A DNA stretch of 64,000 nucleotides from Betaproteobacteria bacterium HGW-Betaproteobacteria-1 (lineage in GTDB: Bacteria; Pseudomonadota; Gammaproteobacteria; Burkholderiales; Methylophilaceae): contig PHCX01000003.1 in NCBI GenBank assembly GCA_002842435.1, positions 186,001 through 250,000 of the forward strand. The letters are read 5' to 3'. A program made the translations under genes and the position numbers. The notes under the pieces are model-generated. The model was not told where the DNA came from, did no database searches, and was given only the letters and a program-made list of their open reading frames with translations. Below, one piece after another: positions 1 to 64,000 of the stretch (position 1 is the first letter of the stretch; every line of letters starts with the position of its first letter).

Positions 1-1
1 A

Positions 2-958
2 TTTTTGCGGGAAAACCACGAAACCGCGCTCTACGTTGCAGCCGCAATGCTTCTGCTGCTGGCGCTGGTCAAGCCACAGATTCAATTGAAGCAGGATGTG
101 CACAATTACCTGTTGCTGGCAGACGTATCACAAAGCATGAACGCCGAAGACGTCAAACTGAACGACAAGGTTGTCAGCCGCATGGCCTATACCCGGCATC
201 TGATGAAGAAAATCGTCGAAACCTCGTCCTGCGGCACCTATATCAGTGTCGGCGTGTTTGCCTCCGATGCTGTGGCCCTGCTCGTCACGCCGCTGGAAGT
301 CTGCGCGAACTATGACGTGATTAATGACTCGATCGATCATCTGGAGTGGCGCATGGCCTGGAAGGGCGATAGCCGTCTTGGCATCGGCGTCAGGGCAGCG
401 GCCAGCATGTTCGATTATCTGAACGTGCCTGCCCAGCTGATGTTCTTTACCGACGGCGATGAAGCCCCGACACTCAATGTCACCATCAAGCAGGATCTGA
501 GCGGCGTCCAGATCGGCCAGAACGTGGTGTTTGTCGGCGTTGGCGGTTCGGAAAACGTACCCGTTCCACGCTATAACTCGAAAAACACCTGGCTCGGGTT
601 CTGGCCGGCCGGTGACAATCACAGCGAAGGTGGCGGCGTGATGTATACCGACACCAGCCAGGATGAACCGGACCCTCCGGTGGCTTCTGCCGAGTTTGAC
701 CGCTATCTGACCAAGCATGATGCTGAATATCTGAGACAACTGGCCAGCGAAATCAACGGGAAATACATAGAAGGTCAGGACAACCCGGAGTTCTATGCCT
801 ATGTGCAAGCGCAAAAACCGGCGGCGAGCTTCGTCACCGCGTATTCCATGCGCTGGATATATCTAAGTCTGGCTGGCATGCTCATCTTGCTGACATTCCT
901 GCCCAATGCACTGCATCGCTGGCAGCAAGGGAGAATGATCTCTGCCGCCTCTGAATAA
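2..958 (+). CDS. VWA-domain membrane protein, MxaL/BatA-like (5' end cut by window)
   Basis: The frame is open to the left edge, so the N-terminus is missing; the first start-like codon is a TTG at 5. What remains is a hydrophobic segment, a von Willebrand A domain with a MIDAS-type DVSQSMNAED motif and a later FTDGDEAP strand, and a C-terminal membrane helix (about residues 285-303) with a short basic tail. This matches membrane-anchored periplasmic VWA proteins of the BatA/MoxC/MxaL kind, which act with MoxR ATPases in metal insertion or assembly. MxaL of the methanol dehydrogenase cluster is the closest resemblance I can suggest, but no other mxa gene is visible here, so no symbol is given. 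The next gene is on the other strand, so this is the last gene of its operon. Confidence 0.75.
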   Translation, partial: FLRENHETALYVAAAMLLLLALVKPQIQLKQDVHNYLLLADVSQSMNAEDVKLNDKVVSRMAYTRHLMKKIVETSSCGTYISVGVFASDAVALLVTPLEVCANYDVINDSIDHLEWRMAWKGDSRLGIGVRAAASMFDYLNVPAQLMFFTDGDEAPTLNVTIKQDLSGVQIGQNVVFVGVGGSENVPVPRYNSKNTWLGFWPAGDNHSEGGGVMYTDTSQDEPDPPVASAEFDRYLTKHDAEYLRQLASEINGKYIEGQDNPEFYAYVQAQKPAASFVTAYSMRWIYLSLAGMLILLTFLPNALHRWQQGRMISAASE

Positions 959-1001
959 CATAGGCAATCACACAGGCATTTTCAGAAAATACCTGCAGCC
1001 G

Positions 1002-2156
1002 TTATTCAGCAATCATCTGCCGATAAAAGGAAATCATGCGCTCGGCCTGGGCGCGTGAAGTCCATTTCTGCTGCACATAGCTTAAAGCCCTGGCACTCAG
1101 TTTCTGCCGCAGCTTCTTGTTCTGCAAAATGCTGTTGACCTTTTCGGCAAAAATCACTTCATCTTCCGGCGCGATCAGCGCGCCCTCGCCTTCAATCAGA
1201 ATCGATTTGGTACCCAGCTCGGCAATCGCCACCACTGGCGTGCCTTGTGCCATGGCTTCGATGATCACCAGGCCTTGCGTCTCCGATTTGGATGAAAAGA
1301 CAAAAACATCGGCCGCCTTGTAACAGGCGTTCAACTCGGTATTGCGATCCAGGTATCCGATAAAGCGGATGTTGTTCTGCAGGTTCAATTCGATTGCCAG
1401 CTGATGCAGACTCTTTTCGGCGGGCCCTTCGCCGGCGACCACCAGCAGCACATCGGGTTGCATCTCACGCAGTTCAGAAGCCATGCGCAGCAGAAAGTCG
1501 ATGTTCTTCTCAAAGGCCACCCGGCCGACATAAAGCGCCATCGGCCTGTCGTGTGGAATCTGATATTTCTCGCGGAATGCTGTACCATCGGCCGCCGCGA
1601 AACTTTGCGCCTGCAGGCCGGTGGGAATCACTTCGGCCTTAACCTTGACACCATATGAACGCAAGACATCGAGCATGGGCTGCGATGGCGCAACGATGGC
1701 ATCGACGCCGTTGCATTGACGCCGCGAGACAAACCTGGCGATGCCGCGCGCGGCTCGTCGGGGCATCCAGGGCAGGTAATGATGCAGATAGTCTTCAAAG
1801 AAGGTGTGATAGGTCTCGACACAGGGCACATCGAGCAGGTGCGCCAGCTTCTGGCCGAGATAATGTGCGGCGAAGGGGGTGTGGATATGTACCAGGTCGT
1901 AGTGTTCGCTTCGCAACTGCATCAACTGGTCCAGCGCCAGACCGTATTTCATCAAGCGATCTTCCGGATCGAAGTAGATTTTGCGAGCGGGAATGCGCCT
2001 GATCCAGGCTTCGTCTTCCGTCGCTACGCCGTAATCCGGCGCCACCAGGTGCACTTCGTGCCCCAGTTCCTGCAACTGATAGACAAAGGTGCGTATGGAA
2101 GTGGAGACGCCATTGACGCGAGGGAAATAGACATCTGAAACAAACAGGATTTTCAA
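1002..2156 (-). CDS. Glycosyltransferase family 4 (glycolipid-type)
   Basis: A 384-residue GT-B enzyme. The N-terminus MKILFVSDVYFPRVNGVSTS is the usual opening of retaining GT4 transferases that act on lipid or mannoside acceptors (diacylglycerol glucosyltransferase and PimB/MgtA-like proteins). The C-terminal half carries the YVGRVAFEKN donor-binding strand and an E-x7-E motif in SKSETQGLVIIEAMA. It probably transfers a hexose from a nucleotide sugar to a membrane lipid on the cytoplasmic face. It lies 93 bp upstream of nothing related on its own strand except dgkA, which is further upstream in transcription; together with dgkA and the PAP2 and phospholipase-like genes it suggests a membrane-lipid role. 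The acceptor cannot be read from sequence. Confidence 0.85.
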   Translation of the reverse strand: MKILFVSDVYFPRVNGVSTSIRTFVYQLQELGHEVHLVAPDYGVATEDEAWIRRIPARKIYFDPEDRLMKYGLALDQLMQLRSEHYDLVHIHTPFAAHYLGQKLAHLLDVPCVETYHTFFEDYLHHYLPWMPRRAARGIARFVSRRQCNGVDAIVAPSQPMLDVLRSYGVKVKAEVIPTGLQAQSFAAADGTAFREKYQIPHDRPMALYVGRVAFEKNIDFLLRMASELREMQPDVLLVVAGEGPAEKSLHQLAIELNLQNNIRFIGYLDRNTELNACYKAADVFVFSSKSETQGLVIIEAMAQGTPVVAIAELGTKSILIEGEGALIAPEDEVIFAEKVNSILQNKKLRQKLSARALSYVQQKWTSRAQAERMISFYRQMIAE

Positions 2157-2249
2157 GCCTTACCTCATGGTTGGTTGCATGGTTTCAGCATGCTAACGCC
2201 GGATTGTGACAGTAAGGTGAATGTCTTCAATCTGTCACGAAAGTCGCCT

Positions 2250-2624
2250 TCACGCCGGACCGAAGATCAACAAGCCCCAGACTACCACCAGATTGACCAG
2301 GCTTAATAGCACCGCCGCACTACCGATATCCTTGGCGCGTTTGGCCAGTTGGTGATTCTCCAGAGATATCCGGTCCACGGTCGCTTCGATTGAGGAATTG
2401 AGCAATTCGACAATCATGACCAGCAACACGCAGGCGATCATCAATGCTGTTTGCATGCCGGTCTTGCCGAGATAGACGGCCAGCGGCAGCAGGATGACAG
2501 CCATCATCACTTCCTGACGGAAGGCATCCTCGTTCTTGAAAGCGGCCTTGAAACCCGCCATTGAGTAGCCAAATGCATTGAGCAGACGACGTAGTCCGGT
2601 TTTGCCTTTATACGGGCTTTCCAT
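2250..2624 (-). CDS. dgkA: Diacylglycerol kinase
   Basis: A 124-residue integral membrane kinase of the small prokaryotic DgkA family, normal in length. The conserved active-site stretch ELLNSSIEATVDRI is present at about residues 73-86, preceded and followed by hydrophobic helices (three in all). It phosphorylates diacylglycerol to phosphatidic acid, recycling the diacylglycerol left by periplasmic glucan or LPS modification. The ATG at 2624 has AGGAAC a few bases upstream, which supports this start. It is transcribed in the same direction as the GT4 gene, with a 93 bp gap. Confidence 0.95.
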   Translation of the reverse strand: MESPYKGKTGLRRLLNAFGYSMAGFKAAFKNEDAFRQEVMMAVILLPLAVYLGKTGMQTALMIACVLLVMIVELLNSSIEATVDRISLENHQLAKRAKDIGSAAVLLSLVNLVVVWGLLIFGPA

Positions 2625-2752
2625 GATGTTCCTGTAAATGTCAGATTAATCAGCGCGCCAGTATAGCAAAGTCGCATCCCGGCATCAGGCTGTCACAATA
2701 AAATCACAAATCTGCAACATCCGGTTCACGTCTGTTGCGCAAAGTGCGCAGC

Positions 2753-3634
2753 ATGACAGTCAGGCTAAGCAGAAAAGCACCCGGCGGCAGATTACCGAAG
2801 CTCTGCTATTGGATGACTCCTTTCATACTCTACAGCACCGATGTCAACGCATGGGGTCTGCTTACCCATCTCTATTTCGCACAATCACTGCTATGGGCCA
2901 TGCCTTTGCTCGACCCTCGGCTGCAACGTGCGATCCGGAGATTCCCCGAACTGGTGATGGCCGGTGCCTGCCTGCCCGACCTGGCTATCGTCTCACCTAC
3001 ATTCCGCCACACGCACCTTTGGGAGAATGCACACCAGCTACTTGCTTCGGCACGAACTGACGAGGAAACCGCCATCGCCATCGGCTACGCCAGCCATCTG
3101 TATGTCGATGTCATCGCGCACAACCACTTTGTGCCGGCCTACGAGGCCATGTGGATCGAACGCGGGCTTGTCACTCATATCGCCGCCGAATGGGCCATGG
3201 ATGCTCATCTATCGCCACTGATGGAGCATACTCCCGGAAAACTGTTGAACACCCATCACGAATCCCTCACGGACTTTGTCGCGCCGCAGTTCCACTGTTC
3301 CGCAACGCGTACCGGCAAGGCATTGAGGAAGCTCGCATTCTGGGATAACTTGCTGCGCAGCGTACACATCCCGGCCATCATCTATCACGGCAGCAGATTC
3401 ATCGATAGCCGCATGGGCAGGCATTTCATCTACTACATTGCCAAGACCCAGGGTGCGATGGCCGATATCGGTAGCGTACTGGAAGGCGAACGCCCGAGCT
3501 GGGAAGCGGAACTGAAGCATCTGTCCGAACAGGAACTGGCAGTATGGCGACGCCAATGCCGCAGACATCTCGACCTGCTGCACCCGGCACCTATCGATTA
3601 TTTCAGTGAAGAAGTACAGACCAGTCGCAGCTGA
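2753..3634 (+). CDS. Zinc-dependent phospholipase C-like protein
   Basis: About 293 residues. AWGLLTHLYFAQSL near the N-terminus, PDLAIVSP, the histidine-rich TFRHTHLWENAH and YASHLYVDVIAHNHFVPAYE fit the zinc-dependent phospholipase C family (PF00882-like), whose histidines and aspartates bind the metal cluster. These proteins are often poorly characterised hydrolases. The region before AWG is basic then weakly hydrophobic, so it could be a short signal segment. Start codons are ambiguous: TTG at 2735, ATG at 2753 (used here) or ATG at 2813, and none has a clear ribosome site. Neighbouring lipid genes (dgkA, PAP2) support a lipid substrate, but that is inference. Confidence 0.7.
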   Translation: MTVRLSRKAPGGRLPKLCYWMTPFILYSTDVNAWGLLTHLYFAQSLLWAMPLLDPRLQRAIRRFPELVMAGACLPDLAIVSPTFRHTHLWENAHQLLASARTDEETAIAIGYASHLYVDVIAHNHFVPAYEAMWIERGLVTHIAAEWAMDAHLSPLMEHTPGKLLNTHHESLTDFVAPQFHCSATRTGKALRKLAFWDNLLRSVHIPAIIYHGSRFIDSRMGRHFIYYIAKTQGAMADIGSVLEGERPSWEAELKHLSEQELAVWRRQCRRHLDLLHPAPIDYFSEEVQTSRS

Positions 3635-3647
3635 ACTGTTGGGTTGG

Positions 3648-3700
3648 TTTGAAATAGAGCAGTTTGAAATAGAACGTTTTGAAATGGGTTGATTTGCGAT
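3648..3700. repeat. Degenerate 15-bp tandem repeat, about 3.5 copies
   Basis: TTTGAAAT recurs at 3648, 3663 and 3678 with a 15-base period, and a partial fourth copy starts at 3693. It lies just after the stop of the phospholipase-like gene. Function unknown; it may reflect slippage. Confidence 0.6.
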
Positions 3701-3720
3701 ACCGACAACCCTGCAGCCAA

Positions 3721-3746
3721 CGGCAAATTCCGGTCAGGATTTGCCG
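3721..3746. terminator. Possible bidirectional hairpin between convergent genes
   Basis: Perfect 8-bp arms (CGGCAAAT / ATTTGCCG) around a 10-base loop, between the convergent phospholipase-like and PAP2 genes. There is no long T-run, so intrinsic termination is only possible. Confidence 0.4.
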
Positions 3747-3770
3747 GATTGAATATCAGTTGATCAAGTA

Positions 3771-4304
3771 TCAGACAGCAAGCGACACCAGTGCAATCAG
3801 CGCACCTATCGCGGCACCGGCCAGCACATCACTCGGATAATGCAGACCCAGCACCACACGCGACAATGCCACCAATACCGTGAACGGCATGATCAGCCAG
3901 AACAGTTGCGGATAATAGGCCAGCATCACCAGGCTGAAAGCGACCGCATGCAGCGTGTGGCCGGAAGGAAAACTGAAGCGATCCAGCGGCCGGCCGGTAA
4001 GCCAGATGTCCTGGTGCACTTCGTAAGGTCGCGGCCGTAAAGTCTTGCCCTTGAGCCATTTGTAGATCGACATGCAGACCAGTCCGACCAGCAACATGTG
4101 CATGACCGGTTGCAGGCCGGCTTCACCCCTGGTCAGCAATATGCCCAGCATGATGCTGTACCAGAACACGCCGTCACCAAGACGGCTTACCAGACGGAAC
4201 AGCAGACGCACCCACAAGTGCTGACTGCTGCGGTTGACGCGTATACAAAGCGAACTGTCGAATTGATTGAAACGGTTAAGATACAAGCGCATTTTGTGCG
4301 ACAT
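3771..4304 (-). CDS. PAP2-family membrane phosphatase
   Basis: A 177-residue membrane protein with the three classical lipid phosphatase motifs: KGKTLRPRP, PSGHT and SRVVLGLHYPSD, separated by hydrophobic helices. It is expected to dephosphorylate a lipid phosphate or pyrophosphate (phosphatidic acid, undecaprenyl pyrophosphate or lipid A type) on the outer face of the inner membrane. The start is fixed at ATG 4304 because AAAGGAGG lies 5-6 bases upstream; the frame stays open 15 codons further but without a better site. It is convergent with the phospholipase C-like gene and near dgkA, consistent with lipid turnover. Exact substrate unknown. Confidence 0.88.
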   Translation of the reverse strand: MSHKMRLYLNRFNQFDSSLCIRVNRSSQHLWVRLLFRLVSRLGDGVFWYSIMLGILLTRGEAGLQPVMHMLLVGLVCMSIYKWLKGKTLRPRPYEVHQDIWLTGRPLDRFSFPSGHTLHAVAFSLVMLAYYPQLFWLIMPFTVLVALSRVVLGLHYPSDVLAGAAIGALIALVSLAV

Positions 4305-4697
4305 TTTGGCCTCCTTTGAGGTGGAGTTCCCGGTAAGGAACTTTTGCAACGTATGAATGGTATTTCATGCGTGCAGAATGTCAGCGCCATATTACAGAAT
4401 GATGAAAAAATTCAGGATTTTGCAATCCACAACAGGAAATCGCAGGAAGCCTCCGGGCTCAGCTCATAAAGTCAAAAAGCCATAAATTCGAACCGTCACA
4501 TGAGATTCTTGATGTGCTGCCGGGATGCATCTATCAATTGATAGATGAACCCACACTGCTCATGGCAGAGACCTTACAGGATACCAATCGCCTGCTGCCC
4601 CCGATTCATCCAGACGATTACGATCGTGTTCTGAGCAAAAGTATTGCCACTGGCAAAGTAGAGTAAGGCTGCTCCGGCAATATCCGTATATTGGCCG
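4305..4697. other. Intergenic stretch with a possible coding remnant
   Basis: No convincing gene. On the plus strand a frame open from 4406 to a TAA at 4664-4666 reads protein-like at its end (PIHPDDYDRVLSKSIATG), but its only ATG is at 4562, giving 34 residues. A second short frame starts at the double ATG 4399/4402 and stops at 4485. Together they could be a decayed gene broken by a frameshift. No ribosome site is visible for either. Confidence 0.25.
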
Positions 4698-6056
4698 CTA
4701 GGCCGCTACCTGCCTGACTACACCTGCGATCTGTTCCGCCAGTTTCTGTACCTGCGCAGCTGACTCGCCTTCCACCATGACACGGATCTTGGGCTCGGTA
4801 CCCGAAGCACGGAGCAACACCCGCCCCTTGCCATCCAGCTCGGTTTCGCCGGCTTTCACTGCATCCTGCAGTTCCTGACTGGCATCGAGATTGATGCGCT
4901 GTTTCACGGTCACATTGATCAGCACCTGCGGATAGAGCACCAACTCGGCCCCCAGTTGGGCCAGTGTCTTGCCGCTGGCAATGACTGCCTGCAATACCTG
5001 CAGCGCTGCAATAATACCGTCGCCGCTGCTATGCTTGTCCAGAGCCAGAATATGACCGGAGTTCTCGCCGCCCAATTGCCAGCCATGCTGGCTGAGCAGT
5101 TCCAGCACATAACGGTCACCGACCTTTGCCCGCGCAAACGGAACATCCGCTCTGGCCAAGGCATGTTCCAGCGCCAGATTGCTCATCAGCGTACCGACCA
5201 CCCCGCCTTCCAGCTTGCCGCGTTGCTTTCTGTGCATGGCGATGATGTAAAGCAGCTGATCGCCATCCAGCAGCTTGCCGCTGTTGTCGACCATCAACAC
5301 GCGGTCGCCATCGCCATCAAACGCGATGCCGAGGTCGGCCTGATGTTCCACCACGGCCTTGCAGATCGCTGCCGTATGGGTAGACCCACAATCGAGATTG
5401 ATATTGAGGCCGTCCGGCTGATTGCCGATGACGACGACCTCTGCCCCCAGTTCATGAAAAACGGAGGGTGCGACATGATAAGTCGCGCCATGTGCGCAAT
5501 CGAGCACGATTTTCACTCCGCGCAAGTCCATCGCATTGGGGAACGAGCCCTTGCAGAACTCAATATAGCGGCCGGCCGCATCATCGATACGCCGGGCCTT
5601 GCCCAACTGTGCGGAAGCCACAACCTGCATGGGTTTATCCAGCTCGGCCTCGATCTCGCGCTCGACCTCGTCCGGCAGCTTGGTGCCTTCGGCCGAAAAG
5701 AACTTGATGCCATTGTCCTCAAAAGGATTATGCGAGGCTGTAATGACGATACCGATCTGCGCACGCAGTGCGCGGGTCAGATAGGCCACGGCCGGGGTCG
5801 GCATCGGGCCGGTCAGCATGACATCGACACCGGCTGCTGCCAGACCGGATTCCAGTGCCGCTTCCAGCATATAACCGGAGATGCGCGTATCCTTGCCGAT
5901 CAGCACGGTAGGCCGCGTACCCTTGTGCTGATGGCTTTCGTGGCTCGCCAGCACCCGTCCTGCGGCATACCCCAGACGCATGACAAAATCCGGAGTGATC
6001 GGCGCTTCGCCTACCCGGCCACGCACACCATCGGTTCCAAAATATCTTCTCGTCAT
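4698..6056 (-). CDS. glmM: Phosphoglucosamine mutase
   Basis: A 452-residue alpha-D-phosphohexomutase that converts glucosamine-6-phosphate to glucosamine-1-phosphate, the step feeding UDP-GlcNAc for peptidoglycan and LPS. It opens with the family signature [13 protein letters not shown]. The phosphoserine loop TASHNP lies at about residues 106-111, the magnesium loop DGDGDR follows near residue 240, and the sugar-binding GGENSGH and C-terminal [14 protein letters not shown] are intact. The ATG at 6056 is preferred to the in-frame TTG at 6068 because homologues begin at MTRR. It ends the conserved rlmE-ftsH-folP-glmM order known from many proteobacteria. Confidence 0.97.
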
Positions 6057-6077
6057 TTTTATATTCAACCCTGATTT

Positions 6078-6923
6078 TTATAATACGGCCGCAACCACTT
6101 TCAACGCATCCACCGTGGCTTTAACGTCATGTACCCGCACAATTCTAGCGCCTTTCATGGTCGATATCACCGAAGCCGCCAGACTGGCATGCAGACGCAC
6201 ATAGACATCGCCGCCGATGATCTGCCCCAACACCGATTTGCGCGACAGGCCAACCAGCAAGGGGCGACCTATCGCCAGCGTCTTGTCCAGCTCTCGCAGC
6301 AGCTGCAGATTGTGTTCCGTCCTCTTGCCGAAACCGAAACCCGGATCGAGTACGATCCGCTCCGCTGCGATCCCTGCATCCTGCGCCGCCAACAGTCGCT
6401 GCATCAGGAAATCATTCACCTCCTGCACCACATCCTCATACTGCGGGTCGGCCTGCATGTTCTGCGGCATGCCCTGCATGTGCATCAAACAAACACCTGC
6501 ACGGCTGGCTGCCACAATCTCCAACGCGCCGGGCTCCTGCAAGGCACGCACATCATTGACGATATCGGCACCAGCGGCAATGGCGGCCCGCATGACCTCG
6601 GGCTTATAGGTGTCTATGGATAGCGGCACGCCGGCAACCCTGGAAAGCTGCTCGATAACCGGCACGACTCTGCCCAACTCATCCTGCAGGCTGACCGGCG
6701 TCGCACCCGGGCGGGTTGATTCCCCCCCGATATCGAGGATATCTGCACCCTCTGCCACCAGCTGTAGGCCATGTTCAACCGCTTTCTCTGTCGTGTCGTA
6801 CTTGCCGCCATCGGAAAACGAATCGGGTGTGACATTGACGATGCCCATCACGCGCGGCTTTGAAAGGTCGAGTTGATACTTGCCGCAGAGGAAAAGGTCG
6901 GATGGTTTCTCAGTTGGTGTCAT
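6078..6923 (-). CDS. folP: Dihydropteroate synthase
   Basis: A TIM-barrel enzyme joining 6-hydroxymethyl-dihydropterin pyrophosphate to p-aminobenzoate in folate synthesis. The signatures MGIVNVTPDSFSDGG and DIGGESTRPGA are present near the N-terminus, then NDVRA, DPGFGFGK and the phosphate-binding GLSRKS, with RVHDV near the end. The ATG at 6923 gives 281 residues, the usual size; the longer frame to 6980 adds 19 residues not typical of the family. It lies 104 bp after ftsH and 21 bp before glmM, so it is probably cotranscribed with both. Confidence 0.96.
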   Translation of the reverse strand: MTPTEKPSDLFLCGKYQLDLSKPRVMGIVNVTPDSFSDGGKYDTTEKAVEHGLQLVAEGADILDIGGESTRPGATPVSLQDELGRVVPVIEQLSRVAGVPLSIDTYKPEVMRAAIAAGADIVNDVRALQEPGALEIVAASRAGVCLMHMQGMPQNMQADPQYEDVVQEVNDFLMQRLLAAQDAGIAAERIVLDPGFGFGKRTEHNLQLLRELDKTLAIGRPLLVGLSRKSVLGQIIGGDVYVRLHASLAASVISTMKGARIVRVHDVKATVDALKVVAAVL

Positions 6924-7027
6924 GGCGTAATTAAGCCACATCCATCTCACAGCGGTCAGTAATGTTGATACTGGTGCCAAAAAAGGATGTGGCTCTGTTA
7001 TTAAGTCTGATTGTTAGGAAATACGGA

Positions 7028-8929
7028 TCAGGTTTTTGCTGTCGGTTGCGGTTCCGGCGGCGCTGGCTCGGCAGTTGGACCAGCCGGCCCACTACTATCG
7101 GGCTTGGGCTTGGTCGTTGTCTGCGTAGGCTTGGGCGCGCGTGGCGGTTTGCCTTCCATGATGTCGTTGATCTGCTCGGCATCAATGGTTTCCCACTCCA
7201 GCAAGGCTGCTGTCATGGCTTCAACCTTGTCGCGATTCTCTTCCAGTAGTTTGCGTGCGAGGTTGTACTGCTCGTCCAGGATACGACGGACTTCAGCATC
7301 AACCTTCTGCTGCGTCGCCTCGGAGACCGTTCTCGACGACATGCGACCGAAGAAGGAATCCTGGTCGTTATCGACATAGACCATAGTACCCATGCTGTCG
7401 GACATACCATAGCGGGTCACCATGTCACGCGCCAGCTTGGTGGCGCGTTCAAAGTCGTTCGAAGCGCCGGTCGACATCTGGTTCATGAAGATCTCTTCAG
7501 CGATACGGCCGCCGAACAGGATGGAGATTTCCTCCAGCATCTTGTCGCGATAGCTGCTGATGCGGTCGAACTCCGGCAATTGCCAGGTCAGGCCGAGTGC
7601 CCAGCCACGCGGCATGATGGTGACCTTGTGCACAGGGTCCGCCTTGGGCAGCAACTTGGCAACGACAGCATGACCGGACTCATGATAGGCCGTATTGCGA
7701 CGCTCTTCCTCGCGCATGACCATGGAGCGACGCTCCGGGCCCATGAATATCTTGTCCTTGGCATCCTCGAAATCCTGCATCTCGACCGTGCGCTTGTTGC
7801 GGTTGGCGGCAATCAGTGCAGCCTCATTGACCAGATTGGCCAGATCGGCACCGGAGAAGCCAGGTGTACCTCGCGCCAGGATGTCGGCCTTGACGTCCGG
7901 ATCGATAGGCACCTTGCGCATGTGTACCAACAGGATCTGTTCACGGCCGCGGATATCCGGCAAGCCGACCATGACCTGGCGGTCGAAACGGCCCGGACGC
8001 AACAGCGCCTTGTCCAGCACGTCGGCGCGGTTGGTCGCAGCGATGACGATGACGCCGGAATTGGCTTCAAAACCATCAAGCTCGACCAGCAACTGGTTCA
8101 GCGTTTGCTCGCGCTCATCGTTACCACCACCCATGCCACCGCCACGATGACGGCCAACAGCATCGATTTCATCGATAAAGATGATGCAGGGTGCACTCTT
8201 CTTTGCCTGCTCAAACATGTCACGGACGCGGGCAGCCCCCACACCGACAAACATTTCAACGAAGTCGGAACCGGAAATGGTAAAGAACGGCACCTTGGCT
8301 TCACCGGCAATGGCTTTTGCCAGCAATGTCTTGCCGGTACCAGGAGGCCCGACCATCAACACGCCACGCGGAATACGGGCACCCAGCTTCTGGAATTTGC
8401 CGGGGTCGCGCAGAAATTCAACCAGTTCAGATACCTGCTCCTTGGATTCATCACAACCGGCGACATCCGCGAATGTGATCTGATTTGCACTCTCATCCAG
8501 TTGACGCGCACGGCTCTTGCCGAATGAGAAGGCACCGCCCTTGCCGCCGCCCTGCATCTGGCGCATGAAAAATATCCAGACGCCAATCAGCAACAACATG
8601 GGGAACCATGAAACGAAGATACTCATGAGCAGGGACTGCTCTTCATCCGGCTTGGCTTCAACAATCACGTTGTGTTTCAGCAAATCGGAGACCAGCCAGG
8701 GGTCGGAAGGCGCATAGGTATTGAACTTGCGGCCATCATTGGTCTCGCCGCGCAATACGCGCCCATCAATCGTAACTTTGGCAATGTGGCCCTGTTTGAC
8801 CTGATCCATGAATTGCGAATAAACCACCTGGCCTTCGGTCGCGCTCTTGACGCCGAACTGATTGAATACAGTCATCAGCACCAGTGCGACGATAAGCCAG
8901 ATGGCAATGTTCTTGACGATATTGTTCAA
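7028..8929 (-). CDS. ftsH: ATP-dependent zinc metalloprotease FtsH
   Basis: A 633-residue membrane AAA+ protease that degrades misfolded membrane proteins and, in enterobacteria, sigma-32 and LpxC. Two membrane helices (about residues 6-24 and 101-122) flank a periplasmic domain. The AAA module has Walker A GPPGTGKT at 194-201, Walker [12 protein letters not shown] and the second region of homology. The zinc site HESGH lies at about 415. The C-terminal 40 residues are a Pro/Thr/Lys-rich disordered tail. It sits downstream of rlmE and upstream of folP. Control of LpxC here would link it to the LPS genes nearby, but that is inference. Confidence 0.98.
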
Positions 8930-9021
8930 AATCCCGTTCCTTAATTTATTGGGAGTTTACTGCTTAAATTCTAAACCTATTCCTGCGGAAAATCTTGCGT
9001 AACATTCATGCATGGATGCAG

Positions 9022-9651
9022 TCACGAAAGGTTCTTACGCCTTCCGGACCCCAACAGATAGACTTCGCTGCTACGATCTCTCGATGCCTTTGGTTTTCTG
9101 GTAGCCACTTTGTCAAAACCCTGCCGCATATTGCGGACGATCTCCTCGAAGCCGCTACCGTTGAAAACTTTGACCAGAAACTGGCCGCCGGGTTTCAACC
9201 ATTTGTAACTGAAATCCAGTGCCAGCTCGGTCAGGTACATGGCATTCGCTTGGTCGACGTCACTGATACCACTTATATTGGGGGCCATATCGGCAATTAC
9301 AAGGTCTACCGGCATGCCATTTAACGCAGCCTCCAGCTGGTCGAGTACCAGCTGTTCACGAAAATCGCCCTGAATGAATTGCACGCCAGCAACCGGCTGC
9401 ATCTCCAGCAAGTCCAAGGCGATTACCTTGCCCTGACCCTTGAGTCTTTGCACCGCCACCTGCGACCAGCTTCCGGGTGCCGACCCCAAATCGACGATGG
9501 TCATCCCCGGCTTGATCAGATGATCCTTGTCATCGATCTCAATCAACTTGTAGGCTGCACGCGCACGATAACCATCACGCTGGGCACGTTTGACGTACTC
9601 GTCGTTAACATGTTCCTGCATCCAGCCTTTACTGGTTTTGGATCTCTTCAT
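9022..9651 (-). CDS. rlmE: 23S rRNA 2'-O-methyltransferase (U2552)
   Basis: A 209-residue RrmJ/FtsJ-family SAM methyltransferase that modifies U2552 of the 23S A-loop late in 50S assembly. It has the basic N-terminal segment with [12 protein letters not shown], the SAM-binding [14 protein letters not shown], and [11 protein letters not shown] and [10 protein letters not shown], which carry the K-D-K-E catalytic residues. It heads the ftsH operon and is divergent from yhbY, as in many proteobacteria. The heat-shock link known in E. coli cannot be judged here, as no clear sigma-32 promoter is visible upstream. Confidence 0.97.
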
Positions 9652-9723
9652 AACTGGAACTTTTCATGAGCGAGTGGGCATGTGGTAGAATGCGGGCCTT
9701 TTTGAATCAACGAGATACAAGCC

Positions 9724-10008
9724 TTGAACTCCAAACAAATCACTTATCTGCGTGGCCTTGGTCATCATCTTAACCCTGTTGTCAGCATCGGCAACAACGG
9801 CCTGACCGAACAAGTGCTGAAAGAGATCGAACTTGCGCTCAATGCGCATGAGCTGATCAAGATCAAGGTTTCAGGCGATGATCGCAACCTGCGTATCAAG
9901 ATGCTGGAAGAGATATGCGAAAAATCCGGTGCCACTGCCGTGCATCACATCGGCAAGCAACTGGTTATCTATCGCGCTTCGGAAAAATCCAGAATCACCT
10001 TGCCTTGA
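9724..10008 (+). CDS. yhbY: CRM-domain RNA-binding protein YhbY
   Basis: A 94-residue CRS1/YhbY domain protein that associates with pre-50S ribosomal subunits. The GxxG-like loop is in VSIGNNGLTEQV, followed by ALNAHELIKIKV and the C-terminal GKQLVIYRAS. The only usable start is a TTG at 9724: no in-frame ATG exists before the core of the domain. It is divergent from rlmE and overlaps the 3' end of the DUF4149 gene by 14 bp in a tail-to-tail arrangement. Its position beside greA, rlmE and ftsH is conserved in proteobacteria. Confidence 0.93.
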   Translation: MNSKQITYLRGLGHHLNPVVSIGNNGLTEQVLKEIELALNAHELIKIKVSGDDRNLRIKMLEEICEKSGATAVHHIGKQLVIYRASEKSRITLP

Positions 10009-10444
10009 GCACCAGTATCAGGCCCAGCACGCTTTCAACCAGATAGGCGATGCTGGAAACACCGTGCCAGGTTCTGAAGCGGTCGGCAAAAATACTCTGC
10101 ATGACATCCGCCGGCATGGCCTGCGCCTTGAGGCTGGCCAGCAAGGGCTGTATGCCAAAATGTCCGGCCAGCACCAGTAACAGCATCGCCAGCACGATCC
10201 AGAAAAATCCCTGACGCAAGGCGCCGGTGCCATGTCTGACCAGACGATGGATCATCAGATAAAAGGCCGCACCGATTCCCACATAGGCCACCAGCGTAAA
10301 CATCTTGCCGGCCAGCATACCCGCCAGCTGACGATTCTCCAGTGTATTGAACAACGTGGGCGCGACCAGATAGCCTACCGTCCACAAGGCGCCGACCCAG
10401 GCAGTTACGACAACCAACGCCAGCTTGTCAGACCATGCATGCAT
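9995..10444 (-). CDS. DUF4149 membrane protein
   Basis: A 149-residue protein with four hydrophobic helices, starting with a short polar segment then LALVVVTAWVGALWTVGYLV. It fits the DUF4149 (TMEM205-like) family, commonly found beside greA in betaproteobacteria; function unknown. Its ATG overlaps the greA stop in a TGATG junction at 10442-10446, implying translational coupling. Its 3' end overlaps yhbY on the opposite strand. Confidence 0.8.
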   Translation of the reverse strand: MHAWSDKLALVVVTAWVGALWTVGYLVAPTLFNTLENRQLAGMLAGKMFTLVAYVGIGAAFYLMIHRLVRHGTGALRQGFFWIVLAMLLLVLAGHFGIQPLLASLKAQAMPADVMQSIFADRFRTWHGVSSIAYLVESVLGLILVLKAR

Positions 10445-10920
10445 CAGATGTACTGCACATCCAGAATTTCGTATGAGCGCAGGCCGCTGGGCGCCATGAC
10501 CTCGGCAACTTCACCGGCAGTCTTGCCGATCAAGGCGCGCGCGATCGGAGAGCCGACAGAAATCTTGCCGGATTTGATGTCGGCTTCATCATCACCGACG
10601 ATCTGGTAGGTGCTGGTGCCGCCGTTATCCAGGTCTTCGACTTCCACCGTTGCACCAAATACGCAACGGCCTTCTGCATTCAAGGTCAGCGGGTCGATGA
10701 TTTGCGCATTGGACAATTTGGCTTCAATCTCGGCAATACGGCCTTCGATGAAACTCTGACGTTCTTTTGCAGATTCGTACTCGGCGTTTTCCGAGAGGTC
10801 ACCTTGCGCACGCGCTTCAGCGATCGCCTGAATGACCTGCGGACGTTCAACGCTGCGCAAACGCTGCAATTCTTCTTTCAGAAGCTCGGCGCCTCTGATC
10901 GTGATTGGAATCTGATTCAT
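10444..10920 (-). CDS. greA: Transcription elongation factor GreA
   Basis: A 158-residue factor that enters the RNA polymerase secondary channel and stimulates cleavage of backtracked transcripts. The N-terminal coiled coil carries the acidic tip in [15 protein letters not shown], and the C-terminal globular domain has the [16 protein letters not shown] stretch. The ATG at 10920 is chosen because [18 protein letters not shown] matches the family start; the open frame extends 17 codons further without support. It lies downstream of carB but is separated from it by a terminator-like hairpin, so it probably has its own promoter. Confidence 0.96.
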
Positions 10921-10957
10921 CTCTTGTTTAGCCTCAGTCTTGTTACATAAAACAAAA

Positions 10958-10982
10958 ACCACACCTGGCAACCAGGCGTGGT
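10958..10982 (-). terminator. Intrinsic terminator after carAB
   Basis: Eleven-bp arms with one mismatch around a CAA loop; read on the minus strand it is followed by TTTTGTTTT. It lies between the carB stop (11004) and the greA start (10920), so it should separate the two transcripts. Confidence 0.75.
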
Positions 10983-11003
10983 TCGGATTCAGGGTCTATC
11001 TTA

Positions 11004-14000
11004 TTACTTAGCGAGTTGCTGATGCAAGCTCTGCAGGGACTCCACTTCCAGCTCCTGCATGTGCGCCATGCCGATACAGGCGGCCTTGGCACCTGCCAGC
11101 GTCGTGTAGTAAGTCACTTTATGCTGCAGCGCACTGCGGCGGATTTCATAGGAATCGGCTACCGCACGCTTGTCTTCGGTGACATTGACAATAAAGCTGA
11201 TGTCGCCGTTCTTGATCATGTCGACAATATGCGGACGGCCTTCCGCAACCTTGTTCACCGGCGTCACATCGAGACCGGCTGCAGCCAGTGCGGAAGCGGA
11301 ACCCTTGGTCGCCACCAGCTGGAAACCAAGATCGGCCAAAGCCTGGGCGATTTCCACCACGCGCTCGCGATCTTCACGGCGCACACTGACAAAGGCCTTG
11401 CCGCCGCTCGGCAGCTTGTCGCCAGAACCCAGCTGCGACTTGACGAAAGCTTCGGCAAACGTACGACCGACACCCATCACTTCGCCGGTAGACTTCATCT
11501 CGGGGCCAAGAATGGTATCCACGCCCGGGAACTTGATGAAGGGGAACACGGCTTCCTTGACGGAATAATACGGCGGCACGATTTCCTTGCGGACACCTTG
11601 ATCCTTGAGCTTGGTGCCTATCATGCAGCGCGCGGCGACTTTCGCCAGCTGCAGGCCGCAAGCCTTGGAAACAAACGGGACCGTACGCGAAGCACGCGGA
11701 TTGACTTCCAGCACATAGACCGTGTCACCCTGGATCGCAAACTGCACATTCATCAGGCCTACCACACCCAGCGCCTTTGCCATTTTAACGGTCTGTTCGC
11801 GCAACTCGTCCTGCAGGGCTTCCGACAGGCTGTAAGGTGGCAATGAGCAGGCCGAGTCACCGGAGTGCACACCCGCCTGTTCAACGTGTTCCATGATGCC
11901 GCCGATGATCACTTCTTCGCCATCACACAAGGCGTCGACATCGACTTCCTTGGCATCGTTGAGGAAACGGTCCAGCAGCACCGGCGATTCATTGGAAACC
12001 TTCACCGCCTCACGCATGTAGCGCTCGAGTTGCGCCTGTTCCTGCACGATTTCCATCGCACGGCCGCCCAGCACATAGGATGGGCGCACGACCAGCGGGT
12101 AGCCGATTTCCTGCGCCAGACGCAGGGCTTCTTCCGGCGTACGCGCAGTGCGGTTTGGCGGCTGCTTCAGTCCCAGCTGCTCCAGCATCTGCTGGAAGCG
12201 TTCGCGATCTTCGGCACGGTCGATGGCATCCGGCGTTGTACCGATGATTGGCACACCAGCCTTCTCCAGATCACGCGCCAGCTTCAGTGGGGTCTGGCCG
12301 CCGTACTGCACAATGACGCCAACCGGTTTTTCGATGGCAACGATTTCCAGCACATCTTCCAGCGTCACCGGCTCGAAATACAGGCGATCGGAGGTATCGT
12401 AATCGGTGGAAACAGTCTCCGGATTACAGTTGACCATGATGGTCTCGTAACCGTCTTCGCGCATGGCGAAGGCCGCGTGCACGCAGCAATAATCGAACTC
12501 GATACCCTGACCGATACGGTTCGGTCCGCCGCCCAGCACCATGACCTTCTTGCGGTCGGTCGGTTGTGCTTCGCACTCCTCTTCATAGGTCGAGTACATG
12601 TAAGCGGTATTGGTCGCAAATTCTGCGGCGCAGGTATCCACCCGCTTGTAGACCGGACGCACGTTCAATGCCTGACGATAGGCGCGCACCGCATGCTGGT
12701 CGGTGTTCAACAGCCTGGCCAGACGGCGGTCGGAGAAACCGCGACGCTTGAGCTGGAACAGCATGTCACGATCGAGATCGGCCAGATTACGGCCGATCAA
12801 GGCCTGCTCGCGCTTGATGATATCCTCGATCTGCACCAGGAACCAGCGGTCGATCTTGGTCAGGTCAAACACCTCATCGACCGTCAAACCCTGACGGAAG
12901 GCATCACCCACATACCAGATACGCTCCGGCCCCGGCTCACCGAGTTCCTTCTGAATACGGTCGAGATCGGTGCTGACTTCGTCCAGCCCGTCGACGCCCA
13001 CTTCAAGGCCACGCAAGGCTTTCTGGAAGGATTCCTTGAAGGTACGGCCGATGGCCATGACTTCGCCCACGGATTTCATCTGGGTCGTCAGCCTGGAATC
13101 CGCCTGCGGGAATTTCTCGAAGGCAAAACGCGGAATCTTGGTGACGACGTAATCGATAGATGGCTCGAACGAGGCCGGGGTTGCGCCGCCGGTGATCTCG
13201 TTACGCAGTTCGTTCAGTGTATAGCCCACTGCCAGCTTGGCAGCTATCTTGGCAATCGGGAAGCCGGTCGCCTTCGAAGCCAGAGCCGATGACCGTGACA
13301 CGCGCGGATTCATCTCAATAACAATCATGCGGCCATCATCCGGATTGATGGCGAACTGCACATTGGAGCCGCCAGTATCCACGCCAATCTCACGCAAGAC
13401 CGCCAGCGAGGCGTTACGCATGATCTGATACTCCTTGTCAGTCAGCGTTTGTGCCGGGGCCACGGTGATGGAGTCACCGGTATGCACACCCATCGGGTCG
13501 AGGTTCTCGATGGAACAGATAATGATGCAGTTATCCTGGGTGTCGCGCACCACCTCCATCTCATATTCTTTCCAGCCGAGCAGTGATTCTTCAATCAGTA
13601 ATTCACTGGTAGGCGAGGCCTCAAGACCACGCTCGCAGATGGCGAGAAACTCTTCACGGTTGTAGGCGATACCACCGCCGCTACCGCCCATCGTGAAAGA
13701 CGGCCGAATGATGGCCGGATAACCGATGGTCGCCTGCACCTGCAGCGCTTCTTCCATGCTGTGTGCGACAGCGGAACGTGCGGACCCGAGGCCGATCTTG
13801 GTCATCGCCTGCTTGAACTTCTCACGGTCTTCAGCCTTGTCGATGGCTTCCTTGCTGGCGCCGATCAGTTCGACCTTGTATTTGTCCAGCACGCCGTGCT
13901 TGGCCAGATCGAGCGCGCAGTTCAAGGCGGTCTGACCGCCCATGGTCGGCAGCAGTGCATCCGGACGTTCTTTCTCGATGATCTTTTCCACCATCTGCCA

Positions 14001-14210
14001 GGTAATCGGCTCGATGTAGGTGGCATCCGCCATCTCTGGGTCAGTCATGATGGTAGCCGGATTCGAATTCACCAGAATGACGCGGTAGCCTTCCTCACGC
14101 AGCGCCTTGCAGGCCTGTGCGCCCGAGTAATCGAACTCGCAGGCCTGACCGATGACAATCGGACCAGCGCCGATAATCAGAATGCTTTTAATATCTGTAC
14201 GTTTTGCCAT
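11004..14210 (-). CDS. carB: Carbamoyl-phosphate synthase large subunit
   Basis: A 1068-residue enzyme making carbamoyl phosphate from bicarbonate, ammonia and two ATP for arginine and pyrimidine synthesis. It shows the duplicated ATP-grasp architecture: [20 protein letters not shown] opens the first half, [20 protein letters not shown] opens the second at about 557, and a C-terminal allosteric MGS-like domain follows from about 930. The ATG at 14210 matches the family start; the frame extends 15 codons further without homology. It follows carA by 13 bp. Its carbamoyl phosphate is also the donor needed by the carbamoyltransferase encoded at 38.6-40.3 kb. Confidence 0.98.
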
Positions 14211-14223
14211 AATTTTTCGTAAC

Positions 14224-15369
14224 TTAATGCTGACGCTGCTGCATGAGATCGACAAAGCGATCGAATAGGTAACTCAGTTCGTGCGGACCGGGGCTGGCTT
14301 CAGGGTGGCCCTGGAAGCTGAACGCCGGCTTGTCGGTGCGCGCGATGCCCTGCAGGCTGCCGTCGAACAGGGAAACATGTGTCGTGCGCACATTGGCCGG
14401 CAAGCTGTCAGGATCAACGGCAAAACCGTGGTTCTGGCTGGTAATGTAGACACGCTGGTTATCCAGATCCTGCACCGGATGGTTGGCGCCGTGATGACCG
14501 AATTTCATCTTCATGGTTTTCGCGCCGCTGGCGAGACCCAGCAACTGATGCCCAAGGCAAATGCCAAACACCGGGACACCGGTCTCGACCAGCGTACTGA
14601 TGGCCTTGATGGCGTAATCGCAAGGTTCCGGATCTCCAGGTCCATTGGAAAGGAAGATGCCGTCCGGCTTCAATGCCAAGGCATCCTCTGCCGTTGCCTG
14701 CGCCGGCAATACGGTCACCTTGCAGCCGCGCTCAACCAGCATGCGCAGGATATTGCGCTTGACGCCGTAATCGAAGGCCACCACGTTGAATTTTGCATTA
14801 GCCGGCTTTGAGTAGCCCTGACCCAGCGCCCACTCACCATCTTCAAAGACATAAGGCTTTTCGGTACTGACAACCTTGGCCAGATCCATGCCGGACAGGC
14901 CGGGGAAGCCCCTGGCCAGTTCCAGCGCCTTGGCTTCGTCAATCTCGCCAGCCATGATACAGCCGGACTGTGCGCCTTTTTCGCGCAGGATGCGGGTCAG
15001 CTTGCGTGTGTCGATATCCGAGATACCGACCACATTATTGGCAACCAGATAGTCGGAAAGACTTTGCTCGGCGCGCCAGTTGCTATGCACCAGCGGCAAG
15101 TCACGGATAATCAGGCCACTGGCGTATATCTTGCCGGACTCGACATCCTCGCTATTGACACCGGTATTGCCGATATGCGGATAAGTCAGTGTGACAATCT
15201 GTTTGGTATAGGAAGGGTCGGTGAGAATTTCCTGGTAGCCGGTCATGGAGGTGTTGAAAACCACCTCGCCTACGGTATGACCTGAAGCCCCCATTGAAAT
15301 GCCCTTAAACACTGTCCCGTCTGCGAGAACCAAGATTGCAGCTTGCATGGCTGGCAGGGTTTGTGGCAA
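14224..15369 (-). CDS. carA: Carbamoyl-phosphate synthase small (glutaminase) subunit
   Basis: A 381-residue subunit that hydrolyses glutamine and channels ammonia to CarB. The N-terminal CarA domain includes [14 protein letters not shown]; the class I amidotransferase domain has the nucleophile elbow GICLGHQ and the [12 protein letters not shown] histidine/glutamate pair. The start is taken as a TTG at 15369 because AAGGAG lies 7 bases upstream; the next in-frame ATG (15348) has no ribosome site. It is 13 bp from carB. A hairpin about 60 bp upstream separates it from dapB. Confidence 0.96.
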
Positions 15370-15432
15370 TTCATAACTCCTTGTAAATATTTAACTTCTG
15401 GCCAGACGACCAAGCCGGGAAGCGGATGTGCA

Positions 15433-15462
15433 AAGCGGGAGGAGTGTGCACTCTTCCCGCTT
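15433..15462 (-). terminator. Stem-loop between dapB and carA
   Basis: A 14-bp stem with a single G-T wobble and a very tight loop, GC-rich at its base (AAGCGGGA). On the minus strand only three T residues follow, so it may be a weak terminator for dapB or a leader structure for carA. Confidence 0.5.
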
Positions 15463-15539
15463 CAGAATTTATGTGAATTATAGCTGAAAGCAATCTTCGC
15501 TTCAACGAAGATTCTTTCGGCACTTCATGAAAGCCGCAA

Positions 15540-16340
15540 TTATTTCAGCCCGAGCACATCCTGCATATCGAACAGCCCGCTTTGCCTGTCAGCCAGATAC
15601 TTGGCTGCCCGCAAGGCACCCAGAGCAAAAGTGGCACGGCTGCTGGCCTTGTGTGTCAATTCCACGCGCTCACCGATGCCGGCAAACAACACCGTATGAT
15701 CGCCAACCACATCACCACCACGCACCGTAGCAAACCCGATGGTATTGGCATCACGCTCACCGGTAACACCCTCACGCCCATACACCGCACAAGTCTGCAG
15801 GTCGCGTCCCAGCGCGCTGGCGGCAGCCTCACCCAAGCGCAGGGCAGTACCGGAAGGGGCATCGACCTTGTGCCGATGATGCGCTTCGATGATTTCGACA
15901 TCGTAGCCATCTGCCAGCACTTTCGCTGCAGCCTGCACCAGATTGATCAGCAGCGTCACGCCCACGCTCATGTTGGGCGCAAATACGACAGCAAGCTTCT
16001 GCGCGGTCGTCGCAATCTGCTGCTTCTGCTCCACACTGAAGCCGGTAGTACCCAACACCAGCTTGACGCCGTTTTTTTCACAGATAGCAAGATATTCCAT
16101 GCTGGCCTCAGGGCGCGTGAAATCGACCAACACATCGGCACCTGCCAGGGCTGAAGCAACGTCAGCCGTGATTTTCACGCCAGTGACACGCCCGAACTGC
16201 TCACCCGCATCATGTCCGATGCGAGGACTGTCTGCACGATCAATCGCACCATGCAACTGCAGCTCGTCGTCAGCAAAGATCCCTTCCAGCAGCGCCTGAC
16301 CCATACGTCCGGAAGCCCCGGCAATCACAACTTTCAACAT
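15540..16340 (-). CDS. dapB: 4-hydroxy-tetrahydrodipicolinate reductase
   Basis: A 266-residue NAD(P)H-dependent reductase of lysine and diaminopimelate synthesis. The Rossmann motif [12 protein letters not shown] opens the protein, VDFTRPEAS and GTTGFS follow, and the signature [20 protein letters not shown] holds the catalytic histidine and lysine. The ATG at 16340 matches the family; an in-frame TTG four codons earlier is less likely. The order bamE-dapB-carA-carB is typical of betaproteobacteria. Confidence 0.97.
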
Positions 16341-16438
16341 TTCATTTCCCAATTATCCCGTCTTGACATCATCCATCACCATCAGACCCCGAATTTCAAC
16401 TCCAACATAACGCAGCGCTACTGCATTAGCCTCGAGCA

Positions 16439-16523
16439 AAAGATCAAAAACCGATCTTTATAGCTACGGCTTCACCCGCCCATGGCAGATGAGCCTCCAC
16501 TGAAAGATCAAAAACCGATCTTT
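16439..16523. repeat. Directly repeated 21-bp palindrome at the 3' end of bamE
   Basis: The same 21 bases occur at 16439-16459 and 16503-16523. Each copy is itself an inverted repeat (AAAGATC, seven-base loop, GATCTTT). The right copy contains the last codons and stop of bamE; the left copy is a non-coding duplicate. Confidence 0.7.
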
Positions 16524-17434
16524 TCCAGCATGCGCTCGAAGAAATCGGGGGAAGCCTCCGAGGGCAAATCTGCATCCGAGGCCTGCGAAGGATTCGAGAC
16601 ATTACCGGGGTCGGCATCCTGCAACGGCAGGTTTATGCTGCGATCCATTCTCAGCATCATCTCGTCGCCGGCAGCTTCATCACCAACCGTTGGCATCGAT
16701 TCTGGCGTTGTCGCCGGAGCTGGAGCTGGAGCTGGAGCTGCGGGTGTTTCCTCGACAGGAATTTCAACAGGAGCGGCGATCGGTTCGCTATCTACCGGGT
16801 TCACCGTAACGGACTCAGGCGTCGGCGCAGCTTCAGCGCCGGGCGGTATAAACGGATCCGTCTCGACCTGCTGCGGTGTGTCAACAGACGGCGACTCTTC
16901 CACCGCCGGAATTACTGCCGTCGCAGCAGCATCTGAAGCTTCCTTATCTTGCGGAGCCGCTTCAGCTGGCTGCTCACTGGCCTTCTTCTCATCGGATTTC
17001 CAGAACATGAGCTTGTCGACCAGCCCCTTCTCATCTTTTTTGCTCTGCGTCTTGCTCAACGATTCCGGCGTGGTCGCCGGCGTTGCCAGATCCTGCTGAC
17101 CGGAACCGGCAGGGATCACGTCACCACGCACACGGGTCAGGGCCTCATTCTCGAATTCAAGAATCACGCGCCGTTGCTCGATGATCTTGCCTTCCTGACG
17201 CATCTGGTAGAAATAATCCCAGCGGTTGCTGTGAAAACTGTCCTGAACCAGTGGCGTACCCATGATGAAGCGCACCTGGGATTTGGTCATCCCCGGACGC
17301 AACTGCATCATCATTTTGGACGTCACGACATTGCCCTGCTGGATATCCATCCGATAAGGCTTCAATGAGGGTAAAGCTGAACTGCAGGAGGCACAAAGCA
17401 GTGCGAATAAAATGATGTAGTGGCGCATTACCAT
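16508..17434 (-). CDS. bamE: Outer-membrane assembly lipoprotein BamE/OmlA with long C-terminal tail
   Basis: The first 115 residues are a normal BamE/SmpA-OmlA protein: a lipoprotein-type signal ending in LLCASCSS, YRMDIQQGN, and the core RPGMTKSQVRFIMGTPLV...WDYFY...LEFENEALTRV. BamE is a subunit of the BAM complex inserting beta-barrel proteins. Most family members end soon after this; here the protein continues to 308 residues with a low-complexity Pro/Ala/Glu/Ser tail, including a PAPAPAPA run encoded by four GGAGCT hexamers (minus-strand sense AGCTCC) at 16716-16739. The tail may be a periplasmic spacer. ATG 17428 is an alternative start. Divergent from fur, a conserved pairing. Confidence 0.9.
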   Translation of the reverse strand: MVMRHYIILFALLCASCSSALPSLKPYRMDIQQGNVVTSKMMMQLRPGMTKSQVRFIMGTPLVQDSFHSNRWDYFYQMRQEGKIIEQRRVILEFENEALTRVRGDVIPAGSGQQDLATPATTPESLSKTQSKKDEKGLVDKLMFWKSDEKKASEQPAEAAPQDKEASDAAATAVIPAVEESPSVDTPQQVETDPFIPPGAEAAPTPESVTVNPVDSEPIAAPVEIPVEETPAAPAPAPAPATTPESMPTVGDEAAGDEMMLRMDRSINLPLQDADPGNVSNPSQASDADLPSEASPDFFERMLEKIGF

Positions 17435-17513
17435 GACTTTGGTAGTAAATGGCGCTAATATACCACGACACTGACTACCCTAAACAGCCACCCTGAAAGT
17501 GACAGGTGACGAC

Positions 17514-17939
17514 ATGCGCGAACCCGATGAATTAAAAAATGCCGGCCTCAAGGCCACCTTACCCCGCCTTAAAGTGCTCAGCCTGTTTGAAAACAGCAAG
17601 GAACGTCATCTTTCCGCGGAAGATGTCTACAAGATCCTGCTGACTTCAGGTGAGGATGTCGGCCTGGCCACCGTCTACAGAGTGCTCACCCAATTTGAGC
17701 AAGCCGGATTACTGATGCGCCACCATTTCGAAAGCGGCAAGGCGGTGTTTGAATTAAATCAGGGCGGACACCACGACCACATCGTCTGCTTGCAATGCGG
17801 TCGTGTGGAAGAATTTGTTGATGAGGAAATCGAAAAACGCCAGAAGATTGCGGCCGAATCCCGTGGCTTCAAAATCCACGAGCACTCCCTGTATATCTAT
17901 GCCGACTGCACCAAGCAGCCCTGCCCATACAAATCATGA
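17514..17939 (+). CDS. fur: Ferric uptake regulator Fur
   Basis: A 141-residue iron-responsive repressor. The N-terminal winged helix ends in VGLATVYRVLTQFEQAGLL, and the C-terminal dimerisation domain has the metal-binding GGHHDHIVCLQCGRVEEF and the second cysteine pair in DCTKQPCPYKS. The ATG at 17514 has CAGGTGA upstream with good spacing, better than the GTG at 17499. It is divergent from bamE and convergent with recN (13 bp apart). No confident Fur box was identified in the short intergenic region. Confidence 0.96.
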   Translation: MREPDELKNAGLKATLPRLKVLSLFENSKERHLSAEDVYKILLTSGEDVGLATVYRVLTQFEQAGLLMRHHFESGKAVFELNQGGHHDHIVCLQCGRVEEFVDEEIEKRQKIAAESRGFKIHEHSLYIYADCTKQPCPYKS

Positions 17940-17951
17940 ATCGCAATTCGC

Positions 17952-19604
17952 TTAAACGCCCAGCATTTCCCTAGCGTGCTGGCGCGTCGTATCGGTAATC
18001 TCGACGCCACCCAACATGCGTGCAATCTCGTCAATGCGCTCGACCTGATCGAGCATTTCTATCCGGCTCAGCGTCTGGCCATCTGTCACCGATTTACTCA
18101 CACGCAAATGCTCGGCACCCTGCGCCGCCACCTGAGGCAGGTGAGTGATGACCAGCACCTGACGTTTTGCCCCGAGCTCCTTCAGCAACTGCCCGACAAT
18201 CTCGGCCACACCGCCACCGATACCGACATCCACCTCATCGAAAATCATGGTAGGGATATCGCCCTGTTGCGCAGTAACGACACGGATAGCCAGACTGATA
18301 CGTGACAACTCACCACCTGATGCCACTTTGGACAGCGGACGCAGCGGCACGCCGGCATGCCCGGCCACCAGAAACTCAACCTGCTCGAGGCCGCTCGCTG
18401 CCGGCGTTTGTGCCTCCAGCGAAACAGCAAAACTGCCGCCAGCGAGCGCCAGCGTCTGCATTCTGGCAGTGATTTCCTTGCCCAGCCGGTCAGCCGCCTG
18501 CTTGCGTCCCGCACTCAACTCCTGTGCAGACTTGTCATAGACCGCCTTAGCTTCCGTCTCCAACCTTTGCAGAGCGCCGTCATCACCCAACCCATCAAGC
18601 TCCGACATCCGAACCTGCGCCGATTGCAATATATCGGGCAACTCCTCGGGGCGCACCCGGTATTTTCTACCGGCGGCATGAATGTCCTGGATGCGCAACT
18701 CAACCTCTTGCAGACGTTCCGGGTCAAGGTCTGCCCGTTGCAGGTAACGATTGAGCAGGCGATCGCTCTCTTCCAGCTGGATCAGGGAAGAGTCCAGAAT
18801 ATCCAGCACCTCCTGCAGGCTACTGTCGTACTCCACCAGTCCCTGCAGTTTATGCTGTATGACACTCAGCTGTGACATGGCCGCGAACTCGGACTCGCTC
18901 AAAAGTTCACGGCAGGCTTCGCCGCCTTCAAGCAGGCTGGCCGCATGCGACAGGCAATGATGCTCCTGTTGCAACTCATCCCATTCTTCGGCACTGACTC
19001 CCAGCTGCTCCAGCTCACGCACCTGGTCGCGCAATTCGGCCAGCTCATCCGCATAAGCCTGAGCGTTCTGCTCTATCTCCACCCGCTTGAGATGTAGTGC
19101 ATGCCAAGCCCGGTAATGCTGTTCCACATCTGCTGCCAGTTCGCTCAGTCCTGCATAGCTGTCCAGCACCTGGCGCTGATATTGTTGCTTCAACAGCGAA
19201 TGGTGCGCATGCTGACTGTAGATATCAACCAGAAAATCGCCGGCCTCGCGCAATTGCTGAATATTGGCCGGTACGCCATTGATGAAAGCGCGTGAACGGC
19301 CATCCGCATAGATGATGCGACGCAAGAGAAGCACGCCGTCTTCCGCCTGCAACTCGCTTTCCTGCAGCCAGTTCTGCAAATCCGGCAAACTGCCGATCTC
19401 GAAGCTGGCGACAATCTCGGCGCGCTCACAGCCACTACGCGTGATACCGCCCTCGCCTCTGGCACCCAGCGCCAGCGATAGCGCGTCGATCAGTATTGAT
19501 TTACCGGCGCCGGTTTCACCGGTCAGCACGGTAAACCCGGGCGAGAACTCAAGATCGAGCTTGTCGACAATAACGAAATCGCGAATGGAAAGTGTTTGCA
19601 ACAT
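17952..19604 (-). CDS. recN: DNA repair protein RecN
   Basis: A 550-residue SMC-like ATPase used in double-strand break repair. Walker A GETGAGKS is at about 29-36, a long coiled-coil middle follows (about 150-370), and the C-terminal lobe carries the ABC signature SGGELSRISLA and Walker B MIFDEVDVGIGG. Length is typical. It lies 16 bp after nadK in the same direction, so the two are probably cotranscribed. No LexA box was recognised. Confidence 0.96.
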   Translation of the reverse strand: MLQTLSIRDFVIVDKLDLEFSPGFTVLTGETGAGKSILIDALSLALGARGEGGITRSGCERAEIVASFEIGSLPDLQNWLQESELQAEDGVLLLRRIIYADGRSRAFINGVPANIQQLREAGDFLVDIYSQHAHHSLLKQQYQRQVLDSYAGLSELAADVEQHYRAWHALHLKRVEIEQNAQAYADELAELRDQVRELEQLGVSAEEWDELQQEHHCLSHAASLLEGGEACRELLSESEFAAMSQLSVIQHKLQGLVEYDSSLQEVLDILDSSLIQLEESDRLLNRYLQRADLDPERLQEVELRIQDIHAAGRKYRVRPEELPDILQSAQVRMSELDGLGDDGALQRLETEAKAVYDKSAQELSAGRKQAADRLGKEITARMQTLALAGGSFAVSLEAQTPAASGLEQVEFLVAGHAGVPLRPLSKVASGGELSRISLAIRVVTAQQGDIPTMIFDEVDVGIGGGVAEIVGQLLKELGAKRQVLVITHLPQVAAQGAEHLRVSKSVTDGQTLSRIEMLDQVERIDEIARMLGGVEITDTTRQHAREMLGV

Positions 19605-19620
19605 ACAGTTCTTGTATTTA

Positions 19621-20484
19621 TTAACCCCAGTTCAATTTTTCGCGCAGCATGGCGAAATGACTATGCCCTCGCGGATGCAGCAGGGTAATGGTTTCCTGTG
19701 CGCGGCGTATGATCATCTTGTCGCCTTCCAGCAGCGACGAATGCAACTGCCCATCGAAATGCACACAGGCGTCCTCGGCGCGCATGAGGGTCACTTCCAC
19801 GCGACTATCGCCATTGATGGCGATCGGCCGGTTGCTCAAGGTATGCGGGCAGATCGGTACCAGGGCAATCGCATCGAGCGTGGGGTGCAGGATGGGCCCG
19901 CCGGCAGAAAGTGAATAAGCCGTCGTACCGGTAGGGGTAGCAATAATCAGCCCATCCGATCGCTGTGTATGCACGAACTGGCCATCAATGTGAACTTCCA
20001 GTTCGATCAATTTGGCAGCACCATTCTTGTTGATCACGACATCATTCAGTGCATAGCCACGAGTGATCATCTGCCCGTCTCGTTGCAGGGAGCCGGTCAG
20101 TAGCATGCGTTCCTCGCGATCGAATTCCCCGGACAGAATGCGGCCGATGCCCTCCAGCATGTTTTCCGCTTCAAGGTCGGTCAGAAAACCGAAACGTCCA
20201 CGGTTCACGCCTACCAGCGGAATATCATGTTGCACGAAGGCGCGTGCCGCCGTCAGCATGGTACCGTCGCCGCCCAGCACGATTGCCAGATCCACTTGCT
20301 GCCCGATCTGGTCGATGGGCGCGACCGCATATCCGCTCAACAACGATTGCTGCGCCGTGATCTCCTCGAGAACGACGCCAAACTGCTGATTGGCCAGAAA
20401 CTCGGCCAGCACGCCGATATGCTCGCTGGATTCAGCGTTCATATATTTGCCGATCAGGGCGATATTCTTGAATATACTTTTCAT
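19621..20484 (-). CDS. nadK: NAD kinase
   Basis: A 287-residue kinase making NADP from NAD. It has the GGDGT motif in LAIVLGGDGTMLTAAR, the NAD-binding GYALNDVVINKNGAAKLIE stretch and the glycine-rich TPTGTTAYSLSAGGPI. The start at ATG 20484 (MKSIFKNIALIGKY) agrees with the family; the open frame continues 30 codons upstream with no homology expected. It is divergent from hrcA and followed by recN. Confidence 0.96.
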   Translation of the reverse strand: MKSIFKNIALIGKYMNAESSEHIGVLAEFLANQQFGVVLEEITAQQSLLSGYAVAPIDQIGQQVDLAIVLGGDGTMLTAARAFVQHDIPLVGVNRGRFGFLTDLEAENMLEGIGRILSGEFDREERMLLTGSLQRDGQMITRGYALNDVVINKNGAAKLIELEVHIDGQFVHTQRSDGLIIATPTGTTAYSLSAGGPILHPTLDAIALVPICPHTLSNRPIAINGDSRVEVTLMRAEDACVHFDGQLHSSLLEGDKMIIRRAQETITLLHPRGHSHFAMLREKLNWG

Positions 20485-20673
20485 CGCTGGCATTAAATCA
20501 TAGATGCGCATGCCGGCATAGCTGCCGGCAGCTGCAATGGACAATCCGGCCAATCGCCGCAAGCATTTTCTCACCTTGCGGTATAGCGGATAGTGGCCGA
20601 TAATTTGTCCTGTTTTCGTGGTGAAATTTCTTCATGTCAGGCTGGTCATAAAAGGTGCCGAAAACACCACACT

Positions 20674-21693
20674 ATGTTAGATAAACGCGCACAAATTCTG
20701 CTGAAAACCCTGGTTGAACATTACATCAGTGATGGTCAGCCGGTCGGCTCGCGCACGCTATCCAAATGCTCGGGCCTGGACCTGAGCCCGGCAACTGTAC
20801 GCAATGTCATGTCCGACCTTGAGGAACTGGGCTTCATCACCAGCCCGCACACCTCGGCCGGACGCATCCCGACACAGCGCGGCTACCGGTTCTTCGTCGA
20901 CAGCCTGCTGACCATCCAGCCCATGGAAAGCAAGGAAATCAAACGCCTGGCCTCCGAACTTTCATCGCCTGACCCGCAGGAACTGATCAGCGTCACCGCC
21001 AGCATGCTCTCCAACCTGACCCAGTTTGCCGGTCTGGTCATGATTCCCAAGCGCAAAAGCGTCGCTTTCCGCCATATCGAATTCATGCCACTGTCAGAAC
21101 GGCGCATCCTGGTGATCATCGTCACCACCGACGGCAATGTGCAAAACCGCATCATCATGGCCGACAAGCCTTACAGCGCGTCGGCACTGACACAGGCCAG
21201 CAATTTTTTCAATCAGCACTACACCGGCATGACCTTCGAGCAGGTGCAAGCCAAACTGCACGAAGAGCTGAAACAGATGCAATCGGACATGACCCGTCTG
21301 ATGTCCGCCGCACTGGATGCCAGCAACCGGTCCCTGCACGAAGGCAAGGACGCCGTGGTGATCTCGGGTGAACACAATCTGCTACAGGTGGACGAACTCT
21401 CGACCAATGTCAGCTCGCTGCGCAAGCTGTTCGAAGTGTTCGAACGCCGTACCCAGCTCATGCGGTTGATGGACAACAGCCAGCGTGCAGAAGGCATCCA
21501 GATCTTCATCGGCGGCGAATCCGGTTACTTGCCGCTGGATGAATGCAGCATGGTCACCGCGCCTTACGAGGCACAGGGCCAGATCATCGGCACGCTCGGC
21601 GTCATCGGCCCGACACGCATGGCTTATGAGCGCATCATCCCGATCGTCGACGTCACAGCGAAGCTGCTTTCCAATGCGCTTTCCAATAATTAG
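20674..21693 (+). CDS. hrcA: Heat-inducible transcription repressor HrcA
   Basis: A 339-residue repressor that binds CIRCE operators and needs GroEL for activity. The winged helix GQPVGSRTLSKCSGLDLSPA with ATVRNVMSDLEELG lies in the first 60 residues, followed by the GAF-like dimerisation domain. ATG 20674 (MLDKRAQILLKTLVEHYI) is the family start. Upstream of grpE and dnaK in this window I see sigma-32 promoters but no CIRCE, so its main target is probably groESL elsewhere. It lies 6 bp before hemH. Confidence 0.96.
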   Translation: MLDKRAQILLKTLVEHYISDGQPVGSRTLSKCSGLDLSPATVRNVMSDLEELGFITSPHTSAGRIPTQRGYRFFVDSLLTIQPMESKEIKRLASELSSPDPQELISVTASMLSNLTQFAGLVMIPKRKSVAFRHIEFMPLSERRILVIIVTTDGNVQNRIIMADKPYSASALTQASNFFNQHYTGMTFEQVQAKLHEELKQMQSDMTRLMSAALDASNRSLHEGKDAVVISGEHNLLQVDELSTNVSSLRKLFEVFERRTQLMRLMDNSQRAEGIQIFIGGESGYLPLDECSMVTAPYEAQGQIIGTLGVIGPTRMAYERIIPIVDVTAKLLSNALSNN

Positions 21694-21699
21694 GAAACT

Positions 21700-22806
21700 A
21701 TGGCCTATTACCTGAACGAACCGCCTTACCAGCACGGCGACCCTTTGCGGGTTGGTATCCTGCTGGTCAATCTCGGTACGCCGGAAGCACCCACCGGCAA
21801 GGCCTTGCGTCCATATCTCAAGCAGTTCCTCAGTGACCGGCGGGTAGTCGAGATTCCGCGCATCATCTGGTGGCTGATCCTCAACGGCATCATTCTCAAC
21901 ATCCGGCCGAGAAAGTCCGCTGAAAAATATGCGCAAATCTGGACCGAGGAAGGTTCGCCTCTGTATGTGCATACGCGCAATCAGGCCAAACTGCTGCAAG
22001 GCTATCTCAGCACCAGAATCAACAGCCCTTACGCCGTCGAGTTTGCCATGCGTTATGGCAATCCATCGGTTGCCTCCGCCATACAGAAACTCAAGGCCAG
22101 GAACTGCAACCGCATCCTGGTGATGCCGCTCTACCCGCAATACGCGGCCAGTAGCAGTGCATCAGCAATGGATGATGTGTGGCGCAGCCTGTTGCGCATG
22201 CGCAATGTGCCGGCGATACGCACCATCCGGAACTACCATGACCACCCGGCCTACATCTCCGCACTCGCTGAAAGTGTCCGGCAGCACTGGGCGCAGAATG
22301 GCAAGCCGGAAAAACTCATCATGAGCTTTCACGGCGTACCGCGCTACACGCTGGACAAGGGCGACCCTTACCATTGCGAATGCCACAAGACCGGCCGCCT
22401 GCTGGCGGAAGCCCTGCAACTGGACAAATCACAGTACATGGTCTGTTTCCAGTCGCGTTTCGGCAAGGCTGAATGGCTGAAACCCTATCTGGCACCGACG
22501 CTGGAAGAACTCGGCAAGCAGAAAATGAAGCGTATCGACGTGATTTGCCCGGGCTTTTCCAGCGATTGCTTGGAAACACTGGAAGAAATCGCCATGGAAG
22601 GCAAGGAAACCTTCCAGCACAATGGCGGCGGCGAATACCACTACATCCCGGCGCTGAACGAGCGCGACAGCTGGATACATGCCTTGAGCGACATCGCCAT
22701 GGAAAACCTGCAGGGCTGGGTCAGTGCCGACTGGGATGAAAAACGCGCCAGCGAAGAAGCCGAACTCACACGTCTGCGCGCACTGGCCATGGGCGCCCAA
22801 AAATAG
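21700..22806 (+). CDS. hemH: Ferrochelatase
   Basis: A 368-residue enzyme inserting ferrous iron into protoporphyrin IX, the last step of protoheme synthesis. [20 protein letters not shown] opens it, [21 protein letters not shown] holds the metal-binding histidine, and [16 protein letters not shown] with the catalytic glutamate is near the C-terminus. AGGAAA precedes the ATG. It follows hrcA by 6 bp, an order common in betaproteobacteria. Confidence 0.97.
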
Positions 22807-22874
22807 GGGCTTTGCTATACTCTCGTCTTGAATCCGGAGTTAATCCGTAATCCAGAACCTATTGGAATGAACAA

Positions 22875-23855
22875 ATGATCGTAATTACCGGTGGCGCAGG
22901 CATGATAGGCAGTATGATCGCCTGGCACCTCAATCAAAATTCAGGCCGTGATGACATCGTCATCGTCGATCGCCAGCATCACCCTGAACAATGGCAGAAC
23001 CTGGTGCACAGACGCTATGCACACTATCTGGACAAGGATCAGTTGCTCGACTGGCTGAAGCAGGCCAAAAATATCGATGCCGTGATTCACATGGGTGCCA
23101 TCAGCGCCACCACCGAACGCGACTTCAACAAGCTGGTGCAGGACAACATCCAGTATTCCCAGGACCTGTGGTCGTGGTGTGCCGAACACAAGGTGCCTTT
23201 TCTCTATGCCAGTTCTGCTGCCACCTATGGCGGCGGCGAACAGGGTTACGAGGACGATGAAAGCCGGACCGACAGTTTCCGCCCATTGAATGGCTACGGC
23301 TATTCCAAGCAGTTCTTCGACCAGTGGGCGCTACGTCAAGTCAGCGAAGGCAAGCCTGTTCCGCCGCAATGGTGCGGTTTCAAGTTCTTCAATGTCTACG
23401 GTCCCAACGAATATCACAAGGAACGCATGGCCAGCGTGGCTTTCCACAGCTTCAACCAGTTCCGTGAACATGGCACGGTCAAGCTGTTCAAGAGCCATTT
23501 GCCTGAATACAAGGACGGCATGCAATTACGCGACTTCGTCTACGTCAAGGACGCCGCTGCGGTGGTCGCACATTTTCTGCAGAATCCCGAGCATTCCGGC
23601 ATCTATAATGTCGGCACCGGTCAGGCACGCGCCTTCAAGGATCTCGCTTCCGCAGTCATGACCAGCATGGGCAAGTCGCCGGACATCACGTTCATCGACA
23701 TGCCGGATGACCTGCAAGGCAAATATCAGTATTTCACCGAGGCCAACATGGACAAGGTACGAGCAACCGGCTACAGCCAGCCTTTCCATACGCTGGAAGA
23801 AGGTGTGTGCGACTATGTGCAGAATTACCTGCTGCAGGCAGACCCCTACGCCTAA
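22875..23855 (+). CDS. hldD: ADP-L-glycero-D-manno-heptose 6-epimerase
   Basis: A 326-residue extended short-chain dehydrogenase that epimerises ADP-D,D-heptose to ADP-L,D-heptose for the LPS inner core. The NAD(P) motif [15 protein letters not shown] is at the N-terminus; the catalytic [11 protein letters not shown] and the substrate-binding [18 protein letters not shown] are intact. It opens a heptose operon (hldD, gmhA, hldE, waaF) in which all precursor and transfer steps needed after sedoheptulose-7-phosphate are collected except gmhB, which is not in this stretch. Confidence 0.96.
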
Positions 23856-23898
23856 CCAGGCAAACATATGGCCGCCAAAATATAGAGGAACCAAGGAT

Positions 23899-24462
23899 TT
23901 GAATAACATTGAGAACCTGACTGTAGCACTCGCTGAACATCAGGATGTGATGAGCAAACTTGCCGCCATGCTGCCGCAGATCGCTGCCGTAGCAGATGAG
24001 ATGCGTGCCTGTATCGCCCGCGGCGGCAAGATCCTGCTGATGGGTAACGGCGGTAGCGCTGCCGACAGTCAGCACATCGCTGCCGAGATCGTCGGCCGCT
24101 ATAAAAAGGAACGCAAAGGCCTGCCGGCCATCGCACTGACAACCGACACCTCCATCCTGACCTCGGTCGGCAACGATTACGGCTACGAGTATATTTTCTC
24201 GCGTCAGGTTGAAGCGCTCTGTTCACCGCAGGATCTGGTCATCGGCCTCACCACCTCGGGCAACAGCCCCAACGTCGTGCGCGCAATCGAGACCGCCAAA
24301 CAGATCGGCGCCGTCACCGTTGGCATGACCGGCGGCAGCGGCGGCAAGCTCGCTGCGCTTTGCGACTACAATCTCATCATGCCATCGAGCGACACACCGC
24401 GCATTCAGGAAGCGCATATCTTCATTGGCCACAGCCTGTGTGATTTACTTGAAGCCGACTGA
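23899..24462 (+). CDS. gmhA: Sedoheptulose-7-phosphate isomerase
   Basis: A 187-residue SIS-domain enzyme converting sedoheptulose-7-phosphate to D-glycero-D-manno-heptose-7-phosphate. [16 protein letters not shown] and [10 protein letters not shown] form the phosphate sites, and the [19 protein letters not shown] end is typical. The start is a TTG at 23899 with AGAGGA upstream; no ATG lies in frame near the family start, and the frame continues backwards into hldD only by chance. Its stop overlaps the hldE start as TGATG. Confidence 0.95.
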
Positions 24463-25928
24463 TGCGTGAAAAACTGATTGAAACCGTAAAACATCGTTTT
24501 GCTACCAGCGACAAAACCGCGCTGGTCATCGGTGACCTGATGCTGGACCGTTACCTGATCGGTGAGGTAGAGCGCATTTCACCCGAGGCCCCCGTGCCGG
24601 TCGTGCTCTTGAAACAGGAGAACGAGCGCGCCGGCGGGGCCGCCAATGTCGCGGCCAATCTGTCGCTGCTTGGCATCAACAGCGTCATGGCCGGTGTCAT
24701 CGGCGATGACGCCGAGGGCCGCGCCTTGCTGGAGATGATGCAGGGATTGAATATCAGCAGCAGCGCGATTGTCACGTCACACCAGCGCCCGACCGTGACC
24801 AAGACCCGCATCCTCGGCGGCCATCAACAAATGATGCGACTGGACAAGGAAAGCCGGCTGACATTTACCGATACCGAAGCCAGCACACTGCTCAAACAGG
24901 TTTCACAAGCCATAGTGCAGAAACCTGCCGTAATCATCCTTTCGGATTACGCCAAAGGCGTGTTGAGCGACGAACTCTGCCAGGCGGTCATCGCGCAAGC
25001 CAAGGCACTGGGCATTCCGGTGCTGGTAGACCCGAAGGGGCGCGATTATTCGAAATACGAAGGCGCAACGGCCCTGACCCCGAACAAGAAAGAAACCTCC
25101 GAAGCCTGCGGCATAGATGCGTTGGACACCGAAAAGCTGCTACAGGCGGCAGCCAAGCTCAGGGATCAACTCAGTTTGGAGTTTCTTGCAGTGACCCGGG
25201 GGGAGGAAGGTATTTCCCTACTTGAGAAAAACGAGACCATCCACATTCCGGCAGCAGCGAAACAGGTGTTTGACGTTTCCGGCGCCGGCGATACCGTGAT
25301 CGCGACACTGGCCGCTGGCCTTATACATGGCTTGAGCCATCACCAGGCCTTCGAACTGGCCAACATCGCCGCCGGCATTGTGGTCGGCAAGGTTGGCACG
25401 GTACCGGTCAACCGCGAGGAACTGCTGGCAGAACTCATCTCGCAGGACTCGGTTGAACAGGCAGACAAAATCTGCGAACTGGACACTCTGCTTGTGCGTG
25501 TCAGACAGTGGAAACAACAGAAAAAGCGCATCGTGTTCACCAACGGCTGCTTCGACCTCTTGCATGCCGGCCATGTCACCTATCTGGAAGCGGCCAGAAA
25601 AACCGGCGACAAACTGATCCTGGGCTTGAACACCGATCGTTCGGTCAGCGCCTTGAAAGGCCCCAGCCGGCCGGTAATTCATGAAGCCGATCGTGCACGA
25701 GTACTAGCTGCGCTGGAAGCGGTCGATGCGGTCATCCTGTTCGACGAGGACACGCCATTGAAACTGATTGATGCCATCCGGCCTGACATCATCGTCAAGG
25801 GTAGCGATTACAGCGAAGATCAGGTCATCGGTGGCAAGGAAGTCAAATCCTGGGGCGGCAAGGTCGCACTGATCGACATCGTGCCCGGCCGCAGCACCAG
25901 CAATATCATCGAGAAACTCGGGGCCTGA
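24462..25928 (+). CDS. hldE: Bifunctional heptose-7-phosphate kinase / heptose-1-phosphate adenylyltransferase
   Basis: A 488-residue fusion. The N-terminal ribokinase-type domain (about 1-330) has GGAANVAANLSLLG and the anion hole DVSGAGDTVIATLA. The C-terminal nucleotidyltransferase domain (about 350-488) has FTNGCFDLLHAGHVTYLEAA, with the HxGH motif, and ends KGSDYSEDQVIG...STSNIIEKL. It phosphorylates the heptose C1 and activates it with ATP. Overlaps at both ends (TGATG with gmhA and with waaF) indicate tight translational coupling. The fused form is the gamma/betaproteobacterial type found in E. coli. Confidence 0.97.
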   Translation: MREKLIETVKHRFATSDKTALVIGDLMLDRYLIGEVERISPEAPVPVVLLKQENERAGGAANVAANLSLLGINSVMAGVIGDDAEGRALLEMMQGLNISSSAIVTSHQRPTVTKTRILGGHQQMMRLDKESRLTFTDTEASTLLKQVSQAIVQKPAVIILSDYAKGVLSDELCQAVIAQAKALGIPVLVDPKGRDYSKYEGATALTPNKKETSEACGIDALDTEKLLQAAAKLRDQLSLEFLAVTRGEEGISLLEKNETIHIPAAAKQVFDVSGAGDTVIATLAAGLIHGLSHHQAFELANIAAGIVVGKVGTVPVNREELLAELISQDSVEQADKICELDTLLVRVRQWKQQKKRIVFTNGCFDLLHAGHVTYLEAARKTGDKLILGLNTDRSVSALKGPSRPVIHEADRARVLAALEAVDAVILFDEDTPLKLIDAIRPDIIVKGSDYSEDQVIGGKEVKSWGGKVALIDIVPGRSTSNIIEKLGA

Positions 25929-26929
25929 TGCGCATTCTGGTAATAGGCCCGTCTTGGGTTGGCGACATGGTATTGGCGCACAGCCTGTTCCAGGTCATCA
26001 AGCAGCAACAGCCGGATTCCATCATTGATGTTGCAGCCCCGGCCTGGACCATCCCTTTACTGGACCGCATGCCCGAAGTCAGCGGCAAGATCGCGCTGCC
26101 GTTCAAACATGGCCGACTGGACTTACGCGAACGCATCCGCTTGGGGAAATCGCTGAAAAATGCTGCCTACGACCAGGCCATCCTGCTGACCAATTCCTTC
26201 AAATCCGCGATTCTGCCCTTCGCCGCCAACATCCCGCTGCGCACCGGATTCCGTGGCGAAATGCGCTATGGCTTGCTGAACGATATCCGCTCGCTCGACA
26301 AAAAGGCGCTCCCACGTACGGTCGACCGCTTCGTCGCGCTCGGCCTCAAGAAGGACCAGCCGCTTCCAGCCACCATTCCCAACCCGAGACTGATTGCCGA
26401 TGCTTCTCAGGCGGTTGAGGCCCTCGACAAACTTGGGAAAGAACTGCCGGATGTTCCGGTGCTGGGTTTGTGCCCCGGAGCTGAATATGGCGAAGCAAAG
26501 CGCTGGCCGGCCGAATATTATGCCGAGGTAGCCAGGCAGGCACTGGAGAAAGGCTGGCAGGTCTGGCTGTTCGGTTCGGAAAAGGATGTACCGGTCACCG
26601 GCAGCATTAATCAGATGACGAAGAACCGGTGCCTCGATCTGGGCGGAAGAACCCGGCTGGGTGAAGCCATCGACCTGATGTCGCTCTGCCAAACGGTGGT
26701 CAGCAACGACTCCGGCCTGATGCATGTCGCGGCCGCCCTCGGCCGAAAAGTGATTGCAGTCTACGGATCGTCCGACCCGCACCACACGCCACCGATGAGT
26801 CCAGAGGCCGTCGTGCTCTGGCTTGGACTTGATTGCAGCCCATGTTTCAAACGCATATGTCCACTCGGCCATCTCAACTGTCTCAAACAACTCGCACCGG
26901 ACCGCGTGCTGCAGGAAATCGCCCTGTAG
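25928..26929 (+). CDS. waaF: ADP-heptose:LPS heptosyltransferase II
   Basis: A 333-residue GT9 enzyme that adds the second heptose to the LPS inner core on the cytoplasmic face of the inner membrane. MRILVIGPSWVGDMVLAHSL is the family opening; the donor site includes LGLCPGAEYGEAKRWP and the C-terminal VVSNDSGLMHVAAALGRKVI. The start overlaps the hldE stop as TGATG. It ends the heptose operon; the downstream membrane protein starts 24 bp later and may be read through. Confidence 0.95.
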   Translation: MRILVIGPSWVGDMVLAHSLFQVIKQQQPDSIIDVAAPAWTIPLLDRMPEVSGKIALPFKHGRLDLRERIRLGKSLKNAAYDQAILLTNSFKSAILPFAANIPLRTGFRGEMRYGLLNDIRSLDKKALPRTVDRFVALGLKKDQPLPATIPNPRLIADASQAVEALDKLGKELPDVPVLGLCPGAEYGEAKRWPAEYYAEVARQALEKGWQVWLFGSEKDVPVTGSINQMTKNRCLDLGGRTRLGEAIDLMSLCQTVVSNDSGLMHVAAALGRKVIAVYGSSDPHHTPPMSPEAVVLWLGLDCSPCFKRICPLGHLNCLKQLAPDRVLQEIAL

Positions 26930-26953
26930 TCTCTGAGTATTCGAGGATATCGA

Positions 26954-28489
26954 TTGAATTCATTGTTAAACAAACTCATTCAGTTACCCACCAACCGACT
27001 GACCTGGCTGTTGGCTGCAATCGGCGTACTGATCGCCATGCAGATCAACTACATTCAGCATGGCTGGATCAACAACGACTCGGTACTCTATTTCGAAGCG
27101 GCGCGCCTGTTCGCACTGGGAGAGTGGCAACAAGGCTTCAAATTGTTCCCTTGGCCGCTCTATAGTGGCCTCATCGCGCTGGTACACACGATTAGTGGCT
27201 TTAGTCTGCATTTTTCCGCACAGATTCTGAATGTCCTGTTCTTCGGCATTGCCACGCATTCTTTCCTGAAACTAATTCGTCTCTGCGGCGGCGATAACCT
27301 CACGCTGCTCTGCGGCGCACTGCTGCTGTTCAGCTCACAATACATCGTCGGCGATGCCCTGCAGATGCTGTTGCGCGATCAGGGGTTCTGGGCGTTTTTC
27401 CTGACAGGCATTGTCTTTTTCGTGCGCTTCTATCGCAGCCTGTCATGGACCGACGCCATCGCCTGGCAACTGGCGATGATTACCGCCATGCTGTTCCGGG
27501 TCGAAGGCATCACCTATCTGTTGGCACTACCATTCGTACTTTTATTGAACAAGAATCTGGCCTTGAGTACGCGTGGCTTTGCACTACTCAAGGCTCATAG
27601 CGTGAATCTGTCGGCCGGTCTGATTGTTGCCAGTTATCTGTTTTTAAAAGGGTTGCCCGTATCCAACCTCGGTCGCCTGCAGGAAATCTTTACCACCCGA
27701 CTACTAGAAGACCTGACCAGGAAATTCATGCAGCGGTCTGAGATCATGGCCAATGATGTACTCGGTAACTTCCTCGATCAGTTTGCATCCGAAGGCTTGC
27801 TTCTCACTTTCATCTTCATCATGTTGGCCAAAACAATCTCGTCTGCTGGCTGGATCACTGCTGGTCTTGCCGCTTATACCATCAGGCTTCGCCAGCAATT
27901 ACTCAATCACGACGCCTGGAGGATACTGACCGCAGTGATGGCGATTGCCTTGATCGACATGTTCCTGATCATACTCAAGGTGTTCGTGCTGTCAGGACGC
28001 TATGTTGTTCCACTAACCCTGATATTGATCACACTGGCTGCTTTCGGTTTGAGTGAATTATTCCATCGTCAGCAAAAATGGCCCGGAAAGAAAAGATGGC
28101 TTGTCTACATACTCGTGGTCGTACTGGCTTTGGGGATGGTCAAGAATATTCTGCCCAAGCGCGCAGGTCACAATTACCAGCAGGATGCGGTTGCCTGGGT
28201 AAAGTCCCACAACCCTGACAATTTGCCGGTTTTTTATGACAGTTCCAGAGTCCGCTATTACGCAGCTGAGCCTTTCATCGGCACATGGATGGATGTCTGG
28301 CAGAAAGTCACAGAGGCAACCGAAGATGGTTCGATCCACAAGTATGAATTTCTCCTCATAAGCCAGGAAGACGATGAGGAGTGGAAGTCAGCCCACATGG
28401 CAGAAAAGTTGCCGGACTTCATGGAAGTCCATCGTGCCGGCAACCGAAAGGGCAAGAAGTTCGTCGTCGTTTATCAGAAGAACTCCTGA
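26954..28489 (+). CDS. Polytopic membrane glycosyltransferase, GT39/ArnT-like
   Basis: A 511-residue protein with many hydrophobic helices in the first 400 residues and a soluble periplasmic C-terminus. The first loop contains HGWINNDSVLYFEAARLFAL; acidic residues in this loop are the catalytic feature of GT-C transferases such as ArnT and protein mannosyltransferases that use polyprenyl-phosphate sugars. The similarity is architectural, so the sugar and acceptor (lipid A, core or protein) are unknown. Start is a TTG at 26954 with GAGG upstream. Sampled bases are poorer in G+C than hldE. It probably extends the waaF transcript. Confidence 0.6.
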   Translation: MNSLLNKLIQLPTNRLTWLLAAIGVLIAMQINYIQHGWINNDSVLYFEAARLFALGEWQQGFKLFPWPLYSGLIALVHTISGFSLHFSAQILNVLFFGIATHSFLKLIRLCGGDNLTLLCGALLLFSSQYIVGDALQMLLRDQGFWAFFLTGIVFFVRFYRSLSWTDAIAWQLAMITAMLFRVEGITYLLALPFVLLLNKNLALSTRGFALLKAHSVNLSAGLIVASYLFLKGLPVSNLGRLQEIFTTRLLEDLTRKFMQRSEIMANDVLGNFLDQFASEGLLLTFIFIMLAKTISSAGWITAGLAAYTIRLRQQLLNHDAWRILTAVMAIALIDMFLIILKVFVLSGRYVVPLTLILITLAAFGLSELFHRQQKWPGKKRWLVYILVVVLALGMVKNILPKRAGHNYQQDAVAWVKSHNPDNLPVFYDSSRVRYYAAEPFIGTWMDVWQKVTEATEDGSIHKYEFLLISQEDDEEWKSAHMAEKLPDFMEVHRAGNRKGKKFVVVYQKNS

Positions 28490-28512
28490 CGCACGCACCT
28501 GCACACATCGAT

Positions 28513-29235
28513 TCAACTTATGAGGTGTACACCGCATCTGTTTATCGAGAGTTTCGGATAGCGACGCGCTGCATCGGCAGGCCCATGCTCCAGTCGTTGC
28601 AGACAATCGAGCGGCTTCGAAAAATCCAACCGGTCGAGCACATCAACTGGAAAATCCCACCAGCATATGACCTCTAGCCTTGTAATCCAATCGTCCGGAA
28701 ATCGATACCGCACCACTCTGGCCGGAATGCCGGCAACGACTGCATAGGCAGGCACATCGGATGTCACCACGGAGCGTGCGGCAACAATGGCGCCATTACC
28801 GATATGAACCCCATTCATGATGCAGGCATCCCTTCCTATCCAGCAATCATGGCCGATCGTGACATCAGAACGTGCGGAAGAATTAGCCTGCCGATACTTT
28901 TCGGTCAACACAGAGTTGTAAAGCGAGGTACTGAGCCAGTCCATCGGATGCTCATGCCGGTCAAGACCGATAATGACATTGTTACCTATCGAGCAGAAGC
29001 GGCCAATGGAAGAAACCGCATAAAGCTCGCATCCACTCCTCAGATAGCTGTAGGCGCCGATTTCCAGCTTGTCACACTTGATCACAACTGCACCACCAAT
29101 GCTGACTTGCGGCTCTAACAGCAATTGGCTGTCACGCCCCAATTGACGTACGCCGCCGGAAAGCTTGCATCCATGCCGGCGCATAAGCCGAGCACCACAG
29201 AGATCATGCCATGCAGCGGCCAGTCGCTTGATCAT
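28513..29235 (-). CDS. Hexapeptide-repeat acetyltransferase (LbetaH)
   Basis: A 240-residue left-handed beta-helix acyltransferase of the WbbJ/CapG kind. Repeated hexads are visible (SIGGAVVIKCDKLEIGAYSY, SIGRFCSIGNNVIIGLD) and the acetyl-CoA site DVTIGHDCWIGRDACIMNGV holds the catalytic histidine. It probably O-acetylates a surface sugar. Its ATG overlaps the stop of the upstream DUF6625-like gene in an ATGA junction (29232-29235), so the two are translated together. It is convergent with the GT39-like gene. Confidence 0.85.
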   Translation of the reverse strand: MIKRLAAAWHDLCGARLMRRHGCKLSGGVRQLGRDSQLLLEPQVSIGGAVVIKCDKLEIGAYSYLRSGCELYAVSSIGRFCSIGNNVIIGLDRHEHPMDWLSTSLYNSVLTEKYRQANSSARSDVTIGHDCWIGRDACIMNGVHIGNGAIVAARSVVTSDVPAYAVVAGIPARVVRYRFPDDWITRLEVICWWDFPVDVLDRLDFSKPLDCLQRLEHGPADAARRYPKLSINRCGVHLIS

Positions 29236-30089
29236 GCTATGACAATTCCATCAGCCGAAATGATAACCCGCCGGTTTGCCAGATCGTCCACTGACGGCAG
29301 TGTACGGCCAGTCCAGTTCCGCTTCCATACCATGAAGTGAAAGTAGGGATAAACTCGATTCTCAAGGCTGGAGTTGCTGATCCTGCCATCCTGCCAGTAC
29401 CACTCGACCGGATAATCCCGGCTGCCATCTGTCCATGGAATCTTGCCGTTCGGCGTCGTGTAAGCCTCGATAAATTCAGCACGCCTTAACCATGGGTCGC
29501 ACTGGGCTGCCAGCCAACGCACCCAGGACGCCGAGTTCTTATGGCGCAGAAATATCTTTGAAAATGCACTCTCATCGAAAGCCAGATGTTCGGGCGATTC
29601 CAATCTGAACTGCCAGTGCTTGACTCGCATGAAAGCCGTCCGCATTTCCTCGGTATTACGAATCAAACAAAGATGACCGGAAATCCTGCGCGCGTGTGTG
29701 GAGAACAGATCAAATCGTGCAAGACGCTCGGCAGTAAAATAGGCCCTCAAATCACCATAGAGCAAGTCGAGATCACCAAAACCCCAGAAATCATATCCTG
29801 CAAGCTCTTCGGCATGAATCAAACCAAGCGCAGGCTTGATATCGCAAAGTTTGTAGGGTTGATCCGGATGAAAGTCAATGTGCAAGGCTCCCGCTACACG
29901 TTGACAATAATCCTGATAACTGACGGTCACCACACGAACATTCGATGGACACCTCTCCGGTTGACCGCAATCGCTGTACAACAGCCAGCCAATATCGGGA
30001 TTCGCACGGCAACTTTCGAGAAAATATGGCATCCAGAAAGGCCAACGGCCAAAATATGGAATGACGATAGCAATGCCAGGATTTTTCAT
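29232..30089 (-). CDS. DUF6625-like putative glycosyltransferase
   Basis: About 285 residues. The start IAIVIPYFGRWPFWMPYFLESC and the motif FWGFGDLDLLYGDL, which contains a D-x-D, look like a GT-A nucleotide-sugar binding site; the protein resembles the DUF6625 family of polysaccharide clusters. It would be a cytoplasmic transferase acting on surface polysaccharide, but no substrate can be assigned. ATG 30089 (MKNPG) is preferred; the frame extends nine codons further. It overlaps the downstream acetyltransferase by 4 bp. Composition is A+T-rich for this window (28 G+C in the 60 bases from 29761). Confidence 0.6.
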   Translation of the reverse strand: MKNPGIAIVIPYFGRWPFWMPYFLESCRANPDIGWLLYSDCGQPERCPSNVRVVTVSYQDYCQRVAGALHIDFHPDQPYKLCDIKPALGLIHAEELAGYDFWGFGDLDLLYGDLRAYFTAERLARFDLFSTHARRISGHLCLIRNTEEMRTAFMRVKHWQFRLESPEHLAFDESAFSKIFLRHKNSASWVRWLAAQCDPWLRRAEFIEAYTTPNGKIPWTDGSRDYPVEWYWQDGRISNSSLENRVYPYFHFMVWKRNWTGRTLPSVDDLANRRVIISADGIVIA

Positions 30090-30148
30090 ATACACAAGTA
30101 CATCATGCCTTGGCACTTGATTGGGTTCGAATCATTTCTGCTCATTCC

Positions 30149-32194
30149 TCAGGACTTGCCATTGATCATGTAATCCAGTTGAGGCTGCAATTTTCGACCC
30201 AGCCACTTCGACCCATCAAGCGACAAATGATCATCATCGCGATATAACAACAAATCATCCTTTCGTCCGTAACAACGTTCATCATCACACATCAGAGTTT
30301 GGGGATCGAGCACGCCCACTTGCGGATGTCTTTTGAGCACATTATCAATCACATGACGAAATTCCAGATTTCTTTTTTCTATCATATCCATATCCACAGC
30401 GCAGTCAGGATGCGGTGCCGAACGCTTTACAAACTGATTAGGCGCCCATGTCAAACATAGTCTCGCATTGAAATCCAGTTCAGGAACCGAATACAGAAAA
30501 ACCACTTTCTTGCCTTTTGCCTCAAGCGCACTCAATGTTTCATCCAAGCCATGTTCAAGTGCAGCAGCGCCAATATACGGACTCTGTTTCCCTTCCCTGT
30601 CGAACCATACAACCTGATGTTCGTCACGATTTCCAGTATGCCAGTCCCTGAGTTCGCGCCCTGATATGTAAGCAGCCCATCGCCCTGCGATAAAAACGGT
30701 GTGAACATCCGAATTTTCCAAAGCATATTCCATGGCAGCATCAATATGCTGCGGGCAACCGAGAAATTTTCCATCTTCTAACAAATCGCTGCCACGCACT
30801 CCCATGCATGCCGCACTGGCAATCTGTAACAAATTCAGATTCTGCTGCAGTAAAACGTCACGCAACGCCCAGAAGTAATAATTGGCATGACTATCCCCTA
30901 TGATCATAGCGTTAGCAGGTCTTTCTACATCTGCGACCAGACATAGTCCGCTTAATCCGTGCTTTTTGAAAACTGCACTGCAATCCTGCGTACTCTTCAA
31001 CTCATTCGGCCACTCAAGTGCAATAGCTTCGTTCTGCAACTGTCCGTCTTTAAACCTGAACAACAGGCCATCTCTAATGAATATATTTGCTGCAGCTACT
31101 GCCAGCACACTCGCAAACAAAAGCAGGAGAATTACAGCTTTTCGTCCTCCATGCCGCCTGATAGGCGTTTCGATAAACCGATAACTGAACCACGCAAACA
31201 GGAAGGTCAATGCAAGTATGGCCCCAATGACAATTGAGTTCTGAGACTGCCCTGGATAGACGATACGTGCGAAAGATAGCAATGGCCAATGCCACAGATA
31301 TAACGGAAAACTGATCAGCCCTATCCACACCATGAGCGGCTTGGCAAGAAAGTAACGATTAATCAGTGCTCCTGGTCCCGCTGCGATCAGAAACATTGCA
31401 CCCGCAACGGGCAAAAGTGCCCAAGTTCCAGGAAATATGCTTTTTGTATTGATCAAACCGAACCCGGCAAGAAGCAACCCAAAACCAAAAATGGAAAACA
31501 GATTTCCGGCAGCCGTATTTGTCACACACCAGTTCAATCGATGATTAAAAACCAGCCAGGCAAGGCATGCTCCCGCCAGCAACTCCCAAGCTCGAGTCAA
31601 AGGCAGGAAAAAACTGGCAATCGGGTCCGGACGGGTCAGGAAAATACTAGCCAGGAGCGAAAGCACCGCCAACAAAAGCATGAACCGGCCTATTCTCCAA
31701 CCACGCTTCCAGGCGAAGACAGCCAAAGCTGGCCAGACAATGTAGAACTGCTCCTCGATGCCAAGCGACCATAAATGCAAAAGCGGTTTTAACTCCGCCG
31801 CATTATCGAAATACCCAGACTCCAGCCAGAAAACAAAATTGGCCATAAACCCCAAACCGGCTAATGAGTGTTTTGCCAGTTGTGCGTACTCATCCGGCAG
31901 CAACACATGCCAGCCGACAACAAGAAAGACCAATATAACCAGCAACAAAGGTGGAAATATACGTCTTATTCTGCGCGCATAAAAATCCGAGAAACTGAAT
32001 TTTCCACCGTGCAGAGAATTGAAAATTATGGAAGAAATAAGATATCCGGATATTACAAAAAAGATATCAACCCCAATGAACCCACCTGGCAGCATGGAGG
32101 GGAACGCATGAAATACCAGCACTGATAAAACTGCAATAGCACGCAGCCCGTCTATATCGGGGCGATAGGCAAGATGAGGGTTTGAGTGATTCAT
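30149..32194 (-). CDS. OafA/YrhL-type acyltransferase with SGNH domain
   Basis: A 681-residue O-acetyltransferase. Residues 1 to about 370 are the ten-helix acyltransferase-3 domain, starting YRPDIDGLRAIAVLSVLVFH with the catalytic histidine and GGFIGVDIFFVISGYLI. Residues about 400-680 are a periplasmic SGNH hydrolase-like domain with block I NAMIIGDSHANYY and the late DDDHLSLDGSKW catalytic pair. Such two-part enzymes acetylate O-antigen or other envelope glycans. The DNA is A+T-rich (26 to 27 G+C in two sampled lines of 60), suggesting acquisition from another lineage. Confidence 0.88.
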   Translation of the reverse strand: MNHSNPHLAYRPDIDGLRAIAVLSVLVFHAFPSMLPGGFIGVDIFFVISGYLISSIIFNSLHGGKFSFSDFYARRIRRIFPPLLLVILVFLVVGWHVLLPDEYAQLAKHSLAGLGFMANFVFWLESGYFDNAAELKPLLHLWSLGIEEQFYIVWPALAVFAWKRGWRIGRFMLLLAVLSLLASIFLTRPDPIASFFLPLTRAWELLAGACLAWLVFNHRLNWCVTNTAAGNLFSIFGFGLLLAGFGLINTKSIFPGTWALLPVAGAMFLIAAGPGALINRYFLAKPLMVWIGLISFPLYLWHWPLLSFARIVYPGQSQNSIVIGAILALTFLFAWFSYRFIETPIRRHGGRKAVILLLLFASVLAVAAANIFIRDGLLFRFKDGQLQNEAIALEWPNELKSTQDCSAVFKKHGLSGLCLVADVERPANAMIIGDSHANYYFWALRDVLLQQNLNLLQIASAACMGVRGSDLLEDGKFLGCPQHIDAAMEYALENSDVHTVFIAGRWAAYISGRELRDWHTGNRDEHQVVWFDREGKQSPYIGAAALEHGLDETLSALEAKGKKVVFLYSVPELDFNARLCLTWAPNQFVKRSAPHPDCAVDMDMIEKRNLEFRHVIDNVLKRHPQVGVLDPQTLMCDDERCYGRKDDLLLYRDDDHLSLDGSKWLGRKLQPQLDYMINGKS

Positions 32195-32258
32195 TTTGGA
32201 AATACGAGCTCTGAAATTAATTCTTGTTAAACTGGATGGCTAGCTGATCACCGGAAAC

Positions 32259-33362
32259 CTACGGCTCGTTCTGCATAACATCTTTCAAATAAGGCAAAGC
32301 CCAGAAATGCACACTGGCAGCTTCGTCACTAAACTTGGCACGCAGCGATTGGCAATGTAGATCGAAATCGTACTCGCCCCACTGCGACATGGCAGTCAAC
32401 ACTTCGGCAAACTCGCTTGCATTACCTAAGCGAAAAAGCATTCCCGCATCCCTGACCACCTCGGCCCCGCCGCCGCTGTCACTGCAAATAATCGGCAATC
32501 CGGCCGCCATCGCCTCCAATAACACCATGCCGAACGGCTCGTGATCCGAAGTCAGTGCGAACACATCAAATGCACGGAAGTATCTGCGACCATTGGGCAC
32601 CTGGCCGGCAAACACCACTTTGTCTGTAACGCCCAGTGCTGCTGCGAGATTTTTCAATGCCTGCTCCAGCGGACCTGAACCCATGATCAGCAACAGGCTA
32701 TTCTGCGGCAGTTTAGGCAGCGCCATGGCAAAGCCGCGGATCAGGGTTGCCTGATCCTTGTCGTGATGCAGACGCCCGACATTGCCGACCACCCAAGCAT
32801 CGGCGGGCAGGCCGAGAAATTCGCGTGCCTCATTTTTGCTCAACAGTTCGGCTTGCACAGCATCCACATCGATACGGTTGTACAGTGTCTCGATCTGCTC
32901 ATGCGGCCAATGCGGCAACCTGATGCGCATTTCGTCACGCACTGCGTTGGAAACGCCCAACAACAACAGACGCTTGCGGAACAGATTCACCAGCAGACGT
33001 CGACCATATCGATCAAAGTCACCAAAGTTGTGACGCACGCTGATCACTGGCAGGCGGGTAGCCAGCAAGGCAACATAAGTTGGCTTGGCGCGATGGGCGA
33101 TGCAGAAACGAAACTCTTTTTCAGCAACGATCTGCCGGATTTTTCTGATGGCGCCCAGTTTCAGTCCGCTGACATCCTTGCTTTTATAGCCGAGGAAAAT
33201 CACCTCATCGGAAGCGGTAGCTCGTTCCACCTCTGGATCGGGCTCCCCGGTGAGATAGACCGTCGTCACCTTGATGCCGGTGCCTTTGAACAGGGCGGCG
33301 TACTGGCGTGAACAATCGAGGAATGGCGGGTAATAGCAGTGGCTGATCTGCAGGACGTTCAA
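32259..33362 (-). CDS. Glycosyltransferase family 4
   Basis: A 367-residue GT-B enzyme of the type found in surface-polysaccharide clusters. LQISHCYYPPFLDCSRQYAA is the N-terminal domain; VVGNVGRLHHDKDQATLIRG and SDHEPFGMVLLEAMAAGLPI carry the donor-site residues and E-x7-E motif. The start is taken as a TTG at 33362: AGGAG sits 8 bases upstream and the codon overlaps the galE stop (TTGA), whereas the longer frame to 33404 would run inside galE. Sugar specificity is unknown. Confidence 0.82.
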   Translation of the reverse strand: MNVLQISHCYYPPFLDCSRQYAALFKGTGIKVTTVYLTGEPDPEVERATASDEVIFLGYKSKDVSGLKLGAIRKIRQIVAEKEFRFCIAHRAKPTYVALLATRLPVISVRHNFGDFDRYGRRLLVNLFRKRLLLLGVSNAVRDEMRIRLPHWPHEQIETLYNRIDVDAVQAELLSKNEAREFLGLPADAWVVGNVGRLHHDKDQATLIRGFAMALPKLPQNSLLLIMGSGPLEQALKNLAAALGVTDKVVFAGQVPNGRRYFRAFDVFALTSDHEPFGMVLLEAMAAGLPIICSDSGGGAEVVRDAGMLFRLGNASEFAEVLTAMSQWGEYDFDLHCQSLRAKFSDEAASVHFWALPYLKDVMQNEP

Positions 33363-34366
33363 ATATTCTTCTCCTGCGCTTGTGCTACCATTTTCAGCTC
33401 CCATTGCCAGGCATGCCGGATAATGGTTTCAAGGTCAGAATGGACTGGCACCCACTGCAGTACACTTTTTGCCCGGGAGGCATCTGCCACCAGCCTTGCC
33501 GGGTCACCCTCCCGGCGTCCGGCCAACTCGAATGGCACTGGCTTTCCCGTTACCCTGGCTGCGACATCGATGACCTGCTGTACGCTGTAACCAGCACCAT
33601 TTCCCAGATTGAACGCAGTCGGCTGCCCTCCACCATGCAGATACTGCATGGCAAGCAGATGGGCACTGCACAGGTCTTCCACATGAATATAGTCACGAAT
33701 GCAGGTGCCGTCCGGCGTGTCGTAATCCTGGCCGAAAAGCTTGAGCGGCGGTTTCTGGCCGAGCACCGCCTTCAGTGCCAGGGGGATGAGGTGTGTCTCC
33801 GGTTCATGCCGCTCGCCCAGAAGCCCTTCCGCATCGGTTCCGGCGGCATTGAAATAGCGTAAAGCGACGTAATTCAGCCCATGCGCACGCTGAAAATCGG
33901 ACATCATCATTTCCACCATGAGCTTGGATGCCCCATAAGGATTGACCGGCACCTTGGGGTGCGCCTCGTCTATCGGGGTTGATTGCGGCTCGCCATACAC
34001 TGCAGCTGTGGAAGAAAACACCAGATGATTGAGACCGTGGTCGCGCATGGCTTCCAGCAAGGTCAGCGTAGCGAAACTGTTGGCTCGGTAGTATTTGGCC
34101 GGATTGCTGACCGACTCGCCTACCAGTATCTTTGAGGCAAAATGAAAGACCCCGTCAAAGTTTTTTTCTGTGATCAGCTGATCGAGAAACGCACGGTCAG
34201 AGAAATCATGAACGATCAATTCACCACCCAGCACAGCATCACGGTGACCGCTGGACAAGTCATCGACGATGGTCACCTGATGCCCTTGCTTGAACAGCAG
34301 TTTGACCATGTGCGAGCCGATATAGCCTGCCCCGCCGGTTACCAGATAGTGCATATTCTTTTCCAT
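33359..34366 (-). CDS. galE: UDP-glucose 4-epimerase
   Basis: A 331-335-residue extended SDR enzyme. MHYLVTGGAGYIGSHMVKLL is the NAD site; the catalytic pair is in FSSTAAVYG and NPYGASKLMVEMMM; YFNAAGTDAEGLLGE and the C-terminal half bind the UDP-sugar. It interconverts UDP-glucose and UDP-galactose, or the N-acetylated forms, and supplies the adjoining glycosyltransferases. The ATG at 34354 (MHYL) is also possible. Its stop overlaps the start of the next GT4 gene. Confidence 0.93.
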   Translation of the reverse strand: MEKNMHYLVTGGAGYIGSHMVKLLFKQGHQVTIVDDLSSGHRDAVLGGELIVHDFSDRAFLDQLITEKNFDGVFHFASKILVGESVSNPAKYYRANSFATLTLLEAMRDHGLNHLVFSSTAAVYGEPQSTPIDEAHPKVPVNPYGASKLMVEMMMSDFQRAHGLNYVALRYFNAAGTDAEGLLGERHEPETHLIPLALKAVLGQKPPLKLFGQDYDTPDGTCIRDYIHVEDLCSAHLLAMQYLHGGGQPTAFNLGNGAGYSVQQVIDVAARVTGKPVPFELAGRREGDPARLVADASRAKSVLQWVPVHSDLETIIRHAWQWELKMVAQAQEKNI

Positions 34367-34447
34367 TCCCCTTGAGTAAGCGCTAACAAGCCATCATAAG
34401 CAATTGCCAACCACTTGCATGATAAAACAATACTAATAACAGGGACA

Positions 34448-35125
34448 TTATGATGCAAAGACTGAAATTTTCTTCAGGTGTTGGCGCAGACGATCCTCGC
34501 ATGCCGGACGCAATGCCGCATGGTCGAAATAGGACGCTACAATTTTCTGCCATGTTGCCAGACGCAGTTCACGTACCTGCTCAGGGTACCGATGCAGGTG
34601 GGTAAAACTTCGGACTCTCGTTCCGCACCACAAGGGCCATGGGTAAATGCTCATGTCAGCAATATCGATGAGGCCAAGCCTTCCCTGCGTATCCAGCACG
34701 ATATTACCCAGATGCAGTGAGCGGAAATGCACACCATGCCGGTGTAATTTCGCGATGAATGTACCCAGCATGTTGGCCTCATCCATCGTCAACGACCTGC
34801 TCTTCAGCAATTCGCGCAAAGTCACACCCTCCAGCGGCGCATAGAGCACAGCCGTCTCGGCTGGCGCTTCCAGATCAAAGAGTTGCTTGATATGAACGGT
34901 CGGGATGCCAGCCTTCTGCAATCGCGCTGCATTACGGCAGAATCGTCTGGCATAGGAATAAATGCGGGCGACACTGAATCTGTTCCGGACCCGGAACACC
35001 TTCAGCATATCGCCATTTTCCAGACGGAGCACTTTGATGCCGCGCTCGTCCTGCTCCAGGACAGCGCCTTTCTGGCACATCTGGTCAAACTCCGACCTGT
35101 CGAGCAACTGGCTTTTACGCATCAT
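34448..35125 (-). CDS. Kinase-fold protein, LPS-kinase/toluene-tolerance type
   Basis: A 225-residue protein kinase-like fold related to the lipopolysaccharide kinase clan; Pseudomonas homologues are sometimes labelled toluene tolerance proteins and lie beside core-LPS genes. The ATP lysine is probably in GDMLKVFRVRN. The catalytic loop reads VHFRSLHLGNIVLD: the usual aspartate is replaced by serine while the asparagine is kept, and LIDIAD supplies the metal-binding aspartate. It may therefore be inactive or use a variant mechanism. It overlaps the upstream HAD phosphatase gene by an ATGA junction, a strong hint that they work as a pair. Confidence 0.7.
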   Translation of the reverse strand: MMRKSQLLDRSEFDQMCQKGAVLEQDERGIKVLRLENGDMLKVFRVRNRFSVARIYSYARRFCRNAARLQKAGIPTVHIKQLFDLEAPAETAVLYAPLEGVTLRELLKSRSLTMDEANMLGTFIAKLHRHGVHFRSLHLGNIVLDTQGRLGLIDIADMSIYPWPLWCGTRVRSFTHLHRYPEQVRELRLATWQKIVASYFDHAALRPACEDRLRQHLKKISVFAS

Positions 35126-35787
35126 TCGTCCCGCAGCAATACCGAGAGCCGTTCAACGACCTGGATATCATGCGTTTTGCAATAATCCTGCCAGCCCTCG
35201 AATTCAGTCAGTTCGCTGATAAAAACAAAATCGAGGCCTGCCGCCAGCGCAGCCTGATGGTCGTATTTGCTATCACCGAGGTACAGCCCTGGCTTCTGAA
35301 TATTGCCCTTACTCATTTCCCTCGCCAGCACCTGGTCCTTATTGTCCGGACTGCCGAAAATGCCGGCATCGAACAGTCCATCGAGCTGGCGGGTCTTGAA
35401 TAACTGACGCAGCTCCTGCTGGTCGCCGCCGGACAACACCATCCAACGAGCATCAGGATACTTGACTCGCAATTCATGCAAGCCGTCCGCCACTTTGCAA
35501 TGCAATAATCCATGATGGATTTCACTGGCGAACCGGTCCAGCAGGAACTGGATATCGGCTTCTGTTGCCTGCTGGCCAAGGATGTCGGTCAGAAAATATT
35601 GATACTTTGGATAACGGGAAATGCCGCCCAGCCGGATATGGTAGTCCATCAGCGCCTTTGCCTGCTGCTCATTGGCACCGAAGGCAATCGCCGTATCGAA
35701 ATAGGCCTGGGACTTGAGTTGATTGGAATCGAGAATGACCCCGTCGCAATCGAAAACCAGGGTCTTGTATCGGGTCAGATCCACCAT
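35122..35787 (-). CDS. HAD-family phosphatase
   Basis: A 221-residue HAD-IA hydrolase. Motif I is LVFDCDGVILDSN (nucleophile and acid/base aspartates), motif II VLSGGDQ, motif III the lysine near SKGNIQKPG, and motif IV YLGDSKYDHQAAL; a helical cap lies between motifs I and II. It should dephosphorylate a small phosphorylated molecule, perhaps a sugar phosphate. It is not an obvious GmhB (which is shorter and has a zinc loop). The 4-bp overlap with the kinase-fold gene suggests that both act on the same surface-glycan intermediate. Confidence 0.82.
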   Translation of the reverse strand: MVDLTRYKTLVFDCDGVILDSNQLKSQAYFDTAIAFGANEQQAKALMDYHIRLGGISRYPKYQYFLTDILGQQATEADIQFLLDRFASEIHHGLLHCKVADGLHELRVKYPDARWMVLSGGDQQELRQLFKTRQLDGLFDAGIFGSPDNKDQVLAREMSKGNIQKPGLYLGDSKYDHQAALAAGLDFVFISELTEFEGWQDYCKTHDIQVVERLSVLLRDE

Positions 35788-35829
35788 GCATCTCAGACAG
35801 GCGGAGCATTGCGCCCCGCCGTATCAGTA

Positions 35830-36459
35830 TCAGGCAGCCTTGATTGCGCTGGCTTCTTTGGCCAGTTTGGTGATGTGTTTCCAGTCCTTGTTGGCAACGG
35901 CATCTGCCGGTGTCAACCAGGTACCGCCGCAAACCACGACATTGGGCAATGCAAGGAATTGCGGTGCAGATTCAACGGTCACGCCGCCTGTCGGGCAGAA
36001 CTTGACGTCGCCGAACGGACCGGCAAAACCTTTTAACAAATTGATGCCGCCCACAGCAACCGCAGGGAACAGCTTGAGGAAATAGTAATCGTCGGCATTG
36101 GCGGTCATGATCTCACTGCCGGTAGAGACGCCTGGCAACAAGGGCAAGCCGATTTCGCGAGCGGCACGGCCCAACTCACTGGTGTAGCCAGGGCTTACCG
36201 CGAACTGGCAACCGGCATCTTTTGAAGCCTGTGCATCCTTGATGTTACGCACGGTACCGGAACCCAGAATCGCATCGGGCACCGCCTTGGCGATCGCTTC
36301 CATTGCCTGCAACGCGCAAGAAGTACGCAGTGTAACTTCCAGCACCTTGATACCGCCTTCCAGCAAGGCCTCCGCCATCGGCACGGCATCTTCCACCTTG
36401 TTGATAACAATGACCGGAATCACCGGACCGTGGTTGGCCAAATCTAATGTATTCATCAT
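35830..36459 (-). CDS. eda: KDPG aldolase
   Basis: A 209-residue class I aldolase splitting 2-keto-3-deoxy-6-phosphogluconate into pyruvate and glyceraldehyde-3-phosphate. The catalytic glutamate lies in KVLEVTLRT, the Schiff-base lysine in YYFLKLFPA, and FCPTGGVT forms the phosphate site. It stands 143 bp downstream of edd, so the Entner-Doudoroff branch is complete here except for the dehydrogenase. In RuMP-cycle methylotrophs this branch cleaves C6 sugar; that role is possible if the organism is one. Confidence 0.96.
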   Translation of the reverse strand: MMNTLDLANHGPVIPVIVINKVEDAVPMAEALLEGGIKVLEVTLRTSCALQAMEAIAKAVPDAILGSGTVRNIKDAQASKDAGCQFAVSPGYTSELGRAAREIGLPLLPGVSTGSEIMTANADDYYFLKLFPAVAVGGINLLKGFAGPFGDVKFCPTGGVTVESAPQFLALPNVVVCGGTWLTPADAVANKDWKHITKLAKEASAIKAA

Positions 36460-36513
36460 GCAGTATCCAGGAATTTATAAATGGTTAAATGGGATAGAAA
36501 TCTCGGGCATTTC

Positions 36514-36594
36514 AAAACCGATTGAGGCCAGGCACTTGAGCGCTGACAGTACAATTAGTACGGCAAGCGAAAGAACGCCGTATCAATCGGTTTT
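36514..36594. repeat. Long-spaced 12-bp inverted repeat between edd and eda
   Basis: Perfect arms AAAACCGATTGA (36514-36525) and TCAATCGGTTTT (36583-36594) enclose 57 bases. In the edd-eda transcript this would close a large stem-loop just before eda. It may be a stability or attenuation element, or paired operators. Confidence 0.55.
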
Positions 36595-36602
36595 CAAATG
36601 GC

Positions 36603-38423
36603 CTATAGCCAAGTGATGGCGCCTTCTTCGGCCGTCTTCACATTCTTGCGCATGCCGCCGAACAGTTCACGACCCATGCCGTGAGAGTTCTCCATCTCCT
36701 GCGACTCAGTCAGCATGGCACAAGGACGTGCAGCCCAAGTTTCCTCATCCAGCAGCACGTTCAAAGTGCCCTCAATTGCATCCAGACGAATAATGTCGCC
36801 GGTCTTGACCTTAGCGATCGGACCTTGCTGCAGTGCCTCCGGGCTCAGGTGAATGGCAGCGGGCACTTTGCCGGATGCGCCACTCATGCGGCCGTCAGTC
36901 ACGATGGCGACCTTGAAGCCCTTACCCTGCAGTGCGGCCAGTGGCGGCGTCAACTTGTGGAGCTCCGGCATGCCGCAGGCAGCCGGGCCTTGGAAACGCA
37001 CGACAGCGACAAAATCACGCTCCAACTTGCCGGCCTTGAAGGCACTCAGCAATTCCTGCTGCGTCGTGAAGACGATCGCCGGCGCTTCGATGATATGACG
37101 GTCAATCGGCACGGCAGACACCTTGATAACGGAACGACCGAGGTTGCCGGTCAGCAGCTTCAAGCCGCCGGTCTCGCTGAAGGGTGCATCAGCATTGCGG
37201 ACAACCTTGTCGTTCTGCGTCTTCTTCGGCAGGTCACGCCAGACCAGGCGGTCGCGCACCATCTCGGGCACTTTGCCGTATTCACGCAGGCCACCTTCAG
37301 CGACGGTACCGACATCCGGATGCATGTAACCGCCTTCGATCAATTCACGAATGATGAACGAAGGGCCACCAGCAGCCTGGAACTCGTTCACGTCGGCACT
37401 GCCGTTTGGATAGACGCGCGAAAGCAACGGCGTAGTTTGTGACAGGTCGGAACAGTCCGTCCAGTCGATGATGATACCGGCAGCACGGGCAACTGCAACC
37501 CAATGGATCAGATGGTTGGTGGAACCGCCTGTGGCGATCAATGCCACCATGGCATTAACGATAACGCGCGGATCAACCATGCGACCGATAGGCGTAAAGC
37601 GATGCTGACCTGCAGTGATGGAGAGTACGGTACGCACCGATTCGCGAGTCAACTCTTCACGCAAGCCGGAGGATGGATGGATGAATGCAGCGCCAGGCAC
37701 ATGCAAGCCCATGGCTTCCAGCAGCATTTGATTACTATTGGCTGTGCCGTAGAAAGTACAGGTGCCGATCCCATGATAGGCAGCAGATTCCGCCGCCAGC
37801 AATTCGCCACGGCCCACCATACCACGCGCGAAGTGCTCGCGCACCGTAGATTTTTCACCGTGCGACATATTGCTACTGGCCATCGGGCCGGCTGGCACGA
37901 AAACACAAGGTAGATGACCGAAATGCAGTGCACCTATCAGCAGGCCTGGAACGATCTTGTCACAGACGCCGAGCAGTAATGCTGCATCAAAAACGTCGTG
38001 CGATAGCGCGATGGCCGTCCCCATGGCAATGTTGTCACGCGAGAACAGGCTGAGTTCCATGCCGGGCTCACCTTGCGTAACTCCGTCGCACATGGCAGGC
38101 ACGCCACCGGCAACCTGCACCGTAGCGCCGTGCTTGGCCGCTTCGTCACGAATGATGTCCGGAAATCTTTCGTACGGCTGATGCGCTGAAAGCATATCGT
38201 TATAGGCAGTTACAACGCCAATGTGTGGTGCACGTTCTGCCACAACGCGCAATTTGTCATTGCTCGGCATTGCGGCAAAAGCATGTGCCACGTTGGCACA
38301 ACCCATACGATCCGCACCCCGCGGACGGGCAATGGTCTGTTCCATTCGTTGCAGATATGCTTGCCTGGTCAGGGAACTGCGTTCCCTGATTCTTTGGGTG
38401 ATTTCAATTAAGGACTGTTTCAT
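36603..38423 (-). CDS. edd: 6-phosphogluconate dehydratase
   Basis: A 606-residue IlvD/Edd-family dehydratase with a 4Fe-4S cluster, making KDPG from 6-phosphogluconate. Family stretches include [39 protein letters not shown] (cluster cysteine), [20 protein letters not shown] and the C-terminal [20 protein letters not shown]. Full length for the family. It is separated by about 130 bp from the upstream carbamoyltransferase gene, and it interrupts the polysaccharide region, so it may have its own promoter. Confidence 0.97.
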
Positions 38424-38557
38424 AACAACCGCCGATAAAAACTTTAATTAGAGCCCGATTATGCAGCTATGCCGGAACGCGGTCAAATCAGGGCGATACC
38501 GCAAAAACGGCCCCAATTGTCAAGAAAAATTTGCGTTCAAGACAGGTGATTAGGCAT

Positions 38558-40276
38558 TCAGGACTTAGTGACCAACACGTCTTCCATCATCAAATATTCC
38601 AGGTCACAACCATAGAACATGTTAAGCGCATCGGTCGGACTGCAGATCATGGGTTCACCTCGTCTGTTGAGCGAGGTGTTCAACACCACAGGCACGTTGC
38701 GCAATCTTTCCAATTCCTCAATCAGCGCGTAATAACGCGGGTTGGTCGCCTTGGTTACCACCTGCGCACGCGCCGTGCCGTCCTCATGGACCACTTCGGG
38801 AATGCGTGACTTCCAGTGCTCTGCAACATCGAATGTAAATGTCATATAGGGTGCGGGGTGATCCGTCTGCAGGATATCCTCAGCCACCCTATCCAGCATG
38901 CTGGGACAGAACGGACGCCAGCGTTCGCGATATTTGATCTGCGCGTTGATGCGATCGGCTACGCCGGAATGACTGGGATCGCCAAGAATACTGCGGCATC
39001 CCAGGGCACGCGGGCCGAATTCCATGCGTCCCTGAAACCAGGCCAGCGGATTGCCGTTCGCCAGGATCTCGGCTGCCTTTTCCGGCGCGTTCTCGACTCG
39101 GGTGAATTTGGGCTTGGCCGGATGCACTTCGCAGGCTGCCAGACATTCTTCGGTCGTAAAGGCAGGGCCAAGATAGGCGTGCTGCATAGGCTCAACCTGC
39201 TCGCCCATCTGTGCGGCAACAAAGGTAGCAGCACCCAGTGAAGTACCGGCATCGCCGGAAGCCGGTTGTACAAACAGCTCCTTGACGCCCGGCATATTGA
39301 TGATGCGCTGGTTCAGCTTGACGTTGAGCGCCACGCCGCCCGCCATGGCAATGCGCCCGGTCTCACGGATAATGTCGCCGACGTAATAATCGATCATCTC
39401 CAGCGCCACGTCTTCCAGCAACTGCTGCACCGAAGCCGCGTAGTGGATGTAAGGGTCGTCGATCTCGTCACCCTGCCGCTTGGGGCCGAGCCATTCGATC
39501 AACTCGGGCGTAAAGTAATAACCCTTGCCGTTTTCCTTGTAGCGACGCAGGCCCACCACATTGACCAGCCTGGTGTTGACGCGCAGGTCGCCATCCTTGA
39601 ATTGCACCAGTCGCGACAAGTCATATTTGCTGGCATCACCATAAGGCGCCATGCCCATGACCTTGAATTCGCCGTCCAGCATCTCGAAGCCGAGATACTC
39701 GGTAATTGCACCATACATGCCACCGAGCGAATCCGGGTCGTAGAACTCCTTGATCTTGTGGATCTTGCCGTTTTCACCATAGCCGAAAAAGGTCGTAGCA
39801 TATTCGCCCTTGCCGTCAATGCCGACGATGGCAGTCTTTTCCTTGAAACCGCTCAGGTGATAGGCGGAACTGGCATGCGCCATGTGATGCTCGACCGGCA
39901 CATATCTGGCCTTGCTCAGGCCCAGCTCAGCCATCAGGGCCAAAGCCTTGTCACGATTGCGGCGGAACCGGCGGTTGCCGTTGAATATGGCATCCAGCGC
40001 GCGATCCGGCGCATACCAGTGACGCTTGGCATAATGCCAGCGCGCTGCTGAACTGATGGGAATTTCGCCATAAGGGAAAGTCACGATATCCACCTGGTCA
40101 GGACACACACCGGCTTCCTTCATGCAGTATTTGGCTGCCTCGTAGGGAAAGAGGTTTTTGGCATGTTTGTCACGGATAAAACGCTCTTCTTCCGCCGCGG
40201 CAACGATCTTGCCATCAACCAGAATCGCGGCCGAGGCATCGTGCCCCAGCGCACCGGATAAACCTAGAATAATCAT
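38558..40276 (-). CDS. Carbamoyltransferase, NodU/CmcH family
   Basis: A 572-residue two-domain enzyme using carbamoyl phosphate and ATP to carbamoylate a hydroxyl through a carbamoyl-adenylate. The N-terminal ASKHA-like domain starts MIILGLSGALGHDASAAILV and has VEHHMAHASSAYHLSG with metal-binding histidines; the C-terminal domain contains FGPRALGCRSILGDP and NTSLNRRGEPM. The family includes NodU and CmcH, but its place after four LPS core genes suggests that it carbamoylates a core heptose, as the WapO protein does in Pseudomonas aeruginosa. The acceptor is inference. CarAB in this window makes the donor. Confidence 0.9.
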   Translation of the reverse strand: MIILGLSGALGHDASAAILVDGKIVAAAEEERFIRDKHAKNLFPYEAAKYCMKEAGVCPDQVDIVTFPYGEIPISSAARWHYAKRHWYAPDRALDAIFNGNRRFRRNRDKALALMAELGLSKARYVPVEHHMAHASSAYHLSGFKEKTAIVGIDGKGEYATTFFGYGENGKIHKIKEFYDPDSLGGMYGAITEYLGFEMLDGEFKVMGMAPYGDASKYDLSRLVQFKDGDLRVNTRLVNVVGLRRYKENGKGYYFTPELIEWLGPKRQGDEIDDPYIHYAASVQQLLEDVALEMIDYYVGDIIRETGRIAMAGGVALNVKLNQRIINMPGVKELFVQPASGDAGTSLGAATFVAAQMGEQVEPMQHAYLGPAFTTEECLAACEVHPAKPKFTRVENAPEKAAEILANGNPLAWFQGRMEFGPRALGCRSILGDPSHSGVADRINAQIKYRERWRPFCPSMLDRVAEDILQTDHPAPYMTFTFDVAEHWKSRIPEVVHEDGTARAQVVTKATNPRYYALIEELERLRNVPVVLNTSLNRRGEPMICSPTDALNMFYGCDLEYLMMEDVLVTKS

Positions 40277-40320
40277 GCTTCAGGACTCACTGACTTCTTC
40301 AATTAAATTCAGACCACTGC

Positions 40321-41799
40321 TCAAACCTGCAGCGCTTTGGCCAGCAGGGGATGGTCACCATATGTTTTTTGCAAAGCCCCTATCAGCGACTGCTGAACGT
40401 CCGGCTGATCCCGCCAGTTCCGCAACAGACGCTTCAGGTCGCGCACATGGCTCGTTTCAAACCAAACCTTGCATCGAAATTCGCGCAAACTGTCCAGATC
40501 AATCAGTACTGGCCAGCCGCCATCAATATGGATGTTGCTGGCCTTGAGATCGCCATGCGCAATCTGCAGCAACATCAGCTTATACATAAGCCTGGCCAAC
40601 GCTTCCAGCCCCGATTTTTTCTGTTTATCCGTGACAGAAGTCGATTGCAACCACTGCGCAACATCCGGCGTGGCAATATAGTCGGCGATAAAATATGCCC
40701 GGCCCCGCAACGGCCCGAACCTCTGCTCCAGCAGCGCCACAGGAGCTGGCGTGGCGACACCGTACATCAGCAGACGATGGGCGTTGCTCCATGAATCGGC
40801 TGCCCTGCTCGAACGCCAGAACCGGCCCAACCAGTGCCAGAAACTTTTGATATTGTACCGTTTTACGACCAACTTTCGGCCATTGATTTCTGCCAGCGCC
40901 ACGGTACAGGTATTGCCGTTCTTCAGGCGTTGTCTGCTGATATCCTCGACCAGGGCATCAGGCGTGGCGAGCAACATCTGTTGCAGCTGTGCGTTGGGAT
41001 TTTGCCGCGACATGGCCAGAAAATGGCGCCAACTGCGGGACACCATGACGTCCGTGCATTGCCTCAAGACCTTCTTTTCGGCATAGGATCGTACTGCGCG
41101 TCGCCTGTAATGAGCGATGCGTGATTGCATCTGTTGCTCGTCAGGGCAATTCCCCCAACCACGACCAGCGGCATACGCCTGCAGCAAAGACGGCACCCAA
41201 GCCTGGATTTCCAGCACATCGAATTTGGATAGTAGCAGGGCCAGATTGCCGAGTGCCGTCCGCCTTGCTAAAAACTGTGGCAAAGGCTTGATGGCATCGC
41301 CATCCAGGGTGTAGAGCTTTTCACCCAGCACAAGAAAGTTCTTCAGGTAGAGGTCGGTCTGCAACAAGCCAGCATTATGGTGAGCCGCTATTTCCGCAAC
41401 CAGCTTCATGGCCAGGCCCAGCCTCTGATGATCGGTACACTGTTGCCAGGCCTGTTCCGCATTCATGGCATCATCGATTGCAGCGTAGACCAGCACCCGG
41501 CCGGTAGCGGCAAGATTCTCAGCAGCGATATCCGCAGAGTGCAGCAAGGCAGGGGTCGCGATACCGGCCTTAATTAGCCTGCCTACCCCTTCCGCGTCGC
41601 GCGCAGCATAGCGTTGCGCCTGTGAGCCGATGAATATCTTGGCGTAAATGGACTGGCCATTCCAGACTCCGCGGCACACCAGTCGCTTATTGGGTACAAC
41701 CCGGACGACACGAAGATCATGCAGTTGACCGGCATCTGCCAACGATAGATCGAATGGCGCAGCTGCAGCCTCGCGAGACAGCTGAAAAAGATCAACCAT
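40321..41799 (-). CDS. Double kinase-fold protein of the LPS core locus
   Basis: About 492 residues with two kinase-like domains. The first (about 1-235) has YAKIFIGSQ as ATP lysine, the catalytic loop LLQTDLYLKNFLV and LDGDAI. The second (about 265-492) has KLVVKRYNIKS, the loop IAHGDLKASNIHIDG and VLIDLDSL. Both keep the D-x4-N pair and the metal aspartate, so both could be active. A similar long protein sits near WapP and WapQ in the P. aeruginosa core locus. Likely role: phosphorylation of core heptoses. ATG 41799 lies 15 bases past the upstream stop; the frame is open to 41880. Confidence 0.75.
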   Translation of the reverse strand: MVDLFQLSREAAAAPFDLSLADAGQLHDLRVVRVVPNKRLVCRGVWNGQSIYAKIFIGSQAQRYAARDAEGVGRLIKAGIATPALLHSADIAAENLAATGRVLVYAAIDDAMNAEQAWQQCTDHQRLGLAMKLVAEIAAHHNAGLLQTDLYLKNFLVLGEKLYTLDGDAIKPLPQFLARRTALGNLALLLSKFDVLEIQAWVPSLLQAYAAGRGWGNCPDEQQMQSRIAHYRRRAVRSYAEKKVLRQCTDVMVSRSWRHFLAMSRQNPNAQLQQMLLATPDALVEDISRQRLKNGNTCTVALAEINGRKLVVKRYNIKSFWHWLGRFWRSSRAADSWSNAHRLLMYGVATPAPVALLEQRFGPLRGRAYFIADYIATPDVAQWLQSTSVTDKQKKSGLEALARLMYKLMLLQIAHGDLKASNIHIDGGWPVLIDLDSLREFRCKVWFETSHVRDLKRLLRNWRDQPDVQQSLIGALQKTYGDHPLLAKALQV

Positions 41800-41813
41800 G
41801 CGCAAAAGACGGC

Positions 41814-42617
41814 CTAAACCGCCACTTCCTGCTGATGCTGCCTCTTGGGCTTCCGGCTCCTGCTGATCACCAACCGGCATAGCAGTTTGGACCAGAACCC
41901 GAGTTTCTCGACGCCAAGATACTGCTTGAAGAAATACAGCCGCGTGGTGCGGCTCAGACCGGCGATATCCCGATTCAGCGTTGCCAGGTCACGACGGGTA
42001 CGCGAGAGCGGAAAGAGCTTGATGCGGGCTTTCTCGAAATCGATAATCACGGCCTTGGGTGCATCAGGATTCACCATATTGACCAGCAGATGCTTGGAAT
42101 GCAGCGCACGATGCTGTACACGCGCTTCGTGCAAACTCCTGACCGCCTTCGCGGCACAAGCGATCACGGCCTGTTTCTGCCTGCGCGTGTAAGCCGGATT
42201 AAGCAATACCTCTTTGGCCACGCGATCGACTGAGCGGTAACCCAGCAGTTCTTCCGTCATCAGGATCGCCTGGGCGCCTTCTGCCGATGACTTCTGACCA
42301 AAAAACACCAGGGTCGGTACCGGCACGCCATGGTTCTGCAGGTGGCGGATCGTTTTGTACTCGCAGGAAAAAGTCGCAACGCCGGAAAACGGGTGCATAA
42401 AAGTACGACGGATGTAGTTCTGCTGGCGCTTGAGGAACAAGCCCAACTGACCACCATCCGGCAGATCAAGCACCAGCCGGTTCACCCCGCTCCAGCCGCC
42501 ACGGCCCTGATTCGGTGATTCGAACCAGTCACCGCGATAATTCCAGAGATGGTCAAAATCGCCGAGCTGATTCGCTTCAAGCTGGTTTTTTAATGTGGAT
42601 GAAATGTAGGCTTGCAA
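41814..42617 (-). CDS. InaA/WapP-like LPS core kinase
   Basis: A 267-residue member of the lipopolysaccharide kinase clan. The glycine-rich loop region GWSGVNRLVLDL, the lysine in LGLFLKRQQNYI, and LMTEELLGYRSVD are visible. The catalytic loop is VQHRALHSKHLLV, in which the usual aspartate is alanine, as in many InaA-type proteins, while VIIDFEKAR retains the metal aspartate. Its place between waaP and the double kinase gene suggests phosphorylation of a second core position, or a supporting role if it is inactive. It starts 9 bp after the waaP stop. Confidence 0.78.
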   Translation of the reverse strand: MQAYISSTLKNQLEANQLGDFDHLWNYRGDWFESPNQGRGGWSGVNRLVLDLPDGGQLGLFLKRQQNYIRRTFMHPFSGVATFSCEYKTIRHLQNHGVPVPTLVFFGQKSSAEGAQAILMTEELLGYRSVDRVAKEVLLNPAYTRRQKQAVIACAAKAVRSLHEARVQHRALHSKHLLVNMVNPDAPKAVIIDFEKARIKLFPLSRTRRDLATLNRDIAGLSRTTRLYFFKQYLGVEKLGFWSKLLCRLVISRSRKPKRQHQQEVAV

Positions 42618-42626
42618 GGGGACCTC

Positions 42627-43469
42627 TTACCAGATATTTGTTTCAGGCATTTTGCCATGAAATTTCAAATAGAGTTTGTCCGCCCGGCTTGCCACCTGTT
42701 GCCAAAACCCGGCTTCGTCCAACAGGGTTTCTTTCAATGGCTGGCGACGATAATGTTTGAGAAAACGCAGGTAATCGCGCTTGCCGAGGCCGGCTTCCAT
42801 GGCCGAAAAATAGAGGGCGGCCATATCCTTCATGCGATCGACCGGACGGATCTGCGGACGAATACCGACGCGGTGCAGATCGATCAGGTATAGACACAGT
42901 TCGCCGGATGCAAGCTTCTGATTATCCAGGCAAATATGGCAGATATAAAAATCCCGGTGATTCATGCCGCCGTCGTGCAGCTTGCGCGCCAGTTCCGCAA
43001 CCTCGATCAGCAGCTTGCGCTTGAATGCCGGTTCCGGCGGATTGCTTTTCCAGTCGGCACACAAGGTCTCCAGTGAAACAATATCGCCCAGATCCTCGGT
43101 CATCAGAAAGGATTGCAGGGTCGCGGGATTCAACCCGCGCACCCCATAGGCCACCGCTGGCGTGGTAGGGATACCGATTTCACCCAGTTTCCGGATAGCC
43201 TGCCATTCGGTTTCCGCCGTCAGTACCGGCCATTTGGCACTTAACAGGTTCTTGAATATCTCGCGCCAACCGACACCGAAATGCTGCTTGACGAAGTAGA
43301 ACTTGCCGCCGATGCGCACGCGTATGGTCTTGCGGCCGGGCACATCGCGAAACACCTCGCCATGCAGTTGCATGATGCTGTCGAACGGATCCTGATCGAC
43401 GAAGAACTGATGCAGCCAGTGCGGCGCTTCCATGTGCTGACGAGCCCACATCAGCGGCCGGCTCCACAT
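42627..43469 (-). CDS. waaP: LPS core heptose (I) kinase
   Basis: A 280-residue RfaP/WaaP kinase that phosphorylates the first heptose of the inner core, a modification that stabilises the outer membrane and is essential in Pseudomonas aeruginosa. It shows RKTIRVRIGGKFYFVKQHFG (with the ATP lysine), SFLMTEDLGDIVSLE, the catalytic loop MNHRDFYICHICLD with the aspartate kept, and LYLIDLHRVGIR. The ATG at 43469 overlaps waaG by 19 bp; ATG 43433 (MEAPHW) is an alternative start. Part of waaG-waaP-kinase-kinase-carbamoyltransferase. Confidence 0.93.
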   Translation of the reverse strand: MWSRPLMWARQHMEAPHWLHQFFVDQDPFDSIMQLHGEVFRDVPGRKTIRVRIGGKFYFVKQHFGVGWREIFKNLLSAKWPVLTAETEWQAIRKLGEIGIPTTPAVAYGVRGLNPATLQSFLMTEDLGDIVSLETLCADWKSNPPEPAFKRKLLIEVAELARKLHDGGMNHRDFYICHICLDNQKLASGELCLYLIDLHRVGIRPQIRPVDRMKDMAALYFSAMEAGLGKRDYLRFLKHYRRQPLKETLLDEAGFWQQVASRADKLYLKFHGKMPETNIW

Positions 43470-44608
43470 TTCTTCTCGGCGACTTCGATCAACACCCGGG
43501 CTTCCGCACTGCCGTCATTCGCCGCCATGACTTGACGTGCATGTGCCAAACCATTGCGGCTCCATTGCTCACGCTCCGCGCTCTGCATCATCTGCAGGAA
43601 AAGCCGGTTAAATTCGTCCTGGTCAAAAGGACTGCTCGCGACCAGCCCGGCCTGCGCCTCGGCCACATGAAAAGCGTAGCCGCAAGTAGCTGTCACCAGT
43701 GTCGGCAAACCGCTGGCCAGCGCTTCCAGTATCACCAGTCCGGTATTCTCCCGATAGGCAGGATGCACATAGACATCCGCACCCTGCATCAGGTCCGGAA
43801 TATCCGGCCGGCCTTTGGAAATAGTCACCTGACGCTCAACTCCGAGCTTCTGCGCCATTTGCATGAAAGGCTTGGGATTGTCCTGACCCACGGCTACCAA
43901 GCGGGTGGTCGCCAGCTTGTCCTGCGGCAGGCTGGCCATGGCATGGATCGCCCGATCCAGACCCTTCATGGAAAACCCGGAACCGACCAACAGATAGACG
44001 AAATCCTCGTCGCCAAAACCAAAAGTCTGCCTCAGATGTTGGCGCATTGCCGCTTTGTCCTTGGCTACAAAGCGCTCCGCAGACAGGAACGGCGGAATGA
44101 AATGGAAACGGGCATCCTGCGTCTGATACCACTTCTGGAAATAGCCTTTTTCGATATCGGATAGCAACAGGATATGAGTCGCGGCCTGCGGCTGGAAAAT
44201 GGCTTCCTCGCATTGCGCGAACCAGCGGTAACGCGGCGTCAGCCGATAGAGCCAGCTTCGCTGCGCATGCGCCCGCTCGATGAAGCAGGGATCGGCCGCG
44301 AAATAGACATCCAGGCCCGCCATGCGATTGAAGCCGACAACAAGATCGAAAGCTTTGCCGTCTGCGGCATCCTGCGCGATATGCTGATGCGCCTGGGCGA
44401 TAAAACGCCGGTATTTGGTGTAATTGAAAACACCTTGCGCCGGAATGACATGCACCTTGATCTCAGCCTCAGGCAGGTCGCCATCCCACGAGATCGTGAA
44501 AATCTCGACCTGATGGCCTCTGCTGGTGACTTCCCGGGCGATGCGCAGCATGTCGCGTTGCATGCCTCCGAAGGGAAAATACTTGAAAATCAGGAATGCA
44601 AACTTCAA
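43451..44608 (-). CDS. waaG: LPS core glucosyltransferase I
   Basis: A 385-residue GT4 enzyme adding the first outer-core hexose to heptose II. FAFLIFKYFPFGGMQRDMLR is characteristic of WaaG, with LVGSGFSMKGLDRAI and YRENTGLVILEALASGLP forming the donor site. A TTG at 44608 is chosen as start: the longer frame to 44704 would run back into waaC coding sequence, and the TTG sits exactly at the usual N-terminus. It is divergent from waaC with about 50 bp between, so one short control region serves both. Confidence 0.92.
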   Translation of the reverse strand: MKFAFLIFKYFPFGGMQRDMLRIAREVTSRGHQVEIFTISWDGDLPEAEIKVHVIPAQGVFNYTKYRRFIAQAHQHIAQDAADGKAFDLVVGFNRMAGLDVYFAADPCFIERAHAQRSWLYRLTPRYRWFAQCEEAIFQPQAATHILLLSDIEKGYFQKWYQTQDARFHFIPPFLSAERFVAKDKAAMRQHLRQTFGFGDEDFVYLLVGSGFSMKGLDRAIHAMASLPQDKLATTRLVAVGQDNPKPFMQMAQKLGVERQVTISKGRPDIPDLMQGADVYVHPAYRENTGLVILEALASGLPTLVTATCGYAFHVAEAQAGLVASSPFDQDEFNRLFLQMMQSAEREQWSRNGLAHARQVMAANDGSAEARVLIEVAEKKCGAGR

Positions 44609-44657
44609 TCGACCATCTCGCTCAATAAAGGCCACATTGTATGCGAAAATGCCGCCT

Positions 44658-45626
44658 ATGCCTCGATTGCTCATCATCAAGACCACCTCTCTGGGTGACG
44701 TCATTCACAACCTGCCGGTCATCAACGACATCCGTACTCAGCATCCGGACATGGCGATTGACTGGGTAGTAGAAGAGAATTTCGCCGACATCCCGCGCCT
44801 GCATCCGGGCGTCGATAACGTGATGACGGTTGCCATGCGGCGCTGGCGCAAGCAGCCTTTTGCCGCGCAAACCTGGCGCGAGATTGCGGCACTGAAACAG
44901 CAACTGCAATCGCGGAATTACGACCTGGTGCTGGACACCCAGGGCCTGCTGAAAAGCGCCATGATCAGCCGACTGGCCAAAGCGCCACATCACGGCTATG
45001 ACCGCCATTCCATCCGCGAGCCGCTGGCTGCCTGCCTGTATAACAACAAGCACAAAGTCTCACGTGAGCAGCATGCCGTACCGCGCATCCGCCACTTGGC
45101 AGCACAGGCGCTGGGCTATCCCATGCCGGACAACTTGCCGGATTACGGCATCGCTGCTACAGCCGATATCTCGGCATTGCAATTGCCGCAAAATTTCGTT
45201 GTCGGCTTGCATGGCAGCAGCCGCGACTCCAAACTCTGGCCGGTAGATCACTGGATCGCGCTTGCCGCACAACTGTACACCAATGGCCTGGCACTGGTCC
45301 TGCCTTGGGGCTCACAGGCTGAGCATGAACGTGCGCTGGAGATTGCCGCAAAATCTGCGCAGGCCATCGTCCTGCCCAGGCTCGGACTGAACCAGCTCGC
45401 TGCCGTCATCGCCGCTGCGCACGCCGCCGTTGGTGTCGATACCGGCCTCATGCATCTGGCGGTCGCACTGAAGATACCCAGCGTCGCCATCTACACCGAC
45501 ACCGATCCGGCCCTGACCGGCATCTACCCGGGCGCCGGTAGCACCGCCGTCAATCTCGGCGGTCGCCAGCAGCTGCCAGGCGTCGATGAAATCAGCCGCT
45601 GCCTGGCTAATCATCAACTCATCTAA
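44658..45626 (+). CDS. waaC: ADP-heptose:LPS heptosyltransferase I
   Basis: A 322-residue GT9 enzyme adding the first heptose to Kdo. [20 protein letters not shown] is the typical opening; [16 protein letters not shown] and [20 protein letters not shown] form the donor-binding site. ATG 44658 fits the family; ATG 44649 is in frame just upstream. It is separated from the heptose operon at 22.9-26.9 kb, and divergent from waaG. The sigma-32 promoter of grpE starts 19 bp after its stop. Confidence 0.94.
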
Positions 45627-45644
45627 AAAATTCCCGGGAGCAGG

Positions 45645-45672
45645 CTTGAAATCCGGATTTCTATCCCCATTT
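45645..45672 (+). promoter_or_regulatory. Sigma-32 heat-shock promoter of grpE
   Basis: CTTGAAA (45645-45651), 13 bases, then CCCCATTT (45665-45672): essentially the RpoH consensus with ideal spacing. Transcription would start near 45680, before AGAGG (45697-45701) and the grpE ATG. Confidence 0.88.
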
Positions 45673-45708
45673 GGCAAATTATTGCGTTCAATCATCAGAG
45701 GTAAACCC

Positions 45709-46236
45709 ATGCAAGAAGAAAACCAGAGTCCGGAACAAGAGACTGCTGCAGACGAAAACCAGGCTGCATCCAGCGAGAAGACTGCCGAAGAAAGAATCGC
45801 CGAACTCGAAGCACAACTGGCCGAGCAACAGGCTGCGGTGCTCTACACCAAGGCAGAAGGCGAAAACATCCGTCGTCGCGCCATGGATGATATCGACAAG
45901 GCACGCAAGTTTGCGCTGGAAAAATTCTCCGGTGAATTGCTGTCTGTGATGGACAGCATGAGTGCCGCGCTCAACATTGAAAACGCAACCGTTGAGAGTT
46001 ACAAAAATGGCGTCGAATTGACCGCCAAGCAACTGCTGAGCGTGTTCGAGAAATTCAACATCGTCGAAATCAATCCGCAAGGCGAGAAATTCGACCCCAA
46101 CAAGCATCAGGCCATCGGCGCCGTCGAATCGGATGCCGAACCCAACACCGTGGCCCAGGTATTGCAAAAGGGCTACACGCTGAATGACAGAGTGCTGCGT
46201 CCGGCCCTGGTCATGGTAGCCAAGGCAAAAGACTAG
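45709..46236 (+). CDS. grpE: Nucleotide exchange factor GrpE
   Basis: A 175-residue dimer that releases ADP from DnaK. An acidic, Glu/Gln-rich N-terminus leads into a long coiled coil (about 28-85, containing [20 protein letters not shown]), and the beta-wing ends with [30 protein letters not shown] and [10 protein letters not shown] 45709 follows AGAGG; the frame is open further but overlaps the promoter. Driven by the sigma-32 promoter just upstream. Confidence 0.97.
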
Positions 46237-46243
46237 AACGACT

Positions 46244-46309
46244 CAGCCACAGAGAACACAGAGATTTTGGGCTTGGTTTTCTCTGTGGTCTCTGTGAACT
46301 CTGTGGCTA
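46244..46309. repeat. CACAGAG-rich imperfect inverted repeat
   Basis: Between grpE and the dnaK promoter, the heptamer CACAGAG or its complement CTCTGTG occurs five times. The outer 21-base arms (46244-46264 and 46289-46309) are near complementary. Similar CACAGAG-type intergenic repeats are scattered in many bacterial genomes, so this is probably an interspersed element. Confidence 0.7.
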
Positions 46310-46322
46310 AAAAGATTTTGGG

Positions 46323-46350
46323 GTTGAAATCGAAACGACTATCCCCACAT
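46323..46350 (+). promoter_or_regulatory. Sigma-32 heat-shock promoter of dnaK
   Basis: GTTGAAA (46323-46329), 13 bases, CCCCACAT (46343-46350): one mismatch in the -35 element, a good -10. Transcription would start near 46357, leaving a leader of about 48 bases with AGAGGG (46391-46396) before dnaK. Confidence 0.8.
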
Positions 46351-46404
46351 TGGGAACATAGGTTTTTTTGAATTTTTTAAAGATATATTTAGAGGGAAAT
46401 CATA

Positions 46405-48330
<1,926 letters not shown>

Positions 48331-48349
48331 TTCTTCGTGATGTAAACAC

Positions 48350-48389
48350 CATAAAGCGCATTGGGTAGATCTACTCAGTGTGCTTTATG
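48350..48389 (+). promoter_or_regulatory. Long hairpin between dnaK and dnaJ
   Basis: Forty bases fold into a 20-bp stem centred on AGATCT, with no mismatches apart from three G-U type wobbles. There is no T-run on either strand. It may attenuate, process or stabilise the dnaK-dnaJ mRNA and so set DnaJ below DnaK, or it may be a palindromic repeat. Confidence 0.75.
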
Positions 48390-48407
48390 CTTATCGGCAG
48401 AGACTAA

Positions 48408-49529
48408 ATGGCAACAAAAAAAGACTATTACGAAGTCCTGGGCATCAACCGCGACGCCTCGGATGATGAGATCAAGAAGGCTTACCGCAAGCTGGCGATG
48501 AAATACCATCCGGACCGCAATCCGGATAACCCCAAGGCAGAAGAAAGCTTCAAGGAAGCCAAGGAAGCCTACGAAATCCTTTCCGATGAACAGAAGCGCG
48601 CGGCCTACGACCAATATGGTCATGCCGGCGTAGACCCGAGTATGGGTGGCGCTGGCGGTGCACACGGCTTCGGCAACTTCTCCGATGCCTTTGGTGATAT
48701 TTTCGGCGACATTTTCGGTGGCGGCGGTCGTCAGCGTTCCAACGTCTATCGCGGTGCAGACCTGCGCTACAACATGGAGATATCGCTGGAAGATGCCGCA
48801 CGCGGCACCGAAACCAAGATCCGCATCCCGGTCATGGCCGAATGCGAAACCTGTCACGGTTCCGGCGCACGTCCGGGCACCAGCCCCGTCACCTGCACCA
48901 CCTGTGGCGGTCATGGCCAGGTACGCATGCAACAGGGTTTCTTCTCAGTACAACAGACCTGCCCCAACTGTCACGGCACCGGCAAGATGGTCAAGGAACC
49001 ATGCCCGACCTGTCATGGCGGCGGCCGCGTCAAACAACACAAGACCCTGTCGGTCAAGATTCCTGCCGGTGTCGATGAAGGCGATCGCATCCGTCTCTCA
49101 GGCGAGGGCGAAGCCGGTGTCAACGGCGGGCCTCCGGGAGACCTGTATGTCGTTGTTCACCTGAAGAAGCACGAGATCTTCGAGCGCGACGGCGCCAACC
49201 TGCATTGTGAAATGCCGATCAGCTTCACCACCGCGGCACTGGGTGGCGAAATCGAAATTCCAACGCTGGATGGTCATGCCAAGATGAAGATTCCGGCCGA
49301 GACACAGACCGGGGCCACCTTCCGCCTGCGTGGCAAGGGCATCAAGCCATTGCGCAGCAATGCCAACGGCGACCTGATGTGTCATGTCGTGGTGGAAACG
49401 CCGGTCAAATTGACCGAACGCCAGAAGGAATTGCTGAAGGAACTGGAAGAGATCAACCTGCAGGACTCAGGCAAGCATAGTCCGCGTTCCAAGAGCTGGC
49501 TGGACAAGATGAAGGACTTTTTCGAGTAA
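48408..49529 (+). CDS. dnaJ: Co-chaperone DnaJ (Hsp40)
   Basis: A 373-residue type I Hsp40. The J domain (1-70) has [10 protein letters not shown] with the HPD tripeptide, then a Gly/Phe linker, then four zinc repeats ([32 protein letters not shown]), and the peptide-binding C-terminal domain. It delivers substrates to DnaK and stimulates its ATPase. It lies 78 bp after dnaK, across the hairpin, and is followed by two stem-loops. Confidence 0.98.
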
Positions 49530-49539
49530 TCAATAATTA

Positions 49540-49567
49540 CCCGTCACTTGCTTAACCAGGTGACGGG
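49540..49567 (+). terminator. Hairpin after dnaJ
   Basis: Perfect 8-bp arms CCCGTCAC / GTGACGGG around a 12-base loop, 11 bp after the dnaJ stop. No T-run; perhaps an mRNA 3' stabiliser before the true terminator. Confidence 0.5.
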
Positions 49568-49580
49568 CATGAACCAGCAT

Positions 49581-49612
49581 AAAAAAGGGAGGCAATTCAG
49601 CCTCCCTTTTTT
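49581..49612. terminator. Bidirectional intrinsic terminator
   Basis: A-run plus GGGAGGC, a six-base loop (AATTCA), GCCTCCC plus T-run. It ends the dnaJ transcript on the plus strand and the convergent small-lipoprotein transcript on the minus strand. Confidence 0.92.
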
Positions 49613-49639
49613 ATTGCTCACATCCATTCAAACAAGGTT

Positions 49640-49810
49640 CTAGCGACAAGCTCCGCGATAATCACCATGCCCCAAATGGGCATCCAGGGCATTCTCGTTC
49701 ACCTCGAGAGTCTTGCCCTTATGGCAAACAACAACCTTGTCACTGTAGGGGCGCGTGGCGCACCCGGCAATTAACAGCATCCCCATCATCATGATTATGA
49801 TCTTCTTCAT
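49640..49810 (-). CDS. Small lipoprotein with CHKGKT / HLGHGD motifs
   Basis: A 56-residue secreted lipoprotein. MKKIIIMMMGMLLIAGC is a signal with lipobox LIAGC; the mature part contains VVCHKGKTLEV, NALDAHLGHGDY and a final GACR. This Cys-His arrangement recurs in small or C-terminal modules of many bacteria and could bind a metal or heme-like ligand, but no function is established to my knowledge. The start is secure: AAGGAGG lies 6 bases before ATG 49810. Confidence 0.75.
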   Translation of the reverse strand: MKKIIIMMMGMLLIAGCATRPYSDKVVVCHKGKTLEVNENALDAHLGHGDYRGACR

Positions 49811-49849
49811 ACCACACCTCCTTCCGTCAGCTTGGTAAAAATACAGCAA

Positions 49850-50245
49850 TCAATATCCTGCCGACCCTTTTTCGATGAACTCGATCCTGTACCCGTCAGG
49901 GTCTTCAACAAAGGCAATGACCGTGGTGCCATGCATCATGGGGCCTGCTTCACGGACAACCTTGCCACCAGCCTGCTTCACCTGCTCACAGGCCGCATAG
50001 GCATCATCGACCTCAATCGCCACATGACCAAAGGCGTTGCCCTTGTCGTAACTTTCAGTGCCCCAGTTATAGGTCAACTCCAGCACAGTATGGTCTTTTT
50101 CGTCTCCATAACCAACAAATGCCAGTGAAAACATGCCTTCCGGGTAATCATGCTTGCGCAAAAGCTTCATCTTCAGCACATCCTGATAGAACCGGATCGA
50201 ACGTTCCAGATTGCCGACTCTGAGCATGGTATGCAGCATGCGCAT
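49850..50245 (-). CDS. gloA: Lactoylglutathione lyase (glyoxalase I)
   Basis: A 131-residue vicinal-oxygen-chelate enzyme converting the methylglyoxal-glutathione adduct to S-lactoylglutathione. [20 protein letters not shown] supplies the first metal histidine, [11 protein letters not shown] the first glutamate, [11 protein letters not shown] the second histidine and GYRIEFIEK the second glutamate, which is the complete set of the nickel-type family. It detoxifies methylglyoxal from triose phosphates, useful beside an Entner-Doudoroff pathway. It starts the gene pair with the ferredoxin 10 bp upstream. Confidence 0.96.
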
Positions 50246-50255
50246 GATGATTCCT

Positions 50256-51554
<1,299 letters not shown>

Positions 51555-51571
<17 letters not shown>

Positions 51572-52859
51572 CGATGACAGTCACCAAATTATCAGTATTG
51601 ATGCGCCGATTGAATGCATCCTTGATCTGCGCCGTGGTCACCTTGTCGACTTCCTTATTGAAGTCATCAAGATAGGTCAATGGCAATTTGTAAAAGCCGA
51701 TGACCGCCAGATAATCCAGTATCTTGGCATTGCTGTCCAGGCGCAGCGGAAAACCGCCAATAATGTTTTGTTTGGCTGCTTTCAACTCGGCTTCGGTCAC
51801 GCCCTTCTGCATGAAGCCATCCAGCGTATCGCGCACCACTTTCAGGGCTTCCTCGCCCTGCTCCTTCTTGGTCTGCAAGCCGATCTGGAACGGGCCTTCA
51901 ACGGCCATCGGCATGAAGTAGCTGTAGACGCTGTAAACCAGGCCGCGCTTCTCGCGAACTTCCTCGGTCAGGCGCGAAACGAAACCGCCGCCGCCCAGGA
52001 TGTAGTTACCGACATAAAGCGGGAAATAGTCCGGATCACCGCGACTGACGCCGGGATAGCCCAGCAGGATATGCGACTGGCTGGCCGGATGCTCGATGCG
52101 CTGTTCAACCGCCTGCTGCGGCAGTCCGACCGCACTCAAGGGCGGAGCAGACGCGGCCTTGGGCAAGGCAGCGGTCAGGCGTTCGGCAATCTCGGCAGCC
52201 TGTTCCCGGCTCATGTCGCCGATCAGCGCAATGACGGCATTGTTGGCGCTGTAATAGGCCTGGTAGAACTGCAGCAGATCGGCGCGCCCAATCGCAGCGA
52301 CTGTTTCCGGCTCGCTACTGAAACCATAAGGATGATCGCCATAAACAGCCTTCATGAACGCCTTGCTGGAGATCGAATCAGGCTTGGTCGCAGATTCCTT
52401 GAGATTGGCAATGATGCGGGTCTTCTCGCGCTGCAGGATGGCCTCGGGGAAATCCGGCTGCTGAATGATCTTGCTGTAAATATCCAGCGCCTGTTCGCGC
52501 TCAGGCAGCTTGCTCAAAGTGCGCAGCTTGAAGCCGGCGCGGTCCATATCATGCTCACCGCCAAGAATGGCACCGATATCGGCCATGCGCTTCGATATCT
52601 CTTCCTCGCTCATGCCGGCTGCACCGGTCGTCGTCATGTGGCGGGTAATCGCTGACAAACCGGCTTTTTCCACTGTGTCGCGTGCGCTACCGGCGGCGAA
52701 ATTAACGCTGATATCGATGATCGGCAGGTCATGGTTCTCGACAAAATAGACATCGGCACCAGTGCTGGTCTGCCAGTTCTCGATCTTGACGCCGGCATAG
52801 GCCTGTACGGCAAACAGCAGGCCCGCCGTCAACAAGGCAAGGTTCTTGAATAAATTCAT
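51555..52859 (-). CDS. M16-family peptidase-like subunit (no zinc motif)
   Basis: A 434-residue secreted M16 protein. MNLFKNLALLTAGLLFAVQAYA is a signal peptide. The position where active members carry HxxEH reads LSAITRHMTTTGAAG, so zinc binding is lost; the C-terminal part keeps the LLGYPGVSRGDPDYFPLYVG substrate-binding half and an arginine/tyrosine region. Such subunits pair with an active partner, like the alpha and beta subunits of mitochondrial processing peptidase. It begins one base after the stop of the active subunit gene. Confidence 0.88.
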
Positions 52860-52860
52860 A

Positions 52861-54219
52861 TCAGCGCGCATGTGGGTTCACCTGTGGCTTGTTGGTTTTA
52901 GGTTCGATCGGTTGCGGGTCCAGCGTGGCGACGGTCAGCACATCCCTGACCAGATATTTCCTGGCGACTTCCTGCACCTGCTCCGGCGTAACGGCTTCAA
53001 GCCGGGCCTGGTAATCATCAAGAATCTTCCAGGAATAGCCCATGGTTTCCAGTTGGCCGATCTCCATCGCCTGATAGAACATGGAGTCGCGTTTGTAGAC
53101 GTCCGCCGCGATCACCTGCGCTTTTACGCGCTGCAGTTCTTCTGCCGTGACGCCGGATGACTTGATCTTTTCCACTTGCTGCAACAGTGCCGCTTCAAGA
53201 TCGGCTACCGTCTTGCCCTGGCTGGGTGTGCCTTCGAGCATGAACAGACTCTGACGGCCGCGTGACAACATGCTGTAACCGGCCCCGACTTCAATCGCCG
53301 TCTGGCTGTCACGCACCAGCTCCTGATTCAATCTGGCGGACGCATTGCCATCCAGCACGCCGGCAAGCAATTCCAGGGCATAGGGTTCCCAATCGCTTGC
53401 CGGATCGTTCAAGGCCGGTGCACGAAAACCCATCAGAATGTAGGGCAGCTCAGCCTGTGCCTTGACGACGATACGACGCTCGCCCTTCTGCTCCGGCTCA
53501 GCTTGCGGTTTCCGCTCTGCCACCGGACGCGGCTTGATCGGTCCGAAATGTTTTTTCGCCAGCTTGTAGACTTCCTGCGGATCGACATCGCCCACCACGA
53601 CCAGCAGCGCATTGTTGGGGGTGTACCAGTACTTGTACCATTCCCGGGCATCGGCCGCGGTCATGTGCTCCAGATCATTCATCCAGCCGACGATGGGGCG
53701 ACCGTAAGGATGGGCATTGTAGACCGCAGCATTGAACTGCTCGTAGACCTGCGCCTGCGCCTTGTCCTCCGTACGCCAGCGCCGCTCCTCCATGACCACC
53801 TTGATCTCCTTGGCGAACTCTTCTTCGGTCAGCACCAGGTTATGCATGCGATCAGCTTCAAGCCTGATCGAAAGCGGCAATTGGGATTTCTCGAGCTGCT
53901 GGAAATAGGCCGTGTAATCGCGTCCGGTAAAGGCATTCTCGCGTCCGCCAGCCGCCGCGATGATGCGGGAAAACTGCCCCGGTTTGATCTCTTTGGTGCC
54001 CTTGAACATCATGTGCTCGAGCACATGGGCCACACCGGTCTTGCCGTTGACTTCGTCTATGCTGCCGGCGCGATACCAGACCTGTGAAACCACCACCGGC
54101 GAACGATGATCTTCCTGTACGATGATACGCATGCCGTTGTCGAGCTTGAATTCATGCGTTGCGGCATGCAGCAAGCCCGGCAGCATGGCCACCAGCAAAA
54201 CCAAACCTCGAAATATCAC
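52861..54219 (-). CDS. M16-family zinc peptidase, catalytic subunit
   Basis: A 452-residue periplasmic protease. The first 19 residues (MIFRGLVLLVAMLPGLLHA) are a signal peptide. GVAHVLEHMMFKGTKE carries the inverted HxxEH zinc site, and VVMEERRWRT the third ligand glutamate. With the downstream non-catalytic subunit it probably forms a heterodimeric clamshell that degrades or processes peptides in the periplasm. Substrate unknown. The pair precedes rsmD in many betaproteobacteria; ftsY is divergent upstream. Confidence 0.92.
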   Translation of the reverse strand: MIFRGLVLLVAMLPGLLHAATHEFKLDNGMRIIVQEDHRSPVVVSQVWYRAGSIDEVNGKTGVAHVLEHMMFKGTKEIKPGQFSRIIAAAGGRENAFTGRDYTAYFQQLEKSQLPLSIRLEADRMHNLVLTEEEFAKEIKVVMEERRWRTEDKAQAQVYEQFNAAVYNAHPYGRPIVGWMNDLEHMTAADAREWYKYWYTPNNALLVVVGDVDPQEVYKLAKKHFGPIKPRPVAERKPQAEPEQKGERRIVVKAQAELPYILMGFRAPALNDPASDWEPYALELLAGVLDGNASARLNQELVRDSQTAIEVGAGYSMLSRGRQSLFMLEGTPSQGKTVADLEAALLQQVEKIKSSGVTAEELQRVKAQVIAADVYKRDSMFYQAMEIGQLETMGYSWKILDDYQARLEAVTPEQVQEVARKYLVRDVLTVATLDPQPIEPKTNKPQVNPHAR

Positions 54220-54440
54220 CTTTTTATTCTCCTTGAATTTGCGATACGCGGACCAAGTTGCTGTCGATCATAGAGCGCAGCAACGAAACTGAATAGGCAT
54301 TAGGAAAATGCACGAACGACGAGTCTGACAGACATCCCGCCTTCTTGGTTCAAAGTGCGCCCTGGTTCAAAGTGCAAGTAGCCGACTCGCAGCATTATAG
54401 CCATTTAACCAATGTCTGATTACGACTAGAATAGAGCCCT
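54220..54440. other. Intergenic region between M16 peptidase and ftsY
   Basis: Contains two copies of TGGTTCAAAGTGC at 54346-54358 and 54363-54375 (17-base period) and, just before ftsY, a -10-like TAGAAT at 54427-54432 with a weak TTTAAC 17 bases further up. No gene seen. Confidence 0.5.
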
Positions 54441-55451
54441 ATGTTCAATATCTTCAAAAAAGACAAAAAACCTGTAGCGGTGGAGGAAAATCCAGCACCC
54501 TCACCCGCTGCAGAGACAGTAGCGCCTACCGCAGAAACACCCACCTTGAGCTGGGCTGAGCGACTCAAACGCAGCCTGAGCAAGACCAGAAGCCAGCTTG
54601 GCAACCAGTTGGCTGCCCTCTTCAGCGGCGGAAAAATAGATGAAGAAGTCTACGAGGAACTGGAAACCATCCTGCTGACTTCCGACGTTGGCGTTTCAGC
54701 GACCCAGGCCCTGCTCGAAGACATCAGAAGCCGCGTCAAGCGCCAAAGCCTGAGCGACACCAGCCAGCTGAAGGAGGCGCTCAAGCAGGCCCTGCTTGAA
54801 ATGCTCGCACCTCTGCAAAAGCCACTGGATACCGGCAACCACCAGCCTTTCATCATCATGCTGGTCGGCGTCAACGGTGCCGGCAAGACCACAACCATCG
54901 GCAAGCTTGCCAACCTGTTCCAGGCACAGGGCAAATCGGTACTGATCGCCGCCGGCGACACCTTCCGGGCCGCTGCCCGCGAGCAATTACAGGCATGGGG
55001 CGAGCGCAACCAGGTGCATGTCGTCAGCAACCAGAGCGGTGATGCGGCGGCCGTGATCTTCGATGCAGTCAACTCGGCCAAGGCCAGAAACATCGACATC
55101 GTACTGGCCGACACTGCCGGCCGCCTGCCGACCCAACTGAACCTGATGGAAGAGATCAGCAAGGTGAAGCGTGTCATCGCCAAGGCCATGCCGGATGCGC
55201 CGCATGAAATCCTGCTGGTGCTGGATGCCAACACCGGCCAGAACGCCGTGACCCAGGTCAAGGCCTTTGACGATGCGCTCAATGTCAGCGGCCTGGTACT
55301 GAGCAAACTGGACGGCACCGCCAAGGGAGGTGTCATTGCGGCCATCGCCCAGGCCCGGCCGATTCCCATCCGCTACATCGGCGTGGGGGAAAGCATCGAC
55401 GATCTGCGTCCATTTGATGCCGAAGAATTTGTTCAGGCACTGTTCTCATGA
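54441..55451 (+). CDS. ftsY: Signal recognition particle receptor FtsY
   Basis: A 336-residue SRP GTPase docking ribosomes to the inner membrane. A short acidic/Ala-rich N-terminal region (about 1-35) precedes the N domain; the G domain has VGVNGAGKTTTIGKLANLFQ, AAGDTFRAAAREQL, ADTAGR and SKLDGTAKGG. No Shine-Dalgarno sequence is visible and the probable -10 box ends 8 bases before the ATG, so the mRNA may be leaderless. It heads ftsY-ftsE-ftsX, a classic proteobacterial cluster; rpoH does not follow here. Confidence 0.97.
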   Translation: MFNIFKKDKKPVAVEENPAPSPAAETVAPTAETPTLSWAERLKRSLSKTRSQLGNQLAALFSGGKIDEEVYEELETILLTSDVGVSATQALLEDIRSRVKRQSLSDTSQLKEALKQALLEMLAPLQKPLDTGNHQPFIIMLVGVNGAGKTTTIGKLANLFQAQGKSVLIAAGDTFRAAAREQLQAWGERNQVHVVSNQSGDAAAVIFDAVNSAKARNIDIVLADTAGRLPTQLNLMEEISKVKRVIAKAMPDAPHEILLVLDANTGQNAVTQVKAFDDALNVSGLVLSKLDGTAKGGVIAAIAQARPIPIRYIGVGESIDDLRPFDAEEFVQALFS

Positions 55452-55514
55452 TAAGTTCATGCTCATGATTTTTTCCGGCCTGCTTACCGAACCCGCCAAA
55501 AGGACGATCCCTGC

Positions 55515-56219
55515 ATGATCCGCTTCGATCAGGTCAGCAAGCGCTATCCGGGCAGCAACCAGGCCCTGCAAAATATCACCTTCAATATCGATCAGGGCGA
55601 ACTGGTCTATGTCACCGGCCATTCCGGCGCCGGCAAGAGCACCCTGCTCAAACTGATCGCAGCGCTGGAACGCCCCACCAGCGGCACCGTGCTCATCAAC
55701 AACCAGAACATCAGCCATCTGCGCAGCGCCGCCGTGCCTTATCTGCGCCGCAAATTCGGCCTGGTATTCCAGGATCACAAGCTGCTTTACGACCGCAACT
55801 GCTACGACAATGTCGCCCTGCCGCTGCATATCAACGGCATCAGCGGCAATGAGGCAGGGAAACGCGTACGCGCCGCACTGGACAAGGTGGGCCTGCTGGA
55901 CAAGGAAAAGGCCATGCCGATCACGCTCTCCGGCGGTGAACAGCAGAGACTGGCGATTGCACGTGCAGTCGTCAGCCGGCCCGCCATCCTGATTGCCGAC
56001 GAACCAACAGGCAATCTGGATGAAAACTATGCCGCGGAGATCATGCAGCTGTTCAACGCCTTTCAACAGGTCGGTGTCACCGTCATCATCGCCACCCATG
56101 ATGTGCGCGGCATCAGCCCGCAAGCCAAGGTATTGAAACTGGATCACGGCCATCTGACCAGCCAGTTCGGCGTGGAAGCCGGCTCCGAATCACAGCCTCA
56201 CGCCGGAGCAGCCTCATGA
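55515..56219 (+). CDS. ftsE: Cell-division ABC ATPase FtsE
   Basis: A 234-residue ATPase. Walker A is GHSGAGKS (about 37-44), the signature LSGGEQQRLAIARA and Walker B ILIADEPTGNLD are intact. With FtsX it forms the divisome complex that activates periplasmic amidases through EnvC-type partners. It starts 63 bp after ftsY and overlaps ftsX by 4 bp (ATGA). Confidence 0.97.
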   Translation: MIRFDQVSKRYPGSNQALQNITFNIDQGELVYVTGHSGAGKSTLLKLIAALERPTSGTVLINNQNISHLRSAAVPYLRRKFGLVFQDHKLLYDRNCYDNVALPLHINGISGNEAGKRVRAALDKVGLLDKEKAMPITLSGGEQQRLAIARAVVSRPAILIADEPTGNLDENYAAEIMQLFNAFQQVGVTVIIATHDVRGISPQAKVLKLDHGHLTSQFGVEAGSESQPHAGAAS

Positions 56220-57118
56220 AACCCTGGCTGAACCAGCACGCCCAGGCGCTGAGCCTGGTGACAAGGAGGATGAAGTCGCACGCGCTGGCCACATTCCTCA
56301 TGTTCATGCTGATGGGAGTCACTCTCTGCCTGCCGGGCACGCTCTATGTCATCATCGACAACCTAAACCGGCTGGCCGGCAGCATGCAGAGCGATCCGCA
56401 GATGAGCCTGTTCCTCAATATGGATGCTGACGAACAGACCATACGCGAGATTGCCGACAGGCTCGAAGCACACCCGAATATCCAGAACCATCGGTTTACC
56501 AGCAAGGACGAGGCCTGGGAGCAACTGCAACAGAACGCCGAAACGGCTGCCGTTGCCGGAAACCTGGAAAAGAATCCGCTGCCCGATGCCTATTTCGTGA
56601 CACCTGCGCCTCTGACACCGGCAGAAATGGAAAACCTGCAGGCTGAACTACAGCAATGGGCAGGCGTGGAACTGGCGCAACTCGACACCGATTGGATCAA
56701 GCGTCTCAATGCGATTCTGCAACTTGGCAAGAAAGGCATCCTGGTGCTGGTCGCCCTGCTCGGATTCGCACTGATCGTCATCATCGGCAATACCATACGC
56801 CTGCAAATACTCACACAACGTGAAGAGATCGAAGTCAGCAAACTGATTGGCGCGACCGACAGTTTCATACGCCGCCCATTCCTTTATGCCGGCACCATCT
56901 ACGGGCTTGGCGGCGGATTGGTCGCATGGCTGCTGCTGGTCGCCATCATCAGCCTGTTCAATGTCTCCATCGCTGACCTGGCGGAGCTTTATGCCAGTGG
57001 CTTCCGGCTTGATCTGCCGACGCTGGAAACCAGCATGGCCATCATCGGCAGCGCGGTATTCCTCAGCTGGCTCGGCTCCTACATCGCCGTCAACCGCTCG
57101 CTGGCGCAACTCGACTGA
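56216..57118 (+). CDS. ftsX: Cell-division membrane protein FtsX
   Basis: A 300-residue membrane protein with four helices: one at about 21-45, then after a periplasmic domain three more (about 175-195, 222-250, 270-292). The periplasmic domain contains IREIADRLEAHPNIQNHRF and the cytoplasmic loop IRLQILTQREEIEVSKLIGA is the FtsX signature. It passes the ATP cycle of FtsE to peptidoglycan hydrolases. A strong terminator lies 17 bp after the stop. Confidence 0.95.
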   Translation: MKPWLNQHAQALSLVTRRMKSHALATFLMFMLMGVTLCLPGTLYVIIDNLNRLAGSMQSDPQMSLFLNMDADEQTIREIADRLEAHPNIQNHRFTSKDEAWEQLQQNAETAAVAGNLEKNPLPDAYFVTPAPLTPAEMENLQAELQQWAGVELAQLDTDWIKRLNAILQLGKKGILVLVALLGFALIVIIGNTIRLQILTQREEIEVSKLIGATDSFIRRPFLYAGTIYGLGGGLVAWLLLVAIISLFNVSIADLAELYASGFRLDLPTLETSMAIIGSAVFLSWLGSYIAVNRSLAQLD

Positions 57119-57135
57119 CCCCATGCAACAGCCAT

Positions 57136-57162
57136 GAAAAAGCCGGCAATGCCGGCTTTTTC
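57136..57162. terminator. Bidirectional intrinsic terminator after ftsX
   Basis: Perfect 12-bp arms (GAAAAAGCCGGC / GCCGGCTTTTTC) around AAT, between ftsX and the convergent hemerythrin gene; T-runs on both strands. Confidence 0.9.
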
Positions 57163-57200
57163 AATTCTGAACCATGACGCTTACTTGCTTGACGCTGTGC

Positions 57201-57656
57201 TTACTTGAAGAAGCGGCGGAACCAGCCTTCGTCCTTGTTCTTCTCTTTCTCTGAAATGATGCCGATCATGTTGGCACGTACCGCTGCCACATAGTCCGCA
57301 TCATCGCGGCGGATGTGATTGATGAGCCAGGAAGTCAGCATATGGTGAATCTCGTCAACGATGTCATCACCCAGCCTGAATCGCTCCAGATAGTCATTCA
57401 CACGACGCACGAACAGATCGTGCACCTTCTTGTGCGGCTTGCAGTATTTGTAACCGGCTTCCTCCTGCAGGCTTTCTTCAAAAGCGAAGTGGGACAACGT
57501 ATAGTCGACCAGCTCATCCAGCACCTTGCCAACGGCCTCTCTGTCCTGCTTGGCTTTCGCCAGCTCCAGATCATTGATGTAATCCACGATACGCCTGTGC
57601 TGCTTGTCGATAACATCGATACCCGTGTTTAAATCGTCTGTCCACAAAATAGCCAA
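57201..57656 (-). CDS. Bacteriohemerythrin
   Basis: A 151-residue four-helix protein binding oxygen at a di-iron site. The ligands are visible: WTDDLNTGIDVIDKQHRRIV, HFAFEESLQEEAGY, CKPHKKVHD and LINHIRRDDADYV. It may store or sense oxygen or carry it to other proteins. The start is a TTG at 57656, giving MAILWTDD, with AGGAG 7 bases upstream; the longer frame to 57677 starts upstream of that site. It is followed by the bidirectional ftsX terminator. Confidence 0.94.
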   Translation of the reverse strand: MAILWTDDLNTGIDVIDKQHRRIVDYINDLELAKAKQDREAVGKVLDELVDYTLSHFAFEESLQEEAGYKYCKPHKKVHDLFVRRVNDYLERFRLGDDIVDEIHHMLTSWLINHIRRDDADYVAAVRANMIGIISEKEKNKDEGWFRRFFK

Positions 57657-57683
57657 AACTGCTCTCCTCTCGATCATATAGTG

Positions 57684-57938
57684 TTAAGACGCCCTGCACT
57701 TTGCATTGCGAGATGATGGCTTGGCTGAAGGACCGGAAGGCTTTCCAATTTCCAGCAACTCACCCCGCGAATATCTTGCGGGGAACGGCGAACCACCATA
57801 AGCGCCAATACAGACGCGCTCATTCAGCTGGAACAGATATTCTTGTTTTTTTTCAGGTAACCGGAAAGTTACCCGCTCCCTTGATCTGATTTCCATCCAA
57901 AGGATTAAGGACAATGACAGGGTATAACGACCACACAA
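57684..57938 (-). CDS. Short hypothetical protein, doubtful
   Basis: An open frame of 84 residues in the 350-bp gap between tonB and the hemerythrin gene. The second ATG (57896) gives 70 residues opening MEIRSRERVTFRLPEKKQEY, followed by NERVCIGAYGGSPFPARYSR and a Ser/Lys-rich end. The first residues MCGRYTL recall SRAP proteins by chance only. No ribosome site, signal or known family seen; the rest of the gap shows nothing else. Confidence 0.25.
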   Translation of the reverse strand: MCGRYTLSLSLILWMEIRSRERVTFRLPEKKQEYLFQLNERVCIGAYGGSPFPARYSRGELLEIGKPSGPSAKPSSRNAKCRAS

Positions 57939-58006
57939 TTAATAGTTTGATGTATATCAAGCAATTGCCTGAACAAGGCCGAGAAAATCATGTTCAGGGA
58001 TTGCAA

Positions 58007-58810
58007 CTACCGCAACTTGAATTCGACCGGAATGACGATCTTGAACTCCCGGCCGCGCAGACTGGCAGGAACCGGTAGCGCATCCAGCCCCTTTCCCACC
58101 ATCTCCAGCGCCTGCCTGTCCAATGCCTTGTAACCGCTGGATTTCAGCACATTCAGACTTTTCAGCTTGCCATCCACACTGATATGGAAAATCACTTCAA
58201 GCTCGCCTTGCTCACCCCGCCTTCTGGCAATCTCCGGATACACGCTGAATTGATTAGCCAACTTCTGTATGGCATGACCATAGGCATGCCAGAGATAATC
58301 ATCATCCAGTACAGCCGATCCCATCGTTTCACCTTCAGGCGAACCGTAAACTGAACCGGTATTGGATTCCGGCGCAGACCCGAAACCCTCATCAATTGCC
58401 GCCACATTCTCCGGCGGGATTTCAGGCACCGTGTAAGTCGCGTCGTCAGCCGGGCCATCCGCTGCCAATACCGGCAACGCCTTGCCCTTGCTGACCTTCT
58501 CAACCTTTCTGGATGGCTTGGGTTTAAGTTCGGGCTCGAGCACCTTGAACACCGGGATGTCTTCAGGAATAGGCTCTGGCGGAACTTGCTCAATTTCCAG
58601 CGGTGGCGGCGGAAGAAATGCCAGATTGGCATCTATCGTCATCGGGATAGGCTCCCTGCCACTCCCGTACAAGGTCAGGGTGCTGATAAACAGCACATGT
58701 ACAGTCAGCGAAAAAACAAAAGCGATCGCCGTTGTCGCCTTTTCTGGCACAGAGTCAATAATGCCAGCCCACTGTGAAATCATATGCATCTTGCCAACAG
58801 GAATAGGCAA
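58007..58810 (-). CDS. TonB-family energy transducer
   Basis: A 267-residue protein with a cytoplasmic start, one membrane anchor (about 24-46, AIAFVFSLTVHVLFISTLTL), a Pro/Glu/Lys spacer crossing the periplasm (PPPPLEIEQVPPEPIPEDIP, ELKPKPSRK) and a C-terminal TonB domain (RRGEQGELEVIFHISVDGKL, SSGYKALDRQALEMV, VPVEFKLR-like end). It would transmit proton-motive force to outer-membrane receptors. No exbB, exbD or receptor is adjacent, so it may serve another system, such as a motility or secretion process, or use a distant ExbBD. Confidence 0.85.
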   Translation of the reverse strand: MPIPVGKMHMISQWAGIIDSVPEKATTAIAFVFSLTVHVLFISTLTLYGSGREPIPMTIDANLAFLPPPPLEIEQVPPEPIPEDIPVFKVLEPELKPKPSRKVEKVSKGKALPVLAADGPADDATYTVPEIPPENVAAIDEGFGSAPESNTGSVYGSPEGETMGSAVLDDDYLWHAYGHAIQKLANQFSVYPEIARRRGEQGELEVIFHISVDGKLKSLNVLKSSGYKALDRQALEMVGKGLDALPVPASLRGREFKIVIPVEFKLR

Positions 58811-59075
58811 AGGAGGCGGCCTTCGATAGATTTGAAAAGTGAAATGGATAATTGGGAAGTGGACTTTCCATCGCCAACATCATCCACAATGCAAGGAACT
58901 TGCATTCATATTAAGGCAGCCACTCTCAATACGCATCGGGAGTTTTTCCCGATTACTTTTACATTCTGCTACCGGTTAAGAATTCAGGATTGTCCGGGAG
59001 ATTTTGAAGTGATTCGGTGATAGCCAGGCGGTAATGCCGGAACAACAAGAGTTCCGGACACAAACAATCAAGGCT
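58811..59075. promoter_or_regulatory. Intergenic region with three perfect small palindromes
   Basis: Three perfect inverted repeats lie between the GGDEF-EAL gene and tonB: AATGCAAG/CTTGCATT (58888-58906), ATCGGGA/TCCCGAT (58935-58953) and CCGGAAC/GTTCCGG (59037-59057). The last is a terminator-like hairpin just past the GGDEF-EAL stop; the first may be an operator for tonB. No convincing gene. Confidence 0.5.
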
Positions 59076-61457
59076 TTAATTTATTTCTGACACAAACGAC
59101 GCCATATTGCTTGCACAAAGCTCCAGCAGGGCTGCCGGCGGCATCGGACGTCCGATGAAGTAGCCCTGGACTTCATCACAGCCGGTTGCCCTCAGGAAAT
59201 CCAGATGCTCCATGTTCTCGACACCTTCGGCAGTCACCGGGATACCCAGCGTTTTTGCCATATTGACGATCACTCTTGCCAGGGATGCGTTCTCGGGACT
59301 GATGTTGATGCTCTTCATGAAGGACTGGTCGATTTTAATGCGATCGACCGGGAAGCGACTGAGATAGCTCAAACTGGAATAACCGGTACCGAAATCGTCC
59401 AATGCAACATGCACGCCCAATCCGCGAAGCAGGCCCAGCACCAGCACCGCATTTTCCATATCGGCCATCAATGCATTTTCAGTGATTTCCACCTCAAAAT
59501 CATGCGGTTCAATGGCATTCTCCTGCAAGGCAGAGAGAATCACTGACACAAGATTCTTCTGGCGGAACTGGCGCGGAGAAACATTGACGGCGATACGCAA
59601 AGTCCTGCCCAGTTTTTCGCGGAAGATAGCCGATTGCCTGCTGGCGGTCCTGATCACCCATTCACCGATTGGTACGATAAGCCCTGACTCCTCGGCCAAG
59701 GGAATGAATTCCATTGGCGAAGCAAATACACCCGGCATCCGCTGCCAGCGAATCAATGCCTCGGCGCCAACGATCATATTGGTTTCGAGATCGATTTGCG
59801 GTTGATAGAAAAGCTCGAACCTTTCCTGCTCTATCGCAAGACGCATCTCGTTCTCAAGATTCAGGCGATTGGAGGCTTGCCGCTCCATATCTGACGTAAA
59901 AAACTGAAAATTGTTACGCCCGTGCTTCTTGGCCTGATACATCGACGTATCGGCTTTACGCATCAGCACCGTGAGGTCTTCACCATCCTGGGGAAAGACA
60001 CAGACGCCAATACTGGCCGTGACGTGAAGCCGATGATCTCCTGCAACAACGGTTGGCTCCAGGGATTCCATGATCTTTTTAAAGACTTTCTCAGTGCCAT
60101 CCGAATGGTTGATATCCGGCAGCAAGAATGCAAACTCATCGCCTCCCATACGCGCAATCGTATCGGAAGGACGCACGCTGTTAACCAGCCGGCTGCTGAC
60201 CTCCTGCAACAATTGATCGCCAATATGATGCCCAAGGGAATCGTTTACATTCTTGAAATGGTCGACATCCAGCAGGGCGATTGCAATGGTTTGTTTATTA
60301 CGCCGGGCTGTCTCGATGGCGACCTTGACGCGGTCGTTGAATAGCGTGCGGTTCGGCAAGCCCGTCAATGCATCGTGCAGGGCAACGTGGCGGAAATGTT
60401 CTTCCGAACGTTTTTGTTCAGTGATGTCATATGCCACCCCCAGGTAGCCATAGACCTGAAATTCGCTATCCCGTAATTCCGTCAGTGAAACGCGTACAGG
60501 AAACCGTGAACCGCCTTTGCGTATATACGTCCATTCATGCTCATCATGCATGCCCGCACGGGCCTTGGCTACAAAGACCTCGAAGCCCGGCTCGATTTCG
60601 TATCCCAACTCGGCACTCAGTTCGATGGCACGCGCCTGAATCTCTTCACGATCGTGCAGCATGTCCATGGTGAATTTTCCGACCAGGTCAGTTTCTTCGT
60701 ACCACAACATCCGCTGTGCGGCATTATTCAAGGCAATGATATTGCCTTCCTTGTCTGTGGCAATAATCGAATAGGAAACGCTATCGATAATTGCCGACTG
60801 GAAACGCTCGGCTTGAATCAAATCACGCTCAGTGCGCTTCTTGTCTGTGATATCGCGTGCTGTAAGCGCTATACCGTCACCCAGCTTGACCAGCTGGCAC
60901 TCAAGCCACTGTGGCTTCAGCATGCAAGCATCGTCATGGAACTCATACGCAAGCGGATGTCCGGCTTCAACCACTTCGCAATAGCGTTGAAAGGTTTGCT
61001 CATTCATCAGCAGGGCAAAGTTGCGATAAAGTTCGGCTCCTACAAATTCATCATGCTCGCGGCCTACCAGCTTGCAGGCACGCTGGTTAAGAAACGCGCA
61101 GCGAAAATCAGCAATTTCCCCGGCGTTGTTCCGCACTGCTTCGAGCAGGAAAAACGCATCATGGTGACTTTCGGAAGCTGCAATGAACCTTGCCTCTGCC
61201 TTGTCAAGTTGCACTTGCTTGTTGATCAACTGCTTTAAAAGCAACCTGGCCGTCTTGCAGGAAATCACATAAAACACCAGGCTGAAAAAAGTGATGGCAG
61301 CGGCGGCCTTTAACAAGGCCGCGCTTTCCATATGCGCAGGAATATTCAATAGCCAGAGTACAGTCAGAACCATCGCCAGCAGAAGCAATATGCCGAATCC
61401 CATCGACAGCCACATCGACTTTGAAAATAAGGCAAAAAATGAGGTCTTCCTGATCAA
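59076..61457 (-). CDS. PAS-GGDEF-EAL cyclic-di-GMP enzyme
   Basis: A 793-residue inner-membrane protein. Two helices (about 17-38 and 48-66) are followed by two PAS domains (about 85-205 and 210-345, the second with WTYIRKGGSRFPVRVSL), a diguanylate cyclase domain with intact RMGGDEFAF, and an EAL phosphodiesterase domain with GAEALIRWQ, EITENALM and DDFGTGYSSLSYL. Both active sites look functional, so it could make or degrade cyclic di-GMP depending on the PAS signal. It is close to motD/motC, so control of swimming versus attachment is plausible. Confidence 0.93.
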   Translation of the reverse strand: MIRKTSFFALFSKSMWLSMGFGILLLLAMVLTVLWLLNIPAHMESAALLKAAAAITFFSLVFYVISCKTARLLLKQLINKQVQLDKAEARFIAASESHHDAFFLLEAVRNNAGEIADFRCAFLNQRACKLVGREHDEFVGAELYRNFALLMNEQTFQRYCEVVEAGHPLAYEFHDDACMLKPQWLECQLVKLGDGIALTARDITDKKRTERDLIQAERFQSAIIDSVSYSIIATDKEGNIIALNNAAQRMLWYEETDLVGKFTMDMLHDREEIQARAIELSAELGYEIEPGFEVFVAKARAGMHDEHEWTYIRKGGSRFPVRVSLTELRDSEFQVYGYLGVAYDITEQKRSEEHFRHVALHDALTGLPNRTLFNDRVKVAIETARRNKQTIAIALLDVDHFKNVNDSLGHHIGDQLLQEVSSRLVNSVRPSDTIARMGGDEFAFLLPDINHSDGTEKVFKKIMESLEPTVVAGDHRLHVTASIGVCVFPQDGEDLTVLMRKADTSMYQAKKHGRNNFQFFTSDMERQASNRLNLENEMRLAIEQERFELFYQPQIDLETNMIVGAEALIRWQRMPGVFASPMEFIPLAEESGLIVPIGEWVIRTASRQSAIFREKLGRTLRIAVNVSPRQFRQKNLVSVILSALQENAIEPHDFEVEITENALMADMENAVLVLGLLRGLGVHVALDDFGTGYSSLSYLSRFPVDRIKIDQSFMKSINISPENASLARVIVNMAKTLGIPVTAEGVENMEHLDFLRATGCDEVQGYFIGRPMPPAALLELCASNMASFVSEIN

Positions 61458-61550
61458 TTCATGCTCACTTCACGGTAAGTTTCAAAAAATATCCATCAGC
61501 AATCAAGGGGTGCCTGCCTCATATGTGCCTTGCGGCCGCATCGATATGAC

Positions 61551-62765
61551 TCAGATTCCCAACTCTTCCACCCAGGACAATGCCGCAATATGGCGATCAT
61601 TAACGCTATTCGGATCCAGATGCAGGAGATTGGCCAAAGAGATAATGCGCTCATGGTCGGCAGCCTCACAGGCTTCTGCAAGTTGCAGGAACGGTCCGTA
61701 TACGCCCTCGCGAGTCAGCAATGCCTCCGTGATGGAATCCGGCAACTGAACCTTTTCCAGCACTTTTTCCATGGGCATTTCGAGAATGATATCCAGCATG
61801 GAAAACACGCCGACAATAAACAAGTTGTCCTGACCGTGTTTATCAAAAAAACCGCTACCAAGCAGCTCAGTGAGGCGGCCGCGGCTAACCGATGTTTTCA
61901 TCAAGGCAGGGGACGTTGTGTTATTGCCTGCAGTCACCATGAGCAAGGTTAACCAGCGATAAAGTTGTTTTCTTCCCAGAATGGATAGCGCATGACCAAT
62001 CGACTGAATCTCGCAGGAAAGACCGAATCCAACCGAATTGATATAACGCAGAAGCTTGAATGACAAAGCGGAATCGCGCTTGAATCCAGCCTCGATGTCC
62101 TTGTTATCGGCATCGTGGCTGATCATATTGATGATATCGATGACGCAAGCATAAGAAGGGTTGATGACTTTTGCGGAGAGAGTTTCCGGCTTGGCAAAAT
62201 AAAAGCCCTGGAAAAACTCGATGCCCATTTTCCGGCAGGTTTCAAACTGCTCTGAAGTTTCGACCTTTTCCGCCACCAGCTTGGCAGGCAAGGTTTTGTA
62301 TAGCGCACCGGCCTTCAGCAGTTCATCTTCGCTGAGCGCGAGCATATCGATCTTGATGTAGTCGGCCAAAGCCAGCAATGGCTCTGCGTCCTTTGCAAAC
62401 ATCGGGTTGTCAAGTGAAATCTGGTAACCGCGCGAACGTAACTCCTTGCAGCGCTGCAGAATTTCCTCGGTAGCCGGGACTGTCCTGAGTATTTCGAGCA
62501 CCGTACGTTTGGGAGGGAGCAATTCAATCAAGCCACCCAACAACATCTCTTCATTGACGTTGATGAAGGCATATTTATCGCCCAGCAACCACTGTCCGCC
62601 CATATCGCTCAGGGTGTTGACCAGCACTCTGGAACAGGCTTTCAGGTCATCTTCGATCACCGCATTCTGGGCATCGGCGCTATGCCGGAATAGCAATTCA
62701 TAGCCAATAATGGCCTGATCCTTGTCCAGAATGGGTTGGCGCCCGATATAGGCTTCTTCGTGCAT
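61551..62765 (-). CDS. EAL-HDOD signalling protein (degenerate EAL)
   Basis: A 404-residue protein of the YuxH/CdgJ type. The N-terminal EAL-like domain (about 1-195) begins YIGRQPILDKDQAIIGYELL: the E-A-L triad is replaced by E-L-L and several metal ligands seem missing, so catalysis is unlikely. The C-terminal HDOD domain (about 200-390) has VIDIINMISHDAD, SLSFKLLRYINSVGFGL-like helices and LGRKQLYRWLTLLM. Relatives act in motility control. It is transcribed toward the PAS-GGDEF-EAL gene, about 90 bp upstream. Confidence 0.88.
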   Translation of the reverse strand: MHEEAYIGRQPILDKDQAIIGYELLFRHSADAQNAVIEDDLKACSRVLVNTLSDMGGQWLLGDKYAFINVNEEMLLGGLIELLPPKRTVLEILRTVPATEEILQRCKELRSRGYQISLDNPMFAKDAEPLLALADYIKIDMLALSEDELLKAGALYKTLPAKLVAEKVETSEQFETCRKMGIEFFQGFYFAKPETLSAKVINPSYACVIDIINMISHDADNKDIEAGFKRDSALSFKLLRYINSVGFGLSCEIQSIGHALSILGRKQLYRWLTLLMVTAGNNTTSPALMKTSVSRGRLTELLGSGFFDKHGQDNLFIVGVFSMLDIILEMPMEKVLEKVQLPDSITEALLTREGVYGPFLQLAEACEAADHERIISLANLLHLDPNSVNDRHIAALSWVEELGI

Positions 62766-62891
62766 TATTCAAACTTTCCATTAATGAAATGCTGGCTACC
62801 GGCCTGCCATTAAGCATCATCCTAGTCAAAATGGCGTACTGCCATTTAGCAGAACAAAGCAGTTTTTCATGGTTATATCGGCAGGAAATGC

Positions 62892-63710
62892 TCAAGGTTT
62901 AATTTTTATTTCAGCGCCGTCATTCGCGCTCTCCGGCGCGGAATACAACACCATGATGGAAACGCGACGGTTTTTTGCGCGCCCTTCTGCCGTATCGTTA
63001 TTGCCAAAGGGTTGAGCCGAGCCGTAACCTACCGCGCTCAAGCGTTGCTCTGCTATGCCGTTCTGCTCCAGAAGGCGAACGACACTGCTGGCACGTACAG
63101 CCGACAGTTCCCAGTTGGAATAGAACAGGTAATTGCGAATGGGGATGTTATCGGTGTGGCCTTCCACCTGAATGGCATTGGGTTTCCCGGCCAGCATGCC
63201 AGCCACCTCAAGCAACGGCGGCAAGGCACCGACTTCCAGGCCGGCAGAGCCCGGTGCGAAGAGCACACTGCTCTCGATATCAATCCGGATACCGCGATTG
63301 TTTTGTAACACGCGCACACTGCCCTGCTCAATCAGCGGCGATAGTGCCCGGGATACATCCAGTGCCATGGCGGTCATGGCTTCGCGCTCGCGGCGCCATT
63401 TTTCATTACGCAATTGCACCGCGGCAAACGGCTTGATAAATGAGTCGCCGGACCGCTGTTCGACTCCCTCCGGGATCCCTTCCGCCTTGCCTTGCGATCC
63501 GCCTTCAAGCTGCCCTTCCTGCACCAGCTTGCCCGAGCCGAATGCGCTGCCGAGTGAATCCGCCAGTTGCTTGTATTTATTCTGGTTAACCGCGGAGACC
63601 GCGTACATCACCACAAAAAAAGCGAATAACAGGGTAATGAAATCAGCGTATGAAACCAGCCAGCGGTCGTGATTCTCACGTTCGATTTCAAATTTTTTCC
63701 GGCGGCCCAT
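62892..63710 (-). CDS. motD: Flagellar motor stator protein MotD/MotB
   Basis: A 272-residue stator subunit. RENHDRWLVSYADFITLLFA carries the proton-binding aspartate at the start of the single membrane helix; a plug/linker follows, then the OmpA-like peptidoglycan-binding domain with VEGHTDNIPI, NWELSAVRASSVVRLLEQNG and GRAKNRRVSIMV. The variant opening MGRRKKFE and partner order (MotC first, MotD second) match the MotCD set that assists swarming in Pseudomonas. It starts 8 bp after the motC stop. Confidence 0.92.
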   Translation of the reverse strand: MGRRKKFEIERENHDRWLVSYADFITLLFAFFVVMYAVSAVNQNKYKQLADSLGSAFGSGKLVQEGQLEGGSQGKAEGIPEGVEQRSGDSFIKPFAAVQLRNEKWRREREAMTAMALDVSRALSPLIEQGSVRVLQNNRGIRIDIESSVLFAPGSAGLEVGALPPLLEVAGMLAGKPNAIQVEGHTDNIPIRNYLFYSNWELSAVRASSVVRLLEQNGIAEQRLSAVGYGSAQPFGNNDTAEGRAKNRRVSIMVLYSAPESANDGAEIKIKP

Positions 63711-63718
63711 ATCAACGA

Positions 63719-64000
63719 CTAACTCTTATAGCCTGACATACGGTCTTCCAGCAGGCGCTGAGGGTCGCCGCCGGCAATCGCGACGATTGCATCGACCATC
63801 ATTTCCCGCCGAGAAACCTCGTTCTGGATGTGACGGCGAAGTTTGTAGGCGATCGGCAAAAACACCAGGTTGGCAAAACCAACCCCATAAATCGTAGCGA
63901 CGAAGGCCACGGCAATACCGCTACCCAGCATATCCGGATCGGACAGGTTTTCCATCACATGAATCAGGCCCAATACCGCGCCGATAATACCGATGGTAGG
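63719..64000 (-). CDS. motC: Flagellar motor stator protein MotC/MotA, C-terminal part
   Basis: Cut by the right edge: the frame enters at 64000 and ends at 63719. The residues PTIGIIGAVLGLIHVMENL, then GSGIAVAFVATIYGVGFANL, are the third and fourth helices of MotA-family proton channels, and EVSRREMMVDAIVAIAGGDP is the conserved cytoplasmic tail. It makes the proton channel with MotD. The ORF start inside the window is not a real start. Confidence 0.93.
   Translation of the reverse strand, partial: PTIGIIGAVLGLIHVMENLSDPDMLGSGIAVAFVATIYGVGFANLVFLPIAYKLRRHIQNEVSRREMMVDAIVAIAGGDPQRLLEDRMSGYKS

Follow-up and report, generated by a model that had tools for sequence, protein, structure and literature searches.

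A probable lipopolysaccharide core-decoration cassette of Methylophilaceae, orthologous to the Pseudomonas waaG-waaP-wapQ-PA5006-wapO genes

Introduction

The closest described counterpart of the locus studied here is the lipopolysaccharide (LPS) core cluster of Pseudomonas, waaF-waaC-waaG-waaP-wapP-wapQ-PA5006-wapO (PA5012-PA5004), in which WapO is termed putative (PMC8005017). Two other groups of carbamoyltransferases are related to WapO. TobZ, the tobramycin O-carbamoyltransferase (PDB 3ven), has the same two-domain architecture and acts on an antibiotic, and the nodulation enzymes NodU and NolO belong to the same superfamily. Among the kinases, WaaP has been solved (6dfl), and P. aeruginosa WaaP carrying the D163A substitution supports no growth (PMC6147952).

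We analysed a stretch of 64,000 nucleotides from the Methylophilaceae genome of Betaproteobacteria bacterium HGW-Betaproteobacteria-1 (contig PHCX01000003.1, positions 186,001 to 250,000), hereafter the window, and all positions refer to it unless stated otherwise. From waaG to wapO its cassette consists of orthologues of the Pseudomonas genes with their order unchanged, whereas waaC is divergent, waaF lies 12 kb away, wapP is unlinked, and edd-eda rather than wapH follows wapO. We put the probability at roughly 85% that the cassette is an inner-core LPS decoration set of Methylophilaceae, orthologous to Pseudomonas waaG-waaP-wapQ-PA5006-wapO.

Results

The preliminary description had reported waaG, waaP, an InaA-like gene, a double kinase-fold gene and a carbamoyltransferase gene running in one direction, divergent from waaC. 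Coordinates and profile matches agree with this layout: all six genes are real and stand at the positions in Table 1, five of them on the minus strand from 44608 to 38558. They are closely packed, with a 19-bp overlap between waaG and waaP and gaps of 9 bp between waaP and the InaA-like gene and of 44 bp between the PA5006-like gene and wapO. Between the InaA-like and PA5006-like genes there is either a 14-bp gap or an overlap, depending on whether the ATG at 41799 or the open frame from 41880 is taken as the start of the latter. The starts of waaG and waaC are 49 bp apart on opposite strands. A scan for promoters and terminators gave counts not clearly above those of shuffled sequences. A chance arrangement is excluded because almost every family locus that we examined, and Pseudomonas as well, shows this gene order.

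Table 1. Features of the cassette and of other loci in the window.
Feature	Position	Strand	Evidence and remarks
waaC, heptosyltransferase I	44658-45626	+	TIGR02193 equivalog, 385 bits (cut-off 185)
waaG, core glycosyltransferase	43451-44608	-	GT4 family domains; best start TTG; open frame to 44704
waaP, heptose(I) kinase	42627-43469	-	NF011703 equivalog, 367 bits (cut-off 170)
wapQ/inaA-like, kinase fold	41814-42617	-	Pfam Kdo 1.8e-33; TTG start; without HRD aspartate
Codon 171 (Ala) of wapQ-like gene	42105-42107	-	aligns with WaaP D163
PA5006 orthologue, double kinase-fold	40321-41799 or 41880	-	Pfam Kdo in C-terminal half
wapO orthologue, LPS-core carbamoyltransferase, 572 aa	38558-40276	-	PF02543 and PF16861, full length
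PA4998-like kinase-fold protein	34448-35125	-	same strand as cassette, past edd-eda-HAD
hldD, gmhA, hldE (ADP-heptose synthesis), waaF (heptosyltransferase II)	22875-26929	+	TIGR02197, TIGR00441, NF008454, TIGR02195

The proteins of the window were searched by tblastn against 80 named relatives, which gave the Pseudomonas order waaF-waaC-waaG-waaP-(wapP)-(inaA-like = wapQ)-PA5006-like-wapO, equal to the core gene order of PAO1 and DC3000 (PMC8005017). The waaG gene is syntenic with Pseudomonas waaG/wapG at 42–47% identity. The likeness to the Pseudomonas core cassette that had been proposed thus stands for orthology and order, with two corrections. The InaA-like gene is wapQ-like rather than wapP, because the Pseudomonas gene order places wapQ there, and wapP lies outside the cluster. 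Its orthologue, 53% identical to Pseudomonas WapP, belongs to the same contig and lies about 114 kb upstream of position 1 of the window (G000:C9:71397-72173); among the family genomes sampled, wapP was found in the genus of the window and in only three other genomes.

The position between waaP and the PA5006-like gene varies across the family. It is occupied by the InaA-like gene or, instead of or beside it (L131, L156, L168), by a sulfatase-fold enzyme of EptA build, a PMT-type enzyme of ArnT build, an LpxL-type acyltransferase, or a GT2 glycosyltransferase with a 2OG-Fe oxygenase. Several of these enzymes would be of a lipid A- or core-modifying kind. Elsewhere in the window, a minus-strand region of lower GC (28513-33404) encodes a hexapeptide acetyltransferase, a SucT-like acyltransferase and a glycosyltransferase, which may together form a set for surface glycan modification.

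The carbamoyltransferase had been assigned to WapO, and this identification was borne out. The protein is about 69% identical to Pseudomonas WapO, and the identities of its homologues are bimodal, at 69–100% or at 39% and lower, with none between. It matches TobZ at 5.7e-90 and keeps all the TobZ residues checked (H14, H114, H118, D137, D338, K443, R498 and S530), which we take to be the metal and carbamoyl-adenylate site. The checked site residues are kept in 126 of 126 WapO sequences; TobZ structure 3vf4 itself contains a serine-to-alanine change. In a tree with NodU (a gene beside nodS and nodI), NolO (beside nodZ), TobZ and chromosomal homologues, the WapO group, which includes the protein studied here, was separate from all of these, homologues of 35–39% identity included, with an SH-aLRT support of 99, and a careful tree with only chromosomal homologues as the outgroup recovered it at 100/100. 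We do not trust the branching order among the outgroups because some of their branches are very long. A NodU-type enzyme, the placement against which the preliminary description had proposed a phylogenetic check, is ruled out by the tree together with an NF041651 score of 153 bits against a cut-off of 1000.

The enzyme might nevertheless act, like NodU or TobZ, on some other glycan or metabolite, such as an O-antigen, an exopolysaccharide or a secreted product, its adjacency to core genes being incidental. The superfamily has many substrates, and some family genomes carry elsewhere a second copy that is 35–37% identical. We regard this alternative as very unlikely, given the strong membership in the WapO clade, the fact that wapO and the PA5006-like gene are neighbours in almost every family locus, and the co-occurrence of wapO with waaP as a block.

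That co-occurrence was assessed across genomes. At 70% or more, wapO was detected in 42 of 59 other Methylophilaceae genomes and in none of 40 genomes from elsewhere in the order; when the order was sampled more widely, it was found in 0 of about 291 genomes outside Methylophilaceae. The absence outside the family is not complete, because Aromatoleum evansii (Rhodocyclaceae) carries a wapO. The PA5006-like gene was present in all 43 wapO genomes, that of the window included, and in 0 of 57 others (Fisher 3e-29, uncorrected for kinship between genomes), and waaP in 41 of the 43, with both missing cases in incomplete assemblies, and likewise in 0 of 57. At the class level, where only the pair of wapO and the PA5006-like gene was covered, 16 of 273 other genomes had wapO, and the PA5006-like gene accompanied it in 15 of these 16 (G464 having a half-length match only) compared with 6 of 257 others; further genomes without wapO matched only the C-terminal kinase half of the PA5006-like protein. 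Within Methylophilaceae, waaP, the PA5006-like gene and wapO are gained or lost as a block. Carriers of the cassette include Methylotenera mobilis and Methylobacillus gramineus, both of which can be cultured. A special tie between wapO and PA5006 within the family, considered on the basis of co-occurrence, is weakened since waaP shows the same pattern.

Three sets of records deserve separate mention. In an OM43-like genus of small genomes (g15; L141-L143, L040), wapO matches at 72%, and waaP and the PA5006-like gene at only 24–29%. A contig assigned in its record to Candidatus Nitrosopumilus salaria, an archaeon (NZ_AEXL02000126.1, L035), carries the Methylophilaceae cassette and is almost certainly a contaminant. 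A record titled Pantoea sp. Ap-967 (NZ_VWXK01000021.1, L091) has a Pseudomonas-like arrangement of wapO and PA4998 and is probably misnamed.

The high identity of WapO to Pseudomonas and the near absence of wapO from the other families of the order could suggest a recent transfer of the entire cassette from Pseudomonas, the sense of import that the label "Pseudomonas-like" in the preliminary description might carry. The phylogenies point elsewhere. The wapO sequences of Methylophilaceae fall nearly all in one clade (100/99), separate from those of Pseudomonas, and the family is likewise grouped apart from Pseudomonas in the waaP tree (support 95) and, by one split, in the PA5006-like tree (79). 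The GC content of the cassette equals that of its surroundings, and a Pseudomonas-type wapO occurs only in the genus g12. Recent acquisition therefore appears extremely improbable, and the cassette is a trait of Methylophilaceae rather than a recent Pseudomonas import; an old transfer from some gammaproteobacterium is conceivable.

The exceptional genus g12 is informative in itself. In two of its genomes (G016 and G035; loci L145 and L144), wapO groups with Aromatoleum and Pseudomonas (100/100), whereas the contig that carries it has waaP and PA5006-like genes of the family type, and the sister genome G028 still has a family-type wapO. The best reading is a replacement of wapO in place. The presence of a Pseudomonas-type wapO in the native slot suggests that the two types of WapO are equivalent.

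The kinase-fold proteins of the locus divide by their catalytic residues. WaaP matches 6dfl at 1.2e-73, retains the HRDFYICH loop, and has the equivalents of K51, the HRD motif, H168 and D188; the HRD aspartate is present in all 91 aligned WaaP sequences. In the PA5006-like protein, encoded directly upstream of wapO, the lysine, the HxD/QxD aspartate, the asparagine and the DFG aspartate are found in both halves across about 130 relatives, with rare exceptions. By residue comparison, the active sites of WaaP, both PA5006 halves and WapO are intact.

The WapQ-like protein has no equivalent of D163. Its loop reads HRALHSKH, and the HRD aspartate is replaced by C, A or S in 70 of 70 aligned relatives; the kinase alignments contain some same-species sequences twice, and 66 of these relatives are non-redundant with a letter at the position. 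The equivalents of K51, E78, H161, H168 and D188 (the DFG aspartate) are invariant. The AlphaFold model (pLDDT 92.8) has the WaaP fold, with 6dfl as its best match among solved structures (TM 0.67/0.73), and the protein scores below the InaA equivalog cut-off (NF007383, 72 versus 235 bits). The PA4998-like protein shows the same feature: all 70 sequences that have a letter at the place of the HRD aspartate carry S, A or G. Its matches in the core locus of Pseudomonas, at 36–48%, lie downstream of wapO, and this gene ("toluene tolerance") is kept near the core locus in both Pseudomonas and Methylophilaceae.

Since the nucleotide- and metal-binding residues are kept and the catalytic base is missing, the WapQ-like protein would be a kinase that works by an unusual mechanism, or else would serve in binding or as a scaffold. 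The preliminary description had listed the InaA-like kinase among the genes behind a hyperphosphorylated core, an attribution undermined by the loss of the aspartate throughout its family; any hyperphosphorylation rests instead on WaaP, WapP and PA5006. Whether WapQ/InaA-like proteins are true heptose kinases with a different catalytic base seems to us evenly balanced. The invariant residues, the WaaP fold, and the LPS-related phenotypes reported for mutation of wapQ in P. aeruginosa (Walsh et al. 2000, cited in PMC8982409) speak for it; the substitution in every sequence and the failure of WaaP D163A to sustain growth speak against. The accessible part of a kinome survey (PMC1821047) allows replaced key residues generally and does not single out InaA, and our literature search found no description of InaA as a pseudokinase. 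More tentatively, and at clearly less than even odds, we suggest that WapQ/InaA and PA4998, whose annotation in Pseudomonas and in the window is that of LPS kinases, might be two conserved aspartate-less kinase-fold families that do not carry out canonical heptose phosphorylation; their role would be to bind the core during its synthesis or to modulate WaaP, PA5006 or WapO, with PA5006 as a near-obligate partner of WapO.

Discussion

The favoured reading of the cassette as an inner-core decoration set implies a pathway that can be outlined by analogy. The presence of hldD, gmhA, hldE and waaF indicates that HepI and HepII can be made; WaaC and WaaF would add them, and WaaG, a putative GalN or Glc transferase, would extend HepII. 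WaaP would phosphorylate HepI, while additional positions are probably phosphorylated by PA5006 and by WapP, encoded far away. WapO would convert carbamoyl phosphate and ATP into carbamoyl-AMP and carbamoylate a hydroxyl of a heptose; by comparison with Pseudomonas, this is most likely O-7 of HepII. Pseudomonas and TobZ are the source of the sugars, positions, chemistry and reaction order in this scheme; the positions targeted by the kinases may differ because the kinases of Methylophilaceae and Pseudomonas are only 30–50% identical. No Methylophilaceae core structure was found in the searchable literature. By this analogy, a core with a carbamate and extra phosphate is likely in this organism.

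Resistance conferred through cation crosslinking by such a core had also been suggested. Phosphate can bridge cations, and the O-carbamoyl group is uncharged, so the carbamate adds nothing to cation bridging. The group has been described as negatively charged in a study in which PA5005 mutations arose in colistin-resistant lines of P. aeruginosa (PMC10569645). Resistance through carbamoylation is not supported, because these mutations alone did not raise the MIC.

In summary, the gene set is ordinary and well conserved, except that one presumed kinase is without its key catalytic residue in all relatives examined. The missing aspartate in WapQ and PA4998 calls into question a kinase assignment repeated in the Pseudomonas literature. 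The gene PA5006, of unknown function, becomes testable as a partner of WapO, given their nearly constant co-inheritance, and the natural swap of wapO in one genus leads us to expect successful cross-complementation. With this locus, a modification of the core that is known from Pseudomonas would extend to a large family of methylotrophs.
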